From: Microcaldota archaeon | GTDB taxonomy: Archaea; Micrarchaeota; Micrarchaeia; Micrarchaeales; Micrarchaeaceae | Direction of reading: 5' to 3' | DNA length: 64,000 bases | Assembly: GCA_021817565.1 (NCBI GenBank) | Contig: JAKAUP010000003.1 | Coordinates: 1-64,000 of the forward strand | In this document: positions 1 to 64,000 of the stretch, one piece after another | How the letters are laid out: each line of letters starts with the position of its first letter | How positions within the stretch are numbered: position 1 is the first letter of the stretch | Program-made: the position numbers and the translations under genes | The notes under the pieces: generated by a model | What the model was told of the DNA's origin: nothing | The model's input: only the letters and a program-made list of their open reading frames with translations | Database searches by the model: none

Positions 1-1370
1 GGAACTTCGGCATAGGCACTGCACTTACTAAGTTTATATCAGAGTATAAATCTAAGAAGAACGCGAAGATGATAAATGAGGTGCTTTCAAACGGAATGGC
101 CATACTCGTTGTTGTGGGAACCATCTTTACTGTTGCAACATTCCTTTTGTCTGGAATAGCCGCGGAGTATGCGTTGCACGGCGTGCAATATACGTATATT
201 TTACAGACCGCTTCTCTGATAATACTGGTATCCATACTCTCTGGAGCGATATACTCCTCGCTCATAGGCTTTGGTTATGGCAAGTATTCCGCCTTATACT
301 CTATATTCGAAATACTTGTGCAGGGCGGGCTATCAATATCGCTTGCATTACTTGGCTTTGGGCCGATATCCCCAGTGATAGGCATAATATTCGGACAGCT
401 TACCGGGTTCATCTTCTGCCTCTACGTCATATATATAATAAAAGGGAATAAGCTGGTCATGCCAAGCATTGCCGGGATGCGAAAACTCTTTAATTTTTCT
501 GCCCCTATTGCGCTTTCAAACTTTTTCTCTTCCGTAGTTAGCGATTTCTCAGTTATATTTTTGGGATTGTTTGTTGCTTCTGCAGTTGTTGGGAACTTTG
601 GGATTGCAGCTAGGACAAACTATTTGGGGGATATCGTTGTAGGATCAATCGGACTTGCAATACTTCCTGGATTTACGCGCCTCTTCGCCGGAAAGAAGAA
701 GAAAAGCGAAATAGGTAGATTCTACAACAAGGCACTGTATGTTTCATTGGTGGTTGTTTCGCCGTTCATGTTCTTCCTCATATTTTTTGCAAAACCCGTC
801 TCTTATTTGGCATTCAGCAGCGCGTACCAGTTCGCACCGCTTTACATAGCAGTAGCCGCAGCCGGAATTATAATAAGCATATTCGGAAGCTATTCGAGCA
901 CTGTACTTATTAGCGACAACAGGACGAAGGACGTGATGAAATACAGAATTTACATTTTTGGGATACAGTTGGTCATGATGCTTCTCCTTGTGTACCTATT
1001 CAAGGGAATTGGGCTCGCTGTGCTCATATTCCTTATCGGACCGGTATTGCAGTGTATCTTCTACACGCGGAGGATAAGCTCTCTGTATAAGATAAAGACT
1101 GAGTACAAGAGGGTATTTATGGTGCTTATAAGCAACATACTCAGTTTCTCAGCTGTTTATGTCCTGCTCTCTTTCCTTGGTAATAATTATCTTTTATTGG
1201 TGCCGTTGGGAATACTGGGCGTTTTGATACTTTACCCGATAGTGCTCGGGGTTACCCGAAGCCTTGAAAGGGAGGACTCCAAGATGATGAAGGAACTTTC
1301 TACGAATATGCCTGTTGTCGGAAAGCTTCTCTGCATCGTATTGTCGTATGCCGAAGCATTCATGCCTTAA
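1..1370 (+). CDS. Polysaccharide/lipid flippase (MATE/Wzx-like), 5' truncated
   Basis: This is a polytopic membrane protein with about twelve hydrophobic segments and short basic loops, as in flippases of the polysaccharide synthesis/MATE-like superfamily that move lipid-linked sugars across the membrane. The ORF track begins at an internal ATG (69), but the frame is open to the first bases of the window and reads NFGIGTALTKFISEYK upstream. That fits the early region of such transporters, so the true start lies outside the window. The 3' end overlaps the convergent pyrG gene by 11 bp. The substrate cannot be read from sequence; an undecaprenyl- or dolichol-linked glycan is likely given the glycosyltransferases elsewhere in the window. 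Confidence 0.75.
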   Translation, partial: NFGIGTALTKFISEYKSKKNAKMINEVLSNGMAILVVVGTIFTVATFLLSGIAAEYALHGVQYTYILQTASLIILVSILSGAIYSSLIGFGYGKYSALYSIFEILVQGGLSISLALLGFGPISPVIGIIFGQLTGFIFCLYVIYIIKGNKLVMPSIAGMRKLFNFSAPIALSNFFSSVVSDFSVIFLGLFVASAVVGNFGIAARTNYLGDIVVGSIGLAILPGFTRLFAGKKKKSEIGRFYNKALYVSLVVVSPFMFFLIFFAKPVSYLAFSSAYQFAPLYIAVAAAGIIISIFGSYSSTVLISDNRTKDVMKYRIYIFGIQLVMMLLLVYLFKGIGLAVLIFLIGPVLQCIFYTRRISSLYKIKTEYKRVFMVLISNILSFSAVYVLLSFLGNNYLLLVPLGILGVLILYPIVLGVTRSLEREDSKMMKELSTNMPVVGKLLCIVLSYAEAFMP

Positions 1371-2973
1371 CGCGCGCGTACGCCGCTGCCATTTTCATAA
1401 ATATGTTGAAGATTGGGGATGGTTCGCCCGGCCTTGATTTAAACTCTGGATGCGCCTGTGTACCGATGCCCTTTCTGTTGGGCCATTCAACGATCTCAAC
1501 TAGTTCTTCGTCTGGAGAGGTGCCGCTCAGTACAAGCCCGTGAGCTCTCATCGCCTCCCTGAATTTGTTGTTGAATTCGTACCTGTGCCTATGGCGTTCA
1601 TTGGCTGATGTTGAAGCGTATGCCTCCCATGCAAGTGTGCCTTCCTTTATCTTTATCGGCCATGACCCTAACCGCATATTTCCGCCCTTCTTGTCCAAAT
1701 GCTTCTGCTCCTCCAGCAAATCTATAACAGGATTTTCTGTCTTTTTTTCGAACTCTGATGAATTTGCATCCCTAATTCCGCATACGTTTCTTGCGTACTC
1801 TATGGTCATGAGTTGCATGCCCAAGCATATCCCAAGGAAAGGGATGTTGCTTGTCCTGGCATACTCTATCGAATTCAGCATACCTTCCATTCCGCGCTTA
1901 CCGAAACCTCCAGGTATTATGATACCGGATACGTCTTCCAGCAACTTCCTTGCAGCATCTCTGTCATTAATAAGATCTGATTCAACCCATTTGATTTCGG
2001 GGTTTACGCCCATGGCATTTGCGGAGTGCTCAACAGCTGCTGTGAGGCTTGCGTATGAATCCTTCAGCTTTGTATACTTCCCTATTACCCCTATCTTTAC
2101 AGACCTTTTATGCGAACCCATCTGTTTGGTGGTTTTCCCCCATGCATTGACCTTATCTATGTTCAGTTTTCCCTTCTTCAGCCCCATCGCCTTGAAAATT
2201 GCCGCATCCATTCCCTGCGCCATCAGTTCTGACGGAAGGGCGTATATGTTACGAATGTCCTGGTCTTCCATTATCATCTCTGGGCTTATATTGCTGAAAA
2301 GCGCAATCTTGTCCCTGACGTCGCTTGAAAGTTTTCCATCAGCCCTGCACACCATTATGTCTGTCCTTATACCTAGTTGCATAAGAGCCCTATTCGCTAT
2401 CTGGGTGGGTTTTGTCTTTTGTTCACCCACGCTGCTGAGCTTTGGCACATATGTAAGGTTAACGAAGATCGTCTTTTCCAGTAGTGACAGCTGCCTCATT
2501 GCCTCTATGAAGTAGCTGTTCTCTATGTCCCCTACAGTTCCACCCACTTCTATTATCAGAAAATCGAGCTTGAGCCTCTCTGATACGCCCTTTACCTTCT
2601 CTATAATCATGTCTGTAAGATTTGGGATTATCTGTACGTCCCTCCCAAGAAAATCCCCGTTGCGCTCCTTTGCTATAAGCTCGCTGAAGAGTTTCCCGCC
2701 AGTTATCGAAAGCGAACCATCTGTATCCGTCCCTATAAAACGTTCGTATGTGCCAAAATCCATATCCACTTCGCTCTTGTCGTCAAGCACAAAAACCTCC
2801 CCGTGCCTGAATGGGTTCATTGTGCCGCAATCGTAGTTAAGGTATCCATCAAATTTCATCGGCATGGATTTGTAGTCATAAAAATCGAGTATTTTGGATA
2901 TGGACGCAGTAACAACTCCCTTCCCAAGTCCGCTCAGTAGTGAACCGAGCACAACTATGTATTTAGTTTGCAT
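1360..2973 (-). CDS. pyrG: CTP synthase (glutamine-hydrolysing), divergent
   Basis: It makes CTP from UTP, ATP and glutamine in the cytosol. At 537 aa the length is normal. The N-terminal synthetase domain has the P-loop-like LLSGLGKG, the HGEVFVLDD stretch and GGTVGDIENSYFIEAMRQ. The C-terminal class I glutamine amidotransferase domain has the nucleophile in GICLGMQ, an oxyanion stretch IIPGGFGKRG and a terminal HPEF. It is divergent at sites that are usually fixed: DGYLN stands where most enzymes have DPYLN, and the opening is VLGSLLSG rather than TGGVVSSLG. It is probably co-transcribed with the unknown gene just upstream (21-nt gap). A 9-bp inverted repeat covers its start codon. Confidence 0.95.
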   Translation of the reverse strand: MQTKYIVVLGSLLSGLGKGVVTASISKILDFYDYKSMPMKFDGYLNYDCGTMNPFRHGEVFVLDDKSEVDMDFGTYERFIGTDTDGSLSITGGKLFSELIAKERNGDFLGRDVQIIPNLTDMIIEKVKGVSERLKLDFLIIEVGGTVGDIENSYFIEAMRQLSLLEKTIFVNLTYVPKLSSVGEQKTKPTQIANRALMQLGIRTDIMVCRADGKLSSDVRDKIALFSNISPEMIMEDQDIRNIYALPSELMAQGMDAAIFKAMGLKKGKLNIDKVNAWGKTTKQMGSHKRSVKIGVIGKYTKLKDSYASLTAAVEHSANAMGVNPEIKWVESDLINDRDAARKLLEDVSGIIIPGGFGKRGMEGMLNSIEYARTSNIPFLGICLGMQLMTIEYARNVCGIRDANSSEFEKKTENPVIDLLEEQKHLDKKGGNMRLGSWPIKIKEGTLAWEAYASTSANERHRHRYEFNNKFREAMRAHGLVLSGTSPDEELVEIVEWPNRKGIGTQAHPEFKSRPGEPSPIFNIFMKMAAAYARVKA

Positions 2974-2988
2974 ATTGTATATGCAAAC
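2966..2988. promoter_or_regulatory. Inverted repeat over the pyrG start codon
   Basis: Two perfect 9-bp arms (GTTTGCATA / TATGCAAAC) are separated by a 5-nt spacer. The left arm contains the pyrG ATG. In mRNA the repeat would form a hairpin that hides the start codon; in DNA it could be an operator within the two-gene unit. Only the symmetry is seen; the role is inferred. Confidence 0.45.
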
Positions 2989-2994
2989 AAGTTA

Positions 2995-3660
2995 TTAAAA
3001 AGCTTGCTTAGTGGAACCAGAAACTCGGCCCTTCATCTCCATAAGAGTTGTCCTTTTCTCGATTAGTTGGGTCATCTCTGCTTTGAACTCGGGTAGAGAT
3101 TTGAGGTTTGCAAGCTCCCCGGCCCTGTATAACCTATCCTCCTTTAGGATGTCGATGCTTGAACCCAGTTTCGAGTCAATTGCTATATGACGCACGCTTG
3201 TGCCAAACAGATCTAATTCTTTTATACATATGCCCAATCCTTCCATGTTTGAGATCAGGGTATTTACCTCAAAAGGGTAGTTGTTTGACTGCATCCCCAT
3301 TACCCTACCCTCAACTCCCTCCTTATATTTTAGCGCTTTCACAAAACCGCTGATTTTTGATACCACTGTTTTTGGATCATCATAGAAACGTACGACCAAT
3401 ACCGACCTTGTGTTTTTCTCGTATACAGAAACTAATGTGTCGTATGTCAGGTCTAGGCTTGCCAGATAACGCGTTCCGGATTCGTCGAACCTTAGCTCAT
3501 TCGCTTCGTCTATCTGCAGGTATGTTGTGCTCTTATACCTATCTAAATCCGATTTTGATATATGCATTCTTTCCTTTGAATTTATGAGGATTTGGCTTCT
3601 ACCCACATTTCTCTTTGGTATTTTTGAAAGAATGCTTTCATAGCGCATAATACCAACCAT
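2995..3660 (-). CDS. Conserved-looking hypothetical protein upstream of pyrG
   Basis: The protein is a soluble 221 aa, mixed alpha/beta by composition, with no transmembrane segment and no motif I recognise. The N-terminus is basic, the middle (about 60-170) has regular hydrophobic strands, and the C-terminal 40 residues are helical and charged. It lies 21 nt before pyrG on the same strand, so the two are probably one transcript. It diverges from rpoD across a roughly 50-bp promoter region. The start may be the second Met (MRYES), five codons in. No function is proposed. Confidence 0.7.
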   Translation of the reverse strand: MVGIMRYESILSKIPKRNVGRSQILINSKERMHISKSDLDRYKSTTYLQIDEANELRFDESGTRYLASLDLTYDTLVSVYEKNTRSVLVVRFYDDPKTVVSKISGFVKALKYKEGVEGRVMGMQSNNYPFEVNTLISNMEGLGICIKELDLFGTSVRHIAIDSKLGSSIDILKEDRLYRAGELANLKSLPEFKAEMTQLIEKRTTLMEMKGRVSGSTKQAF

Positions 3661-3668
3661 ATTTAAAC
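3660..3668 (+). promoter_or_regulatory. TATA box for the rpoD/ribosomal operon
   Basis: TATTTAAAC lies about 45 bp before the rpoD start, which would place transcription initiation near 3690. A TGATCC stretch complementary to the usual archaeal 16S 3' end sits just before the TTG start at 3711. Confidence 0.45.
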
Positions 3669-3710
3669 CTTAGGTTTTATAATAGATTACTTTTTAATTA
3701 GGCTGATCCC

Positions 3711-4280
3711 TTGGAAGTTAAGATAAGTGAAGATGGAAAAGACAGCATCAGGCTCGATATAAAAGGCATTGGCGTGGAGTTAGCGAATGCGATAAGGCGT
3801 TCTGCGATAAATGCGGTAGAGACTTTTGCTATAGACAGCGTCACTTTCTATGAGAACTCCAGTGCCATGTTCGACGAGTATATCGCGCACAGGATAGGAT
3901 TAATACCTATCAAGACGCCAAAAGGATCTGGCAAGGATGATAAGATCACATTTAGCTTGGAGGCCGAAGGTCCAAGAGTAGTTATGTCCAAGGAACTAAA
4001 GAGTGAAGACAAAGATGTCGTTGTTGCTTATGATAATATACCCATCATAAAACTGGACAAAGACCAGAGAATCAGGCTTGACGGGGTTGCCGTTATGGGC
4101 GATGCCAGAAAGCACGCAAAATTCCAGCCCGGAATAACAAGCTATGACGGAGACGGTGGGGCATTTAAGTTTACTGTAGAGAGTTTTGGCCAGATGCCCC
4201 CGAAAGAGATAATAAAGAGGGCTTGCGATACACTTGTAGGGGAGATAAAGGAGGTATCAAAAGTTCTGAAGAAGGTTTAG
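3711..4280 (+). CDS. rpoD: DNA-directed RNA polymerase subunit D
   Basis: This is the archaeal equivalent of Rpb3/alpha, which forms the D-L assembly platform of RNA polymerase. At 189 aa it is at the short end for the family. The N-terminal dimerisation motif is clear (IGVELANAIRRSAINAV), followed by HRIGLIPIKTP and a C-terminal dimerisation helix (PKEIIKRACDTLV). The Cys-rich ferredoxin-like insertion found in some archaeal D subunits is absent. The start is TTG, supported by a TGATCC ribosome binding site directly before it. The stop codon (4278-4280) abuts the tRNA-Leu gene with no spacer, so tRNA processing must cut the operon transcript here. Confidence 0.95.
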   Translation: MEVKISEDGKDSIRLDIKGIGVELANAIRRSAINAVETFAIDSVTFYENSSAMFDEYIAHRIGLIPIKTPKGSGKDDKITFSLEAEGPRVVMSKELKSEDKDVVVAYDNIPIIKLDKDQRIRLDGVAVMGDARKHAKFQPGITSYDGDGGAFKFTVESFGQMPPKEIIKRACDTLVGEIKEVSKVLKKV

Positions 4281-4383
4281 GCGGGGGTGGCAGAGTTTGG
4301 TCAAATGCGCAGGATTGAGGAACCTAAAATTCAAAATTCCTGTGTCTTTAGGGGCTGCGTGAGTTCAAATCTCACCCCCCGCA
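4281..4383 (+). tRNA. tRNA-Leu (GAG) with a 16-nt intron at 37/38
   Basis: The seven-pair acceptor GCGGGGG/CCCCCGC with discriminator A, the D-arm, the anticodon stem CAGGA/TCCTG, a class II variable arm and the T-arm GTGAG-TTCAAAT-CTCAC are all present. The anticodon is GAG (4317-4319). A strict bulge-helix-bulge can be drawn, with central helix TTGA/TCAA and 3-nt bulges GGA and AAT. It places the intron at 4321-4336, the canonical 37/38 site. The gene is embedded in the rpoD-rpl18e operon, directly touching the rpoD stop. Confidence 0.93.
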
Positions 4384-4401
4384 TGGAATGTATGTGATTA
4401 T

Positions 4402-4749
4402 ATGAGAAAAATTGAGAGAAGCGATATAAAGGAATGGCTTGAAAAGCTCGGTAATGCTTCACGTGGAAAGAAGTATGGGGCTTTGTGGAAGAGTGTTTAC
4501 AGGCAACTGGACGTATCCAGAAGAAAACGGGTTTATGTTAACCTTTATAAGATAAATAAGTATACCGAAGATGGGGACAATGTACTTGTGCCAGGAAAGG
4601 TGCTCTCAAAGGGTTCCCTTGACCACAAGGTAAACATAACCGCAATAGGCTTTTCAGAAAAGGCGCTCGCCGCCCTGAAAGAGAGCAATTCCAAGGTGCT
4701 GGGCATAGACGAGATGCTTGGTTCAAGCAAGATAAAGGTTATAAGGTGA
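4402..4749 (+). CDS. rpl18e: Large-subunit ribosomal protein L18e
   Basis: This 115-aa protein matches the archaeal/eukaryotic L18e family (eL18). The opening KIERSDIKEWLEKL is followed by RKRVYVNLYKINKYT and VLVPGKVLSKGSLDHKV, with a basic C-terminus. It sits in the usual order rpoD-L18e-L13-S9-rpoN, interrupted only by the tRNA-Leu gene just upstream. It is 4 nt from rpl13. Confidence 0.95.
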   Translation: MRKIERSDIKEWLEKLGNASRGKKYGALWKSVYRQLDVSRRKRVYVNLYKINKYTEDGDNVLVPGKVLSKGSLDHKVNITAIGFSEKALAALKESNSKVLGIDEMLGSSKIKVIR

Positions 4750-4753
4750 TAGT

Positions 4754-5200
4754 TTGGCTGAAAAGAAAGATTATATAGTGATAGATGCCGAGGGGACAGT
4801 TTTGGGACGTTTGGGCACAGCTACTGCAAAAATGCTGCTTAATGGGAATAAAGTTGCAGTAATAAACTCAGAAAAGGCAGTGATTACCGGGAATTGGAAG
4901 AATACGCTTGACAGGTATAAGACAAGAAGAGGATTGCAGGAGAAGGAGAATCCGGAACACTCGCCCAAGTGGCCGAGAAGACCCGACTTTCTCGTAAAGA
5001 GAATTGTGAGGGGCATGCTGCCTTATAGAAAGTCTACGGGCAAAGAGGCGTACAAGAGGCTTAGAGTATTTGTTGGGATTCCAGAAGAGTTTAAAAATGC
5101 AAAACCGATAGATATAAAGATAAAGGGTGTCAAAGAGGTTTATTCGAAATACACATCGGTAAAAGAGATATCAGGCAGACTGGGTTATAAGAACGCATAA
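4754..5200 (+). CDS. rpl13: Large-subunit ribosomal protein L13
   Basis: This is a 148-aa uL13 protein. The opening IDAEGTVLGRLGT is followed by INSEKAVITGNW, the basic RRPDFLVKRIVRGMLP and RLRVFVGIPEEF, all typical of archaeal L13. The start is TTG (4754), with GTGATAG before it. It overlaps no neighbour and is followed by a 40-nt AT-rich gap before rps9. Confidence 0.95.
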   Translation: MAEKKDYIVIDAEGTVLGRLGTATAKMLLNGNKVAVINSEKAVITGNWKNTLDRYKTRRGLQEKENPEHSPKWPRRPDFLVKRIVRGMLPYRKSTGKEAYKRLRVFVGIPEEFKNAKPIDIKIKGVKEVYSKYTSVKEISGRLGYKNA

Positions 5201-5257
5201 TAAGGATAAATAAGGATAAAAAGAATAAAATCGAATTAAAATTTGGAATGTGAGTTA

Positions 5258-5743
5258 ATGGAAGCGGAAAAGGAATCATCAGAAAAGAAGAAGCCTGTTA
5301 GGCGGAAAAGAAAGAGCGCTGTCAAAAAGGCGCCAGCCCCAAAGGTCATTTTTACGAAAAGCAAGAGGAAGAGCAGCATTGCAAGAGCTTCTGCTGTGCC
5401 TGGAAGCGGAAAGATACGGGTCAATAGTGTGCCGATAGAGGTAATAGAACCGGAAGAGACGAGGATGGAGATGCTGAAGGGCGTTTATATCTCGGAAGCG
5501 GCCAAGCAGATTGCAAGCGGACTTGATATAAACGTTAACGTACATGGGGGCGGCGTAAGCTCCCAGGCGCAGGCGACTGCCGGTGCAATAGCCAGGGTTA
5601 TCGCTGACGTGGGCGAGGACAGCATAAAGAACATTATGATGGAATATGACCGCAGGCTCATAAAAGATGATTCGAGGAGGGTTGAATCTAAGAAGTTCTT
5701 GGGGCCCAAGGCAAGGGCAAGATTCCAAACCTCTTATAGGTGA
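5258..5743 (+). CDS. rps9: Small-subunit ribosomal protein S9
   Basis: The uS9 core is clear: [19 protein letters not shown], the [18 protein letters not shown] loop and the C-terminal [11 protein letters not shown] that reaches the P-site tRNA. The ATG at 5258 is chosen over the tracked TTG at 5243 because GTGAG lies directly before it, giving 161 aa. An N-terminal extension of about 30 residues is rich in Lys, Glu and Ser and longer than in most archaeal S9 proteins. It is cotranscribed with rpl13 and rpoN. Confidence 0.93.
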
Positions 5744-5747
5744 TTAT

Positions 5748-5945
5748 ATGATGATACCAGTCAGATGCTTTACTTGCGGCGCGGTCATAGGAGACAAGTG
5801 GGAAGAATATGACAGGCGCGTGAATAAGGAACATGAACATCCTGAAAAGGTTTTTGAGGATCTTGGAATAAAGAGGTATTGCTGCAGAAGAATGTTTCTG
5901 AGCAACATAGAACTGATAGATGAGTTCGTAGGAAACAGTAGGTAA
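5748..5945 (+). CDS. rpoN: DNA-directed RNA polymerase subunit N
   Basis: This 65-aa homologue of Rpb10 has the zinc-binding pattern PVRCFTCG and YCCRRMF. The tracked ORF begins 27 codons too early, inside rps9. The ATG at 5748 follows a GGTGAT ribosome binding site that overlaps the rps9 stop. In many archaea rpoK and enolase come next; here tRNA-Pro and rps2 follow directly. Confidence 0.95.
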
Positions 5946-5979
5946 GGTTATTATATTTGCTGTATTGAGATTTAACTGT

Positions 5980-6085
5980 GGGGCCGTCTGCTAGCTTGGT
6001 AGGCTACCGGCTTGGGGTGCTGGCGACCCGAGTTTTATCCAAACGGGAATTCAAAAGCGAGCCGCTGAAAATCTCGGCGGCCCCA
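5980..6085 (+). tRNA. tRNA-Pro (GGG) with two introns in the T-arm
   Basis: The acceptor is GGGGCCG/CGGCCCC with discriminator A, and the anticodon stem CCGGC/GCTGG closes loop TTGGGGT, giving anticodon GGG (6014-6016). The T-stem halves CCGAG (6028-6032) and CTCGG (6073-6077) are 40 nt apart instead of 7. Removing 6033-6049 (17 nt) and 6056-6071 (16 nt) leaves a perfect T-loop TTCAAAT. The second insert has a bulge-helix-bulge-like fold (TTCA/TGAA and GCG/CGC with AAA and AAT bulges). The first insert contains an imperfect hairpin. A single 33-nt intron would leave a T-loop without C56, so two introns fit better. Exact splice sites are inferred. Confidence 0.85.
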
Positions 6086-6096
6086 AAGGTGTTAAA

Positions 6097-6828
6097 ATGG
6101 AGGAAGAACAACTATTGATAAACCCAAACGATTACCTTAAGGCAGGTATACATATAGCTACAAAAGTAAAGAGCGCAGGAATGGCCAAATTCATAATGAA
6201 GGTAAGGGAGGACGGTCTGTACCTGCTTGACATAAGGGCGATAGACTCCAGGATAAGGGTTGCAGGATCGATGATATCGAAGTATGAACCCAAGGATGTT
6301 GTTGTGACAGCTTCAAGGCTTTATGCAATAACCGCAGCAAAGAAGTTTGCAGAGATAATAGATGCGAAGTTCATCCCGGGAAGAGTCACGCCTGGAGTCT
6401 TCACGAATCCTTACAAGGAGGGCTTCTCAGAGATAAAACTATTGGTCATTAGCGATTCGAGAAACGAAAAGCAGGGAATAAAGGAGGCAAGCACGGTGAA
6501 TGTTCCAATCATAGCGCTTAATGATACTGATAACATAACAAAATACCTTGATCTGATAATACCGGTAAACAACAGGGGCAGGAGGGCGCTAGCTTATACA
6601 TATTACCTCCTGGCAAGAGAGGTGTTGAAGAACAGGGGCGTGATAAATGGCTATGACGAGTTCAAGTACACGCCAGAGGACTTTGAGGTAAGAAGTGAGA
6701 GGAAGGAGATGGATGGAAGGGCTGACTATGAACGTAGTACAAGACAGGAGGAAAGTTCAGAAAATGTAAAAGAGCAGGCTTCTGTGAAGGAGCCGGCCAC
6801 CTTAGATGCTAAGGTAGAAAACGCTTGA
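6097..6828 (+). CDS. rps2: Small-subunit ribosomal protein S2
   Basis: This 243-aa protein is archaeal uS2. LINPNDYLKAGIHIATK, FIMKVREDGLYLLDIRAID, FIPGRVTPGVFTNP and the nucleotide-binding-like LIIPVNNRGRRALAYTYYLLARE mark the fold. About 40 residues at the C-terminus form an acidic, low-complexity tail with several Glu and Ala repeats. It follows tRNA-Pro by 11 nt and its 3' end overlaps the convergent prenyltransferase by 27 bp. Confidence 0.95.
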   Translation: MEEEQLLINPNDYLKAGIHIATKVKSAGMAKFIMKVREDGLYLLDIRAIDSRIRVAGSMISKYEPKDVVVTASRLYAITAAKKFAEIIDAKFIPGRVTPGVFTNPYKEGFSEIKLLVISDSRNEKQGIKEASTVNVPIIALNDTDNITKYLDLIIPVNNRGRRALAYTYYLLAREVLKNRGVINGYDEFKYTPEDFEVRSERKEMDGRADYERSTRQEESSENVKEQASVKEPATLDAKVENA

Positions 6829-7692
6829 TATTATAAAAACGAGCGTGGCTGCGCCCATTGCTGCCAGGCTAAGGTTTCTGGATAACTTGTACCTCTTTAT
6901 CGCATTCTTCGTAAAGTATATGCGCACATTATAAACGAGCAGTATGTCTATTACCATAATCGGAATGATATACACTGCATTTCCCTTGAATGGAAGCATG
7001 AAGAAAAACATAAAAAGGCTGATTAGGATTGCAAAGGTGTACAATACTGCCGCAAGAACGTTGGCGCCTCTTTCCCCTATGTAGTGTATTATATTCCTTA
7101 TCTTTCTGACTCCTTTGTCGCCTTTTGCATCCCTTACCATTCCGTGGATTTCCCTGCCAAGTCCGCTCAGGAAAACAACGAGGCTTATAAGCGCTATGTT
7201 CGGACTAAGCGCATTGGTTATTATGTAGTTTCCATATATGAACGGTATCGCCATGCTGAAGGCTATGTAAGCGTTGCCTATTACCACAACCTCCTTTAGT
7301 TTGTAGCTGTAAAGATAAGCGGCAAATGCGAAAACCAAGGTTATGGCAAAAGCATATGTGTTGATAAGGACACTGGAGATTATCCCTATACCTGTTGTAA
7401 TTAAGTATATGTATATTGCTGTGCTTTTGTTGAATGTGTGGTTGACGAGCGGCCTGTCAAGGAACCCGTTCTTTCGGTCAACCGCTATGTCAAAATAATC
7501 GTTTATTGCAAACGCGCCCATACTGACAAAAACCGGGGGTATAAGTGCAATTATAAATGTGGGGATGGTTATCCTGAAGCCGAGTATGATTTCTGCTGCT
7601 ATGACTGCGAATGCAAGAATAATGCTGTGCTCTATGCGCGTTAGCCTGAGAAAACCAGTAAGTTTGTTTTTATGCCCCAGATGCTTCAACAT
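6802..7692 (-). CDS. UbiA-family prenyltransferase (probable digeranylgeranylglyceryl-phosphate synthase)
   Basis: This is a membrane-embedded prenyltransferase of 296 aa with about eight to nine transmembrane helices. The first Asp-rich motif NDYFDIAVD (residues 64-72) and the second region GMVRDAKGDKG are those of the UbiA superfamily, where they bind Mg-diphosphate of the prenyl donor. In archaea the housekeeping member adds the second geranylgeranyl chain to make the diether lipid core, which is the likeliest role here. Related enzymes act on quinones, haem or chlorophyll, so substrate assignment rests on the archaeal context. Confidence 0.85.
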   Translation of the reverse strand: MLKHLGHKNKLTGFLRLTRIEHSIILAFAVIAAEIILGFRITIPTFIIALIPPVFVSMGAFAINDYFDIAVDRKNGFLDRPLVNHTFNKSTAIYIYLITTGIGIISSVLINTYAFAITLVFAFAAYLYSYKLKEVVVIGNAYIAFSMAIPFIYGNYIITNALSPNIALISLVVFLSGLGREIHGMVRDAKGDKGVRKIRNIIHYIGERGANVLAAVLYTFAILISLFMFFFMLPFKGNAVYIIPIMVIDILLVYNVRIYFTKNAIKRYKLSRNLSLAAMGAATLVFIISSVFYLSI

Positions 7693-7751
7693 AATCGCCC
7701 TTGATGATAATATTCAATAGGGTTAATAAACATTAACTATAGATTAATACT

Positions 7752-8861
7752 ATGCGCAAGAAGCAGAAAAATCAGGGGAGGCATGCACAGACCGCCCTTG
7801 AATTCGTGACTACTTATGGCTGGGCTATGCTGATAATCGCGATAGTAATAGCGATACTTGCAGTATATGTGGGTCCGAGAGTCAACGCTTCGAAAATACC
7901 ATTCCAGTGCAACATACAGCCGGGCATACCATGCACAGGCGCAACGCTGCTTGGTTACAATTCGACAGTTGGAGGATTAAGGTACTTTATCTCTATAACA
8001 AACAACTTAGGTTTGCCGATTCTCTTTGCCAGCAAATCGATTAGGATAAGCGTAGATAACATAGGCTCAACCGGCACCTCCAACTACATAGGGATATGCA
8101 GACCTTCGGAGGTATACCCAGGAGGTATAGCTATATGCAACGTGACGATACCGGGAAGCGTTGAACCGTCGATAGGTTCAGACGTAAGGGTAAACTTCAA
8201 CTTAAGCTACTCTATATGCCAAAGCGGGACCTGCACAGGAAATTACATTGCGACGGGCCAGTCCCTTCAGGAGCTGAGCTCTGCTAACACATCGTTCGAT
8301 ACCTTGACTTTTGATACATCTCCCTCTGCGGGAGGCAGCGTATATATGCAGGGTATTCAATACTCCAACGGAGATACGGTTCTGCTGAATAAAGGTAATT
8401 ATATCATATATGCATCCCCAGATTATGGTTATGTGTTTACTGGGTGGACTGTAAGCGGCGGAAGCCTAAGCTCGTTGAGCTCTGAGGAATCGACACTAAC
8501 CTTGCCCGGTAATGCGACTGTGACTGCAGAGTTTGCAAAAGGCTCCGCCTCGACCATACCAGTCTTTATAACGACTTCGACTGTTGGAACAACAACCTCC
8601 ATATCAACATCTACCCTTGCATCATCATCCTCTACGACATTGTACTCATCGTCATCCTCTACGACATTGTACTCATCGTCATCATCTTCAACTACACTGT
8701 ACTCATCTTCCTCCTCGTCAACCACATTATACTCTTCGTCATCATCTTCAACTACACTGTACTCATCTTCCTCCTCGTCAACCACATTACATTCGTCATC
8801 TTCAACAACCACGCAGACAACTACTACAAAAAGTTTATGCGGGACCTGCTGTACATGCTAG
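7752..8861 (+). CDS. Pilin-like surface protein with InlB-type repeat and Ser/Thr stalk
   Basis: The N-terminus is a class III (pilin/archaellin-type) signal. A basic leader ends in GRHA, followed by QTALEFVTTYGWAMLIIAIV, which would be cut and leave the hydrophobic helix for filament assembly or anchoring. Residues to about 180 form a beta-rich domain. GGSVYMQGIQYSNGDT to ATVTAEF resembles a bacterial InlB B-repeat. From about residue 285 there is a Ser/Thr stalk of repeated TTLYSSSSS units, probably O-glycosylated, ending in SLCGTCCTC. The stalk is encoded by a tandem DNA repeat. The next gene begins 17 nt after the stop. Confidence 0.7.
   Translation: MRKKQKNQGRHAQTALEFVTTYGWAMLIIAIVIAILAVYVGPRVNASKIPFQCNIQPGIPCTGATLLGYNSTVGGLRYFISITNNLGLPILFASKSIRISVDNIGSTGTSNYIGICRPSEVYPGGIAICNVTIPGSVEPSIGSDVRVNFNLSYSICQSGTCTGNYIATGQSLQELSSANTSFDTLTFDTSPSAGGSVYMQGIQYSNGDTVLLNKGNYIIYASPDYGYVFTGWTVSGGSLSSLSSEESTLTLPGNATVTAEFAKGSASTIPVFITTSTVGTTTSISTSTLASSSSTTLYSSSSSTTLYSSSSSSTTLYSSSSSSTTLYSSSSSSTTLYSSSSSSTTLHSSSSTTTQTTTTKSLCGTCCTC
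8620..8812 (+). repeat. Tandem repeat coding the Ser/Thr stalk
   Basis: Degenerate 27-30-bp units of the type TCATCATCTTCAACTACACT are arranged in a higher-order 60-bp period. The stretch at about 8676-8729 recurs almost exactly at 8736-8789. Each short unit encodes a run of Ser followed by TTLY. Such repeats change length by slippage or recombination and could vary stalk length between strains. Confidence 0.85.
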
Positions 8862-8878
8862 TATTTATGGTGCTTAAA

Positions 8879-9598
8879 ATGGATATGGGAAAAGAAGCCT
8901 CTGGGATTGATGTGCAAGAAAGCAACAGTAAAGGAAAGGCATACTATGTTGGCGGGATAGCGCTGATAATAGTGCTTGCCGCAGTACTGGTATTCCTTCT
9001 TAGCAAACCTGCGCTCCAAACAACTCCGCAACCAGGGACAAGCGCCAAGGTATCCAAGTTCGTTCTTGCTTACAATGTAACTGGCTTGCCCCAATCACTC
9101 TCAAAAAGTACAAGCTACTACAGCATAAGCAGCCAAACTGGGAATAGCACATGCAACAAGCAGACAGTTTTCGATTACTATTCCGGCAATTCTTCTGGGA
9201 CCAGTTACCCTTACTTCATATCATTCTCTGTCAGTACTATAAACCAATCTGACTTGGGCGCTTATTCATCAGCTTTCTACTCAAACAACGGATATTGCAG
9301 ATCCCTTATAACAGACATAATAAAGAATTCCACCTCTTCCGTATCAAACTACACTTATGACGGGGTAAGGATATATAGAAGGCTCTTCACAAACTTTACA
9401 TCTACCGGAATAACTCTCGCGCAGAATGAGTTTATAAGGGGAAAGAGCAACCTTTATTGGTATATGTATACTGCACTTTACAACAACACAAAGCTCGAAG
9501 TGGCGGTGTGGGGCGCTTCTGGTTACCAGAACGAGACCTCGGACAATACTTATATGGACAACTTTGTCTCGAGATACATTGCAAGCATGAATTCTTGA
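8879..9598 (+). CDS. Membrane-anchored extracellular protein, unknown
   Basis: This 239-aa protein has one N-terminal transmembrane helix (YYVGGIALIIVLAAVLVFLL) followed by a Ser/Thr/Asn-rich, beta-prone ectodomain with many N-glycosylation sequons (NST, NYT, NFT). The ATG at 8879 is preferred over the tracked GTG at 8837, which lies inside the upstream gene; GGTG precedes it by eight bases. It may work with the pilin-like protein encoded immediately before it. Three Cys lie outside the membrane. No domain is recognised. Confidence 0.7.
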   Translation: MDMGKEASGIDVQESNSKGKAYYVGGIALIIVLAAVLVFLLSKPALQTTPQPGTSAKVSKFVLAYNVTGLPQSLSKSTSYYSISSQTGNSTCNKQTVFDYYSGNSSGTSYPYFISFSVSTINQSDLGAYSSAFYSNNGYCRSLITDIIKNSTSSVSNYTYDGVRIYRRLFTNFTSTGITLAQNEFIRGKSNLYWYMYTALYNNTKLEVAVWGASGYQNETSDNTYMDNFVSRYIASMNS

Positions 9599-9599
9599 A

Positions 9600-9702
9600 C
9601 GGATCTGGCGGGATTTTCAAGCTTAAATGCGATTTAAGCATTTTGAACCCGCAACCACCTGGTTCGAAGCCAGGCGCGCTATCCAAGTTGCGCCACAGAT
9701 CC
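9600..9702 (-). tRNA. tRNA-Arg (TCG) with an intron in the T-loop
   Basis: The acceptor GGATCTG/CAGATCC, D-stem GCGC/GCGC, anticodon stem CCTGG/CCAGG with loop CTTCGAA (anticodon TCG) and T-stem GCGGG/CCCGC are perfect. The T-loop holds about 28 extra bases (about 9614-9641). They form a bulge-helix-bulge with central helix TTCAA/TTGAA, an AAT bulge on each side and inner stem GCTTAAAT/ATTTAAGC. Splicing near position 59/60 would restore TTCAAAT. The end of the gene touches the stop of the convergent membrane protein gene. Confidence 0.9.
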
Positions 9703-9729
9703 GCGATATTAGTATTTGTAAAGTATTTA

Positions 9730-10431
9730 TTAATTCTTTGATGGGGCGAACTGGATAATCTTTGACTGCCTTACCCTCTCCATTGTCTTCCATTTATCTC
9801 TTATATGTGGTGAGAGCTTCTCGCTTTTGAGGTTTCTTTGTATAGCGTCAAGTGTCTTCAGGTCTGACGGATAGCCCGATCCGATTTTTATTTTGAGCTT
9901 TCTTTCCAGTTGTTTTATTTCCTTATCCCTTATAATTTTGGCGACTATGCTTGCTGCCGACACCACAGGATATCTTGCATCCGCCTTGTGCTCAGATATT
10001 ATCTTTATTGTGTTCGCCTCGCCTTTGCCCCTCTTTGCGCCTACGGATATGCGCGGCTCGCACATCTCCTTTATCCTTAATCCAAAACGCCCCTGTATCA
10101 CATCAGGAGAATCGATGTATATTTTCTCTACTGGACCCAACATGTTTATAAGTTTCACAAAATGCATCGCTTCGATGTCGTTAAGCGATATTCCTTTGGA
10201 CATGGATTCATTTATCTCCTGCGCAGATATCTTAGAAACAAGTATGTCTGTACATATATGCTGAAGCTCTTTGTATATGATTTCACGCTTCGCCCTGCTA
10301 AGCATCTTTGAGTCTCTTACCCCGATCTTGGAGAGCCTTAATTCTGAACTTTTCCTAATGGAGACTAAAGCGACTACCAAAGGCCCTATTACGGCCCCCC
10401 TGCCTGCCTCATCGCCGCCTCCAAGGATTAT
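9730..10431 (-). CDS. rnhB: Ribonuclease HII, apparent AUA start
   Basis: It cleaves the RNA strand of RNA-DNA hybrids, including single ribonucleotides in DNA. The tracked ORF starts at a TTG (10380) that lies after the catalytic motif. Reading the same frame upstream gives GGGDEAGRGAVIGPLVVA, the essential RNase HII opening, before a stop at 10447-10449. No ATG, GTG or TTG occurs between that stop and the motif. ATA at 10429-10431 sits five bases after a strong GGAGG site and is the best start (233 aa). Later motifs KMLSRAKR, YIDSPDV and YPVVSAASIVAKIIRDKEI agree with the family. It lies 15 nt after the PRC-barrel gene. Confidence 0.9.
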   Translation of the reverse strand: MILGGGDEAGRGAVIGPLVVALVSIRKSSELRLSKIGVRDSKMLSRAKREIIYKELQHICTDILVSKISAQEINESMSKGISLNDIEAMHFVKLINMLGPVEKIYIDSPDVIQGRFGLRIKEMCEPRISVGAKRGKGEANTIKIISEHKADARYPVVSAASIVAKIIRDKEIKQLERKLKIKIGSGYPSDLKTLDAIQRNLKSEKLSPHIRDKWKTMERVRQSKIIQFAPSKN

Positions 10432-10446
10432 AGAATCCTCCCTTGC

Positions 10447-10704
10447 TTACAGGGATTTTCTATCTACCACTATGTAGTCGTTTACTGCAAGCACTGCAGT
10501 GTATGGAACCTTTAGGTTTCCTCCTTCTTGCTTCAGCTTATTAGCTAGATTGCTATCCGGATTGGGTTCTACAACAAATGCGTTTATCTTCCCCGTTACG
10601 GGACTTATGTCCGCATCAACAAACCTACCAACGTCGTATCCGTCGCTGGTAACTATCTTCTTGCCCACAAGCTGTCGCCCTATTATGAATTTTACCATCT
10701 TCAC
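10447..10704 (-). CDS. PRC-barrel domain protein
   Basis: This 85-aa protein consists of one PRC-barrel: GRQLVGKKIVTSDGYDVGRFVDADISP, then INAFVVEPNPDS and a terminal VPYTAVLAVNDYIVVD. Small stand-alone PRC-barrel proteins are common in archaea and bind RNA-processing or cytoskeletal partners; the specific partner is unknown. The gene precedes rnhB by 15 nt and is probably cotranscribed with it. Met-3 is an alternative start. Confidence 0.85.
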   Translation of the reverse strand: MKMVKFIIGRQLVGKKIVTSDGYDVGRFVDADISPVTGKINAFVVEPNPDSNLANKLKQEGGNLKVPYTAVLAVNDYIVVDRKSL

Positions 10705-10867
10705 ACCTTTTTTCTTAATATTAATGCTAGCAATTACTTTATAATGCTTATTATTCCTCTGAAATTTTCATGATTTATCCCGGAAGCCTATATTTTATTC
10801 GTGCATCTAGTTTAAAGAGCTTGTGATAAAAAACTTAGAGAAGTGAATAGGGGATTTTTTGCCTTTT

Positions 10868-11407
10868 TTAGGATGGCTGGCTGTTTACCAGAAAAATCTT
10901 GTTTGTTATCCCGTGCCTTGTCCTCCTTATTATCCCTTTGTTCTCTAGGCTTTTTATTATCCTGTGCACCTTGACTTTCGAATAACCGCTTAATCCGACA
11001 AGATCGGATTGCAGAACGTAACCGTTTCTCTGCCTGATTATCTCTATTATCTGATTCTCAGTCTGAGAGAGCATGTTCTTTATCATCTTATTGCCATAAA
11101 TTTTCTTTTTTGATTTTGACCACGATCTGATTGAATTTTTATGGTAGTTCTTTTCTATCTCGAACAGTTTCCTACCAGAAAGCAGAAGCAGAACGCCCCC
11201 TATAAGCGGTATCACAAAATTGAATGCGATACCTATGACGTTTATGCTAAGATCATTGATTGTTCTTATTGCATAATAACCTTTAATAAACCCAAAAAAC
11301 ATTATTGATCCTCTTATTATCGCGGCGAATATTAGTATTGCACCGACTGCTGCGACAATAACCGAGAACCAATAACCGTCTATACCGTTTCCAGATTTCC
11401 CAAGCAT
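10868..11407 (-). CDS. Membrane-anchored winged-helix regulator
   Basis: The protein has 179 aa. Two or three transmembrane helices occupy residues 10-80 (YWFSVIVAAVGAILIFAAII, then VIGIAFNFVIPLIGGVLLLL). A basic linker follows, then a winged helix-turn-helix from about 110 on: SQTENQIIEIIRQRNGYVL, LSGYSKVKVHRIIKSLENKG and a wing RRTRHGITNKIFLV. This layout is known from archaeal membrane-bound MarR/IclR-like proteins that may link membrane state to transcription. No signal or target is evident. It diverges from the small HTH gene at 11455 across 47 bp. Confidence 0.8.
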   Translation of the reverse strand: MLGKSGNGIDGYWFSVIVAAVGAILIFAAIIRGSIMFFGFIKGYYAIRTINDLSINVIGIAFNFVIPLIGGVLLLLSGRKLFEIEKNYHKNSIRSWSKSKKKIYGNKMIKNMLSQTENQIIEIIRQRNGYVLQSDLVGLSGYSKVKVHRIIKSLENKGIIRRTRHGITNKIFLVNSQPS

Positions 11408-11454
11408 AGATATAATTATCAGAATGGCTTTAAATTACTAATGTTGTTGATCGG

Positions 11455-11712
11455 ATGTCCGTACTAATAAATGACAAACAGGCAAAGATATTTGAGATAT
11501 TGAAATCTGGATCTGGGTTGAGCGTTTCTGAGATTGCTAAGGCATCCGGGTTTACTTACGTGCATGCCTGTAATTTTATAATAGGCTGTGAGAGGTCTGG
11601 ATTGTTCAGATCTGAAAAAAGAGGCAAGTCAAAGTTTGTCTTCCTGACTGATAAAGGGATGGCTGTTGCTGATCTTTTGATAAAGGCGAATGTGTTATTG
11701 CAGGAGAGATGA
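11455..11712 (+). CDS. Small winged-helix transcriptional regulator
   Basis: This 85-aa soluble protein is essentially one winged helix (ILKSGSGLSVSEIAKASGFT, a recognition helix VHACNFIIGCERSGLF, then RSEKRGKSKFVFLTDKG). It resembles archaeal MarR/PadR-type single-domain regulators. It is transcribed away from the membrane-bound winged-helix gene, so the pair may cross-regulate. ATG start follows GGATGT. Confidence 0.75.
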   Translation: MSVLINDKQAKIFEILKSGSGLSVSEIAKASGFTYVHACNFIIGCERSGLFRSEKRGKSKFVFLTDKGMAVADLLIKANVLLQER

Positions 11713-11738
11713 TAGATGATATTACTGGAGCCGTTGCT

Positions 11739-13058
11739 TCATAGGCTTATTATTGGCGTGGCATTCGGCATCCCGATACTCTGCAGCAGCCTTTCTGGGT
11801 TGTCGTAGTATTCCTGGACCGACTCGCTTATCTCCCCTATAGTCCTTTTCCCGTTCTCATCTAATTTCGCGAGTATCAGCGCGCGCAAGTGCTCCTCTGC
11901 GATTATCTCGGAGGGGTTTATTCCCAATGCCTTCGAAAGCGCGTCCCTATATGATACGCTTGGGAGCATGTCAGACGCCTGCCCGGACTTATAATCATAC
12001 CTGTATAAGTCAGATAGGAGTATCTGTGATTCCCTTCCTGATATTTCAGATATTTGCACGACTTTCCTCTTTAGGTCTTTACCGGCCTTTACCCTTGAAA
12101 GTATTGCTATGGCGTCTATAACAGATATTATGTCTTCCGGAACGTTCATCGGAGAGTGGGTTAGTCTGTTTATTACATCCCTGGCAGAGGAAGCGTGAAT
12201 GGTGCAAACCGACATTTTCCCTATGTTCATCGCCGAAACCATGTCTTGGGCCTCTTCTCCCCTGACTTCTCCTATTATTATTGCATCGGCCCTCATCCTC
12301 ATCGCCGCCTTTATTAGATCCTTAAGGTCCATGTCAGAGCTTGTCTCCAAGTTAACGCTGTTCTCAAATAGCGAAGTATTGAGTTCGTAAGTATCCTCTA
12401 TTGTTACAAGGCGCATGTCTGGCCTGAAAAATGACAGCATTGAATTTAGGAGTGTTGTCTTACCTGAAGCCGCGATCCCCCCGAGCATTATGTTTGCGGG
12501 TCTTATCCTAAATCCGTCAAGGTATAACCACATCCTGGCTGCCATATTGTAATCCAGTTCTCCCAGATTGACCAAATCGAGTATGCTCAACGGTTTGTTG
12601 CTGAAATTACGAATGGTTATATCATAGCCCTTCGGAGAGGATACTATGCTGGCCCTGCTTCTGGTAGGAAGGTGAACGTCGAGTATCTTACCGGATGCCG
12701 CTTCGTTTGTCGCGTATAATTTCAGTTTCTTCACGACTTGTTCCAATTCATCTTTTTCAAACTTGACGTCGCTTACTTTTTCATACCCCTTTTTTGAATC
12801 ATAAACAAATACGTTGCTTACATTGTTTACCATTACATCTTCTATATTCCCCATCTTTATGAGCGAACTTATCTTACTGATATTGTTAATATCATCAAAA
12901 ATCAGCTTTATGTCCCCTTCGCTAATTGTTGGGTTGATGGATTTTAGTGTAGACGACAATAGCTCGAGCTTCTTTTCTTCGTTAAGATTTACAAATTTGC
13001 CCTTGAGCTCATCCAAGGCCTTATCCTCTATGTCGTGAAGCTTCTTATCCATCCCCAT
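11739..13058 (-). CDS. Type II/IV secretion-system ATPase (TadA/PilB/VirB11 superfamily)
   Basis: This 439-aa hexameric-type ATPase has an N-terminal helical domain, the conserved region RASIVSSPKGYDITIRNFS, Walker A GGIAASGKTT (residues 193-202), an Asp box DTYEL, Walker B IIIGEVRGEEA and the His box CTIHASSARDVINRL. It resembles archaeal TadA/FlaI ATPases that power pilus or archaellum assembly. No platform protein (TadC/FlaJ) is adjacent, so it is an orphan in this window. It could serve the pilin-like proteins at 33.9-41.5 kb or the T4SS-like cluster at 43.7-59.4 kb; this is inferred. Confidence 0.9.
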   Translation of the reverse strand: MGMDKKLHDIEDKALDELKGKFVNLNEEKKLELLSSTLKSINPTISEGDIKLIFDDINNISKISSLIKMGNIEDVMVNNVSNVFVYDSKKGYEKVSDVKFEKDELEQVVKKLKLYATNEAASGKILDVHLPTRSRASIVSSPKGYDITIRNFSNKPLSILDLVNLGELDYNMAARMWLYLDGFRIRPANIMLGGIAASGKTTLLNSMLSFFRPDMRLVTIEDTYELNTSLFENSVNLETSSDMDLKDLIKAAMRMRADAIIIGEVRGEEAQDMVSAMNIGKMSVCTIHASSARDVINRLTHSPMNVPEDIISVIDAIAILSRVKAGKDLKRKVVQISEISGRESQILLSDLYRYDYKSGQASDMLPSVSYRDALSKALGINPSEIIAEEHLRALILAKLDENGKRTIGEISESVQEYYDNPERLLQSIGMPNATPIISL

Positions 13059-13109
13059 TACCGCAAATAGATATTTTGTAGTTATTATATATTTTTCTAT
13101 TGATGGAGT

Positions 13110-14360
13110 TTAGGATGCCGGAACTACTGCATCGATTATGAAATATGGATCATATTTCATTATGGCGTCATATGATTCGCCGACGCACAAGAAGATTATT
13201 GGCACGCAGGTTATGTCAGCGATTGATATTGCATTCCCGCCTTTTGCATCACAGTCCAGCTTGGTCAATATTATCCCGTCTATTTTGATTGATTTCTGAA
13301 GTTCTGATATCTGCCTTGCTATTGCGTTGCCTGCTGTGCTTTCCCCGACAAATATGGTAATGTCGGGCTTTGATACCCTGACCATCTTCTGCAACTCCAT
13401 TATGAGGTTCTTGTTTGTTTCCTGCCTGCCTGCCGTATCCACCAGCACTACATCTGACCTGTGCGCACGCGCGTATTCTATCGCATCGAACGCAACGCTT
13501 GCTGGATCCGCCCCATAACCGCTCTTTATGACTGGCACCCCGACCTTATAGCCGTGGTGCTCTGTCTGCTCTATTGCGGCTGCCCTAAAAGTATCGCTTG
13601 CGGATATAACAACCCCTAATCCGCTATTCTTAATAAGGTTGGCGACTTTTGCGATCGTTGTAGTCTTTCCGGTACCGTTTGGACCTATAAAGAGCACTTT
13701 TAATATCTCCCCTTTCTCCCTTTTTTCTTTCGCCATTGCCATTATATCCGGGCCTTTTCCGGTACTCTCTAATACGCCCAAAAGCGCCTCCCTGACATCC
13801 CTGCTTATCTCGGCTTGTATGTTTCTATAGTCGAACTTGTCAGATCTTAGCTTATTTTGAAGCAAGGTTGCAAACTTATCTGCAGTCTCGTGCGCAACAT
13901 CCGACTGCAACAGTGATATCTCTATATTCTGCACAAGCTCTCCTATCTCAGAATCGTTTAGGGATATGTTGCGAAATATTGTCCCCTTTAATTTTGTGGC
14001 GATGGAAAGCTTCACTTTGCTTCCTTGCTTTTCCTGCTCTGGCTTAGGATGGGTGCCGCGCTTTTCCTCCTGCTCTATTTCTCTTTTTTCGCTTCCAGCG
14101 CCTTCTGCCGCTTTTTCCGCCCCTTCAGAACTAGTAGTTTTATCCTCTTTCTGTTCGGTGTTGTCTACACGCCTCCGCTCCAACTTTTGTGGTTGTACGT
14201 CTTGGACTGATGATGTGTCCGCAGCATTGACCTCTTCCGGAGCACCGCCTGATTTTATCTCCTCCTCTTTTTTGCTTATGAATGAGTTTACCACCCCAGA
14301 TATCTTTTTTTTAAGTAAGTCAAACACTTGATCAACCTGATTATCTAAACATGCATGCAA
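13110..14360 (-). CDS. ftsY: Signal recognition particle receptor FtsY
   Basis: This SRP GTPase docks ribosome-SRP complexes at the membrane. It has 416 aa: a variable, strongly charged A-domain to about residue 115, an N-domain four-helix bundle, and the G-domain with GPNGTGKTTTIAKVA (226-240), DTAGRQ and TKLDCDAKGGNAIS. In many archaea ftsY follows rplX-pfdA; here those two are about 50 kb away at the right end. The tracked start overlaps the upstream glycosyltransferase by 20 bp, so a GTG eleven codons downstream (VFDLLKKK) is possible. Confidence 0.95.
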   Translation of the reverse strand: MHACLDNQVDQVFDLLKKKISGVVNSFISKKEEEIKSGGAPEEVNAADTSSVQDVQPQKLERRRVDNTEQKEDKTTSSEGAEKAAEGAGSEKREIEQEEKRGTHPKPEQEKQGSKVKLSIATKLKGTIFRNISLNDSEIGELVQNIEISLLQSDVAHETADKFATLLQNKLRSDKFDYRNIQAEISRDVREALLGVLESTGKGPDIMAMAKEKREKGEILKVLFIGPNGTGKTTTIAKVANLIKNSGLGVVISASDTFRAAAIEQTEHHGYKVGVPVIKSGYGADPASVAFDAIEYARAHRSDVVLVDTAGRQETNKNLIMELQKMVRVSKPDITIFVGESTAGNAIARQISELQKSIKIDGIILTKLDCDAKGGNAISIADITCVPIIFLCVGESYDAIMKYDPYFIIDAVVPAS

Positions 14361-15033
14361 ATATGGTGCGTAATATTATATAGCCGTCCCTGAATGTTTT
14401 AAGATTGCTCTCGCCGCTCTCCCTTGATTTCTCGAAGCTTGGTATTTCTATAACATCCAGATTCGCCTTCTTTGCCATAATGCTTATCTCTGTTTCTATC
14501 CCGAAGCCTTCTGATTTTAAGTTTAGCTTGCTTATGGCGCTTTTCTTTATAGCCCTATAGCCATAGCACAAATCCGTATATTTGGTTCGGTATATTAGAT
14601 TTACCAGGAAAACAAAGAATTTATTTCCGAACAGCCTTAATACAGATATATCTTCGCTCCCTCCCCCCGTTATAAATCTTGAACCCATGCATATGTCATA
14701 CCCGATCTCAAGCGCAGATATCATTAGCCTTATCTCTTCCGGCCTGTTTGACATATCGGCATCTATGGAGATTGCTATGTCTCCCCTTGCAGCCTTGAAC
14801 CCCTTTATTAGCGCATCGCCCTTGCCTTTGTCCACACCCTGAATTATTACTCTTGCACCGGCAAACCTTGCATATTTTACCGTTTTGTCTGTTGAACCTC
14901 CATCACATACTATGATTTCGTATTTCTCGCTTTTTATAACTTCTTTTACCTTTGTTATAATTTTTCGGATGTTTTCTGCTTCGTTTAATGTTGGGATCAC
15001 TATACTTATGTATACCCCGCTCTTTTTTCGCAT
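14341..15033 (-). CDS. Family 2 glycosyltransferase, dolichol-phosphate sugar synthase-like
   Basis: This is a soluble 230-aa GT-A enzyme. VIPTLNEAENIRKII and CDGGSTDKT bind the nucleotide sugar; DADMSNRPEEI carries the DxD; a later region GSRFITGGGSEDISVLR matches the DPM1/ALG5 group, which transfers Man or Glc from GDP/UDP-sugar to dolichyl phosphate. It lacks the C-terminal transmembrane helices of long archaeal members. Its start is one base from the stop of the surface protein gene upstream, so the two are cotranscribed. A role in protein N-glycosylation is likely. Confidence 0.87.
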   Translation of the reverse strand: MRKKSGVYISIVIPTLNEAENIRKIITKVKEVIKSEKYEIIVCDGGSTDKTVKYARFAGARVIIQGVDKGKGDALIKGFKAARGDIAISIDADMSNRPEEIRLMISALEIGYDICMGSRFITGGGSEDISVLRLFGNKFFVFLVNLIYRTKYTDLCYGYRAIKKSAISKLNLKSEGFGIETEISIMAKKANLDVIEIPSFEKSRESGESNLKTFRDGYIILRTIFACMFR

Positions 15034-15034
15034 T

Positions 15035-15883
15035 TCAACTCCTCTTTTTCCTGTTTTTATACAACGATACGACTATCATACATGCAACGATTATTATTAC
15101 CGCTAATACGCCATATATTATCATGGAACCGAAATCATAAGATTTGGTGGTTGTTTCGATGAATGTAAATGGGTATGGCTGTGTGGAATAGTGCAATCCA
15201 TTAATCGCATACGCCGCATAAAAACCCACGCTAAATGAACCGTTTATGTAAGTGCCTATAGGCGTAACGGTAAAGTTTTCCGATATACTGGATTTCGGAG
15301 AAATTTGCGCTCTTGCTGATCCTGGCGAAACGTTGAAATCTGCAGGATAGTACGGGTATATCGTAACATTTAATGATGTGTTTCCGAAATTTGTTATGTT
15401 CATTTTTACAGCATCAAAATCAGCGCTTACTTTATGCATTGAGAAATTTGTTATGTATATTGAAGGGTAGTCGGTCTTTTTTATATAATATGTGCATGGA
15501 AATATTGCAAACAGCGTTTGGTTCGCTTGGGTATACTCAAAATCGAACGTACCTACGTATTCACCTGGACTCGATAGGTTTCTGAGGGGAAATGCGATTG
15601 GTATCGAACTCTCCTTCAGGTATGTCAGCGTAACAGACTGGTTTATGGTTTCTGCGCCGCCGAGGTTTATATATAGCTCGCCTTTTGGGTTATAATTACC
15701 TGTGCTCGTAAGGTTAAATATCAACGTGTTTGCTGTGGAATTTATTACCTGGCCAGAAGGGCAGCTGCCCGTAAGGCTTACCGTAGATAGGGCATTTCCA
15801 TAGCCAATCGTGTATATGAAAAACACTATTGCTGCAATTATGTATACGTGTTTCATGGCAGCCGCCAGATCAGTTATCTTCAT
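15035..15883 (-). CDS. Secreted, C-terminally anchored surface protein, unknown
   Basis: The protein has 282 aa, with a hydrophobic signal segment (HVYIIAAIVFFIYTIGYGNALS), a beta-rich ectodomain of about 210 residues with many N-glycosylation sequons, and a C-terminal transmembrane helix (SMIIYGVLAVIIIVACMIVV) before a basic tail. The repeated pattern of beta strands suggests two Ig-like/CARDB-type modules, but I cannot assign a family. It shares a transcript with the dolichol-phosphate-type glycosyltransferase. Confidence 0.7.
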   Translation of the reverse strand: MKITDLAAAMKHVYIIAAIVFFIYTIGYGNALSTVSLTGSCPSGQVINSTANTLIFNLTSTGNYNPKGELYINLGGAETINQSVTLTYLKESSIPIAFPLRNLSSPGEYVGTFDFEYTQANQTLFAIFPCTYYIKKTDYPSIYITNFSMHKVSADFDAVKMNITNFGNTSLNVTIYPYYPADFNVSPGSARAQISPKSSISENFTVTPIGTYINGSFSVGFYAAYAINGLHYSTQPYPFTFIETTTKSYDFGSMIIYGVLAVIIIVACMIVVSLYKNRKKRS

Positions 15884-15891
15884 TTAGAAAA

Positions 15892-15900
15892 GTATAAATA
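15892..15900 (+). promoter_or_regulatory. TATA box for the radical SAM gene
   Basis: GTATAAATA is centred about 29 bp before the ATG at 15925, the spacing expected for a leaderless or near-leaderless archaeal transcript. Confidence 0.5.
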
Positions 15901-15924
15901 ACATAATTAACAGTTTTTTATACA

Positions 15925-16989
15925 ATGAGCGAGATAAGTAAATTTGGAGGGCTTGGTCTTACTGCGCTAATGAGCAACCTTGGACCCTTGAGCAGGCCTT
16001 ACAAGCTAAATTTTGCGGTAACATATTGGTGCCAGTCCAGATGCTTAACCTGCAACATATGGCAGATGAAACCAAAGGATGAGCTGAGCATAGATGAGAT
16101 TGCCGAATTCGCTAGGAAGAATAATAGCTTCAAATGGTTGGAGCTTACTGGAGGCGAACCTTTTCTTAGGCAGGACATAGTACGGATTGCTGAAGAGTTC
16201 TATAACAACTCTAAGGGACTGTATATGCTTACCCTTCCAACAAACTCTCTATGCGACCACGACATGGTCGAACGCAAACTGAGAAGTATTCTCGATTTAG
16301 ATCGGACGCGAGTTATCCTTACGGTGAGCCTTGATGGACACAAAGAACTTGAAGACAAGATACGCGGGGTAAAAGGCAACTACGAAAAGGCAATAGACAT
16401 GTTTGATAGGGTACACAGGCTTAGGGAAGAATACAAAAACATTGGTGCTTTCTTCGGGTACACGATAAGCAGGTTTAATCAGGGAGAGCTGGAGAGGACC
16501 GTGGAGGAGGTAATGAGGCAGTTGCCTTATGTAACCCCGAACCATTTCCATATAAACATGGGCCAGATCTCATCAAACTACTATGGCAATGGTAATGTAG
16601 AGATACGCGCAAACGAAGCTGATATACTAAATGATATAGGCGCTTTATTAAAAATGAGAAAACAGGACTACAGCCCAGTAGGGATGTTGGAAAGTTCCTT
16701 CCTAAGAAAGCTGATGGTTTATGCAAGGACCGGCGAACCGCCGTTAAAGAGCAGAAGCCTTGACGCATCTCTTTTCCTTGACAGCTTCGGAAATGTCTAT
16801 CCCTCCATAATGTGGGACAGAAAGGTGTGTAATATTCGGGATATAGATTATGACATATCTAAGGTATGGGATTCTGCCGAGGTAAATGAATTACGCAGGG
16901 AGATAAAGGAAGGACGTGAACCCAAGCACTGGACTGCCTGCGAGGCTTACCAGTCGATTGTCGGGAACCTGCCTAGCCTAATATACTGA
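15925..16989 (+). CDS. Radical SAM protein
   Basis: The protein has 354 aa. The [4Fe-4S] cluster motif CQSRCLTC (C36, C40, C43) is followed by the SAM-binding GGEPFLRQD. The C-terminal part has FGNVYPSIMWDRKVCNIRD and a later Cys (ACEAYQ) but lacks a full SPASM set. It is closest in layout to MoaA/PqqE-type enzymes that modify peptides or small substrates. The substrate is unknown; the neighbours (surface protein, tRNA, PAC2) give no clue. It appears to be monocistronic. Confidence 0.85.
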   Translation: MSEISKFGGLGLTALMSNLGPLSRPYKLNFAVTYWCQSRCLTCNIWQMKPKDELSIDEIAEFARKNNSFKWLELTGGEPFLRQDIVRIAEEFYNNSKGLYMLTLPTNSLCDHDMVERKLRSILDLDRTRVILTVSLDGHKELEDKIRGVKGNYEKAIDMFDRVHRLREEYKNIGAFFGYTISRFNQGELERTVEEVMRQLPYVTPNHFHINMGQISSNYYGNGNVEIRANEADILNDIGALLKMRKQDYSPVGMLESSFLRKLMVYARTGEPPLKSRSLDASLFLDSFGNVYPSIMWDRKVCNIRDIDYDISKVWDSAEVNELRREIKEGREPKHWTACEAYQSIVGNLPSLIY

Positions 16990-17001
16990 AACTATGATAA
17001 G

Positions 17002-17110
17002 TGCAGGGGGTGAGATTCGAACTCACGAAGGCGCTAGGCCACAGGATCTTAAGTCCCGCGCATTTTTCTGTGGTTAGCAATCCAACCAAACCAGACTTTG
17101 CTACCCCTGC
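17002..17110 (-). tRNA. tRNA-Leu (TAA) with an intron in the D-loop
   Basis: The acceptor is GCAGGGG/CCCCTGC with discriminator A, the anticodon stem CGGGA/TCCTG closes loop CTTAAGA (anticodon TAA), a class II variable arm follows, and the T-arm is GTGAG-TTCGAAT-CTCAC. The D-loop is too long. A strict bulge-helix-bulge (central helix TCTG/CAGA, bulges GTT and AAA, inner stem TGGTT/AACCA) predicts a 24-nt intron at 17066-17089. Splicing restores the D-arm GCA-AAGTCTGGTAAA-TGC. Two bases separate the gene from the PAC2 stop. Confidence 0.9.
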
Positions 17111-17112
17111 TT

Positions 17113-17859
17113 TTACGCGTACATCGAAGGACCAGCCTGCTCCGCATCGGACTTAAATGTCTGGTGCGTCTGCTTGTTTTTGTTTATTATCTCGTTGACC
17201 TTGGATTCCAATATTTTCGCTTCCTTTTCCAGTTCTGATGTATCGACATCGAGCTTTATGAAGTCTTTTATTGCTTCTATTGCAAGCTCTGCGTACTTCG
17301 GATCCGTTATCCCGTCCCTGACGGGCACAAGCAGGTTTATATTCTCAATCCCTCTTTGTGCAGACTTGAGCATTATTATCGCGCTGACTCCGGTTGATAT
17401 ACCCTCTACTATTGGCTTGATTCCCGCTTTTTGCGCCTTTTCCCCAATTGATTTCTTCGATGTGATTGAGAAGACATTATTGAGGTACTTTTCTTCGCCT
17501 TCTTTCAGAGGCATCCCACCTACAGATATTATGCTAGAAATCCCGTTGTCCTCTACAAACTTTATTACCTTTTCTGAAAGCTCGTATGTAAGCTCAGGGG
17601 GCAGTGCGAATTCTGCAAGTATGCATATGAAATTTTGTTTCTTTGAATAGTATATCCTTATTGATGGCATCGGTGCGCCTTCGTGTATTGAAACCAACGG
17701 GGGCAGTGAATCCCCCCCTATATAACCTATATACTCTGGCTTTGTTTTTTCGACAATGTAGCTTATGCTCATGGGACCTACTAGTCCTGCACCAGGAAAT
17801 CCCTCTATAAGCGTGAATCCTTTAAGGTCAACCTTCTTCTCTAATTTTATCTCTATCAT
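17113..17859 (-). CDS. PAC2-family protein (proteasome assembly chaperone-like)
   Basis: This 248-aa protein matches the archaeal PAC2/COG1938 family: LIEGFPGAGLVGPMSISYI, IGYIGGDSLPPLVSIHEG, a strand-helix core ending in ISSIISVGGMPL, and GISTGVSAIIMLKSAQRG. Archaeal members resemble eukaryotic proteasome assembly chaperones, but their role is uncertain. The last 40 residues form a charged helix. The gene lies just upstream of tRNA-Leu on the same strand, so the tRNA could be released from its transcript. Confidence 0.88.
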   Translation of the reverse strand: MIEIKLEKKVDLKGFTLIEGFPGAGLVGPMSISYIVEKTKPEYIGYIGGDSLPPLVSIHEGAPMPSIRIYYSKKQNFICILAEFALPPELTYELSEKVIKFVEDNGISSIISVGGMPLKEGEEKYLNNVFSITSKKSIGEKAQKAGIKPIVEGISTGVSAIIMLKSAQRGIENINLLVPVRDGITDPKYAELAIEAIKDFIKLDVDTSELEKEAKILESKVNEIINKNKQTHQTFKSDAEQAGPSMYA

Positions 17860-17982
17860 AAAAACCGATATTTATACGCAAAGCAACCTTTTTAAGCTTC
17901 AGGGTTAGGCTGGTCCTATCACCCTCAAAAACTGATATTTCCTGTTTTGGGGTTTTTATTTTACTGACGGTAGATTTACAAT

Positions 17983-17993
17983 AAATATTTAAA
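17983..17993 (+). promoter_or_regulatory. TATA box for the basic chromatin-like gene
   Basis: AAATATTTAAA lies about 35 bp before the ATG at 18025, and a GGTGA ribosome binding site (18015-18019) lies between them. Confidence 0.5.
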
Positions 17994-18024
17994 TGTAGAC
18001 GTAGTTTAATTATTGGTGAAAAAA

Positions 18025-18369
18025 ATGGCACAAAGAGTAACCGACGAAAGAGTAGATAGAGAGGATGGATTTCTCTATTTCCTAGGAAAGGATGGGTATG
18101 TATGGCAAACGCCTATGAAGTCCAATTCTAGGGGACGTAAGCAGAAAGTCGGGAGTGAACGCGTGTCCAGAGAAGACGGATTCCTGTATTTTGTGGACAG
18201 TGATGGCTACGTAGCCAGAACATCCATGAACAGGGGTGGAAGGAAACGCAGCAGCTCCTCACGCGCAAGGAGAAGTCCGGCTAGGAAGGCATCCGCAAGG
18301 AAGTCTGCCAAAAGGAGAAGTCCGGCTAGGAAGGCATCCGCAAGGAAGTCTGCCAAAAGGAGAAGATAG
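18025..18369 (+). CDS. Basic protein with duplicated DGFLYF motif and histone H1-like tail
   Basis: The 114-aa protein has two parts. Residues 1-75 hold a tandem duplication of a short module (REDGFLYFLGKDGYVWQTPM, then REDGFLYFVDSDGYVARTSM). Residues 76-114 are a tail of Lys, Arg, Ala and Ser with two exact RRSPARKASARKSAK repeats, like the C-terminal tail of histone H1 or of HU-like proteins. It probably binds DNA or RNA through the tail; the module could fold as a small beta unit. Similar small proteins occur in other archaea to my knowledge, without firm function. The ATG follows GGTGA; the tracked TTG is 4 codons earlier. Confidence 0.75.
   Translation: MAQRVTDERVDREDGFLYFLGKDGYVWQTPMKSNSRGRKQKVGSERVSREDGFLYFVDSDGYVARTSMNRGGRKRSSSSRARRSPARKASARKSAKRRSPARKASARKSAKRRR
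18268..18357 (+). repeat. 45-bp perfect tandem duplication in the H1-like tail
   Basis: The 45-bp unit beginning AGGAGAAGTCCGGCTAGGAA occurs twice without a mismatch (18268-18312, 18313-18357) and starts a third copy. The identity at synonymous positions points to a recent duplication or to ongoing repeat-length change. Confidence 0.9.
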
Positions 18370-18377
18370 AAGTCTAT

Positions 18378-18412
18378 GATAAGCAGGATTATTGCCTGCT
18401 TATCTCTCTTTT
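18378..18412 (+). terminator. Hairpin followed by a T-rich tract
   Basis: A perfect 10-bp stem GATAAGCAGG/CCTGCTTATC with a 7-nt loop is followed by TCTCTTTT, just after the H1-like gene. It has the form of an intrinsic terminator and also faces the end of the convergent DUF192 gene. Confidence 0.65.
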
Positions 18413-18425
18413 AATATCCGTTCTG

Positions 18426-18824
18426 TTATCCTGTTTTTACTTCTAGTTTTGAATCTTTGCTTATGCCGAGCCGTTTGCATTTTCCAGAACTGAGCTCTAT
18501 TACGAATGAAACGCTGTCCCATGGTCTGTATACCTTGCAGTTAATGCCCTTGCACGGACTTACCGAATGCGCTATATCGCATACCCTTCCATCCTTGTAT
18601 ACCCATATTATGTCTATCGGGAAACGCATGTTCTTCATCCAGATGCCTTGCCTGCTCTTCCTTTTTATTATAAAAAGCATCCCATCTAATGGAATCGAAT
18701 CCCTGTACATAAGGCCTATTGCATTCTTGAGGAACGTGTCCGCCAAAAGGAGCCTTAGCTTTGTGTCCCCAAACATGACTGAGGCTTCTCTGTACTTGAG
18801 CCGCGATGCTATAAAACGCATCAA
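18426..18824 (-). CDS. DUF192 family protein
   Basis: The protein has 132 aa. RLLLADTFLKNAIGLMYRDSIPLDGMLFII, then IWMKNMRFPIDIIWVYKDGRV and VIELSSGKCKRLGI match the DUF192 beta-barrel family (COG1430), whose members are often secreted and of unknown function. No signal peptide is visible here. It lies 4 bp from the end of the upstream dehydrogenase gene, suggesting one transcript. Confidence 0.85.
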   Translation of the reverse strand: MMRFIASRLKYREASVMFGDTKLRLLLADTFLKNAIGLMYRDSIPLDGMLFIIKRKSRQGIWMKNMRFPIDIIWVYKDGRVCDIAHSVSPCKGINCKVYRPWDSVSFVIELSSGKCKRLGISKDSKLEVKTG

Positions 18825-18828
18825 CTAA

Positions 18829-20445
18829 TCACTTTGACACAGATAGGCTCTGCTCGCGCATAAACTGTTGGAGATAGTTCTTGCTGCCAGTGCCTTTTCC
18901 TGTAAGTCCACTCCATTTCCATCCCACAAACGTGTGCTTCCCTACTATGGCTCCAGTTGTGGCGCTTGATAGCCTGTTTATATAAACCACGCCTGCCCTT
19001 ATGTTGGCTGAGAAGTAATCTATCTCCTTTCTGCTTTTTGAGTATAAGCTGGCGCATAACCCGTATTCTGTGTCGTTTGCCATATATACGGCATTTTTTA
19101 TGTCTTCATACGTAGTCACTGCGAGTATCGGGGCAAACAGCTCGGTGTGCATTATTGGATTATCGTGATTGACTTCCACTACGGCCGGTTCTACATAAAA
19201 TCCGTTCATACTCGTCCTTACCCTGTTCCCTCCATAGAGCAGGCGACCAGATCTTTTAGATTCGTCTATCGCTTTTGCATACCTGTTGAAGGCGCTTTCG
19301 CTTATCAGCGGGCCGATGTAGTTCTCCTTTTTTAATGGGTCGCCTATACCCAGCTTTCTGGTCCTTTCCACTAGTTTGCTGAGGAACTCGTCCTTTATCG
19401 ATTTCTCAACGTATACCCTGGAAAGCGCACTGCATTTTTGGCCGCTGTATCCGAATGCTGCACCGACAATCCCGTTAAGCGCGGTTTCTATATCTGCGTG
19501 CTTCGAAACTATTACCGGATTCTTCCCGCCCATTTCAACCACAAAAACTTTATGTTGCCCGGCGTTTATGCTCTTTGATATCATCCCCATACCGGTGCCT
19601 TTGGATCCGGTAAACGCAATACCGGCAACATCCGGGTTTGCTGAAATCTCATCCCCGACCTCAGAACCAGGACCAGTCACGAAATTGAACACGCCTTTTG
19701 GAAGGCCGGCACTTTCAAATATCTTGTATATCTCGAAGCCAGTCAACATAGTCATATTGTCAGTGGATGAGGGCTTGAATACAACTGTATTCCCTGTTAT
19801 TAATGCCCCGCTGCTCATCCCTATGGATATCGATATCGGGAAATTGAACGGAGCTATAACCCCAAAAACTCCGTACGGCCTCATCCGTATTGATATTAAT
19901 TCTGATCCGCCTGGCGATCCTTGAAAGCCTAGCGTCTTCTTTGAACTACCGATTATCTTCGTTTTTCTTACAAACCCCTTGTTAGTTATAACTTCGTTGG
20001 AATAATACCTTAGGAAGTCAATCGCCTCATCGACTTCTCCGATTGATTCGTATCTAGATTTCCCGTTTTCTATGCTGAGGATTGCCGCAATCCTAAACTT
20101 ATTTTTGCTGAATAAGTCTGCTGCAGTCCGCATTATTCCTGCACGCTCTTTGTAATCGGTTTCTGACCAGGCAGGGAATGCGGCTTTTGCAGATGCTATT
20201 GCGGCGCGCGCCGTCTCCCTGCCCCCTTTTTGGAACTTCCCTATTAGGGATGCGTCTATAGGACTCCGCTCCTCCAGGGTTTCCGGCATCTTGACCGCTT
20301 CCCCATTTATAAATATTGGATAATCTTTTCCGAACTCTCGCTTAACGTGTATGATAGCGTCATCAAACAGCTTGTCAAATTCGGATTCCTTCCCCATCTC
20401 CAAAAATTTCTTATACGTAGACTCGTTTTCAAATCCCTTTTCCAT
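18829..20445 (-). CDS. 1-Pyrroline-5-carboxylate dehydrogenase-like aldehyde dehydrogenase
   Basis: It oxidises an aldehyde with NAD(P). The protein has 538 aa from the ATG at 20445 (GGTG upstream). The tracked 615-aa form would run into the divergent sufB gene. Catalytic residues are visible: Asn201 in APFNFP, Glu304 in EMGGKN and the nucleophile Cys338 in GQKCSALSR. The stretch GQKCSALSR and the end VGKHTFVGWKWSGLTGKG resemble P5C dehydrogenase, the last step of proline breakdown to glutamate, more than generic members. No proline dehydrogenase is in the window, so substrate is inferred. Confidence 0.85.
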   Translation of the reverse strand: MEKGFENESTYKKFLEMGKESEFDKLFDDAIIHVKREFGKDYPIFINGEAVKMPETLEERSPIDASLIGKFQKGGRETARAAIASAKAAFPAWSETDYKERAGIMRTAADLFSKNKFRIAAILSIENGKSRYESIGEVDEAIDFLRYYSNEVITNKGFVRKTKIIGSSKKTLGFQGSPGGSELISIRMRPYGVFGVIAPFNFPISISIGMSSGALITGNTVVFKPSSTDNMTMLTGFEIYKIFESAGLPKGVFNFVTGPGSEVGDEISANPDVAGIAFTGSKGTGMGMISKSINAGQHKVFVVEMGGKNPVIVSKHADIETALNGIVGAAFGYSGQKCSALSRVYVEKSIKDEFLSKLVERTRKLGIGDPLKKENYIGPLISESAFNRYAKAIDESKRSGRLLYGGNRVRTSMNGFYVEPAVVEVNHDNPIMHTELFAPILAVTTYEDIKNAVYMANDTEYGLCASLYSKSRKEIDYFSANIRAGVVYINRLSSATTGAIVGKHTFVGWKWSGLTGKGTGSKNYLQQFMREQSLSVSK

Positions 20446-20485
20446 AGAAACACCGCAAGGATAAATAGCACGCTGTGATGGTGCT

Positions 20486-20500
20486 GCATACATTGTATGC
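20486..20500. promoter_or_regulatory. Palindrome between the dehydrogenase and suf promoters
   Basis: GCATACATTGTATGC is a perfect 7+1+7 palindrome centred about 30 bp upstream of the suf TATA box and about 48 bp from the dehydrogenase start. It is a good candidate operator, possibly for the HTH protein encoded inside the suf operon. Confidence 0.5.
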
Positions 20501-20522
20501 CAAGTTAGAAATAGTAGCCAAA

Positions 20523-20532
20523 GATTTAAATA
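20523..20532 (+). promoter_or_regulatory. TATA box of the suf operon
   Basis: GATTTAAATA, preceded by a purine-rich CAAA, lies about 43 bp before the sufB ATG and should start transcription near 20553. Confidence 0.5.
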
Positions 20533-20569
20533 TCGTGAGTAAATTAACTGAGTTATAAATGGTTGTAAT

Positions 20570-22000
20570 ATGTATGAATTAAACTCTACGCGCGAGGAAA
20601 ACAGCGCCGTGGTCCAGAGCGACTCCGAATATAAGGAGAGGTATGGATTCAGAGCCAACACTGTATATACCGACATGAAGAAGGGTATCTCTGCGGATGT
20701 GGTAAGGGAGATATCAAAAATAAAGAATGAACCGGAATGGATGCTTCGAAAGAGACTCGTTGGTTACGGGACATTTATGGATAAGCCAAATCCCAGCTGG
20801 GGACCAAGCCTAAATGAGATTGACTATGATGACATATATTATTACGTAAACCCTAACGCGAAGAAGAGCGTTAACTGGGATGAGCTTCCTCCCGACATAA
20901 AGGAAACTTTTGATAAGCTGGGCATACCTGAAGCGGAAAGAAAGTTCTTTGCTGGAGCCGAGGCACAGTATGACTCTGAAGTTGTGTATCATCACCTTAA
21001 GGAAGAATTGGAGAAACAGGGAGTTGTATTTACCAATATGGAAAACGCTGTTTCAAACTATCCAGATATGGTAAAGAAGTACTTTGGAACCGTGATACCA
21101 GCAACAGACAATAAGTTTGCTGCGCTGAACACTGCCGTATGGAGCGGCGGCTCCTTCATATATGTGCCGAAAGGGGTGAAGGTTGCAATACCGCTTCAGG
21201 CATATTTCAGGATAAATGCTGAAAAGGCGGGTCAGTTTGAACGCACACTCATCATAGCGGATGAGGGCGCCGATGTAACTTACATAGAGGGATGCACAGC
21301 ACCGATATACTCCACTGCCTCCCTCCATTCCGCTGTTGTTGAGATAGTTGTGCACAAAAACGCGCATGTTAGGTATGTCACAATACAGAACTGGTCGAAA
21401 AATGTATACAACCTTGTGACCCAGAGAGCGTATGTATATGAAAATGGGTATATGGAGTGGATAGATGCTAACATAGGCAGCAAGATCAACATGAAATACC
21501 CAAGCGCATTCCTTAAGGAGGATGGGGCTAAGGCAGACGTACTGTCCATAGCAGTTGCAGGAAACGGACAGATACAGGATTCTGGCGGCAAGATATACCA
21601 TTTGGCGCCCAATACCACTTCTAAGATAATATCAAAAGGAGTATCTAAGGGAAGCGGGATTTCCTCGTATAGAGGGTTGATACACATAGATAAGAAGGCC
21701 AAAAACGCTAAATCTGTTGTAAAATGCGATGCACTGCTATTAGACGAACAAGCAAGGACAAACACCTTCCCGTATAACGAGATACAGACAAATGATGCAA
21801 TGGTCAGCCACGAAGCTTCGGTAGGGAAAGTAGGACAGGAAGAGGTATTTTATCTTATGTCTAGGGGCATGAACGAGGAAGATGCGATAGCAACCATAGT
21901 TATGGGTTTCATAAACCCGCTCGTTGAAGTTTTGCCTATGGAATATTCCCTTGAACTGAAAAGGCTCATAAAACTCGACACCTCCAATTCAGTAGGTTAA
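20570..22000 (+). CDS. sufB: Fe-S cluster assembly scaffold SufB
   Basis: With SufC and SufD this protein forms the SufBCD scaffold that builds [4Fe-4S] clusters. The 476-aa length is normal. FAALNTAVWSGGSFIYVPKGVKV, EGADVTYIEGCTAP, ARTNTFPYNEIQTNDAMVSHEAS and VGQEEVFYLMSRGMNEEDA are hallmark stretches of the beta-helix core and C-terminal helical part. It is the first gene of sufB-sufD-HTH-sufC-sufS-sufU. The stop overlaps the sufD start by one base. Confidence 0.97.
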   Translation: MYELNSTREENSAVVQSDSEYKERYGFRANTVYTDMKKGISADVVREISKIKNEPEWMLRKRLVGYGTFMDKPNPSWGPSLNEIDYDDIYYYVNPNAKKSVNWDELPPDIKETFDKLGIPEAERKFFAGAEAQYDSEVVYHHLKEELEKQGVVFTNMENAVSNYPDMVKKYFGTVIPATDNKFAALNTAVWSGGSFIYVPKGVKVAIPLQAYFRINAEKAGQFERTLIIADEGADVTYIEGCTAPIYSTASLHSAVVEIVVHKNAHVRYVTIQNWSKNVYNLVTQRAYVYENGYMEWIDANIGSKINMKYPSAFLKEDGAKADVLSIAVAGNGQIQDSGGKIYHLAPNTTSKIISKGVSKGSGISSYRGLIHIDKKAKNAKSVVKCDALLLDEQARTNTFPYNEIQTNDAMVSHEASVGKVGQEEVFYLMSRGMNEEDAIATIVMGFINPLVEVLPMEYSLELKRLIKLDTSNSVG

Positions 22001-23250
22001 TGGTGTTCTTTATGGTTGATCAGTTTAGAAAGGAAGCAGAGCTATTATACAAGCAACTCCCTTATGAGAACAACGAGCTTTACAAGAGATACCAGATGAA
22101 GTTTGACCTTCCAGAATACACGGAGGAGGAATTTAAGGAGGGGGAGGAATGGAAAAGCTACCTGAAAAGGCTGGAAGAGGAATTGGGGCTTAAGTTTGAT
22201 GTTGTGGTACACAATGGCATAGCACTGCACAAGCTTTCCGAAGTTAGCCCGAACATAAGGAAAATGGAGGCAGATGGTAAAAGCGAACTAGAGAAGATTA
22301 TGAAAAGGCTGCATAATGAGCCAGATAAGTTCGTGGCATATACATGCTCAAAATCAAGGTTGGTTATCGATATAAGGGAAGATGGAAATAGAACTTACAA
22401 TATACTATTCATAAACACATCTAAGTCTTTGCCTGTCGTTTTCAACATCACGGCCTCTGGCGGGGCAAAGCTAACCGTCAACGAGCTCTTTGTTGCTGAA
22501 GGAAAAGAACCGATAGTGAGCGGATGCGTCCAAAACATAGATGTGGGCGATGCATCTTATGCAGAACTCAACATGCTCCATCTAGAAGGAAAAGAAAGCG
22601 ATGTATTCACGGTGCTTGAGGGAAATGTGGGTGCAGAAGGAAAGATGGCTACAAACTTAATAAATGCCGGCGGGAACAGGATAAGATATAGGAGTTCGAT
22701 AGATGCGAATGGTAACGGAGGGAAGGTGCAGACAAACAATATAATTATCGGCTTTGATGCGCAACGTATAGATATTGCAGAAAAGACAAAAAACATTAAC
22801 GAGGGAACTGAGTCGCTAAGCGACACTAGGGCAATAATGATGGGTAACTCCGCGGCGGTAATAAAAGGATTCTCAAAGATAGAGAAGGGAGCGAGAAGAT
22901 CAGTATCTAGGATAAACGAGCGTGGAGTAGTAAATGGTAACGACGCATACATTTATCTCATACCAGACATGTCAATAGACGAGAGCGATGTGGTTGCCAC
23001 ACATGCAGGGGCGGCCGCGCCTATAGACAAGGATGAGGTATTTTATATGCAGAGCAGGGGTATAGATGAGGATACGGCAAGGTTTCTGATAATGGCGGGA
23101 TTTCTCTCAGGCTCCATAGGTAGGATAAGCTCCGACTGGATAAAAAGCTTATCTTATTCCGCCATAACGGAAAGAATCAGGGGGAAGGGATTTGGAATAC
23201 CAAAGGCCGTCAATATCTCCGACTTGTGGATTAATGGGGCGAGACGATGA
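22000..23250 (+). CDS. sufD: Fe-S cluster assembly protein SufD
   Basis: This 416-aa paralogue of SufB pairs with it around the SufC dimer. A shorter N-terminal helical part is followed by the beta-helix (RYRSSIDANGNGGKVQTNNIIIGFDAQ) and the C-terminal DKDEVFYMQSRGIDEDTARFLIMAGF. An alternative ATG at 22012 has GGTG in front and may be the true start. It overlaps the next gene by 4 nt (ATGA). Confidence 0.93.
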   Translation: MVFFMVDQFRKEAELLYKQLPYENNELYKRYQMKFDLPEYTEEEFKEGEEWKSYLKRLEEELGLKFDVVVHNGIALHKLSEVSPNIRKMEADGKSELEKIMKRLHNEPDKFVAYTCSKSRLVIDIREDGNRTYNILFINTSKSLPVVFNITASGGAKLTVNELFVAEGKEPIVSGCVQNIDVGDASYAELNMLHLEGKESDVFTVLEGNVGAEGKMATNLINAGGNRIRYRSSIDANGNGGKVQTNNIIIGFDAQRIDIAEKTKNINEGTESLSDTRAIMMGNSAAVIKGFSKIEKGARRSVSRINERGVVNGNDAYIYLIPDMSIDESDVVATHAGAAAPIDKDEVFYMQSRGIDEDTARFLIMAGFLSGSIGRISSDWIKSLSYSAITERIRGKGFGIPKAVNISDLWINGARR

Positions 23251-23552
23251 TAACTTACAAGTATGTATTAAAAGAGTATCTTCCGTCTTTCAGAAGTAAG
23301 GCGGCGCTTCTTATGAAGAAGAATTATGGTTTAAACCAGGATAGGATAGCGGAAATGCTTGGCGTCAGCCAGGCTGAGATAAGCAAATACCTTTCAGGGA
23401 TAAGCCCGAAAAGGAAATTAGAGATAGACGAAAACCAGGTAAGGAAATTTGTTGAGAGCAGGATGGTTGGTGATGAGTTGGAATCCCAGCGCAAACTGTG
23501 CGCCGCATGCCCCAAAGGCGCAGAGACTTCATGTTTGATAATGGTAAGATAG
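23247..23552 (+). CDS. HTH regulator with a C-terminal Cys cluster, inside the suf operon
   Basis: The protein has 101 aa. An Xre-like helix-turn-helix at about 25-55 (GLNQDRIAEMLGVSQAEISKYLSG) is followed by a short helix and a conserved-looking Cys set, C85, C88 and C96 (LCAACPKG then SCLI). This matches a group of archaeal regulators (COG2522-like) often found near suf genes. Three Cys could hold an Fe-S cluster and let the protein report cluster supply to the operon; that sensing role is inferred. It overlaps sufD by 4 nt and ends 13 nt before sufC. Confidence 0.8.
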   Translation: MITYKYVLKEYLPSFRSKAALLMKKNYGLNQDRIAEMLGVSQAEISKYLSGISPKRKLEIDENQVRKFVESRMVGDELESQRKLCAACPKGAETSCLIMVR

Positions 23553-23565
23553 TGAGTGATTTGGT

Positions 23566-24300
23566 ATGAAACTGGAAATAGTAGATTTGCACGCATCCGT
23601 AGGCGGCAAGAAGATACTGAATGGGGTGTCGCTTGTTATAAATAGCGGGGAATTCCACGTAATAATGGGTCCAAATGGATCGGGAAAGACTACGCTGGCA
23701 AAAGCAATAATGGGGAGTCCTGAGGTGGAGGTGACTGAAGGAAGGATACTTGTGGATGGGGTATTAATAAATGATTTGAGCCCTGACAAAAGGGCTAATC
23801 TGGGGCTCTTCCTCCAATTCCAGAACCCTGTAGAAATAGGCGGAGTCGGATATGTGAACTTCCTCCGGTCTGTAGCTGAGAAGAGAATAGGCGGAACAGT
23901 AAGCATAAAGGAGCTTATGAATGAGATAAAGGATTATACGAATAAGCTCCATATAGACCAAGGGATAGTCGGGAGGTCTTTGAACGAAGGTTTTTCTGGC
24001 GGAGAAAAGAAGAAGAGCGAGATTCTGCAAATGGCTGTGCTCAAGCCCAAAATAGCCATACTGGATGAGCCAGATTCGGGCCTGGATGTTGACGCTGTAA
24101 GGGTAGTCGCAAATAATATAAGCGAGATATCCGAAAAATCCGGGATGGGTATATTGATAATAACGCACTATAACAGAATCTTATCTTATATGAAACCGCA
24201 GTTTGCGCATGTTTTATATAATGGTAAAATAGTATATGATGGAGCTGCTGACGCGGTAGACGAGATAGAGAAAAACGGCTACGAGAAATTCATAGGGTGA
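23566..24300 (+). CDS. sufC: Fe-S cluster assembly ATPase SufC
   Basis: This 244-aa ABC ATPase drives SufBCD. Walker A is GPNGSGKTTLAKAIMG, the Q-loop FLQFQNPVEI, the SufC-type signature LNEGFSGGEKKKSEILQ, Walker B AILDEPDSGLD and the switch His in ITHYNR. It has no transmembrane partner, as expected for SufC. It is translated 13 nt after the HTH gene and ends 4 nt before sufS. Confidence 0.97.
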   Translation: MKLEIVDLHASVGGKKILNGVSLVINSGEFHVIMGPNGSGKTTLAKAIMGSPEVEVTEGRILVDGVLINDLSPDKRANLGLFLQFQNPVEIGGVGYVNFLRSVAEKRIGGTVSIKELMNEIKDYTNKLHIDQGIVGRSLNEGFSGGEKKKSEILQMAVLKPKIAILDEPDSGLDVDAVRVVANNISEISEKSGMGILIITHYNRILSYMKPQFAHVLYNGKIVYDGAADAVDEIEKNGYEKFIG

Positions 24301-24304
24301 GAAG

Positions 24305-25540
24305 TTGCTTGAAGTGAATAAGGTAAGGAAGGATTTTCCGATACTGGATGTGATGTATGACGGGAAGCGTATCACATACCTCGACAGCGCTGCAACCTCG
24401 CAAAAGCCTGTGCAGGTTATAGACAGGGTAAGCGAATATTATAGGAATTACAACTCGAATATACATAGGGGCATATATAAGATATCTGAAAAGGCGACAG
24501 AGGAGTATATTAGTTCTAAGGAGAAAGCGGCAAAACTCATAAACTCAGGATCATATAGCGAGATAGTCTACACAAAAAATGCTACAGATGCGATAAACCT
24601 GGTTGCTGCTAGCTGGGGCAACAAGAACATAGGGAAGGGGGACCACATCCTCATAACCGAAATGGAGCACCACAGCAATATAGTACCATGGCAGATGCTT
24701 GCGGAAAGGAAAGGTGCGGTGCTGGATTATGTGAGCGTGGATAAATCAACGTATACGCTTGATGAGCAAAGCTTGGAAATGGGTCTGGAGAACAACCCGA
24801 AGATCTTCGCTTTCACACATACCTCCAATGTGCTCGGAACTATAAATGACGCGAAAAGGCTGACAAAAATGGCGCACAAGGCCGGCGCGGCAGTGCTTTT
24901 GGACGGAGCCCAGTCCGTGCCCCATATGAAAGTTGATGTAAATGAGATTGGCGCAGATTTCATCGCATTCTCCAGCCATAAGATGCTTGGGCCGGCTGGG
25001 ATAGGAGTACTCAGGGCAGGGAGGGATGTGCTGGAGAAAATGGATCCATTGATAACAGGAGGGGATATGATACTCTCTGTTGAGAAGCATAAGAGCACTT
25101 GGAACAGCCTTCCATGGAAATTTGAGGCCGGAACTCCGAATGTGGAAGGGGGCATAGGATTCGGCGCTGCAATAGACTATCTGAATATGATCGGATTGGA
25201 TGATATTAGAAGGCACGAAATTGAACTTACAAAATACGCTATTGAGTCGTTAGAAGGCGAAAAAGGGTTACACATTTATGGTCCGGATAGGCTTGACATA
25301 AAAGGAGGGATTGTGTCCTTCTCAATAGATAGAGCACACCCGCACGACATTGCGACGATATTTGACAGCTTTGGGATAGCGATAAGGGCAGGGCATCATT
25401 GTGCAATGCCGTTGGTCAAATCAGTACTTGAATTGCCTGCGGTTGCGCGCATGAGCTTTTACTTGTACAATGATGAGGAAGAGGTTGATCAGGCAGTACA
25501 GGCAATAAAGAAGGTTAAAGAGATATTCCATGTTGGGTAA
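24305..25540 (+). CDS. sufS: Cysteine desulfurase SufS
   Basis: This PLP enzyme takes sulfur from cysteine as a persulfide. It has 411 aa. MEHHSNIVPWQ, the PLP lysine in FSSHKMLGPAG, and the catalytic Cys in AGHHCAMPLV place it in the SufS class II group. Start is TTG after a GGTGAGAAG site that overlaps the sufC stop. SufU, encoded next, is its usual sulfur acceptor. Confidence 0.96.
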   Translation: MLEVNKVRKDFPILDVMYDGKRITYLDSAATSQKPVQVIDRVSEYYRNYNSNIHRGIYKISEKATEEYISSKEKAAKLINSGSYSEIVYTKNATDAINLVAASWGNKNIGKGDHILITEMEHHSNIVPWQMLAERKGAVLDYVSVDKSTYTLDEQSLEMGLENNPKIFAFTHTSNVLGTINDAKRLTKMAHKAGAAVLLDGAQSVPHMKVDVNEIGADFIAFSSHKMLGPAGIGVLRAGRDVLEKMDPLITGGDMILSVEKHKSTWNSLPWKFEAGTPNVEGGIGFGAAIDYLNMIGLDDIRRHEIELTKYAIESLEGEKGLHIYGPDRLDIKGGIVSFSIDRAHPHDIATIFDSFGIAIRAGHHCAMPLVKSVLELPAVARMSFYLYNDEEEVDQAVQAIKKVKEIFHVG

Positions 25541-25545
25541 TATGT

Positions 25546-25950
25546 ATGGCATTGGACATATACGCAGAAGAGATGATATCACATTACGAGCATCCGCATA
25601 ATAAGGGGAAATTGGAAAAACCGGACATAATGCTGCATGAGAACAACCCGGTGTGCGGGGACGAGATGACAGTATACTGCAGGATAGAGAACGGAATCCT
25701 GAAGGAAGTCTCTTTCGATGGCGAGGGTTGCGCCATAAGCGTGGGCACCGCCAGCATGCTCACTGATTTTGCAAAAGGCAAGAGCTTGGAAGAAATAGAG
25801 AGAATGGACTTTAATACAATAAAGGAACTAATAGGTATAGACCCTGGACCTGCAAGAGTAAAGTGTGCGACGCTTGCTTTGAAGACGCTGAAAGGATGCG
25901 CATTTCTATATCAGCACAAGGATATAGATATAGCCACAAAAGAGCTTTGA
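25546..25950 (+). CDS. sufU: Fe-S scaffold / sulfur acceptor SufU
   Basis: This 134-aa protein of the IscU/SufU family has the metal-binding residues C37 with D39 (VCGDEM), C62 (GEGCAIS) and C107 (VKCATLAL). The spacing between the second and third Cys carries the insertion typical of SufU rather than IscU. It is the last gene of the suf operon. A stem-loop (26025-26055) follows downstream. Confidence 0.93.
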   Translation: MALDIYAEEMISHYEHPHNKGKLEKPDIMLHENNPVCGDEMTVYCRIENGILKEVSFDGEGCAISVGTASMLTDFAKGKSLEEIERMDFNTIKELIGIDPGPARVKCATLALKTLKGCAFLYQHKDIDIATKEL

Positions 25951-26024
25951 CTTTTTGGGGATCGCTGCAATTTGATACAAGTTTCAGCGTAAGCCGTATA
26001 CGAAGGTTTAGACTTTGTGGAAAT

Positions 26025-26055
26025 AATCCTCTATTAATTCTACAGGATAGAGATT
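26025..26055 (+). other. Imperfect stem-loop after the suf operon
   Basis: The arms AATCCTCTAT and ATAGAGATT (one bulged C) enclose 12 nt. It marks the boundary between the suf operon and the AT-rich island. It may terminate the suf transcript or be a relic of the island edge; there is no T tract. Confidence 0.3.
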
Positions 26056-26067
26056 AAACCCTACAAA

Positions 26068-26664
26068 TTAGAATGGTGCACTTTTCATTCTATCTTTTAC
26101 GCTATCGCAGATTTGTGGATAACGAGCTTCTAAAAATAGAACTGCTTCCTTACTATCAAGAATAAGAAATGGTATGTTCTTATCTGTAAATTTCTTGCCT
26201 AATGTGGCTTGATAGAATTTTAATACTTTCTTAACCAGATTATTTTTTGCAGAAGGATTTACTATAAGTACAGGTTCATATTCTACAGGTGATGTAGAAA
26301 AAAGTTTGTCTGCTATCGCAATTACTCCTTCATCAAGATTTAAAGAATTTATCGCGACATCGTTTACATAGAATATCAGGCCGCTCATAATCTCTAAAAA
26401 CTTGATAGCACCGGCAGTTTTAAGGCTACTTTTAAATTTCTCCCCAAATTCATCAAGAACCCTCTTGGATGTTATGGCTTGATATTCAGATTCTGGGATC
26501 TCAGAACCAACTTCTATAATGTATCTAGCTATGAATCTTGTGTGCTTTAGTCCTTCATAGTTTTCCATGCTATAATTAGGATAGTATCGGAAGGCGTCAT
26601 GAAAAAAAGTATGATGTAAAACCAAAATTGATTTTCTAGGGGGTTTTATATTACCGTCTACCAT
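26068..26664 (-). CDS. Unknown island protein, second gene of a small operon
   Basis: The protein is soluble with 198 aa and no family I recognise. A short N-terminal strand ILVLHHTFF is followed by helices, and the C-terminal half has NLDEGVIAIADKL, then the strands VLIVNP and IPFLILDS. The strand-helix rhythm faintly recalls PIN-domain toxins, but the conserved acidic residues are not convincing. It follows a 77-aa gene by 37 nt, the arrangement of a toxin-antitoxin pair. Base composition is visibly richer in A+T than the suf genes. Confidence 0.6.
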   Translation of the reverse strand: MVDGNIKPPRKSILVLHHTFFHDAFRYYPNYSMENYEGLKHTRFIARYIIEVGSEIPESEYQAITSKRVLDEFGEKFKSSLKTAGAIKFLEIMSGLIFYVNDVAINSLNLDEGVIAIADKLFSTSPVEYEPVLIVNPSAKNNLVKKVLKFYQATLGKKFTDKNIPFLILDSKEAVLFLEARYPQICDSVKDRMKSAPF

Positions 26665-26701
26665 AATAATTACCTAACGAATCTGATATGAGTATCAGTT
26701 A

Positions 26702-26935
26702 TTACTTTCTTTTACCCATATCAAAAAGGAATTTAAGGGGATCTCCTTCTATTTTTTCTATTTCGTAGGTTGGTAGAGAACCAATTTTAGTTGTAACTAC
26801 AACCAAGTCGTTCTCCTGAATATCTTTATATTTTCTTTGAGCTTCCTCTTTAGCTCTGCCATTCAAGCTCCTAAACTTTCTAATCCTAATTCCAGAATTA
26901 GAAGTACCGTTCCTCATTATATCACACACTCGCAC
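26702..26935 (-). CDS. Small unknown island protein (possible antitoxin)
   Basis: The protein has up to 77 aa, or 71 from the second ATG at 26917, which better fits a TATA-like AATATATATAG at about 26946-26956. It is basic in the first half (RIRKFRSLNGRAKEEAQRKY) with a beta-prone ENDLVVVTTKIGSLPTYEI stretch. It resembles no family I know. Its size and place directly before the 198-aa gene would suit an antitoxin or a small regulator. Confidence 0.5.
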   Translation of the reverse strand: MRVCDIMRNGTSNSGIRIRKFRSLNGRAKEEAQRKYKDIQENDLVVVTTKIGSLPTYEIEKIEGDPLKFLFDMGKRK

Positions 26936-27017
26936 TTTTGTACTTTAATATATATAGCATTATCTTAAATATTTATGTTTTTCGTTTGTTTTGGCTTTGT
27001 CTATAAAATATCTGAAA

Positions 27018-27080
27018 AGTACTCTTCTTGGACAAAAAGGCTCTACTTTTCGGACAAATTTTTTACTTCTTAGACAATTT
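27018..27080 (+). repeat. Three iteron-like direct repeats upstream of the 343-aa gene
   Basis: Copies of a 16-bp element close to TACTTYTYRGACAAWT occur with GACAA cores at about 27031, 27053 and 27073. They lie 20-22 bp apart, on the same face of the helix two turns apart. They sit in the AT-rich gap just before the 343-aa gene and could bind a regulator or initiator. Confidence 0.5.
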
Positions 27081-27108
27081 CTAACAAGTTAAACAAAAGT
27101 GATAGTTA

Positions 27109-28140
27109 ATGGACAACAATAGTACTTTTTGGTTAGGTTATAAGATAAAGGGTAATTTTGTAAAAGAGCAAATAACCTATTTAATTGATAGAAAGCTTTT
27201 TAATCATGCAAATATAAGTGGTAGATATATGATTGAAAATAAATTTTACTACTATAGAATGTGGTGTAAAATTCATGGGAAGTATAAGATCTCTCTCCCA
27301 GATTTAGCAGATAAACAAAACTGGGAGGAGGATACAAAAAAATATAAGATAGAGCATGAAGATGGAACTTTAGATGAGATAGCCATAGAAAAAACCAACG
27401 AGGGATATTTTGGTAGAATATACAGAACTAAGCCGAAATATCAGCATTATGGTAAAAACAAGGGCGATAGTAAAATTGTAGATCTTAATACAAATGTAGA
27501 GTTAGTTGGGGAAAAGGGAAAAGACATAACATATTTCGCCTTTTTACCGTACAATACAAATGATTTACTATTTCTAACAGAAGTCCATTCTGGGAATAGA
27601 GGTATGACAATAATTAAAGAATTCTTCAAAAATTTAGTACCACAAGATACACACGAGATAAAATCAGAACCTCTTAAAACAAGAAAACTTTTAGATTTGA
27701 TGAAATATGCCCCTAAAGAACTTAAGAAAATTATAATTACATTTAAACGCGAACCTATTACACCAGCTGGGGTAAAATTACCAGTTGAAGAGATCATGAA
27801 AAGATTAAAAATCGAAGAAGATTACCAAATAATAATCGGTGCAAAGATAAGGGTTCAAAAAAAGAACAAGAGGGTCCTTTCTACGTTAGATAATGCGTTT
27901 AGCACTATTTTTGGAAAAAGTCTAAGTAAAGCAATTGATGAAGGAATTGATTTTCCAGAGATATTGTCAAGCGTAGATGTCGCATTTAATGATCAAAATA
28001 GCAAGACCTGGGACATCTTAAAAGACTATGAAAGAGAGATGATTCGGTTACAAAAAGGTAATCTAAATGATACTGAGATTAAAAAGGAATTATTCGCTAA
28101 ATTAAAAACAAAATTAAAAGAAGTGAAAGAAAATGGATAG
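27109..28140 (+). CDS. Unknown island protein paired with a membrane protein
   Basis: The protein is soluble with 343 aa, rich in Lys, Asn and Ile. I recognise no family. The N-terminal half is beta-rich with several aromatic strands; the middle has FAFLPYNTNDLLFLTEVHSG; the C-terminal third is charged and helical. It overlaps the following four-helix membrane protein by 8 nt, so the two are translationally coupled. A cytoplasmic sensor coupled to a small membrane protein is a common design in anti-phage modules, but this is only an analogy. The A+T-rich composition fits horizontal acquisition. Confidence 0.65.
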   Translation: MDNNSTFWLGYKIKGNFVKEQITYLIDRKLFNHANISGRYMIENKFYYYRMWCKIHGKYKISLPDLADKQNWEEDTKKYKIEHEDGTLDEIAIEKTNEGYFGRIYRTKPKYQHYGKNKGDSKIVDLNTNVELVGEKGKDITYFAFLPYNTNDLLFLTEVHSGNRGMTIIKEFFKNLVPQDTHEIKSEPLKTRKLLDLMKYAPKELKKIIITFKREPITPAGVKLPVEEIMKRLKIEEDYQIIIGAKIRVQKKNKRVLSTLDNAFSTIFGKSLSKAIDEGIDFPEILSSVDVAFNDQNSKTWDILKDYEREMIRLQKGNLNDTEIKKELFAKLKTKLKEVKENG

Positions 28141-28606
28141 TCGCTCTGTTATAGCAGATTTAATATACTCGCTTGTAATACTTCTTATATATTTCCTAGT
28201 AATGTTTTATGTATTCGGAAATCCACAACCATTCTTATATTTGCAAAACAATACGATAATCTCTTCAATAATTATAATTATCACGTCAATATTAGGGGTT
28301 ATTGCAGTTATCGCAACTTTGTTTTCTGTTTTTGAAAATGCATTCAAAGAGAGTCGGACAATTAAAACACTAAAAGAACTAAACGGGTTTATTCAAATTT
28401 TTAAGAGATATAGTGATTCAATTTTCGTGATGTTTTTTGCTATAATAATAATAATTTTAGTTTGGTTTATCTCAGATAATGTAATATACCTAACACCATA
28501 TTTATTGCCAGTGATGGCTTTTGCTATAATAATCTCATTTATTAGAATCTACCGATGCTTTAAAATATTTAAGTTATTGACTGATGCTATATCTTCAGGA
28601 AAATAG
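28133..28606 (+). CDS. Small four-TM membrane protein of the island module
   Basis: The protein has 157 aa. Four transmembrane helices are arranged as two hairpins (LIYSLVILLIYFLVMFYVF and ISSIIIIITSILGVIAVIATLF, then SIFVMFFAIIIIILVWFIS and YLLPVMAFAIIISFI). A short basic loop of about 35 residues lies between them. There is no enzymatic motif. It overlaps the upstream 343-aa gene by 8 nt. The last four codons lie inside a transposase remnant on the other strand, so the natural C-terminus may have been altered by that insertion. Confidence 0.6.
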   Translation: MDSRSVIADLIYSLVILLIYFLVMFYVFGNPQPFLYLQNNTIISSIIIIITSILGVIAVIATLFSVFENAFKESRTIKTLKELNGFIQIFKRYSDSIFVMFFAIIIIILVWFISDNVIYLTPYLLPVMAFAIIISFIRIYRCFKIFKLLTDAISSGK

Positions 28607-29023
28607 CACCTTTTGGCTTTCATTATTTGCTATTATTATATTATGGCACAGAACCTTTAGCAATAGCCCATTAATCTGTGCCCTCTCTGTCTTGCTCCTT
28701 ATTAAATCCCCAAACTTAGCCTTCATCATAAAGAAAGTCGTCTCAACATTAGGCCTTGGATAATAATGCTGAAGGAACTCATCCTGCTTTAGCCAGTAAT
28801 ATCAAAACATACTGCGCCATAACCTTTCCCCATTACCATTGCTCCTGCTGGATGTTCCTTTTGTATTGCCCTTGAATTTGATATATGCCTGTCTCCCAAT
28901 CTCGTGCACGGGGTTGTAGTTATCTACAGAGGAATACACTTTATCAGCAAAGACCTCATTTATAATGAAACCGGCATCAAAGGTCACATTTACAAGAGGT
29001 ATAAATTGAGGGCTATCTACGTA
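28595..29023 (-). pseudogene. Truncated, inactivated DDE transposase (IS remnant)
   Basis: One frame reads YVDSPQFIPLVNVTFDAGF, ADKVYSSVDNY, YIKFKGNTKG, then, after an in-frame TGA near 28800, YYPRPNVETTFFMMKAKFGD and LLLKVLCHNIIIA. This is the C-terminal half of an IS4/IS5-type DDE transposase, with one catalytic Asp region and the terminal Glu visible. The N-terminal half is missing (stop at 29024-29026). No terminal inverted repeats were found. Confidence 0.8.
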
Positions 29024-29243
29024 TCATTCTGAATCAGATGCATATAATTTGATTGAGAAAAAAGTTAAAGAATATACTAGTGAGTGTAAATTAAGTATGT
29101 AAAATGAGTACAAAGCCTCACAAAAGAATATTGCCATATTGGTAGAAGGAAAGCAGTATACACAATTTCCGATAAAAATCTGTAATGAATGCGGAAATGC
29201 AGAAACTTATGGTGGAATTACCGATTATAAAAAGGACTACTAA
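29010..29243 (+). pseudogene. Broken ORF fragment, unknown
   Basis: One plus-strand frame stays coding-like for about 78 codons but is interrupted by TAA at 29100-29102. The downstream half reads ILVEGKQYTQFPIKICNECG, with a single CxxC. No start codon is evident, and the family is unknown. It overlaps the start of the transposase remnant and is probably debris from past insertions. From 29244 to about 29398 nothing is recognisable. Confidence 0.35.
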
Positions 29244-29461
29244 GGATAAAGGAGAATCTCCGAAATAATCAATTAATCTCGAATCCAGAAAAGTTAATCA
29301 CTTACTCGGAAAAAACAAATAAACAGTGGGACACCAAATAAAGATCGTTTTGAAAATCTCATTAAAAATAAAATTCCAATAGCCAAATGACTTTATAGAC
29401 AAAGCCGTTTTATTTTGATAGCAGCAATAACCTCATTAACGCGAAGAGCATTACATCGCGC

Positions 29462-29701
29462 GTGTTAATAAAATATTCAGAAAGGATGGATAGGCTTTCG
29501 CCGAAGGCAAAATTGATACGCGGCATAAGGCTAAGGTATCTTGGTTATGTGGTATCGGAACAGAGGATAGAATCAAACCCCGTAAATATCGAGATGCTTG
29601 AAGGCAGAAATTACTGCATAGAGCTCGTGGATGAAAAATCTAAGAGCCTGAAAAGCTATGATGTGATCGGGGCAGAGAGCTTGGAGATAGAGATATCATA
29701 G
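29462..29701 (+). CDS. Small conserved-looking hypothetical protein at the island edge
   Basis: The protein has 79 aa from GTG; an ATG at 29486 would give 71 aa. It is basic at the start (RMDRLSPKAKLIRGIRLRYL) and acidic at the end. The frame is open back to a stop at 29396-29398 and reads FDSSNNLINAKSITSR with no usual start codon. The true start may therefore be non-canonical, or the 5' end may have been lost when the adjacent island formed. Codon use resembles the core genes, not the island. It converges with dnaJ with no gap. Confidence 0.55.
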   Translation: MLIKYSERMDRLSPKAKLIRGIRLRYLGYVVSEQRIESNPVNIEMLEGRNYCIELVDEKSKSLKSYDVIGAESLEIEIS

Positions 29702-30811
29702 TTATTTCCAAAAGCCTTTTCTTTTTTCCCTTGAGCCTGTATCAAGCTCCTTGAACTTCCTTATCAGTTCTTCCTGCTCTTTATTCAGCCTTGAAGGTAT
29801 CTCGACCTCCAGTTCGATTATAAGGTCGCCGTATCCCGACCTGTTGAAATGCGGCATACCGTTTCCTCTTATCACTGTTTCTGTATTCGGCGCTGTTCCT
29901 GGTGCTATCAAAAGGTCCTTGCTTCCGCCATCCGGCGTTTTTATTTTAGTCTCTCCGCCCAGTATTGCAGTGTAGAATGGTATCGACAGCTTGTACCTTA
30001 GATTATCTCCCTCTATTTTGAAGTTCGTATTGTTCCTTATCTTTATCCTTATCTCTACGTTTCCGCTCCCATCCGATCCGTAATCCCCCATTCCCCTTAC
30101 GATAAGGTTCATCCCTTCCTTTACTCCTTTTGGTATCTTTACGTCTATCGAATCGTTCTTCTGCATTCTTCCGCTCCCGTGGCATGATGTGCACATCTTC
30201 TCTGCAAACTCGCCTCCGCCTCCGCACTTGTCGCATGTTGATACTGTTTGTATCACTCCGAATGGGGTTCTCCGTGTAGTTCTGAATTGTCCACCGCCTC
30301 CGCACTTGTCGCACTTCCTCACCCTGCTTCCAGGCTCTATCCCAGAGCCACTGCACTTTGTGCACCTTACCATGTGCTTAACATCAATCCTCTTTGTCGC
30401 ACCGCCGTATACCTCTTGCATATCTATCTCGAGGTCGTATGATATACTCTCCCCGTAGTCTCCGCGTCTTCCGCCGAAAAGGTTCTCGAATATGCTTCCG
30501 CCGAAGCCTGTCGCCCCCATATCGAAGCCCATATTCCTGAATATGTCCTGGATATCAAAGCCCCTGAATATGTCCTCTTGGGTAAATCTCTGATTGAATT
30601 GCTCCGGGCCATAAGTGTCGTACTGCTTCCGCTTTCCAGAGTCGCTCAGAACCGCATACGCCTCGTTTATCTCCTTGAATTTCTGTTCTGCTTCGGGGTT
30701 TTTGTTCCGGTCTGGGTGGTACTCTAGTGCAAGTTTTCTGTAAGCCTTCTTTATCTCCTCCTGCGTTGCGCTCTTGCTTACGCCAAGCACTTCATAATAG
30801 TCCTTTCCCAT
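29702..30811 (-). CDS. dnaJ: Chaperone DnaJ
   Basis: This is a type I Hsp40 of 369 aa. J-domain residues 1-68 have the HPD motif (LEYHPDRNK), then a Gly/Phe region with [11 protein letters not shown]. The zinc domain has four repeats ([16 protein letters not shown] twice, CTSCHGSG), followed by the client-binding beta domains. It stimulates the DnaK ATPase. It is the last gene of the HTH-grpE-dnaK-dnaJ operon, 7 nt after dnaK. The operon was probably gained from bacteria in an ancestor, as in many mesophilic archaea. Confidence 0.97.
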
Positions 30812-30818
30812 TCAATCA

Positions 30819-32663
30819 TTATTTGCTGTTTACCTTAAAGTCCGCATCAGCGCTGTTTCCGTCACTTCCGTAACCTTGTCCATCTCCATGTTGCGCTTCT
30901 GAAGGCTGCTGCTGGCCTTCGCCAGAGCCATACATTTTCGAACCCAGCTGTGTAAGAAGCTCCTTGAGTTCCTCGCTCCTTGACTTGATCAAATTCATTT
31001 CCTCCTTCTTTATAGCTTCCTCCAACTCTTCCTTCTTCTTTATTACGTCAGCCTTGTCGCTCTCCTTTATCTTGTCCTTGAACTCGTCAAGGGTGCGCTC
31101 TGCCGTGTATATCATTGACTCGGCGTTGTTTTTTATTTCTATCTTCTCCCTTGTCTTCTTGTCCTCCTGCTCGAAGTTCTTCGCATTGTTGATCATGCGT
31201 TCTATCTCTTCGCTGCTCATCTTGTGAGGCGCTATTATGTCCATGCTTTGGCTCTTTCCGGTCTTCTTGTCTTTTGCAGTTACGTGAAGTATACCGTTGG
31301 CATCTATATCGAATACAACCTCTATCTGAGGTACCCCACGCTTCTCAGGAGGTATTCCTGTGAGCGAGAAGCTTCCAAGGTCTATGTTATCCCTGGCAAG
31401 CGGTCTCTCTCCCTGGACTATGCGTATGTCTACGCTTGACTGTAGGTCTGCGGCCGTTGTGAATATCTGCGATTTCTTCGCTGGTATTGTGGTATTCTTC
31501 TCTATTATGGGTGTTGCTACGCCACCCAGCGTTTCTATGCTCAATGTAAGCGGTGTTACGTCAAGCAGCAGTATGTCTTTTACCTCTCCGCTTATTATTC
31601 CCGCTTGTATTGCAGCTCCGAGTGCGACTGCCTCCATAGGATCAACGCCCCGTTCTATCTTCTTTCCCAGCAGCTGCTCCACATACTGCTGTACAACGGG
31701 CATCCTTGTAGGCCCGCCTATCATTATTATCTTGTCTATGCTTTCAGGTTCAAGCTTTGCGTCAGCCAGCGCCTGTTTTATCGGTCCTACAGACCTCTTT
31801 ACAAGAGGCATGACAAGGCTGTCGAGCTTTGCCCTTGTCAGTGTGTGAGTGAAATGTACTGGCTCGCCGCCTTTCTGGGCTATGAATGGAAGGTTTATCT
31901 CTGTTGTCATCACAGTTGAGAGCTCAATCTTTGCCTTCTCTGCTGCCTCTCTCATCCTCTGCATTGCTTGCCTGTCGTTTCTTATGTCTATGTTTGACCC
32001 GTTTTTCAGCTCCTCCAAAAGGTAATCTGTTATGACCGTGTCCATATCAGTACCTCCAAGCTGTGTGTCTCCGCTTGTTGCCTTGACTTCAAATACACCG
32101 CTTCCGAACTCCATGATTGTTACGTCCAGCGTTCCTCCTCCAAAGTCGTATACAAGTATCTTCATCTCCTTGTCTGACTTGTCAAGACCGTAGGCAAGGC
32201 AAGCTGCTGTGGGCTCGTTTACAAGCCTGACAACCTCCAGGCCAGCTATTTCCCCCGCATCTTTCGTGGCCTGCCTCTGGTTGTCATTGAAGTATGCCGG
32301 CACCGTTATAACAGCCTTCTTTACCTCCTCCCCTAAAAACATTTCCGTATCCTTCTTTATTTTTTGGAGAAGCAGCGCGGACAGTTCCTGCGGCTTATAG
32401 TGCTTTCCGAATATCTCGTAATCCTTATCCGAACCCATTGCCCTCTTAAATGCAAAAGAGGTTCCCATAGGGTTTGCGACAGCCTGCCTCTTTGCGGGTT
32501 CGCCTACCAGTCGTTGCCCGTCCTTTGTGAATGCGACATAACTCGGGAATGCTTTCCCGTATAAGGATGCGCCTTCACTGCTCGGTATTATTACAGGGCG
32601 GCCATTTTCCAATACTGCTGCTGCAGAGTTTGATGTTCCCAGGTCTATTCCTATTATTTTCAT
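30819..32663 (-). CDS. dnaK: Chaperone DnaK (Hsp70)
   Basis: This ATP-driven chaperone has 614 aa from the ATG at 32663 ([13 protein letters not shown]), with GGTGT upstream. The tracked start, eight codons earlier, overlaps the grpE stop. The phosphate loops [13 protein letters not shown] and [14 protein letters not shown], the adenosine motif [11 protein letters not shown], the linker [16 protein letters not shown] and the beta-sandwich follow in order. The C-terminus lacks the bacterial EEVD-like end and is Gln/Gly rich. Confidence 0.97.
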
Positions 32664-32686
32664 TTTTACACCTATTAGATTAAACA

Positions 32687-33211
32687 TTATTCTGATTTTC
32701 CTGATGAGATGATAACTGAGGCGGGTCTGACCATCATCCCTTCAAATATGTACCCTTTCTTTATTACGTCTACAATTGTTCCTGAATCCGCTTCATGTTC
32801 CTTCACCATTACAACCTCGTGACTCATCGGGTCGAAAACGCCATCTGTTTTGATTTCAGATAACCCCGCCCTGCTAAGCGCCTCCTTCATGTTAGCGTAC
32901 ACCATCTCTATGCCCCTGAAGACTGATTGAGTGTCATTATGCGTATTTGCCTGGAGTGCTATTACGGCAAGCTCAAATTCGTCCATTATCGGGAGTATCT
33001 GTCGTATTAGTTCCACTTTCGCCTGTGCCTTGCTTTTTGATATTTCTGTTTGAGTGCGTCTTTTGTAATTCTCGAATTCTGCGGCAATCCTCAGCATCTT
33101 TTCCTTGAGTTCTTCGTATTCCCGTTTTGTGACCACTTCTTCATTCGGACTTTTTTCCTTTACCTCTGTTAGTTCCTCTTTAGTATCCATTTCGTTCTTT
33201 TTCTCTTCCAT
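32687..33211 (-). CDS. grpE: Nucleotide exchange factor GrpE
   Basis: The protein has 174 aa. An acidic N-terminus leads into a long coiled coil (about 25-80, [20 protein letters not shown]) and a C-terminal beta domain with [19 protein letters not shown] and [17 protein letters not shown]. It releases ADP from DnaK. The start codon directly follows the stop of the HTH gene (TAA-ATG). Confidence 0.95.
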
Positions 33212-33652
33212 TTACACACCGTTTTTCTTCAGAAGCGCCTTCGTCTCGGATAGCGAACCTTCTATAAGCCGATCAAGCTCTTTTGCAGTATCTGCTATGC
33301 GCATGAACTCCCTGCTAACATCATAGTTTATCTCTTCCACAACCTTGCTTATGTCATTTGCCCTGAGTTTGTACGTATGTCCTTTCTTTGATATTACTCC
33401 GGCATCCACAAGCCTGTTGAGATGGTAGATGAATGTGCTTCTCGGCATCTTTTGATGGATCTTTAGATCTGATATCGAAAGGCCGCGGTTCTGCCTTGCT
33501 GCATATATGAACCTTACCAGTATCTGTTCCTCTGGACTATCTTCAGGCGCAGAGTTTTCTATTATTCCAAATGTTATGCAAAACCATCTGAGGAGCGCCT
33601 TTGGATCGCCGTAATCCGGCTTTTCTACAGATCTTATTGTTATGTTTTCCAT
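33212..33652 (-). CDS. Winged-helix regulator heading the heat-shock operon
   Basis: The protein has 146 aa with an ArsR/MarR-like winged helix at about 45-105 (FIYAARQNRGLSISDLKIHQ, MPRSTFIYHLNRLVDAGVIS, KKGHTYKLRA) and a C-terminal helix likely for dimerisation. It is the first gene of the operon with grpE, dnaK and dnaJ, so it probably controls them and itself. It is unrelated in sequence to bacterial HrcA. A TATA-like element at 33671-33682 would give a nearly leaderless transcript. Confidence 0.8.
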   Translation of the reverse strand: MENITIRSVEKPDYGDPKALLRWFCITFGIIENSAPEDSPEEQILVRFIYAARQNRGLSISDLKIHQKMPRSTFIYHLNRLVDAGVISKKGHTYKLRANDISKVVEEINYDVSREFMRIADTAKELDRLIEGSLSETKALLKKNGV

Positions 33653-33670
33653 GATATTATTAAGCTTAGA

Positions 33671-33682
33671 AAGATTTAAATA
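33671..33682 (-). promoter_or_regulatory. TATA box of the heat-shock operon
   Basis: On the minus strand AATATTTAAATC is centred about 25 bp before the ATG at 33652, the spacing of a leaderless archaeal promoter. The inverted repeat ATTGT-AATAA-ACAAT (33706-33720) lies about 30 bp further upstream. The rest of the 33653-33939 gap is AT-rich and holds nothing else that I recognise. Confidence 0.5.
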
Positions 33683-33939
33683 TTTTTCGGTTTTTATGAT
33701 TTTATATTGTAATAAACAATAAAAAGTTGTTATATATAATATTGTATTGATAATACAGTTTGATAATAATTTTATAGATAGGCCTAATGTCTACCGATAT
33801 TGCGGTTCTACTATTCCTTTAGAAGCAGAAATTCTATTTTGTTGGGCGCCATAGAAGTGATATTGCACGATTAAACGCATCAGTTTTTGGTCACGTGCTT
33901 TATATCAGTATTTTAATCTTTGCGCACATAAATTTATCT

Positions 33940-36627
33940 ATGGCGGTTGGGTTTAAAAAGAGGAAGAAATCACAGATAGCTCTGGAATTCATAATAGTAT
34001 ACTCCTTTGTGCTGATAGTCTTTCTTATAGTCTTCGGAATTGCTGCTACTGAAAGGGCGGTGGGTTTGGCTAACGATCAGTACTCTAACTTAAATCTTAT
34101 AGGGCAGAGCATAACCTCTTATATAGATCAGGCTGTAGCTGCAGGTAGCGGTTTCAACGCGACGTTCTCATTGCCGCAGTATACTGGCACGCAGTTGTAC
34201 TCAGTTTATGTGACCTCTACAGGTATAGTAACGGTAAATACAACTTTTGGAAATCAGAAAATAACTGCCGTAGCGTATTCTGACGGAAGGAATATTATAG
34301 GACCTTCGATTGTATCTGGAAGTAGCCCTGCGACGTATTCCATACCTAGCTATACTGGACAGATAGATATAACTAATTATGACGGGGTTATATACATTGA
34401 CAACCAACCAGTAACCAGCTTTTTCTCTGCCAGCCAGCCCGTACTTTCTGTACCGGCTGCGACAGAGGTTGCTAACTTCAGCGGCGCGCTCACAAACAAC
34501 GTCATAGATATACCGAACCCGAAGCAGAACCTTGCCGGGTCACTTACGATAGGGATGTGGATAAATCCCAGGAATATAGGCGCAGGAAGGATAAATCCCA
34601 TAGCAAAGGAGTACTGGGGCGAATTCGCGCTTACGATAGAAACCAATGGTGGGCTGAGCTATTATCAAGGATCGAACGTATCTTCAGGCACATACTGCAG
34701 CTTTGGGGCATTGCCAGGAAACAGCATAATTAACGGACAGTGGAGTTTTATTGCCATAACAAGAAGTGGGAATGGGATAAATGCTAACTCAATAGTCTCT
34801 TATCTTAACGGCAACGAAGTAAATGGAGGGACCTGCTCAGTTCCTTCGGCTGAGAGCAACACCCCAATAAGCATCGGAAAACAGTATACCGGTTACGGAT
34901 ATGGCGGGTATATGACGGACGTGCAGATTTATAACAGCACACTGGATCAATCAGAAATTGAGAGCATATACCAGAGAGGCATAAATGCGACACCAGTAAA
35001 TACCAATAGTCTTGTTGTATGGCTTCCCCTTGATGGAAATGCAAACGATTACAGCGGGGATAACAACAATGGCGTACCTTATAATATCACATATGCATTG
35101 GCAACAGAAGCAAGCTTGCATTCATCTCTACAAAACGGAAACCAAGGGTTTGACTTGCCCGGGGGCATAATAATACCTGGCGAATCATATACAAGCTATT
35201 CGAACCGATACGGTAACATAACTGGTTACCTCGAAACGAATAATGCGATAGGAAACTTTACCGGGATTGTTTACAATGGAGACCAAGCGTTGACCGGGAA
35301 CCTTATAGGTTATTGGCCACTGGAACTGGGGTACGGAAATACCATATATGACCTGAGTACAAAACGCCTTAATGGAGAGGTATCTTCCGGAGCTACGTGG
35401 GTAAATATGCCACTTAATGCGACTAACATACAGACAGCAAGCTTTGGCGGTACGCAGGCGGTTTTCATACCTAAACCAGATCTTAAAAATTCAACCGCAT
35501 TTACTCTGAGCGCGTGGGTTGATTTGAATAACAATCCTAGCTTCTTCAGAAATATAGTAGCGTCCAACTGTTTTAGGCTTGAGGCTTCTTCATACACTTC
35601 TATTGTTTTTGACTCTTCGCCAAACTGCGGAGCTGCAGGTAACATTGACGCAGCAACAGGAAACATGCTGGGCAACGAGTCGTTTGTTGCTGTTACTTAC
35701 TCAAATGGGTACAGCAATATTTACTTTGATGGGAATCTAGTAGAAACCTCGCAATCCGATATCTTCAACTCAAACCAGATAACAGCGATGAGCATTGGAA
35801 AGGACAACCTATCCGGGATTGGAGGATTGGATTATATGTTCGGGAACATATCGGATGTTCAGGTATACAGTTCCGCCTTGTCCAAGAGCCACATAAGGCA
35901 GCTCTATAATGAGGGGTTAAATGGGACGCCGATAACGGGAAGCACGCTTGCAGGTTGGTATCCATTGGACGGAAACCCATATGACTATTCCAACGGTTCT
36001 GGCAATGGCGTTCCTATTGGGGGGATAACATATGTTAATAAAATTTATTATGGAACAAACAGGAACACCTCGGCATTACACTTTGATGGATTGGCATCGA
36101 ACAGCTATGTTAACTTGGGCAGCGCTGAAACTAACCTTACGGGGCATTTGAGCGTCGCCGCTTGGATATACGACACGAACTCATCAGGAGGGTACTATAA
36201 TTACGCGTTTTCTGATGCGCGCGATTGCTGCGGATCTTATAATGGCATTGAACTCAGCCAATACGGAAATGAGGGAATGTTTAAAATTTGGAATACGAGC
36301 ATGGGCACTTCGTACGAGTATGCGGCAGGGGGGCATATAGGATATGCTGCGTGGACGCTCTTGGTTGGCACTTATAACGGAAGCTATGTTGATTTGTACG
36401 TTAATGGGAGGCAAGTAGACTCGGTTTCTGCAGCTGTGCCTCCAGGGATACCGGCATCGTTTAACAGCGTCATAGGGGCGCTCGGAGTTAGACCGTCAGA
36501 GTACGACTTTAATGGGTCTGTAGCTGATGTGCAGGTGTACAACGTTTCGCTCACACCAGCAGAGGTAGAGCAGTTATATTATGCCGGGTTGCCTTCAGTA
36601 TCAAAAGAATCAACTTCATATGGTTAG
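33940..36627 (+). CDS. Pilin-like protein with three LamG-type domains
   Basis: This protein has 895 aa from the ATG at 33940; the tracked GTG at 33895 lies close to the TATA-like CTTTATATC. The N-terminus is a pilin-type signal: KKRKKSQIALEF followed by a hydrophobic helix. The ectodomain holds three concanavalin-A-like (Laminin_G_3) domains, each starting with a line such as LTIGMWINPRN, FTLSAWVDLNN or LSVAAWIYDTN. Each ends with VQVYNSTLDQSEIESIYQ or a close copy. LamG domains bind glycans or proteins, so adhesion is likely. It is the first of four linked genes (next ATG 3 nt away). Confidence 0.8.
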   Translation: MAVGFKKRKKSQIALEFIIVYSFVLIVFLIVFGIAATERAVGLANDQYSNLNLIGQSITSYIDQAVAAGSGFNATFSLPQYTGTQLYSVYVTSTGIVTVNTTFGNQKITAVAYSDGRNIIGPSIVSGSSPATYSIPSYTGQIDITNYDGVIYIDNQPVTSFFSASQPVLSVPAATEVANFSGALTNNVIDIPNPKQNLAGSLTIGMWINPRNIGAGRINPIAKEYWGEFALTIETNGGLSYYQGSNVSSGTYCSFGALPGNSIINGQWSFIAITRSGNGINANSIVSYLNGNEVNGGTCSVPSAESNTPISIGKQYTGYGYGGYMTDVQIYNSTLDQSEIESIYQRGINATPVNTNSLVVWLPLDGNANDYSGDNNNGVPYNITYALATEASLHSSLQNGNQGFDLPGGIIIPGESYTSYSNRYGNITGYLETNNAIGNFTGIVYNGDQALTGNLIGYWPLELGYGNTIYDLSTKRLNGEVSSGATWVNMPLNATNIQTASFGGTQAVFIPKPDLKNSTAFTLSAWVDLNNNPSFFRNIVASNCFRLEASSYTSIVFDSSPNCGAAGNIDAATGNMLGNESFVAVTYSNGYSNIYFDGNLVETSQSDIFNSNQITAMSIGKDNLSGIGGLDYMFGNISDVQVYSSALSKSHIRQLYNEGLNGTPITGSTLAGWYPLDGNPYDYSNGSGNGVPIGGITYVNKIYYGTNRNTSALHFDGLASNSYVNLGSAETNLTGHLSVAAWIYDTNSSGGYYNYAFSDARDCCGSYNGIELSQYGNEGMFKIWNTSMGTSYEYAAGGHIGYAAWTLLVGTYNGSYVDLYVNGRQVDSVSAAVPPGIPASFNSVIGALGVRPSEYDFNGSVADVQVYNVSLTPAEVEQLYYAGLPSVSKESTSYG

Positions 36628-36630
36628 ATT

Positions 36631-37170
36631 ATGCACAAATTTAAAGGACAGTTCTGGAGCTTTGACGTGATATTCGCAATCATAGTATTCTCGGTAGTGA
36701 TAGTTATACTTGCTTTTACTTGGAACAACGTAAGCAACCAATTGGGCAGTTCCTATGGAAATAATGCTGAGATAATGCAAACGGAAGCTGTTACGCTTGC
36801 GAAGTCGTTGCTCTCTACTGGTTACCCGTCGAATTGGATGAGCATGGTTAATACCACAAACCCCGTAACTTGGGACAATGTAAGCGTAGGTTTGACTGAC
36901 GCGCACGGAAGTACAGTTATATCAAGCGCAAAGCTTTACACCTTTATTGCCATGTCGAATTATAATTATCAGAGCACAAAGCAGGTGCTCGGAATAGGCT
37001 ATGATTATTATATAACAATAAAAAACAGCGAGTTGAACATATCAGTAGGGGAAAACCCAAATACAAACGGCGCGAGGGATGTTTATTCATATTCCGAAAC
37101 TGGTGTATTGGATGGGCAACCGGTCAACATTGACGTAATTGTTTGGAGCGCGCAAAACATAGCGGTGTGA
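36631..37170 (+). CDS. Pilin-like membrane protein
   Basis: This 179-aa protein has an N-terminal hydrophobic helix preceded by a short basic stretch and the archaeal pilin-like GQFWSFDVIFAIIVFSVVIV. A globular beta-rich extracellular part of about 140 residues follows. It probably is a minor pilin or pilus-base protein. It lies 3 nt after the LamG gene. The stop lies just before the next ATG, with GGTG at its end serving as ribosome binding site. Confidence 0.75.
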   Translation: MHKFKGQFWSFDVIFAIIVFSVVIVILAFTWNNVSNQLGSSYGNNAEIMQTEAVTLAKSLLSTGYPSNWMSMVNTTNPVTWDNVSVGLTDAHGSTVISSAKLYTFIAMSNYNYQSTKQVLGIGYDYYITIKNSELNISVGENPNTNGARDVYSYSETGVLDGQPVNIDVIVWSAQNIAV

Positions 37171-37172
37171 AA

Positions 37173-38933
37173 ATGAGGAAACATATGAGGGGATTTATCT
37201 TCACTATGGATGCAGTATTTGCCCTTACGCTTGCAACATTCGCCGTTTCAATACTCCTTTACGCGCACTTCGCGTCTAGCGTAACATACCAAGCGCCAAT
37301 AAAGACTTCTAGAAGCGCTATAGACACCCTGTTGCAGATAAAGACTGGACAAGTTGTACCGCAATCGCCTGTCTACATCAGAAATGGCGGGATGCAGCTC
37401 CCTGGGATCAACCCTACAGGATATGCTGTATTTAATGGAGAAAACAGCAAACTGAACGTGTCTGAGACATATAGCGGTGGCGTAACTACCGTCTCCGCAT
37501 GGGTATACCCAGAAACTTTTGGGAATAACATGACAATAGTTTCTGCGGGATGGGACTTTGGTATTTCCCCTTCTGGAAACTTAGCATTCTACAGTGGAGA
37601 TGGGATAGGAAACGTGATTGTTGGAGCGCTGACGAATGACACTTGGAACATGGTCACGCTTTCGCTGAGTGGGAGCACAGATCCTATTGTATCGGTATAT
37701 ATTAATGGCGTATTGGAGTCGAGCGTACCTATGATTGGATCACTCCAGACAGGCAAAGCGTACAGAATCGGATACGACCCTTATTCAAGCAATGGTAATT
37801 TGGAATGGACTGGTTATATATCAAATGTCCAGGTATATGACTCAAACATTTACTCGGATCAGATAGAAGCTAACTATTACAACGGGCAATCAGGGTTGCC
37901 GATTGCCTCGCATGCGCTTGCCGTGTGGCTTCCTTTATACGGATCCGTTTCCGACCATTCCACAAGCCTGGCACTCACAACAGCCACGAATGTATCGTTT
38001 GGATATAATGCGTACTCTAGTGTAGGGTTTAATTTTGTGAACAATAATGACAGCTTGCTTACTTCTCTTGCATTCTTGTATCTGAATGGACATGCAGCAG
38101 CAGCTGATGCGGTGATGCGGCAACTCAACCTCACTGATACCGCAGTGTTTCTAAATAGTACATATGCGCCAGGCTCCTATGTTGCGCATTTTGATGGCGT
38201 TAACTCTATCATAACCGTCAAGAACACAAGTCTGAGCATAAACCAGCAGTTTACAATCTCTCTCTGGATGAATAAGAGTGCTTATTCAACAACATGCGAA
38301 AGCGTAGTTGGGATGCCTTCAAGTTCGCAGTTGCTCATATTCTCTCCAACGGTAAACGGGTGCTCCGCAGGAAGCCAAGATGGAACTTCTCCAACTTTCA
38401 AATATAAGGGATACAATGGTTTTGTAGATCAGCTTGGTTTCGCATCTAATCTCCCCTCAAATGAATGGGAGAACCTTGCGGCGGTGATGGATGGAAATGT
38501 GTTAACCCTTTATGTTAATGGCAAACAGACTGCACAGTATACTGGTCTAAACCATACGTCCATAGATAACAAAACGCTTAACATAGGATTTGGGGATTCC
38601 TACTTCAACGGCTCGATAGCTGACTTGCAGGTATATAATACATCCTTAACTTCCTCGAATATAACAGAGTTGTACAGTTCCGGGCTGGCTGGTGGGCCTG
38701 TGTCTTACAGGTATTTGGTTGGGTGGTGGCCGCTACTCGGAACACCTAATGACTATTCAGGAAATGGAAATGTCGGCTTTGCAAACAGCGGGGTGAGCTA
38801 TGTAGGTTCGGGCTATGAGCCGGAAAGCTTAACTTCAGCATATCAGATAAGTAAATCGACTATGCCGTTGCCATTAGTTGGAGGCAATGGCGACGTATAC
38901 ATATATAATGTGAGTGTGGTGACCTGGAGATGA
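37173..38933 (+). CDS. Pilin-like protein with two LamG-type domains
   Basis: The protein has 586 aa from the ATG at 37173 (MRKHMRGFIFTMDAVFALTL). The tracked start lies 30 nt earlier, inside the upstream gene. The N-terminal FTMDAVFALTLATFAVSILL is a pilin-like helix. Two LamG domains follow at about 80-260 and 320-540, each ending in NVQVYDSNIYSDQI or LQVYNTSLTSSNITELY. A further helix-rich segment lies between them. It ends by overlapping the next gene by 4 nt (ATGA). Confidence 0.8.
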   Translation: MRKHMRGFIFTMDAVFALTLATFAVSILLYAHFASSVTYQAPIKTSRSAIDTLLQIKTGQVVPQSPVYIRNGGMQLPGINPTGYAVFNGENSKLNVSETYSGGVTTVSAWVYPETFGNNMTIVSAGWDFGISPSGNLAFYSGDGIGNVIVGALTNDTWNMVTLSLSGSTDPIVSVYINGVLESSVPMIGSLQTGKAYRIGYDPYSSNGNLEWTGYISNVQVYDSNIYSDQIEANYYNGQSGLPIASHALAVWLPLYGSVSDHSTSLALTTATNVSFGYNAYSSVGFNFVNNNDSLLTSLAFLYLNGHAAAADAVMRQLNLTDTAVFLNSTYAPGSYVAHFDGVNSIITVKNTSLSINQQFTISLWMNKSAYSTTCESVVGMPSSSQLLIFSPTVNGCSAGSQDGTSPTFKYKGYNGFVDQLGFASNLPSNEWENLAAVMDGNVLTLYVNGKQTAQYTGLNHTSIDNKTLNIGFGDSYFNGSIADLQVYNTSLTSSNITELYSSGLAGGPVSYRYLVGWWPLLGTPNDYSGNGNVGFANSGVSYVGSGYEPESLTSAYQISKSTMPLPLVGGNGDVYIYNVSVVTWR

Positions 38934-41539
38934 GGAATAGAAAAGGGATACTGCTTACTCTTGCAACACTGATACTCGTTATACTCATGTTAGCGGAGGT
39001 CTTCACATATGTGTCGTTGAACATATCCGGAAACCGGCTGGCAACACAACTTACTGAATCCGAGTCAGCGTCCGCAATAGGTACAAAACTAAACTTGGAG
39101 ATAAAGGCATTCCTGCATGAGCAGACGCTAGTGGCAGTTGGACTAGTAGACAGTGAAAGCCAAATACTAAGCGATAATATAACAAATGGCACGAGCACTG
39201 CCTCAAAAGTCCAAGCTTTGTTATCAAATGCAAACGCGATAAATGCGCCTGGTCCGGTTGTTTACTCGTACGACATAACTATAAACAACCCCGAACCAGA
39301 AGCCGCAAACGGCCCTTTCCAGCAGATGATAAACTTGACTGAAAGCGCATTTGGGAATTATATAGTATACAATGGTAATTTTGCGAACTTCGAATACTTT
39401 TACCAGAACGGCACGATAATCCCGGCGTGGATAGAGAGCAACGACTCGGGAAAACTGGTGACATGGGTTAGGCTAAATGGTGGTATACCAGGTGGCTCAA
39501 AAATTAACATCTATATAGGCTTTGCTCCAAAAACGCTAAACTTGCTATCCGCATCTAGCACGACAGGTATTGGAGAGGCACCGCAACTATCTACGACCTA
39601 TGCAGAGTATGATGATGGTGCGAAAGTGTTCAACTTCTACGACAACTTTGCAGGAACAAGCTTAAACCCGATGTGGACGGCAAGCGGCATAACTTATTCT
39701 GTGAATAATGGATTTTCTGCCACTGCAACCTCGTCAGAAGGCTATGTATTGAGTGAAAACCTCCCTATAAATCCTGCAGGGAATGTTATAGATTTTTATG
39801 GGACTAACTTTCAGACCTCCAGTTATTGGACAGCAGTGGGCGCAATAGATGAAAGGGAAACGCTTGGTTACTCGGGAAGCGGATTTGGAGATATGATAAT
39901 AGCCGGACAACCTACGGCTTCGGTAACTAACGGGCAGCAGAGGAATGTCTCTGGATGGACAGATTCCAGTGCTATCCAAACTTCCAATGTCCCTGCCGTA
40001 TGGACGGTAGAGCCTGTAAGCTCTTCTTCAACCGATTTCTACATGAACTATACTAAAGAGCAGACAGTCTCGACCAGCGCCGACACCTATCCCCTTTATG
40101 AGGGATTGGTTGCGGCTGGTGCATTTGACGCCGCGTATACATTTAACATACCGGTAAGTATCAATTGGTATCGTGCACGTACCTATCCACCTGACGGGGT
40201 TATGCCAAGTTATAGCTTTGGAACTGTAGGAGTTGGGAGTAGTGTTGGGGGTAATTACATAATACCGCTGCAAAATTATCTGCGGGTCTTAGAGCTACAG
40301 GCAGGCTATGAAGGAGAAAACCTGACAATCATCAATTCTAGCTTAACAGTAACGCAATATACCCCTCTTTTTATAAAGGTGGGTTATAGTGCGCTTGCTA
40401 AGATAGGTGTCGGAGGAGTTAATTCTTTCTATCCCATAAATGTTAATGTTACTGTTCCTACTGCGCCTTTAATTTCCCAAGCGAATATTGGAGATTTGCC
40501 GCCCGGAATTATAAGGTATGTACCGATAACCATAACAAATACCCAATCAACAGCTACGCCAGCGCCATTCCAACAAAGACTAAACGTAAATAGTAGCGAA
40601 TATTCAGCATACGAATCTGGAAATCTCCAGAATGTAGAGTTCTTCTACCAGAACTACACCATGATACCGAGCTGGCTGGAAAGCGGAAATTCTAACATAT
40701 CAGCGAATACCACTTACTGGCTCAACTTAGTGCAGGGTATACCCCCGCACAGTTCAATAACAGTTTACATGGGTTTTGCAAACATGACGACCAATTTACT
40801 AAACAACCAAACGACCGGAGAGGCGCCACAGCTCAGTTCAACCTATGCGAAATACGACAATGGCAAAAATGTTTTTGATGCTTATTTTGATGGCAATACC
40901 CAAATTTCTGAGTTTACAACCGGACCGAATAGCATAGTGTCTACAGCAACCGGCATTTCGTATGGCAGTAGCTCGATAAATGCGGTAAAACTGACGGCAA
41001 CCGCCAAAGATTATGCAATGGTATACAATAACCAGAGCGTGCCTTCCGGGGGATACGTTGCAGAAAGCAGCGTCCAGTATACTGGAGCTACCGAGACGCT
41101 TGGCTGGGCAGGATTATCTGATGGTTCTGATGCATCTGCCCCGTCGAACGCGATTGCGAGCGGACAGAATATTGGTGGGTATTATGGGGGAATGGACTGG
41201 CTTAATGGAGGTTACAACGGTGGTACTGCCTCTACAAGCAATCCCTCAGTCAGTACATGGTACTACGCACAGGCTGTTTACCCTGGTACTGCCGCCTCCA
41301 TTTTCAGCGCATCGCTGTTTAGTGACCAGGCACAGTCGGTGTTCCCATACTTCAACTCGGCTATAAGCGTTACCGTATCGGAAAATCCACTATCTACGGC
41401 AACATCAATGTACTTTGCCTTGCCTACCGGGAACGGAGCAGGAACTGGTGATATTGTATATTTCAACTGGGGACGCGTTCGCGCTTACCCACCCAATGGC
41501 GTGATGCCTGTTGTCTCGGTAGGCAGCGTGGTCGGTTAG
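38930..41539 (+). CDS. Membrane-anchored surface protein with two DUF2341 domains
   Basis: The protein has 869 aa. An N-terminal transmembrane helix (GILLTLATLILVILMLAEVF) is followed by a helical linker and two copies of the DUF2341 module. PFQQMINLTESAF, NFEYFYQNGTIIPAWIES, INIYIGFAP in the first correspond to PFQQRLNVNSSEY, NVEFFYQNYTMIPSWLES, ITVYMGFAN in the second. Each is followed by a beta-sandwich of about 200 residues ending in RTYPPDGVMP or RAYPPNGVMP. DUF2341 is common in archaeal surface proteins. It closes the four-gene pilin-like operon. Confidence 0.8.
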   Translation: MRNRKGILLTLATLILVILMLAEVFTYVSLNISGNRLATQLTESESASAIGTKLNLEIKAFLHEQTLVAVGLVDSESQILSDNITNGTSTASKVQALLSNANAINAPGPVVYSYDITINNPEPEAANGPFQQMINLTESAFGNYIVYNGNFANFEYFYQNGTIIPAWIESNDSGKLVTWVRLNGGIPGGSKINIYIGFAPKTLNLLSASSTTGIGEAPQLSTTYAEYDDGAKVFNFYDNFAGTSLNPMWTASGITYSVNNGFSATATSSEGYVLSENLPINPAGNVIDFYGTNFQTSSYWTAVGAIDERETLGYSGSGFGDMIIAGQPTASVTNGQQRNVSGWTDSSAIQTSNVPAVWTVEPVSSSSTDFYMNYTKEQTVSTSADTYPLYEGLVAAGAFDAAYTFNIPVSINWYRARTYPPDGVMPSYSFGTVGVGSSVGGNYIIPLQNYLRVLELQAGYEGENLTIINSSLTVTQYTPLFIKVGYSALAKIGVGGVNSFYPINVNVTVPTAPLISQANIGDLPPGIIRYVPITITNTQSTATPAPFQQRLNVNSSEYSAYESGNLQNVEFFYQNYTMIPSWLESGNSNISANTTYWLNLVQGIPPHSSITVYMGFANMTTNLLNNQTTGEAPQLSSTYAKYDNGKNVFDAYFDGNTQISEFTTGPNSIVSTATGISYGSSSINAVKLTATAKDYAMVYNNQSVPSGGYVAESSVQYTGATETLGWAGLSDGSDASAPSNAIASGQNIGGYYGGMDWLNGGYNGGTASTSNPSVSTWYYAQAVYPGTAASIFSASLFSDQAQSVFPYFNSAISVTVSENPLSTATSMYFALPTGNGAGTGDIVYFNWGRVRAYPPNGVMPVVSVGSVVG

Positions 41540-41581
41540 GGTATATAATAATATCTACTTCTAGCTATTAGAGTGTTTTTG

Positions 41582-42109
41582 ATGGAGCGGGTTTATATAC
41601 CAAGGGCAAGAATTCTGATGCTTGCCAGAAGCAATTATCTGCTTTCTGAACTTGAGAAGATAACAAATTGCAAGATAAAGCTTGACTTAAACGAGCATTT
41701 TGTTGAGATTTCGGGAAGTGACGCTTACTCGGAATACCTCTCAAAGGATGTTATTTCCGCGTTTGGCAGGGGCTTCGGCCTGAAAAAAGCTGGGAAGCTT
41801 TTAATTGATGACTATTACATAAAGATAATAGACCTCAAAGACTGGACCAGAAACAAGGCCAGGATAAAGAGGATAAAAAGCAGGATAATAGGCACTTCCG
41901 GAAGGGCAAAGGAACGGATTGAGCAGGACAGTTCAGCTGACATCAGCGTTTATGGCGGGACTATTGGGATAATAGGCAATCTTGAACAGATAAGGGAGGC
42001 AGAAACCGCTCTGCTTACAATAATAAAAGGCGGTTCGCACAGGCTGGCTTATAAGAGGTTGGAGTCGGTGCACAGGAACCATAAAAGCTCTGATGAAAGT
42101 TTGAAGTGA
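41582..42109 (+). CDS. KH-domain RNA-binding protein (PNO1/Dim2-like)
   Basis: The protein has 175 aa from the ATG at 41582. Two KH-like modules are present: an N-terminal one (about 1-75) with VEISGSDAYSEYLSKDVI and a C-terminal one with RIKRIKSRIIGTSGRAKERIEQDS, whose IGTSGRAK is the GxxG loop. This matches the archaeal COG1094 family related to eukaryotic Pno1/Dim2, which helps assemble the small ribosomal subunit. It lies 4 nt before top6B. Confidence 0.88.
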   Translation: MERVYIPRARILMLARSNYLLSELEKITNCKIKLDLNEHFVEISGSDAYSEYLSKDVISAFGRGFGLKKAGKLLIDDYYIKIIDLKDWTRNKARIKRIKSRIIGTSGRAKERIEQDSSADISVYGGTIGIIGNLEQIREAETALLTIIKGGSHRLAYKRLESVHRNHKSSDESLK

Positions 42110-42113
42110 TAAT

Positions 42114-43685
42114 ATGGAAAAGAGCGCAGATGACATATTCCAGGGTTTTAAGGAGCATTCGATAGCAGAATTCTTCAAAAGGAATAAGCAGATGCTTGGT
42201 TACTCAGGAAGAGTTCACTCTATGGTAACAGTCGTACATGAGTACGTATCTAATTCCATGGACGCTTGCGAGGAGGCAGGAATACTCCCATCCATCTCAG
42301 TAAAGATAAACCAGCTTGGAGAGGAAAGGTACGGCATAAGCGTTGAGGACAACGGGCCAGGTATACCGAGAAAGTTCATCGGAAAAGCTCTTGGAACGAT
42401 ACTTACCGGTACAAAATTCCATGTTTATAGGCAGCAGAGGGGACAACAGGGCATAGGCGCCGCCGGCTGCACTCTCTTCTCGCAGATAACGACCGGCAAG
42501 CCTATTTTAGTAAGGTCGTCGACTGGCAAGGACTCTTATAACTGTAATATCTCCATAGATATAGCCAAGAATAAGCCGATAGTGGACAACTTAAAAGAAG
42601 AACGTAAGGAGAGAGGCCTATCAGTAAGCGGGGAATTTGAAGGGATAAAGTACGAGAATAGCGAGAAAAGCGTTTTTGAATACCTTAGGCGCACAGCTCT
42701 CGCGAACCCCCACGTAGAGATACTTTTCAACGCCCCGGATGGGAAAGAGTATATATTTCCGAGGGCTGTTGAAACCATCCCGAGCCCTTCTAAGCCGATA
42801 AAACCGCATCCGCTTGGAGTAAGCGTAAATGATATATTAGATTTTTCAAAAACGAGCCAGAGCAGGAAAGTTTCGGTTTTTTTGGGAGAGACCTTTGCTA
42901 GAATGAGCCAGGGAAAAGTATCCGAACTTGAAGAACTGCTGGGAAATGAGATAATGGATAAACCTCCGTCTCAGTTGAGTTGGGATGACTCTGAGCGCTT
43001 GATAAAGATCTTCAAATCTATAAAGTGGATTGCACCTGATGCCGGCGCCATAAGTTCCATAGGAAAAGACCAAATAAAGGCGGCGATAGAGAACATACTT
43101 ACTCCTGAATACGTCTATATAATAGAAAGAAAGCCGCAGGTGCTGCACGGAGGCATACCATTCATAGTGGAGGCGGCAATAGCATACGGCGGAAACAGCG
43201 GAAGAAAAGGCTCTGAGGAGGAATACACAGGGAGCATAATGCGCTTTGCAAACCGTGTACCGTTGCTGTTTGACGCGGGCAGCTGTGCAATAACGGAGGC
43301 CGTCAGAGAGATACAGTGGAAACGGTATGGGATAGATATAGAAAACAAGCCTGTGAGCGTTTTTGTGAATGTATCATCTGTGTATATACCTTATTCCGGA
43401 GTGGGCAAAGAGGCGATATCTAAGGAGGAAGAACTCATAGAGGAGATAAGGCTTGCACTTATGGATACTGCAAGAGGCCTCCAAAGATACATTGGCGGCA
43501 AGCAGAAGGTAAGCGCTGCAAAAACGCGGTATAAGACGCTCATGAACTATGCCGGCCAGCTCTCCTCCGACCTTTCCTATCTGACAAAGAAGGACAAAAA
43601 GAGCATTGATGAGTCGCTTGAGAAGCTTGTGCTTAAGCATTACCCAAAAGCGAAGGATGATAATACTAACAGAGATGAAAGCTAA
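42114..43685 (+). CDS. top6B: Type II DNA topoisomerase VI subunit B
   Basis: This is the ATPase subunit of topoisomerase VI, which relaxes and decatenates DNA. It has 523 aa. The GHKL ATP-binding motifs are VVHEYVSNSMDACEEAG, VEDNGPGIPRKFIGKAL and QRGQQGIGAAGCTLFSQ. A helix-2-turn-helix linker and the transducer domain with the switch lysine in NRVPLLFDAGSCAITEAV follow. Subunit A, usually next door, is not in this window. It ends 6 bp from the convergent T4SS-like cluster. Confidence 0.97.
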   Translation: MEKSADDIFQGFKEHSIAEFFKRNKQMLGYSGRVHSMVTVVHEYVSNSMDACEEAGILPSISVKINQLGEERYGISVEDNGPGIPRKFIGKALGTILTGTKFHVYRQQRGQQGIGAAGCTLFSQITTGKPILVRSSTGKDSYNCNISIDIAKNKPIVDNLKEERKERGLSVSGEFEGIKYENSEKSVFEYLRRTALANPHVEILFNAPDGKEYIFPRAVETIPSPSKPIKPHPLGVSVNDILDFSKTSQSRKVSVFLGETFARMSQGKVSELEELLGNEIMDKPPSQLSWDDSERLIKIFKSIKWIAPDAGAISSIGKDQIKAAIENILTPEYVYIIERKPQVLHGGIPFIVEAAIAYGGNSGRKGSEEEYTGSIMRFANRVPLLFDAGSCAITEAVREIQWKRYGIDIENKPVSVFVNVSSVYIPYSGVGKEAISKEEELIEEIRLALMDTARGLQRYIGGKQKVSAAKTRYKTLMNYAGQLSSDLSYLTKKDKKSIDESLEKLVLKHYPKAKDDNTNRDES

Positions 43686-43691
43686 TGAAAA

Positions 43692-46064
43692 TTACACAAT
43701 CTCAGGATTAGATGCATCTATTAGTCTTATCTGCCCAGTAGATATAAACATGCGCAACTTGACCGCACTGTCCTTTTGGTTGAATGAAAGCTTTTCCGTG
43801 AATTCATATAACGCTGTGCTGTTTATAAATGCAATATAGGTCTTGGTTCCGCTTTTTATCGGTATCTTTTTGAACTTTGTAGTTTTTGAGTTTATGATTA
43901 TAAGTATCTTCTCTCCCCTAAGTGTTATTACAATGTCCGCGTCTTTGCTTGAATCAATCTCTGTGAATGGGATTGCGTGCGTTACCATGTATATCCTCAA
44001 TTTCTTGAATGTTGCAAGGTACTCTATGTCGTGTCCGGTTTGCTCTTCCCACTTCTTCGGCCCGTATAGGTTATCTACCACCTTAATGTCGCCATTTCCA
44101 ACAAGCCTTGTTAATATTAGATCCACATTATTAAGCGTCAGGTTTACAGGCATATTATTGTATCTGAGATAGTTAGAAATTGCAACCCTTACTTCAGGCA
44201 CTGAAAGGGGCATATACTTCCAGTGATAGTACATATTTAGCTTATCGAAAGTGCCTACTACGTCTTGCCTGCTCAGTTTTATGTCTGTGACCTTGTGTGG
44301 AGGCAGGTCTGGCACGTCCACATATATGTCATCCCTCATCGGTGCCCTTACCGCCACCACTATAAAAAGGGTAATCAGACCGACAACCGCTATCTCTATT
44401 ATTTGGTTGTTCTGCCCGGAGTTTGATGGATTAAATGTAGTAAAGTTAAATACGCTTGAAAGCATTGAGAAATTGAATGTTACTTTGCCAGTTGGTATTG
44501 CAGATCCCCTGGGTAGCTGATAGCTTACCACGCCGCCATTTATCGTTCCATTTTGTGGGTATTCCTTATTTACTGTAAGCGTGTAGTTAACATTGGATAA
44601 TGGAACATTGTCAGAAAGGAGGCTGAAATTTATTATCCCCTTTGTGAGGTTTACTGATGTTATGTTTATTTTGATCGGTTTTATCTGAAATGCGGATTCG
44701 GCATAGTTGAGACCAGAAGGGCTTGATAGCTTAGCTATGTAGTTTCCTGGCGGAAGCATGAAATCTAGCGGAACTATAAATGTGTAATTTCCCTCCGCGT
44801 TTTGTACGTTTGATAACGTTACTCTTTCGGTTTGAGCGTTTATTATATTATAGATCGATATGTAAGACTGCAATACTTCGGGCTTATTTGTACCGGTTAT
44901 GACCGTAAGTTGAGCATCAAATCCATATCCTGGCAATACTATACCAGGCATCGAAAATACTCCGTCCAAGACGTAATTCGGTTTATATGTGATGTATATA
45001 TAGGTATAATTATCCTCTATGGAATAGTTTTTGCTGTTCTCTACAACGGTTCTTAGATATCCGCGATTTAGCAGGTTTATCTTATTTGAAAGCAGAAGTA
45101 GGCTAGATGCATTGTTTTGAAATGAATAATTTATAAGTGGGTCCTTAAGCTGCATCACTACATTTGAAGTTGATGTCCCCGGATAGAAAGAGATTGATGA
45201 GGATGAGTATTTTGGGAGCCAGAATAACTGTGAAACCGCTCTGGCCATATCAAATCCTGCCGATGGTGCGTTAGGCCATTCTTCTAGGACATTAGGAAAT
45301 GCGATGATTGTGGCGTTTGAAACGTTTTCGTAAGTTGCAGGACCATACACGCTACCGTTAGAGAATTTGAATGTTGCGTTATTTAACCTGTATCCCAAAG
45401 TATTACTTATGGCTGGGACTGGGATTGTTGTTAGATAGCTCGGCGTATTATTATTAGGCACGACAGTGGGGCCGGCCAGCATATAAGAGAAGTTCTCTCC
45501 TATGTACATTATATTTACTCCACGGTTAAGAAGGCTGGTTATAGTGCTTGTGTTGGTACCTGGTACATTGTTGAACATAAAATTTGGCATATAGCCGCTT
45601 ATTATTACTAGCAGAGAATCGTTGGACGCGCTTTCCGGGTTTGATATCACGGTTGCGTTTCGTGCATTTGGAACGCCAAATTCGGATAGGTAATTGAAGA
45701 ATGAAGTTATTACCTGCTGGTAGTTACCGCACCTGAAGCAGCCGGTTGATGGGTCTAAAACGTATATTTGTTGTGGGGGAGGGCGCTTGAAAATGGTTGT
45801 GTTCATGTATATGTATGATTCATTAACTGCGTTGTAAGATATGATTGAGTATGGCACAATTGAACGTGAATTATTGTAATATGCAAACCCGTTTTCTACA
45901 AAATGCGCGCTGAGAAACGGCTTTTGATAGGTTGGAGCGTATGCGCGCAGAGCGGCAGTTATTACAAAGTACATATATAACATCAACAATGCGAAAACAA
46001 TGACTACCGCTAATATTATCATTAAGTATCTCTTGCTGATTGTAAATTTCCTTACCTCTGGCAC
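43692..46064 (-). CDS. Large two-TM membrane protein with ectodomain and cytoplasmic domain (T4SS-like cluster)
   Basis: The protein has 790 aa with a GTG start. One transmembrane helix at about 14-37 and another near 550-572 bracket an extracytoplasmic region of about 510 residues. That region includes a GATase-like segment (LLVIISGYMP, then VNIMYIGENFSYML) and later Ig-like repeats. The C-terminal 215 residues are cytoplasmic: a winged-helix-like part (SVPEVRVAISNYLRYNN, DLILTRLVGNGDIKVV) and an alpha/beta end with DADIVITLRGEKILIIINSK. I know no homologue. It is the last gene of the minus-strand cluster and may couple the machine to the cell interior. Confidence 0.7.
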   Translation of the reverse strand: MPEVRKFTISKRYLMIILAVVIVFALLMLYMYFVITAALRAYAPTYQKPFLSAHFVENGFAYYNNSRSIVPYSIISYNAVNESYIYMNTTIFKRPPPQQIYVLDPSTGCFRCGNYQQVITSFFNYLSEFGVPNARNATVISNPESASNDSLLVIISGYMPNFMFNNVPGTNTSTITSLLNRGVNIMYIGENFSYMLAGPTVVPNNNTPSYLTTIPVPAISNTLGYRLNNATFKFSNGSVYGPATYENVSNATIIAFPNVLEEWPNAPSAGFDMARAVSQLFWLPKYSSSSISFYPGTSTSNVVMQLKDPLINYSFQNNASSLLLLSNKINLLNRGYLRTVVENSKNYSIEDNYTYIYITYKPNYVLDGVFSMPGIVLPGYGFDAQLTVITGTNKPEVLQSYISIYNIINAQTERVTLSNVQNAEGNYTFIVPLDFMLPPGNYIAKLSSPSGLNYAESAFQIKPIKINITSVNLTKGIINFSLLSDNVPLSNVNYTLTVNKEYPQNGTINGGVVSYQLPRGSAIPTGKVTFNFSMLSSVFNFTTFNPSNSGQNNQIIEIAVVGLITLFIVVAVRAPMRDDIYVDVPDLPPHKVTDIKLSRQDVVGTFDKLNMYYHWKYMPLSVPEVRVAISNYLRYNNMPVNLTLNNVDLILTRLVGNGDIKVVDNLYGPKKWEEQTGHDIEYLATFKKLRIYMVTHAIPFTEIDSSKDADIVITLRGEKILIIINSKTTKFKKIPIKSGTKTYIAFINSTALYEFTEKLSFNQKDSAVKLRMFISTGQIRLIDASNPEIV

Positions 46065-46082
46065 CTTATCCCTTGCTCATAT

Positions 46083-46226
46083 TTACTTTTCCTTATTAGC
46101 AAACAATTTTGTGAATACCTTCTCAAATAATCTTGATGCGATGTTGCTCTGAGGTTTAGTGCTTTTGATTATATGATATATCCTAACGTACCTCAGTCTC
46201 TTGATGATGTTTGCTTTATAAAGCAT
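46083..46226 (-). CDS. Small basic protein, unknown
   Basis: This is a 47-aa ORF too short for the supplied track, with ATG two bases after the stop of the coiled-coil gene. It ends 18 nt before the large membrane protein gene. The sequence is strongly basic (MLYKANIIKRLRYVRIYHII). There is no signal or membrane helix. Position and spacing favour a real gene, but the coding evidence is weak. Confidence 0.4.
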   Translation of the reverse strand: MLYKANIIKRLRYVRIYHIIKSTKPQSNIASRLFEKVFTKLFANKEK

Positions 46227-46228
46227 TT

Positions 46229-46960
46229 CTATCCCTTAAGCTCTATATATTTAAGAGATACCATTTTGTTAAGTATCTGCTCAACTCTCGGTTGGGGAAC
46301 GTTCTTTGTCTTTGAAAATTCTTCGATATCGATGGTATTGTCGTGCGATTCTATCCAATCATCTATCATTACCATAATTGATTGGTCTGAATAGCTCTCT
46401 AGTTCCTTTAACCTTGCTTTTAATTGCTCGTTCTCCTCCGTCAACGAGCTTGACTTTGATATAAGTGATTTATTTGAGTTTGTAAGCTCTATATTTAGCC
46501 TCTTTGTTTCCCTGTAGTCGTTAAGGAGTGATTCGTAATTTCCGTAAAGTGTGCTATAGCTCTGTGACAGCGACTGAAGCACACTGTCTATGGCGGAGTC
46601 TATGTGCTGATAGAAGGTTTTCGCATCCACCTCATAGATGTCCGATATTAATGAAAGCATCCCGCTCAGCGTTTTTATTATGAATAAATGCCGGAGCTTT
46701 TCGCTTGAGTCTGGAGCTACGGAATATTTGACGGATATAGAATCGTTCTTTAGTGTGAATATGAAAAATAGGTATGGGTTCTTTTGCATGTCTGTGCTTT
46801 CGACACTTATTATATTAAACGCGTTCCCTTCGGTTTTCAGTTCAAACGTATTCAAAGAGTTTATCCTGTCCTGGATCTCACTCATTTTGCCCAAAAGCTT
46901 CGCAGTAAAAGTAAACTCGCTTATCTTGGGTTCTTGCAGAACAATTTCCTTCTCAGCCAT
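46229..46960 (-). CDS. Coiled-coil protein with C-terminal winged helix (T4SS-like cluster)
   Basis: The protein is soluble with 243 aa. Residues 1-110 form an alpha/beta domain, 120-190 a coiled coil (LNIELTNSNKSLISKSSSLT to LKARLKELES), and the last 50 a winged helix (IDIEEFSKTKNVPQPRVEQI, LNKMVSLKYIELKG). The layout suggests a dimeric adaptor or regulator. It lies in the cluster between the zinc-ribbon membrane protein and the large membrane protein. No family is recognised. Confidence 0.65.
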   Translation of the reverse strand: MAEKEIVLQEPKISEFTFTAKLLGKMSEIQDRINSLNTFELKTEGNAFNIISVESTDMQKNPYLFFIFTLKNDSISVKYSVAPDSSEKLRHLFIIKTLSGMLSLISDIYEVDAKTFYQHIDSAIDSVLQSLSQSYSTLYGNYESLLNDYRETKRLNIELTNSNKSLISKSSSLTEENEQLKARLKELESYSDQSIMVMIDDWIESHDNTIDIEEFSKTKNVPQPRVEQILNKMVSLKYIELKG

Positions 46961-46995
46961 ACTATCTTTTTGGGCGGGAATGTTTTTATTACTAA

Positions 46996-47406
46996 CTAAT
47001 GCTCCTTAGGCTTTTTCCTCTTTGAGTTTGCCTCATTTTTCCCTAATTCAGTCTTATTATCCAATTCAAGCGCAGGTATATAACTCAAAAGCGATAGCAG
47101 ATACATAAATGCGATAAGCAGCAGTCCGGCAAATATTGAGTAAGCTTTTATGCCCCCTATAAGAATCCAGAAAAACGTTGCGATGACCCCTATCCCAGTA
47201 TAAGCAAACCTTTTCTTGTTGAATGATGCTCTTGCTGCGCGATACTTCTTGTAGCAATCCCTGCATACAACAAGTTCGTACCCTTTTTCGTTCTTTGTGA
47301 TGTTTCTCTTAAACCACCTTATCGCGTTTATAACACTATCATCCCTTACCTTAAGCCCTTTTTTCTCGAGTCCGCAAATTATGCAACGTGTATTTCCCAT
47401 TTTCAC
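46996..47406 (-). CDS. Zinc-ribbon membrane protein (T4SS-like cluster)
   Basis: The protein has 136 aa. The N-terminus has two Cys pairs (TRCIICG, then VVCRDCYKKY) that should bind zinc. A basic stretch and two transmembrane helices follow (GIGVIATFFWILIGGIKAYS, AGLLLIAFMYLLSLLSYIPAL), then a charged Lys-rich tail. The zinc part would face the cytoplasm. It overlaps the preceding 100-aa gene by 4 nt, tying it to the cluster. Function unknown. Confidence 0.7.
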   Translation of the reverse strand: MKMGNTRCIICGLEKKGLKVRDDSVINAIRWFKRNITKNEKGYELVVCRDCYKKYRAARASFNKKRFAYTGIGVIATFFWILIGGIKAYSIFAGLLLIAFMYLLSLLSYIPALELDNKTELGKNEANSKRKKPKEH

Positions 47407-47705
47407 ACCTCTACCTTTGCCCTGTATATATGACCTGCTTGCGCAAGCATCTTCTCCTCATCCACCATATCAAGCACCCTGCTCAATCTTATGTCGTCCA
47501 TACCTAATCTCCGCATAATCTGTATTATCTTGTTTCTTGAAAGGCTAGTCTTCTCCAGCAGCAATACAAATGCAATCACATTTATGTGCATATGCTTTTT
47601 CTCTACTTCCGCTATGATGGATTCGATTTGTGGCTCTTTTACGCCGTATGCTACCAGCATTTTCTTTATCTCCTTCTTTGAGATTGAATATGATATACCA
47701 GCCAT
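47403..47705 (-). CDS. Small helical protein sharing the ATPase C-terminal domain
   Basis: The protein has 100 aa, all helical. Residues 45-90 (INVIAFVLLLEKTSLSRNKI, then IQIMRRLGMDDIRLSRVLDM) line up with the last 50 residues of the ATPase encoded just upstream (ISMREFVGLLTRNNSNTRDI, then ISFLKSLSIDDIIITRIISD). This indicates a shared domain that arose by duplication. It may compete for, or bridge to, the ATPase docking site. It overlaps the zinc-ribbon gene by 4 nt. Confidence 0.7.
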   Translation of the reverse strand: MAGISYSISKKEIKKMLVAYGVKEPQIESIIAEVEKKHMHINVIAFVLLLEKTSLSRNKIIQIMRRLGMDDIRLSRVLDMVDEEKMLAQAGHIYRAKVEV

Positions 47706-47715
47706 TATTTACCGC

Positions 47716-49236
47716 CTATGTATGCTCTGCCATCCCTATATCAGATATTATCCTAGTTATTATAATATCATCTATGCTGAGGCTCTTCAAGAATGATATT
47801 ATATCGCGGGTATTTGAATTGTTCCTTGTAAGCAACCCTACGAATTCTCGCATGCTTATGCTTCTGTTATTAGACTCTATAGCAGATATTATTCCGGCTA
47901 TGGCGTCAGAGCTCATGTTTATCTCTATCAGCTTGTTCTTCAGTTCAGCAGCTTCAAACTGGTAATCCTTTGGCATTGCCCTGGAGTCAAGCTCGCTTTT
48001 TGTAAGTATTTCAGTCATGTCTATTCTATATACGTACAGTGGTTCTTCGCCGCGTATGCGTTCCAAGGTGAATACCTGCGGGAAATTCAGGTTGCTTTGG
48101 AAGGCCATATCTACTGCCGCTTGCCCAACTCCGAATTTGGATATCTCCTCCCTTATTGCGTCTGAAAAGTTAAGCGAGCTCTGTATGTAATTCAGGAATT
48201 TCTCGAACCTTGTCCTTAGTATGAATGTCGTGCCCACATTGGAGAATATCGCCTCGTTTATATCTGTCGGGTTTTGTGATGCCACAATCAACCCAAACTG
48301 GTATTTCCTGCCTTCCCTGACAATCATTACTGCGTCGCTCTTTTCATCCCCAGCTATCTTCCAAGCTTCGTCCAATACGACTAGGGTCTTAAGTCCTTTA
48401 TTCACGTTCCACCCCTCTATCCTCATTCTCTCTTTTAGTATTTGTAATATGACAAGAGCCGCAAGCGCTCTGTGCTGCTCGTCCGGAAGCCCGGAGAGGT
48501 CAATATCAACAAGCCCGGAAGAAGCTAGCTTTTTCATATCTATTGTGCTCTTTCTTGAGAAGAAATCTTGACCTTCCCTGGCAAACTGTCTTAGGCGGTA
48601 TATGGCGTTTTCCAATTCTGCAGGATACTCATACGTGCCTTCTTGGAGTTTTTCCTGAAGCAACGATATGACGTTGTGCAAAGTTGGACATTCCTTTCCT
48701 TCGGGTGGAGGCACAGGGAGCTTAAAACCCATGTTTGTATATGATTGTTCTATACCTTCCTCTGTTAGCCTACGCTGCTCTGGGAACATCGATATGTCTG
48801 TGAGTATCTCCAGAGCGTTCATTATCTGTTTTGTCCTGTTTATTGGGGGTATCCCAGATAGGTCTAGTATGTTTAGGTAGTCGCCCTTGCCGAGCGATAT
48901 TATCTTCCCGTTGCTCTGCCTTACCCAATCAAGGTACTCGGCAGCCCAGTCTATTATTATTGCATTGGTGCCCCATATGTAGTTTGCCCTTATGAGAAAG
49001 GTCTTAACGAAGTAGCTTTTTCCTGATCCGGTTATGCCGACCACTGCTATATGTGGATTTGTGACGTTTTCGAATGACCAGCTGAACGGCACCTTGAATA
49101 TGCTTGTTGTACCGACAAAAATTGCTTTGTATGGATCGTTTATTAGAACGCTTGCCGGAGGCTCGGATGGTCTCGAGATAAATGATCGTTTAGCTATCTC
49201 GTTGCTCATTATGTATTGAAATTTTAGTATGCTCAT
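47716..49236 (-). CDS. VirB4/CedB-like secretion ATPase (ATPase part only)
   Basis: This 506-aa FtsK/HerA-superfamily ATPase has Walker A GITGSGKS (67-74) and Walker B TLVVLDEAW (284-292), followed by the sensor-like LIVASQNPTDI (317-327) and an arginine region LRTRFEKF. This is the C-terminal ATPase region of VirB4/TraC; the usual N-terminal domain is missing and seems to be encoded by the two preceding genes. Residues 433-506 are an extra helical domain repeated in the 100-aa neighbour. It should power substrate or pilin transfer in the T4SS-like machine. Confidence 0.88.
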   Translation of the reverse strand: MSILKFQYIMSNEIAKRSFISRPSEPPASVLINDPYKAIFVGTTSIFKVPFSWSFENVTNPHIAVVGITGSGKSYFVKTFLIRANYIWGTNAIIIDWAAEYLDWVRQSNGKIISLGKGDYLNILDLSGIPPINRTKQIMNALEILTDISMFPEQRRLTEEGIEQSYTNMGFKLPVPPPEGKECPTLHNVISLLQEKLQEGTYEYPAELENAIYRLRQFAREGQDFFSRKSTIDMKKLASSGLVDIDLSGLPDEQHRALAALVILQILKERMRIEGWNVNKGLKTLVVLDEAWKIAGDEKSDAVMIVREGRKYQFGLIVASQNPTDINEAIFSNVGTTFILRTRFEKFLNYIQSSLNFSDAIREEISKFGVGQAAVDMAFQSNLNFPQVFTLERIRGEEPLYVYRIDMTEILTKSELDSRAMPKDYQFEAAELKNKLIEINMSSDAIAGIISAIESNNRSISMREFVGLLTRNNSNTRDIISFLKSLSIDDIIITRIISDIGMAEHT

Positions 49237-49290
49237 TCATCTCTACCTAGATTACTTTGATTGAAAGGGTATTTATTGTTTCTTGGATGT

Positions 49291-50124
49291 CTATGACATC
49301 TTATCAAAAACGTCATTTATCTCGCCTATTGAATCCTGCAGGGAGAAATTTGATCTGAAAAGCGCCAGAAGTTCCCTTCCTTTTATCCTGTTTAGCTCTA
49401 TATCGAATGAGCCCATTGCAGTGCTAATGGATGATATCTGTGAATAGAGCGAATCTGCGGCTGCTTTCTCGCTTACTCCAACGGCAGTAGTCTCTATATA
49501 CATGAGCGTTGCTATGGGTTTTTCCCCGCCTGATATCCTATCCATCTTAGCTTGTATTATATTTATTTCCCTCTGAATGTCCTGCATGGCCGTAGCGCTT
49601 GGATTGCTCGATTGCATCAGTCTTGCAAGTTGGAATTCTTGGAATGAGCGCTTCCCCTCAAGCTCATTCCTTATATCTTGCACATCAAGCCCGGCAGATA
49701 TTACGTTGTATTTCCAAGGAAACTTGAGCGCTGATATTGCACGCTCCCAGTTTGATGGCGCCTGCTCCATTTTCGATTCTTCCTCTTCTGGAGGCATTTC
49801 CAATTTGAACGTGTATGTGAAAAGATTGGCGCTTATGTAGCCTGTTGCGTAGTACAACCCATTAACGTTCTTTATTATCGAGTTCTGTTCTTTTGACATC
49901 CAATAGCCTTCAGCTATCTGGAACCTCATACCTATGGATGACATTAGCGCGGGGAAGACTATCGTATCCGCAAAGCCCATTAATAGGATGAAGATTGCAG
50001 TTATTAATACAAAGAACATTGCTATGTAGTAATATGCTCCCTTAAAAGATGATCCGAATGCAAACCCTATAAGGACAACAAGGAATGACACGATTATAAA
50101 TATAAGTTTCTCTGGATCTATCAT
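49291..50124 (-). CDS. Membrane-anchored VirB3/VirB4 N-terminal-like protein, copy 2
   Basis: The protein has 277 aa. Two N-terminal transmembrane helices (about 5-25 and 32-55) are followed by a cytoplasmic domain. It ends with ATLMYIETTAVGVSEKAAAD and MGSFDIELNRIKGRELLALF, the same pattern as the end of the neighbouring 277-aa protein and as the N-terminal domain of VirB4/TraC proteins. The 2-TM start is like VirB3/PrgI. It is more divergent than copy 1, with an Arg/Glu-rich helical insert. It overlaps copy 1 by 1 nt and ends 54 nt before the ATPase gene. Confidence 0.7.
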   Translation of the reverse strand: MIDPEKLIFIIVSFLVVLIGFAFGSSFKGAYYYIAMFFVLITAIFILLMGFADTIVFPALMSSIGMRFQIAEGYWMSKEQNSIIKNVNGLYYATGYISANLFTYTFKLEMPPEEEESKMEQAPSNWERAISALKFPWKYNVISAGLDVQDIRNELEGKRSFQEFQLARLMQSSNPSATAMQDIQREINIIQAKMDRISGGEKPIATLMYIETTAVGVSEKAAADSLYSQISSISTAMGSFDIELNRIKGRELLALFRSNFSLQDSIGEINDVFDKMS

Positions 50125-50957
50125 TATATTACCTCTTCTTCGACACTTTTTGATATGTTCTCTGCAGTTGTCGAGTATGGTATTTGATATTCTGGCTCTA
50201 TAAACCTGAGAAGCTCGTTTCCGGTTATAACCGCGGGCTGCACCCCGAAGAGCGTGCCTATTCCGGATATCAATTCTCTCCCTCTCTGCTGGGCGATGCT
50301 TACCGCTTCAAACTCGTTAGTTCCGAAAGAGGTTACCGATGCGTATGATATCTGTTCATATGATATGCTGGAATTTACCGTATCGAGTATATTTCGCCAC
50401 ATTGAGAGTTTCCCCCTTATGTTATTGAGTTCGGCGGTAGGGGCGCCGGAAGCGACCATAGCCGATTCCTCGTTTTCGGCGGCGTTTATGCTCTCCCTAA
50501 GCTGCTGTATGTACATGTCTTTGTTCATTACGAACATGCCTGTGGTATATCTTGCAATGCCTCTGCTCTGGCCAACCATCCTCCCGACCAGCCTGGCAAA
50601 TTCGACCCTCTCTTCTGCCTTCATGTCCGTAGATGACCTATAAACAGGTATCTTTATGTATACTGTAGCTTTGTAGCCATCTCCGGATTTTACAACCAGG
50701 GCATCCTTGCTTGTAGAAAATGTGTAAGGAACTTCGGAGTTTATAACTACGCTCTTTGAGCGGTGCTTTGCGATGCCTATCATGAATTCCGAGTAGTCCT
50801 TGAAGAATATGGCAAAAACATCAAAAAGGAGACCTATAATGAAAAGGATTATCTTTACAGGGTTTGGTAGCTGAGCCGGTGGTATGATTGCAGATGCTGC
50901 AACTATGCCCGCCGATATGGCAACAAGTATGATAAAGAACAAAATCTTTGCATTCAT
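50124..50957 (-). CDS. Membrane-anchored VirB3/VirB4 N-terminal-like protein, copy 1
   Basis: The protein has 277 aa from the ATG at 50957; a TTG at 50969 is tracked. Two N-terminal transmembrane helices (ILFFIILVAISAGIVAASAI, VKIILFIIGLLFDVFAIFF) are followed by FSTSKDALVVKSGDGYKATV and IPVYRSSTDMKAEERVEFAR. It ends with SYASVTSFGTNEFEAVSIAQ and LFGVQPAVITGNELLRFIEP. This progression matches the N-terminal domain of VirB4/TraC-type proteins joined to a VirB3/PrgI-like anchor, with the ATPase domain on a separate gene downstream. Confidence 0.75.
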   Translation of the reverse strand: MNAKILFFIILVAISAGIVAASAIIPPAQLPNPVKIILFIIGLLFDVFAIFFKDYSEFMIGIAKHRSKSVVINSEVPYTFSTSKDALVVKSGDGYKATVYIKIPVYRSSTDMKAEERVEFARLVGRMVGQSRGIARYTTGMFVMNKDMYIQQLRESINAAENEESAMVASGAPTAELNNIRGKLSMWRNILDTVNSSISYEQISYASVTSFGTNEFEAVSIAQQRGRELISGIGTLFGVQPAVITGNELLRFIEPEYQIPYSTTAENISKSVEEEVI

Positions 50958-51002
50958 TTTTGCGCCCAATACTTTATTTTTTGCACATTTTTATATTTTT
51001 GC

Positions 51003-52133
51003 TTAGATGAACATCCTTATCCTACCTGTCCTTGATGCTCCCCCTATGAATCCAGCAATCTGCACAACGAACACATAAACAACAGCTATTATAAGACCCG
51101 GATAAAAGAAAATTAGGAACCAGAAGGATGCGATTGCAGGACTTATTCCTTTAACAGTAGTGGATAACTGGGAATTCTGACCTTCGCCGTTTGTTATAAA
51201 ACCGTTATTCTGAGAAAATAGGCTTATCTGCGAAGTCGCAGTTGTAAACTGCTGGTTTATGTTAGGGGCTGTGAAATAGTATCCCACAGAGAACATTATT
51301 GGCATTACTAAGTAGAAAGCCATTCCTAGCGCTATTAGCATACCACCTAGTGCTCTTGTAGGCAAGAAGGCCCTAAATAGCACGCCTGGTATTATGAAAA
51401 CAGGGATTGACGCGGTAGCAAAGAATATTATCAAGTAGTACTCCGCGTACAGCGCTATTATCCCATCTGCAAGTAGTTTGGATATCTCGAGCGTCGGGGA
51501 AAGAACAAATATCTCGTACGGGATAAATGGAAAATTCAATATACTATTTAGTATTCCCCCTACACTTGATATTGGGGTTGTGGCTAGCGGCACAACTTTT
51601 ATAGAAGTTACAAGACTTCCTTCAAGGTATGTATTGAATAACGTTGCATAAAGGCTTTCGGCCTGGTTGAGCGTTGATTTTATTAGAAATATCGAGGTCG
51701 CATAAGGATTAAGCTGACCAGAAAATAGGGATGGAACAAACCCGAACATTATTGCACAGACATATAAGAACGCCAATACTATTATTGCAGTGGCAAATGC
51801 TTCATATAGCTCCCCGACACCAAAATTTTTGATTGTTTGACTCTTGAATACAAGCCCTGCAACAAAGATTATTGCTGCGATAGATATCGATATACCTATG
51901 GCAATAATACCAATCGGCAGATAATGAATCCATTCAGAGTATATCTGTTGGTTTATTGGACAGTACCATGGCGATTGCTGGATTATCAAAGAGGCGGTTG
52001 GTGGGGGTAAAAGACCGCATCCGGCCGTGCCTGTTAACCCTTGAATTGGGTTTATAATATTAGATGCTCCAGAAATCGGCATAGCTAAGAAAGCCATGAG
52101 GAGTACACCAAATAAACCAGCCTTGAGATTCAT
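51003..52133 (-). CDS. VirB6/CedA-like polytopic protein F (sixth of six)
   Basis: The protein has 376 aa with a signal-like first segment and about seven transmembrane helices. It carries the two stretches shared by the array: GVGELYEAFATAIIV after the second helix and LFRAFLPTRALGGMLIALGM running into a helix with MP. A Cys pair (GTAGCGLL, WYCPIN) lies in the first extracytoplasmic region. The C-terminus ends in a Gly/Arg-rich tail. It overlaps gene E by 4 nt and is followed after 45 nt by the VirB4-N-like genes. Confidence 0.75.
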   Translation of the reverse strand: MNLKAGLFGVLLMAFLAMPISGASNIINPIQGLTGTAGCGLLPPPTASLIIQQSPWYCPINQQIYSEWIHYLPIGIIAIGISISIAAIIFVAGLVFKSQTIKNFGVGELYEAFATAIIVLAFLYVCAIMFGFVPSLFSGQLNPYATSIFLIKSTLNQAESLYATLFNTYLEGSLVTSIKVVPLATTPISSVGGILNSILNFPFIPYEIFVLSPTLEISKLLADGIIALYAEYYLIIFFATASIPVFIIPGVLFRAFLPTRALGGMLIALGMAFYLVMPIMFSVGYYFTAPNINQQFTTATSQISLFSQNNGFITNGEGQNSQLSTTVKGISPAIASFWFLIFFYPGLIIAVVYVFVVQIAGFIGGASRTGRIRMFI

Positions 52134-53233
52134 ACTAGACCACTAAGTAAGACCAAAAATGATACCTTCTCACCTATCGCTGAGGAGAAATCAGTTATAA
52201 ATGTTTCTAGGACAACAAAATTAAGAAATGGTATTAATGTCAAGCCGAGAAAGATATAACTTATTGCTTTAAATGCATTGGCAATTGACCCTTGTATAGC
52301 TGCTTGGGCGGTTAATTGCGTTATAGAATTTAACGGATTGCCTAAAGCTAATGAGTCCAAAATAATCTTTATTAGCGAGATCCCCAGGTTTCCGATGTTC
52401 CCCAGAAAAGATGAAAATGAAGCGGATATCGTTACTAATATGAAACCATATGTTATGCTAACAATAAGCGGGTATACTAATCCCAGTCCCAGGCCTAATG
52501 ATATGAGGGTACCCGCAAAAGATCTTGAAAACCCGAATATGCGCGCAACCAAGCCCATAGGTATAAATGTTATCAAGAAAAAGAGTGACAATGATAGTAT
52601 TATACCTTGAACATACGATAGCGTCATCGCAAGCATGAGGGCGGAAACCATAACGGTTGCTGGAAAGAATACCGACGTCGGTATTATTGAATTTATTTCA
52701 GTCGATGCTGATATGGATATTGATATTTCTCCGGTTGAAAACAAAATTGGGGGGAAGTTGATAGGTATTCCTGGGGCTAAACCTTCTATAAATAATCCAC
52801 CAAAGGATAGTGCGAGAAGAGTAGAGGAGTAGCTGTTAAATGTGGAAATGTCGCACTCCCCCAGTTCAAATATGTTAGTTGAGGATTTGCATTGGGACGG
52901 CATTAACCCCAGGGCTGAATAACCACTCTGTGGGTTTATCAAAAAAACGTATATTATGCTTGAAAATGCGATAAGAAGGACCAATGATAGTATTCCCTCG
53001 AATATCTGGTTTTTAGTCCATTCTGCAGCTTTGTTATTTTTTATTGTTATACTTATTGCATAGGCTATTGCAGAGACCGTTATTACAAGCAGTAAGGCTA
53101 TTGCACCTATCGATATGTAGTAGGAAACATCGGATTTTAATGATTGAACTGTTTGCGCGCCAGTTATTGATATGAGTATAAGTGCGATTAGAACTGAAAG
53201 TACCAGAACGCCAGTAAACCTATTTGATCTCAT
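52130..53233 (-). CDS. VirB6/CedA-like polytopic protein E (fifth of six)
   Basis: The protein has 367 aa with a signal-like start (VLVLSVLIALILISITGAQT) and about seven transmembrane helices. The array motifs are KNQIFEGILSLVLLI and ARIFGFSRSFAGTLISLGLG followed by VYP. A Cys pair (MPSQCKSS, LGECDIS) sits in an extracytoplasmic loop. It shows the weakest N-terminal motif of the six. It overlaps genes D and F by 4 nt each, so translation is likely coupled. Confidence 0.73.
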   Translation of the reverse strand: MRSNRFTGVLVLSVLIALILISITGAQTVQSLKSDVSYYISIGAIALLLVITVSAIAYAISITIKNNKAAEWTKNQIFEGILSLVLLIAFSSIIYVFLINPQSGYSALGLMPSQCKSSTNIFELGECDISTFNSYSSTLLALSFGGLFIEGLAPGIPINFPPILFSTGEISISISASTEINSIIPTSVFFPATVMVSALMLAMTLSYVQGIILSLSLFFLITFIPMGLVARIFGFSRSFAGTLISLGLGLGLVYPLIVSITYGFILVTISASFSSFLGNIGNLGISLIKIILDSLALGNPLNSITQLTAQAAIQGSIANAFKAISYIFLGLTLIPFLNFVVLETFITDFSSAIGEKVSFLVLLSGLV

Positions 53234-54342
53234 ATCAATTTACCTAATACTTTGCTTCCAGTAAAGCTTGGTGCTCCGAGGAAATCACCCATAGTTTCAG
53301 CGAAGTCAAAAGTTAATATAAGCGATATTATAATGGATATGAATGCGTACACGGTTGGACCTATAACGTTATCAGCCAACCATCCCATTATACCTGGGCT
53401 TTTAGGCCCGAATAGACTACTTAACTCTGATGCTGCATTTGATATATCTGTAGTGGGTTTAGAGTTAAGGTTAGGTACTGATGCAGATATAGACGAAGAA
53501 GTAAAAGTGCTACTGCCTATGCTTAGCATCGAATTGATTACAACCGGAAAGAATATGTAAAACCCAATGAATATGCCGAGAAACGCCCCGCCTGCTGCCC
53601 GCGTCCAAGGTATAGTTCTGAGTACTATCCCGGCAAATAGAAATATTGGAAATAAGTTATATATTAGGGCAATGAATGCTATAAGGGACAAACTTATACC
53701 AAAAACTAATGTAAATATTGACATAATAAATGATATTGGTGCATTTAGGAGCGATAGTCCTGCAAGAGGTGTAATACTTATCGATGCGGTCAATCCCCCA
53801 CTTACTATACCCCCTATTACATTTAGATAAAAGTCTAAGCTAAATTTAAGGTTTGATAGCAGTTGGATTATGAGTGTCAATGCGTATACCCCAATTATGC
53901 TTGGTATGGTGCCTATTGTCTCGCTTGAAAGATAGTTACATGTAGTAAGGAACCTGTTGCCGCTGGAGTATAGGGAATTTATGCCGTATGCCGAACCTAT
54001 GAATACAGAGACTATCAAAAACGTTAGCACAATCTCTGCCAATTCCATTTTGGCAAAATTTTTTAACCTTGAATATCCAAACGCGTAACCTATTCCATAT
54101 GCTATCCCGATAATAAAGAGCATAACCGATATTATGATTAAGCTGATTGGGAGTAGGTTATGCAGACTTGTGCTGTTTATGTTTGTGCCGCTTGGAGAGA
54201 GTATGCTTGAACAGAAGCTTGATGCCAAAGTTGGAGTTGCAGGAGCTGCGGCGTTTGAATAGGTTATAATTGTTGCAAATAGTAATATTGGAAGTATCAG
54301 GAATATTATTAGCTGCATTCTATTGCTTATTTTGCCAATCAT
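53230..54342 (-). CDS. VirB6/CedA-like polytopic protein D (fourth of six)
   Basis: The protein has 370 aa. A signal peptide-like segment (LIIFLILPILLFATIITYSN) is followed by about seven transmembrane helices. The array motifs are AKMELAEIVLTFLIV and VLRTIPWTRAAGGAFLGIFI with FFP after. Cys occur as SSFCSSIL and LTTCNYL in extracytoplasmic loops. It ends in GSKVLGKLI, an ending shared with gene C (LAGLGKLI). It overlaps both neighbours by 4 nt. Confidence 0.75.
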   Translation of the reverse strand: MIGKISNRMQLIIFLILPILLFATIITYSNAAAPATPTLASSFCSSILSPSGTNINSTSLHNLLPISLIIISVMLFIIGIAYGIGYAFGYSRLKNFAKMELAEIVLTFLIVSVFIGSAYGINSLYSSGNRFLTTCNYLSSETIGTIPSIIGVYALTLIIQLLSNLKFSLDFYLNVIGGIVSGGLTASISITPLAGLSLLNAPISFIMSIFTLVFGISLSLIAFIALIYNLFPIFLFAGIVLRTIPWTRAAGGAFLGIFIGFYIFFPVVINSMLSIGSSTFTSSSISASVPNLNSKPTTDISNAASELSSLFGPKSPGIMGWLADNVIGPTVYAFISIIISLILTFDFAETMGDFLGAPSFTGSKVLGKLI

Positions 54343-55727
54343 ATTAACTTACCTAATCCTGCAAGACTTGTATCTCCGCCCATTAGTCCAGATATCCCTA
54401 TTATAGAAGACAGTGTTATAAGTATGTTTATTATTGGTATCCAATACATTATGATACCGCTTATTCCGTATATGTCGAAAATATCAAACGTTAGATGTTC
54501 TACACTTGATTCAGAGCAACCAGAGAATTGAATTGATGTGTCTGGTATCGAACCTCCAGTAAATGCTAGTATCAGGTTTACTTGCGATACGATAGGGACT
54601 AGAGCTAAACCTATCTGTTCGGATTCAGCTAATCCTATATTACCTAATATTGGCCAGCAGCCATCCTGTTCTGCAGTCTTCGCTATACTTGGAAGAACAA
54701 AAAAATCAAGATTGTACGGTTCTGTTTTTATTGCGTTAGAAGATTCTATTGTGTTTGAGAGGATTATGCTGTTTGCAGTTATAGGACCGGGCGCAATAAC
54801 TGCATTCGGCCCGTACGTACTCGTATAAGCGGCCAGGTTTCCATAGCTTGCCGAGTTTGATAATGTTATGTATTCTATAGATAGTATGGTTGGGTATATG
54901 AAAACCATGCCTATTGCTACGGCAATCAAAAGCCCCCCGATCTTTCTTGTAAAAATTATTGACCTTAGTATTATACCGCCAAATATCAGATACGGCCACG
55001 AATATAAGGCAATTGTAAGTATTATTAGGGTCGCAATGTTGAATTCCAGGCCAAGCGACATTAGAGTTCCGAGAGGCCTCATTGCATCATAAACCATCGC
55101 AAACCCAGCATCAGGGCTTATGCTTCCGCTAACCTCCGGAATTCCTAGACCGATTCCTGTCGTTACGGAGAATTTAGAAAAGAACCCTATATAAGAGTCT
55201 ACTATAGACAAGTAATTCAGTTGCTGTGCTACCTGACTTGTTATATTTGCATCTATTACGCCCGCCGCTGCAAGCGGATAGTCTATGCGCGTACTGACAC
55301 TACTGGATCCGGTTTGGATGTAATAGCACAGGCCGGGGTATTTTGGATTTGATGAACCGAGTAAGGAGCCACTTCCTTCAGATAATATTGATAGTCCTGT
55401 AAAAATCCCGTTGTTTTTTTCTATGCCTGAGCATAGTGATGATATGGTTCCCTGATTCATTGCGTGCGTGCTATTTAGGGATGTGTATAGTACCCCGGAT
55501 AATACAGTTAGTGCATATATTACTATCGCTATTATTATGAGAGTACCTATTATCTGGGTGAATTCTCCGATTGCAGACTGCTTTATTTTCTCGTTTGCCA
55601 ATAGGAACCCAATTATATACCATATAGATATGATGCCGCTGCTTATCAGAAGTGCGAGTATGGCAAGCGGTATAAGATTGCTTGATGCAGGTAAAATTGC
55701 GGTGTATATTTGTAACATGTTAAACAC
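54339..55727 (-). CDS. VirB6/CedA-like polytopic protein C (third of six)
   Basis: At 462 aa this is the longest of the array, with about seven transmembrane helices and two large extracytoplasmic loops rich in Ser, Asn and Gly. The array motifs are AIGEFTQIIGTLIII and ILRSIIFTRKIGGLLIAVAI with YP after. Five or more Cys (LCSGIEK, GLCYYIQ, DGCWPILG, SGCSESS) lie outside the membrane, the most of any member. It ends LAGLGKLI. Its start directly follows the stop of gene B; it overlaps gene D by 4 nt. Confidence 0.75.
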   Translation of the reverse strand: MFNMLQIYTAILPASSNLIPLAILALLISSGIISIWYIIGFLLANEKIKQSAIGEFTQIIGTLIIIAIVIYALTVLSGVLYTSLNSTHAMNQGTISSLCSGIEKNNGIFTGLSILSEGSGSLLGSSNPKYPGLCYYIQTGSSSVSTRIDYPLAAAGVIDANITSQVAQQLNYLSIVDSYIGFFSKFSVTTGIGLGIPEVSGSISPDAGFAMVYDAMRPLGTLMSLGLEFNIATLIILTIALYSWPYLIFGGIILRSIIFTRKIGGLLIAVAIGMVFIYPTILSIEYITLSNSASYGNLAAYTSTYGPNAVIAPGPITANSIILSNTIESSNAIKTEPYNLDFFVLPSIAKTAEQDGCWPILGNIGLAESEQIGLALVPIVSQVNLILAFTGGSIPDTSIQFSGCSESSVEHLTFDIFDIYGISGIIMYWIPIINILITLSSIIGISGLMGGDTSLAGLGKLI

Positions 55728-56903
55728 TCATAGATTCCCCCAGAAGTTTACACTATCTAGGCCAGCGTTGAGAGCTTTTGAAAGGCTTGATGCAAAACCT
55801 ATAGTCACAGTAAGGTCTATCCCTAACATAAAGAGTCCCATAAATATGTATTTTGCTATCCCTGAAGTGATTGCCTGCGCTTCATTAAACGATTCGTTTG
55901 GTAGTATTAAACCTATATTCTGGAATAGTGGACCTGATATAAAGCTTGAAACAGGAGGTGAAATGAACCCGCCCAGAAAGCTGCCAGTGTAACTATAGCT
56001 TGATAAGCTTGAAAAGAAGGATTTTGGAACAGTTAACGGTACGAGTTCTGAACTCAGGCAATTCTGACAAGAGTAAAGAGGGTTTTTGGGGCTGAAGGCA
56101 TAGGATATAACATAGCTGTTCATCACTATCATCATTGGGTATACTATGTAGAAGGCAATGGCCAACGCCAATATCGCATTCCCGGCTTCCCTGAGACCCG
56201 GATTACCTGCCCCTGCGAAAGATATTGATCTTATTATCAATGCAAAGGGCAGGAATAATGTAAATGCCATAGTCTGTATGACTGGGAGCGACAGCCATTG
56301 CAGGAATAATATCCCTATTATTATTATAAGTAATTCAGAGAATATTCCTATGTACACTGCAGATAGGGTATCGTAAAAAATGTAAAGATCTTGACCGAAT
56401 GGAATACCCAAGTCGCGTACTGCTGCACCGTATATTGCGTAGCTTATACCAGTAGTATATATGTAGCTTAACAGGCCGAGTCCTGTGTTTATTGAAATTG
56501 ATTCCATATAGTACTCTGAATATTGGAAAGGATTGAGGTTTGGTTGACCTATAAGAGATCCGCTTACGCTCGACGAGAGTGAACAGACGGATAGAGATGT
56601 AGAAAGCAAGACCATTATTATGATAGCACTTATGGCTAATTGTGTTATTTCTACTTTTGACAGCTCTGTTACCATACCTGAAATTCTGGGACCCAGGAAC
56701 CTGGATGCAGCATATACTATCCCTATTACAGTGAAGCCCAGGAGTATAACTATAAAATTGATACCGAGCCAGTTTGACGTGTATGCCCCGCCGAGTGTGC
56801 AACTGTTTGATGATTGCGGAATGCTTTGTGCTACTGCTATGCCGATTAATAGTAGTGCCGAGATAAGAAACATAATTAACTTAAATGCGCTTATTCTTTT
56901 CAT
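55728..56903 (-). CDS. VirB6/CedA-like polytopic protein B (second of six)
   Basis: The protein has 391 aa with a clear signal peptide (LIMFLISALLLIGIAVAQS) and about seven transmembrane helices. The array motifs are LSKVEITQLAISAII and the longer IIRSISFAGAGNPGLREAGN before a helix ending in VYP. Extracytoplasmic Cys include NSCTLGG and a CxxC (YSCQNCLS). The insertion in the second motif sets it apart from the others. It overlaps gene A by 4 nt and abuts gene C. Confidence 0.74.
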   Translation of the reverse strand: MKRISAFKLIMFLISALLLIGIAVAQSIPQSSNSCTLGGAYTSNWLGINFIVILLGFTVIGIVYAASRFLGPRISGMVTELSKVEITQLAISAIIIMVLLSTSLSVCSLSSSVSGSLIGQPNLNPFQYSEYYMESISINTGLGLLSYIYTTGISYAIYGAAVRDLGIPFGQDLYIFYDTLSAVYIGIFSELLIIIIGILFLQWLSLPVIQTMAFTLFLPFALIIRSISFAGAGNPGLREAGNAILALAIAFYIVYPMMIVMNSYVISYAFSPKNPLYSCQNCLSSELVPLTVPKSFFSSLSSYSYTGSFLGGFISPPVSSFISGPLFQNIGLILPNESFNEAQAITSGIAKYIFMGLFMLGIDLTVTIGFASSLSKALNAGLDSVNFWGNL

Positions 56904-58108
56904 GCAATCGTGAATTTGCCTATACCTAACTTTACAGAACCGCCAAGTATCTTCGCGATGTTATCGGTAATCGTTATACCTATAATCAAGTCAACCACTA
57001 TGAGTATGAATTGCACTACATCGCTTACCGCATAGTATATCGACATATTAAGAACCGGAAATATGCCGAATATTGGCGGGGTAAAAAAACCAACAAAGTA
57101 ACCCAAAAATCCGCTCAATGCGTTAACTAGACCTTCAATTATATTTATTATGTAATTCAAGATTGCCGACCAGCTTCCTTTGGCACTTGGTTGCGGAGGG
57201 TATAGCACATTGTTAAAGTAATTTGTTATGGGCAGGTTTACCAATACGAGTAAACTTGGATACACGAGGCAGAAACCTATCCCCATGGCTATAAATGTGC
57301 CACCGAGACCGCGCAACGTAGGTATTGCCCTAAGCACAACGCCTATCGGTATAAAAGCAATGAGACCTACGCCGACTATAATATAAAAGGAATAGCTGAG
57401 TAACCCGAACAGTAGGTCTACCGGTATTATTACGATATATAGGAGATCTCCCAGAAAGGAAAATGCCCCTTTTGATGATTCTAGTATGCTACTAGTGTAA
57501 AGCTTTCCTTCTGATCCGCTCTGTAGCGATACTATGACAGAAACATAGTCGGTTAATCCAAATCCTACGCTTTTTAGTGCACCTACGCCCGCAGCAATAC
57601 CGCCAACGGCATACGTTGCAAGGAGGGTATTACTTGATGTTGGTGTTATGTAATTATTATAAGCAGTTGTCCAGAGCCCTCCGAAGTTCGATATCAGCCT
57701 GGACGTAGCAGTACCTGCAGTTGACTGCGTTCCGCCTGCAAGAGTTAGCGATATTCCGCTCATTATGGTTAACAGCGATATTATAGAACCGATTATTATT
57801 AGGGTCTTTATTGTTTCGTATAGCTCTCCTTTGTACCATCCTTGCAATTTACTTATTCCTAAAAGTTGTGATGCGATATAAGCAAGCGATATTATTGCAA
57901 AGGAAAGTAATATGCCGACCATTACAAGAGATAGAAATTGGGAGTAGATGCTGCCAACGCATGAAGTTATACTTGATGAGGAAGCGGAGGCAGTGCATGT
58001 TGATATGCCTGAAGTAAGAAGTAGGTTTGTGCTGGTATATGCCGGGTAGGCAAGCGGCGATAATAATATTAATGCAGCAACAGCCGCCAATAAAATACTT
58101 CTCTGCAT
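56900..58108 (-). CDS. VirB6/CedA-like polytopic protein A (first of six)
   Basis: The protein has 402 aa, with a signal-like start and about seven transmembrane helices. It has the clearest copies of both array motifs: WYKGELYETIKTLIIIG after helix 2 and VLRAIPTLRGLGGTFIAMGI before a helix with VYP. The first extracytoplasmic loop is Ser-rich with a Cys pair (STCTASA, TSCVGS). A TATA box sits about 27 bp before the ATG, so this gene probably begins a leaderless transcript carrying the whole array. Confidence 0.77.
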   Translation of the reverse strand: MQRSILLAAVAALILLSPLAYPAYTSTNLLLTSGISTCTASASSSSITSCVGSIYSQFLSLVMVGILLSFAIISLAYIASQLLGISKLQGWYKGELYETIKTLIIIGSIISLLTIMSGISLTLAGGTQSTAGTATSRLISNFGGLWTTAYNNYITPTSSNTLLATYAVGGIAAGVGALKSVGFGLTDYVSVIVSLQSGSEGKLYTSSILESSKGAFSFLGDLLYIVIIPVDLLFGLLSYSFYIIVGVGLIAFIPIGVVLRAIPTLRGLGGTFIAMGIGFCLVYPSLLVLVNLPITNYFNNVLYPPQPSAKGSWSAILNYIINIIEGLVNALSGFLGYFVGFFTPPIFGIFPVLNMSIYYAVSDVVQFILIVVDLIIGITITDNIAKILGGSVKLGIGKFTIA

Positions 58109-58130
58109 AATTATAATTAAATTATAAGCT

Positions 58131-58140
58131 ATTTAAACCT
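58131..58140 (-). promoter_or_regulatory. TATA box for the VirB6-like array
   Basis: On the minus strand GGTTTAAATA is centred about 27 bp before the ATG of gene A (58108), which predicts a leaderless transcript separate from that of the pilin gene. Confidence 0.55.
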
Positions 58141-58150
58141 AATACGTAAC

Positions 58151-58885
58151 CTAATTTCTCAGCATTGCGTACTTGTTTATGTACATCTCCCCTTGAAGCG
58201 TTATGAGAAATGGAAGGATAAGCATCGAGTCAATTACAAGAAGCATGTACCCTGAAATTGATACCCCGAAAGGCATAAAAATTATGTCTGTCGCGGTTAA
58301 GAGTGCGATGCTTATTATTACCCACATCACTGGGTATCCGAAACGCTTGAAAAAGAGCGAAACGCTTGTTTTTACCGCATGCCTGAGCTTCTTTTCATCT
58401 ATTACAACAGCTGAAGGAGCATAAAAGAATAGAGGCGTAATGAGCAGCCCGGCAATTGCGGTGACGATTCCGGAGAATTTTGGGGAGAGATGATAAGACA
58501 GTATATTCACGGCTATGAGTATGAACGTGAAGAGGAAAAGTATAGTAAAGACCTTTGCGGTATACTTTTCAAGTGCGCTTATGATCTCTCTTGTTACCTT
58601 CACCCTTGTCTTCCTGTACTTTATGGTTATGTTTATCATGACTATCGCAAAGCTTAGGAAGAGTATGGAGAACATTGTTGAGGCTATTATAATAGCTATG
58701 TCAACCACAGTGAGATTGGTAAATATGCTGGCGGTCCTTATGAATGTTGAGCCTAAATCAAGATATGTTGGTAACGGTGATACTAATGGTATGAGCAAGG
58801 CGATGATTAGCGAGATGGCTGAAAAGACAACAAGCTTGAAGTGCTTAGAGTATGTCTCAAAAGCATTGTATAGCACGTTAGCCAT
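58151..58885 (-). CDS. Polytopic membrane protein, unknown (T4SS-like cluster)
   Basis: The protein has 244 aa with about six transmembrane helices. The pattern is an N-terminal amphipathic helix (YNAFETYSKHF), two helices, a basic loop with IKYRKTRVKVTREIISALEK, and four more helices. It resembles the small archaeal membrane proteins related to DUF4013/GDPD-type membrane domains, but the match is loose. It lies between the VirB2-like pilin and the VirB6-like array. A part in the machine is inferred from position only. Confidence 0.65.
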   Translation of the reverse strand: MANVLYNAFETYSKHFKLVVFSAISLIIALLIPLVSPLPTYLDLGSTFIRTASIFTNLTVVDIAIIIASTMFSILFLSFAIVMINITIKYRKTRVKVTREIISALEKYTAKVFTILFLFTFILIAVNILSYHLSPKFSGIVTAIAGLLITPLFFYAPSAVVIDEKKLRHAVKTSVSLFFKRFGYPVMWVIISIALLTATDIIFMPFGVSISGYMLLVIDSMLILPFLITLQGEMYINKYAMLRN

Positions 58886-58962
58886 TAGGACTACCCTGTT
58901 CAGACTTCACAAATGTTATCTTGTAATGTGCACTTGCATTGGTAAGCATGTGGATAGGGGTT

Positions 58963-59394
58963 CTAAAGACCGCCTAATCCAGCACCGCAACTTGATACTG
59001 AGAATGTTCCAGCGCCGCTAGAATTTGCGAACAACCCTACCAAGTAAGGTGCAAGCAGCACGATTATTATCCCTACAATGCCTCCGATTATCATTGTCCA
59101 AGAGTAACCCTGCAGTTTACCTCTCGTATCCCCAGGCACCATATGAGCACCAGCATAAAGTATACCACCAAGCACTATTAGCACGAGCGCAATTATGAAT
59201 ACTAAGTTGTGTATGTCATTGTATATGCCGCATAGTGTGTTTTCTACTGTACTTACACCAGTAGACGTACCGGTACCACCAAATTGAGCATTTGCTATAG
59301 ACATTATGGACATAAATCCAAGCAACAGTGGCATCAGAATAAATGCCATCTTTATAATCTTAGACATATTTGGCAGACTATATGTTTTGTTCAT
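58963..59394 (-). CDS. VirB2/CedA1-like T4SS pilin
   Basis: The protein has 143 aa. A long signal peptide (about 1-36, ending IANA before QFGG) is followed by a short Ser/Thr-rich stretch. Then come two transmembrane helices (LVFIIALVLIVLGGILYAGA and MIIGGIVGIIIVLLAPYLVG) joined by a short polar loop HMVPGDTRGKLQ, as in VirB2/TrbC pilins and the archaeal CedA1/TedC pilins. Two Cys (C55, C136) could pair outside. It has its own promoter at the head of the minus-strand cluster, so it may be made in excess, as expected for a filament subunit. Confidence 0.78.
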   Translation of the reverse strand: MNKTYSLPNMSKIIKMAFILMPLLLGFMSIMSIANAQFGGTGTSTGVSTVENTLCGIYNDIHNLVFIIALVLIVLGGILYAGAHMVPGDTRGKLQGYSWTMIIGGIVGIIIVLLAPYLVGLFANSSGAGTFSVSSCGAGLGGL

Positions 59395-59430
59395 TATATT
59401 ACCTTTGATAGGATTTTATCGCAAATCTGA

Positions 59431-59440
59431 TTTATATACT
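59431..59440 (-). promoter_or_regulatory. TATA box for the VirB2-like pilin gene
   Basis: On the minus strand AGTATATAAA lies about 40 bp before the ATG at 59394, with GGTAA as ribosome binding site between. Confidence 0.5.
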
Positions 59441-59451
59441 TTTCGGTTGAA

Positions 59452-59460
59452 TTTATAAAT
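59452..59460 (+). promoter_or_regulatory. TATA box for the carbamoyltransferase operon
   Basis: TTTATAAAT lies about 50 bp before the ATG at 59506 and back-to-back with the pilin promoter, so the two operons diverge from this region. Confidence 0.45.
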
Positions 59461-59505
59461 GTTCTTTTTTATGCTTATTTTCTTAGATTTTATGGGAGCG
59501 AATTT

Positions 59506-61212
59506 ATGAGGGTTCTTGGTATCTGGGACGGCCATGATGCCGGCGCCGCGCTCATAGAAGAAGGGAGGGTTGTTTTTGCAGCCAACGAGGAAAGGTACAC
59601 GAAAAAGAAGCTTGATGTTTCCTTTCCTTATAATTCTATAATAGCTGCACTCTATCATTCAGGCCTCAAACCCGGAGACATAGAACACATTGCCTTTTCG
59701 ACTACCGACTTCAGCAAGACGCTTGAGCGCATCTTTCCTGCGCTGAAATATAACTATTACTCATTTAGAAGAAGAAAGGTGAGAAGGCCGCGTTTTGAAC
59801 ACATCAGACACAGCATTAAGTATAGTATGACTTCAGTAGGCAAAGTGCCGCTTTCTGCTGCAATAAGCCGCTCCATAATCTCTAGGCATCTTAGAAAGAT
59901 GGGCTTTGGGAGGTTCAAGCTTTACGTCGTTGACCACCATGTAGCCCATGCCGCATCTGCGGCCTTCACATCAGGCTTCAGCCGCTCTCTTATTATAACA
60001 CTTGATGGACTGGGGGACGGGCTTTCTGGCAGCATAAGCACTTTTGAGAATGGAAAACTGGAACGGCTAGCAAGCATAAGAGCTAGGGACTCTATAGGCA
60101 TCTTATACGAACAGGTCACTAATGCGCTTGGGATGCGCGAACTTGAAGACGAAGGGAAGATAATGGCAATGGCTGATTACTCATATCCCTTCGACTTTGA
60201 AGACAATAAGCTGAAAGATTTGGTCAGGGTAAGAGGAACGTCCCTCATTGGAAAGTACAATCCGCGCAAGCAGTATAACATTGTAAGAGATGTTGCCTGG
60301 CAGACACCCAGAGAACAAGTGGCATACATGGCTCAGCAGCTGCTTGAAAATATTGTCATAAAGCTAACCAGCAATGCGATTGACAGGTTTGGAATTAGGG
60401 ATATCGCATTCGCAGGGGGGGTTTTCTCCAATGTTAAGGCAAACATGAAGGTAAGGTCGCTTGAGACCGTTAAGAGATGGTATGTATTTCCTCATATGGG
60501 GGATGGCGGATTAGCGCTTGGCGCCGCGCTCTACGCAAACAACATGATTGAGGGATTAGACGACTGCGAGTTTAATGCTTATCTGGGGGACGATTACAAC
60601 GCAGATGATACAAAACACGTACTTAAATCAGATAGGTCGCTTGAGATTCATGAGGAAAGCATCGGGGAGCAAGCAAGGCATGCAGCTGAACTGCTGAGCA
60701 ATGGGGATTACCTTTTCTGGTTCCAGGATCGGATGGAATATGGACCGAGAGCTTTGGGGCACAGGAGCATACTGGCTCCTCCCGGAGACCTGCAAGCAAA
60801 GGATAAGCTAAACCTTTATGTGAAAAGGAGAGAGTGGTTCCAGCCTTTTGCCTCATCGATACTAGAACAGGATTTTGGGCGTTTGGTTGATTACGACGAG
60901 AAAGGTTTTGATCCGTATATGACAAACGCTTATCTTGTCAAGGAGGATGCGCAACTGCATATGGCTTCTGTGGTTAATGTTGATAAGACAACTCGCCCGC
61001 AGGCAGTGCCGAACGACAGTGGCGCGTATTCTTCTCTCCTCAAGAGCTTGAAGCGGCACACGGGCTTCGGCGTTGTGCTGAATACAAGCTTCAACCTCCA
61101 TGGTTTTCCAATTGTGCGTGACCCCGAGGACGCGATGCGTACCATGAAGGAGACAAAGACAAAGTACATGTTCATCAACGGCATAACTGTCAGAAATAGG
61201 AAGGTGGTATGA
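59506..61212 (+). CDS. NodU/TobZ-family O-carbamoyltransferase
   Basis: It transfers a carbamoyl group from carbamoyl phosphate, via carbamoyl-adenylate, to a hydroxyl, often on a sugar. The protein has 568 aa. The N-terminal Kae1-like part has GIWDGHDAGAALIEEG, the metal-binding DHHVAHAASAAF and TLDGLGDGLSGS. The C-terminal part has EYGPRALGHRSILAPPGD and NTSFNLHGFPIV. It overlaps the downstream membrane glycosyltransferase gene by 4 nt, so the carbamoylated product is probably a surface glycan. Confidence 0.93.
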   Translation: MRVLGIWDGHDAGAALIEEGRVVFAANEERYTKKKLDVSFPYNSIIAALYHSGLKPGDIEHIAFSTTDFSKTLERIFPALKYNYYSFRRRKVRRPRFEHIRHSIKYSMTSVGKVPLSAAISRSIISRHLRKMGFGRFKLYVVDHHVAHAASAAFTSGFSRSLIITLDGLGDGLSGSISTFENGKLERLASIRARDSIGILYEQVTNALGMRELEDEGKIMAMADYSYPFDFEDNKLKDLVRVRGTSLIGKYNPRKQYNIVRDVAWQTPREQVAYMAQQLLENIVIKLTSNAIDRFGIRDIAFAGGVFSNVKANMKVRSLETVKRWYVFPHMGDGGLALGAALYANNMIEGLDDCEFNAYLGDDYNADDTKHVLKSDRSLEIHEESIGEQARHAAELLSNGDYLFWFQDRMEYGPRALGHRSILAPPGDLQAKDKLNLYVKRREWFQPFASSILEQDFGRLVDYDEKGFDPYMTNAYLVKEDAQLHMASVVNVDKTTRPQAVPNDSGAYSSLLKSLKRHTGFGVVLNTSFNLHGFPIVRDPEDAMRTMKETKTKYMFINGITVRNRKVV

Positions 61213-63047
61213 ACCAGCTTTTCCTGTCGCAAGGACTTATCGAGTACATGATGAGCGCAAGCGTGTTGCTTGCGTTTGCCTTTACTCTTGCCTTTGGATA
61301 TCTTTCGAGAAAGAGCTTTGCGCTTGAGATGAAAGAACTGAAAGTAAAAAAAAGGGACATAGCTGCTGCGTTGCTGATTGTTGCGCTGTTCATATCTGTT
61401 GAAGTTGCTGTAGTAAAACCCACTCAGCAGCTCTTCTTTGATGACGCGATATACCAGGGAATGGCGCTAGACCTCATACATACCGGACAGGCATGGATGT
61501 GCAATTACGGCGGACCTACTAGTTGCATATCCGGCCAGATATTCCACGAACCGATTGGCGAGTCTTTCAACATAGCAATCGCTTTCCTTCTGCTAGGCGT
61601 GCATAGGTACTCCACCTACATAGCCAACCTTGCGCTTTCAGCCGTTGCCGTGTTCCTTACCTTCTTCGTCGCACTCTTCCTTCTGAGAGACAAAACCGCC
61701 AGCTTATTCTCAGAACTCGTGTTCGCACTTACCCCGATGCTCCTTGTTTGGGCTGTACCGACCACATCCGACATACCTATGCTGACATACGCGCTGCTTG
61801 CCATATTTGCCATGCTCCTTTTCACAAAGAAAAAGAATGCTTATACGTTTGGCTTTATGCTTTCCAGCATGGCACTGCTGCTTTATATGAAGGTGGACGC
61901 CGGATTATTTATACCGCTGATAATAGTATCATACATCATACTGGACAACAAAAACATTGTTGCTTCAGTGAGATCCAATGCAAAGCTGCTGAAGAGGAAT
62001 ATGCTCAATACGAAATTGCTGCTCATATTGCTCCTATTTGTCCTTCTTGCTTCTACCGAGGTAATGTATGTGGCGTACGAGATACCTAATTCCAGCTTCG
62101 GCGCAAGCAAGAGCTCACCGGTAAATGTTGAACAGAGTTGCGGCACCGGATACACCGTCGCAGATGGTAAATTCTCGGTGCAGTACTTCAGGGCGAACAT
62201 CTGCGCAAATATCGTATTCTGGTTCAACGCGCTAAAAAGCGATCAGCTGGTGCAGCCTGCGATCTTTACCATAATAGGGATACTCGGGCTTCTTATTATG
62301 TGCGTAAGAAAGAATACAAGAAGAATCGCTCTCTTCCTGGGTCTCTGGTTCCTTTCCTTCTTTTTAATATACACCTCATTTTATGCGGGAGGGGTTGACT
62401 ATGGGGTTGACTGGAGGTTCATGCTTAGCGTCATTCCGCCGGTAGCAATATTCGGCGGCTACTTCCTGGCTACTCTTACCGGCTTTGTCGAGCATTTAGG
62501 AAAGCACATGGAATCCTTCAGGGCAAAAATCAGGTCGATGGGACATAGCTCAAAGAAGCGTAGGAAAAGAACCGCGAAGGCCGCCAGGACTGGAAAAGCG
62601 CATAATGATAAGGTGATGTTCTTGCTCGGCGTTTTTATTTCAGTACTTCTCCTAGCTTATCCCGCTTACCAGAGCTTTCCGATAATAGGCGTACCTCCTT
62701 CAGAGATACAGCAAGCTGGAGGTGCACGCTTCTATGAGAACTTTGTTTACAATTACAGCAGCTCCATACCGAGAGGCTGCATCGTGCTGAGCTTTGATCC
62801 GGAGTACTTTAACCTGCAAGGGCTAAACGGCTCGCAAATGTCTTATTACTCAAACGGTACGGTAAACGGAAGGACATACAAATGCGTAGTCATAGATTAT
62901 GGATACTGGTGCTACGCTGGTTATTCGAGCACATGCAGCGGCTTGCTCAACAGCTCAAACACCCAGGTGCTCGCCAGCTCCACATACACCAACGGTCCAG
63001 AAGTAGCAAAATTCGCGTTTTATAGGATAATAAGCCAGAAAGACTGA
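61209..63047 (+). CDS. Membrane glycosyltransferase (PMT/GT-C-like)
   Basis: The protein has 612 aa with about eleven to twelve transmembrane helices. The first extracytoplasmic loop has the acidic DDAIYQGMALDLIHTG, the position of the catalytic Asp in GT-C/PMT-type enzymes that use dolichyl-phosphate sugars. SDIPMLTYALLAIFAMLLF is typical of the family's helical core. A basic cytoplasmic loop (KKRRKRTAKAARTGKA) and a roughly 110-residue extracytoplasmic C-terminal domain follow. Donor and acceptor cannot be named. It is coupled by a 4-nt overlap to the carbamoyltransferase. Confidence 0.82.
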   Translation: MNQLFLSQGLIEYMMSASVLLAFAFTLAFGYLSRKSFALEMKELKVKKRDIAAALLIVALFISVEVAVVKPTQQLFFDDAIYQGMALDLIHTGQAWMCNYGGPTSCISGQIFHEPIGESFNIAIAFLLLGVHRYSTYIANLALSAVAVFLTFFVALFLLRDKTASLFSELVFALTPMLLVWAVPTTSDIPMLTYALLAIFAMLLFTKKKNAYTFGFMLSSMALLLYMKVDAGLFIPLIIVSYIILDNKNIVASVRSNAKLLKRNMLNTKLLLILLLFVLLASTEVMYVAYEIPNSSFGASKSSPVNVEQSCGTGYTVADGKFSVQYFRANICANIVFWFNALKSDQLVQPAIFTIIGILGLLIMCVRKNTRRIALFLGLWFLSFFLIYTSFYAGGVDYGVDWRFMLSVIPPVAIFGGYFLATLTGFVEHLGKHMESFRAKIRSMGHSSKKRRKRTAKAARTGKAHNDKVMFLLGVFISVLLLAYPAYQSFPIIGVPPSEIQQAGGARFYENFVYNYSSSIPRGCIVLSFDPEYFNLQGLNGSQMSYYSNGTVNGRTYKCVVIDYGYWCYAGYSSTCSGLLNSSNTQVLASSTYTNGPEVAKFAFYRIISQKD

Positions 63048-63455
63048 TTAAAGGTTATCGAGCTTCGCCGCGGTATCTATTATTGCGCGCTTTACCCTCT
63101 CTATCCCTTCAGAGAGCTTTTTTATAAGATTCTCCTGAGATGCGATTGACTTTGATATGTAGAGCTTCGCTTCCTCTATGTCTTTCTCTATATAGAAACC
63201 CCCGCCTACTTCGGTCATTATCGAATCGGTTTCTCCTGTGTTCGTTTTTACAAGCATGCCTGCGCCTATGCTCGAGAGCATCTCCTTTCCGCTTATCATT
63301 TGCGCGTTGTTTATCGCTTCTAGGGTTTCACGCATCTCTGATAGCGCATGTGATGCATTCTCCATGCTTTGTTGAAGAACCATGTACTGGTTCTGATAGT
63401 AGTCCTGCATGTACTGCAGCGTGCGTTCCTCCTGCCCAATACCCTCTTCGCTCAT
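63048..63455 (-). CDS. pfdA: Prefoldin alpha subunit
   Basis: The protein has 135 aa: two long coiled-coil helices (about 10-58 and 90-135) around a beta-hairpin region with SIGAGMLVKTNTGETDSIMT and VGGGFYIEKDIEEAK. This is the prefoldin alpha layout, the subunit that forms the double beta-barrel of the hexameric chaperone. Gene order aIF6-LX-pfdA is standard for archaea; ftsY, often next, is elsewhere in the window. It converges with the glycosyltransferase with no gap. Confidence 0.93.
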   Translation of the reverse strand: MSEEGIGQEERTLQYMQDYYQNQYMVLQQSMENASHALSEMRETLEAINNAQMISGKEMLSSIGAGMLVKTNTGETDSIMTEVGGGFYIEKDIEEAKLYISKSIASQENLIKKLSEGIERVKRAIIDTAAKLDNL

Positions 63456-63470
63456 TTTTCCCCTCTTCTT

Positions 63471-63668
63471 TTACTCTTCTTTTCCCTCCTCCACTGATAT
63501 TATGTTTATCTTGTTGTTCTTTATGTGCTGGTTCGCGCCTATCTTTGATTGTGCGATAGCCCTTGCGTGGCTCTTGCTTTTTGCAGAAACAGATAGCTCA
63601 AAGTCGGTGTTCCCCAGACTGTTCTTTGCTTTTATTTTTCCTTTTACGACATATTTTTTGTATTCCAT
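63471..63668 (-). CDS. rpl20A: Ribosomal protein LX (L18Ae/L20A)
   Basis: This 65-aa basic protein opens KKYVVKGKIKAKNSLGNTDF and continues SVSAKSKSHARAIAQSKIGA, then KINIISVEE, matching archaeal LX of the large subunit. It lies between the aIF6 and prefoldin alpha genes, the usual order. Spacing to aIF6 is 12 nt and to pfdA 15 nt. Confidence 0.93.
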   Translation of the reverse strand: MEYKKYVVKGKIKAKNSLGNTDFELSVSAKSKSHARAIAQSKIGANQHIKNNKINIISVEEGKEE

Positions 63669-63680
63669 TATACCACCTTT

Positions 63681-64000
63681 TCATTCGAGCGTTTGGATTA
63701 GGCGGGCCAGCTCAAAGCCCGTTGTCGAGTTCCCAGTCATTATCCCGTTGGAGTTTGCGACAGCAGCAATGCCTATGTTAAGCGATCCGGTGTTTGCCGT
63801 AGTCCTAGTAGTTTTTATCCCCAACATTTCCTCTATCCTCTCCTTCTGTTCGTCGCTTACAGTATTGTTCAATGCCATGCCCCTGTTTGTGAGTATGTTT
63901 GACGATCCGAGTGTTTTGAAGTAACCGATTTTCATTGGAAAAACCTCAACGCCCAGCACATCGCTTACCTCCTTTGCGGCCTTTGGTGAATACTCAGGAT
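63681..64000 (-). CDS. eif6: Translation initiation factor 6, C-terminal part (5' end outside window)
   Basis: aIF6 binds the large ribosomal subunit and stops early joining. The track starts at an internal GTG, but the frame is open to the edge of the window and reads PEYSPKAAKEVSDVLGVEVF upstream. That matches the fourth repeat of the five-fold aIF6 barrel. SSNILTNRGMALNNTVSDEQ corresponds to the usual gap-free repeat start. Only about half of the protein is present. Confidence 0.9.
   Translation of the reverse strand, partial: PEYSPKAAKEVSDVLGVEVFPMKIGYFKTLGSSNILTNRGMALNNTVSDEQKERIEEMLGIKTTRTTANTGSLNIGIAAVANSNGIMTGNSTTGFELARLIQTLE

Follow-up and report, generated by a model that had tools for sequence, protein, structure and literature searches.

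Introns in archaeal tRNA genes are known to occur at positions 53/54 and 59/60, among others, and tRNAs carrying several introns are well established (PMC4090602, PMC4033280). The tRNA-Pro(UGG) of P. islandicum, for instance, is interrupted at 25/26, at the canonical site and at 56/57 (PMC4090602), and ARMAN-1 and ARMAN-2 are listed among the organisms with multi-intron tRNAs (PMC4033280). The shortest archaeal tRNA introns known measure 11 nt (PMC3218864), and closely spaced ones need iterative removal according to an excerpt of the tRNAscan-SE 2.0 paper (PMC8450103). The locus described here fits into this picture as what is almost certainly a functional micrarchaeote tRNA-Pro(GGG) with two separate BHB-type introns in its T-arm (17 nt at 53/54 and 16 nt at 59/60), between which lies a 6-nt exon, TTCAAA.

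The tRNA-Pro(GGG) gene and its T-arm insertions

The window, that is, the whole stretch of DNA analysed (64,000 nt, bases 1-64000 of contig 3), comes from a genome of 775 kb (97% complete), the ribosomal protein S2 of which has its nearest named record in Candidatus Micrarchaeota MAG YP4.bin78 (82% identity). The gene lies on the plus strand at 5980-6085 (precursor 106 nt, mature tRNA 73 nt), flanked by genes that we identified from their translations as RpoN (ending at 5945) and S2 (rpsB, 6097-6828). It is the sole GGG match of a pattern search in its own genome. Neither ARAGORN nor the Rfam tRNA model detects it, as expected because of the two-intron architecture of the T-arm, and the case illustrates how annotation can overlook a needed tRNA. 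The acceptor stem is formed by 5980-5986 and 6078-6084, with A6085 as discriminator, and the T-stem by CCGAG (6028-6032) and CTCGG (6073-6077). The first-pass annotation had placed the two T-stem halves 40 nt apart, which is exact (6033-6072), and the removal of 17 and 16 nt around TTCAAA that it proposed does leave the loop TTCAAAT and hence a textbook T-arm, CCGAGTTCAAATCTCGG (CCGAG-TTCAAAT-CTCGG), which is uninterrupted in intronless relatives. The features are as follows:

5980..6085, plus strand: tRNA-Pro(GGG) gene, a full cloverleaf once two introns are removed; orthologs likewise lie upstream of rpsB
5980..6032, plus strand: exon 1 (positions 1-53), its 3' end being the T-stem 5' strand CCGAG; T-arm part near-invariant in 69 family genomes
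6014..6016, plus strand: anticodon GGG in the loop TTGGGGT (6012-6018), by pattern match
6027..6030, plus strand: BHB 1 central helix, 5' strand CCCG, pairing with CGGG at 6044-6047; bulge AG^T at 6031-6033; 4/4 pairs in 33 of 34 intron-1 genomes
6033..6049, plus strand: intron 1, TTTTATCCAAACGGGAA, 17 nt, position 53/54; missing from 35 of the 69 genomes; the loop varies, and the final 6 nt, CGGGAA, are nearly fixed
6044..6047, plus strand: BHB 1 central helix, 3' strand CGGG; bulge AA^T at 6048-6050; inner helix TTT (6034-6036) / AAA (6041-6043)
6050..6055, plus strand: micro-exon TTCAAA (positions 54-59); TTCAAA in all but one of the 69 genomes, the exception having TTCGAA
6056..6071, plus strand: intron 2, AGCGAGCCGCTGAAAA, 16 nt, position 59/60; missing from 9 of the 69 genomes; the loop varies, and the end, TGAAAA, is nearly fixed
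6066..6069, plus strand: BHB 2 central helix, 3' strand TGAA, pairing with TTCA at 6050-6053; bulges AA^A (6054-6056) and AA^T (6070-6072); inner helix GCG (6057-6059) / CGC (6063-6065); 4/4 pairs in 59 of 60 intron-2 genomes
6072..6085, plus strand: exon 3, comprising T60, T-stem CTCGG, the acceptor 3' strand and A73

At both of its splice sites, each intron displays the hallmark of archaeal BHB introns, a 4-bp central helix with 3-nt bulges, the cut being placed in our assignment two bases into each bulge. The inner helix of BHB 1 is closed by the loop ATCC and its outer helix is weak; as the latter has only 2 bp (GA/TC), we consider BHB 1 a relaxed motif. The inner helix of BHB 2 carries the loop AGC, and the T-stem itself would serve as the outer helix of this motif. 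When the 40-nt insert was shuffled 200,000 times, no arrangement arose in which two introns each had a 4-bp BHB helix and flanked a TTC-type micro-exon. Of the distinct introns, 14 of 29 introns 1 and 35 of 48 introns 2 have an inner helix of 2 bp or more (shuffled means, 3.4 and 5.8). An Rfam scan of 5900-6200 for other types of introns (e.g. group I) returned no family match, and one sub-threshold sRNA match on the opposite strand.

Two introns around a six-base micro-exon had been called extreme in the first-pass annotation: the arrangement holds, but the adjective has to be toned down in part, as nine other tRNAs of the same genome have T-loop introns and the double insertion recurs through the order. 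Among the own-genome tRNAs surveyed, at places found by Rfam search, eight of these nine share the 59/60 helix register, with changes matched on both sides of the helix (TCCA/TGGA and TTCG/CGAA), and the extra 53/54 intron is found in tRNA-Pro(GGG) only.

Several further features of this genome are worth recording. tRNA-Arg(TCG) (window 9702-9600, minus strand) carries an intron of 28 nt in its T-loop (59/60, 9641-9614) with a perfect TTCA/TGAA BHB helix, tRNA-Leu(TAA) (window about 17110-17000, minus strand) an apparent D-loop intron of ∼22 nt with TCTG/CAGA pairing, as judged by eye, and another tRNA-Leu (window 4281-4383), undetected by ARAGORN, an anticodon-loop insertion. An intact tRNA-Ala(CGC) (contig C2:130002-130073, L006) and, 4 kb from it, a repeated copy of its 3' part (C2:133943-133995, L138) likely served a small integrated element as attachment sites. 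A surface protein is probably encoded by the ORF at window 7752-8861, which combines an InlB-B-like repeat domain (PF18998) with a long Ser/Thr tandem repeat (SSSSSTTLY).

Splicing enzymes and the order of intron removal

The epsilon2 endonuclease of ARMAN was reportedly described by Fujishima in 2011. In the genome studied here, a single endonuclease ORF of 386 aa aligns near end to end with the structure of ARMAN-2 epsilon2 EndA (4FZ2/9W2K, 535 bits). The catalytic triad (Y236, H251, K282) and the Tyr-Lys pair of the ARMAN-specific loop (Y160, K161), positions named in earlier work (PMC6379350, PMC12397907), are conserved as read off this alignment, and an RtcB ligase is also encoded (E=1.2e-166). 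Judged from sequence, the genome thus possesses both the cognate splicing endonuclease and an RtcB-type ligase.

Most probably, the epsilon2 endonuclease would act on both BHBs, cutting each 3-nt bulge after its second base, and RtcB would ligate the three exons of tRNA-Pro(GGG). With less certainty, intron 1 may usually leave before intron 2, because BHB 1 occupies the T-stem 5' strand, and CCGAG/CTCGG could stack as the outer helix of BHB 2 only afterwards. In its full form this amounts to an order-wide splicing relay, in which removal of intron 1 creates the complete BHB 2 and the order is obligatory, yet each intron is gained and lost separately; such a relay may operate, and we advance it tentatively. 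With both introns real, it is possible, if somewhat doubtful, that intron 2 leaves first or the order is random, since the epsilon2 enzyme accepts relaxed motifs, an alternative that concerns the order step only. The ARMAN-2 endonuclease has indeed been reported to cleave relaxed motifs (PMC4033280, PMC12397907), and the competing folds of the unspliced arm are close in energy (-6.2 kcal/mol for the T-stem plus BHB 2 with intron 1 bulged out, -5.3 for BHB 1 plus BHB 2), so that these energies impose no order of removal; the minimum-energy fold of the arm is neither of the two (-10.4 kcal/mol). However, a complete BHB 2 with the T-stem directly stacked as its outer helix requires that intron 1 be gone, and the tRNAscan-SE 2.0 authors, in the excerpt cited, describe closely spaced introns as having to leave in sequence (PMC8450103). 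Minimum-energy folding gave no cloverleaf for either the whole precursor or the mature tRNA and was left out of the evidence.

With two BHB motifs in one arm, both competing with the T-stem, and relatives that show every intermediate state, tRNA-Pro(GGG) offers a very compact natural test case of ordered tRNA splicing.

Intron states and tRNA-Pro genes among relatives

The ortholog upstream of rpsB was compared in 69 genomes of the family, counting the window's own and leaving out one row that holds another tRNA (G012). Both introns are present in 30 of them, the second only in 30, the first only in four (G007, G050, G014, G036) and none in five, all from genus g4; states are mixed inside genera g4, g7, g16 and g19. 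In this set the T-arm exons hardly vary and the intron loops are hypervariable, with intron 1 ranging from 12 to 35 nt and intron 2 from 12 to 24 nt, and in the nearest relative the differences in the tRNA are confined to the two introns. In one genome (G013) the T-stem pair itself is altered and the intron-1 helix is maintained via a G-U pair. A T replaces C at the first helix base in five genomes, all without intron 1; because these five are related, this association is weak evidence. On a ribosomal-protein/RpoN tree (S2+RpoN+S9), a quick tree with many unresolved forks, the fewest changes come to at least eight for intron 1 and at least six for intron 2.

A single 33-nt T-loop intron giving an unusual T-loop would account for the total excess of 33 nt and lie inside the known range of 11-129 nt (PMC3218864), but it is very improbable: in keeping with the point on C56 made in the earlier annotation, none of the eight possible 33-nt excisions yields TTC/C56 (the loops being such as TGAAAAT or TTTAAAT), either insertion occurs alone in relatives, and TTCAAA is conserved between the insertions while both flanks are hypervariable. 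That the gene is a decaying pseudogene with chance insertions, as the failure of standard finders might suggest, is just as hard to credit for the sole GGG pattern match of the genome, with intact stems, exons conserved over dozens of genera and BHB pairs retained. Genome comparison instead argues for two separately removable introns in tRNA-Pro(GGG), and the exact boundaries proposed for them at the outset find support both in the BHB motifs and in the occurrence of all four intron states among relatives. Taken together, the two introns are almost certainly real and have been independently gained and lost, a series of gains and losses that bears on the spread of tRNA introns in archaea with broad-specificity endonucleases.

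Among 301 genomes of the phylum, 34 match the exact double-insertion pattern. Eight of these lie outside the family, and in five of the eight the tRNA directly adjoins the S2 gene. The double state is therefore either old or recurrent at the order level.

Genes for tRNA-Pro(AGG) are also found among the relatives. In the sister family f2 (L232, L233, L231), the tRNA-Pro beside rpsB carries AGG instead of GGG, and in the window's own family genera g10 and g15 (L225-L229) have AGG on a different tRNA-Pro body, no GGG gene being detected in them. Pattern matches in 148 related genomes gave AGG in 62 and GGG in 69, the two being almost mutually exclusive, with both in one genome only (G147), and a full cloverleaf was confirmed for several of the AGG genes. 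tRNA-Pro(AGG), the anticodon of which has A34, apparently arose at least twice, on different tRNA bodies. Archaea have been stated to lack genes for tRNAs with A34 (PMC11066159). Of seven f2 genomes tested, two showed a TadA-like deaminase (PF14437).

Comparison with described multi-intron tRNAs

The multi-intron tRNAs of Thermoproteales (Pyrobaculum, Thermofilum) likewise harbour multiple short BHB introns per tRNA; in the Micrarchaeota gene, in contrast, both introns sit in a single arm, separated by a 6-nt exon, and the endonuclease is of the epsilon2 type instead of (alpha-beta)2. ARMAN-1 and ARMAN-2 come closer, having the same endonuclease type as the window genome and reported multiple introns. 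ARMAN-2 belongs to the same phylum, and its published tRNA list may already contain this very gene. In the tRNAscan-SE 2.0 account of iterative introns (PMC8450103), too, one intron has to be out before the second BHB forms, with no specific T-arm pair named in the excerpted part. Published tRNA-by-tRNA intron lists aside, we did not find the combination of 53/54 and 59/60 with a 6-nt exon stated in the literature. Both positions, multi-intron tRNAs and a spacing that forces one intron to leave first have thus been described already, and the present gene is an unusually compact instance of them, conserved at the order level.
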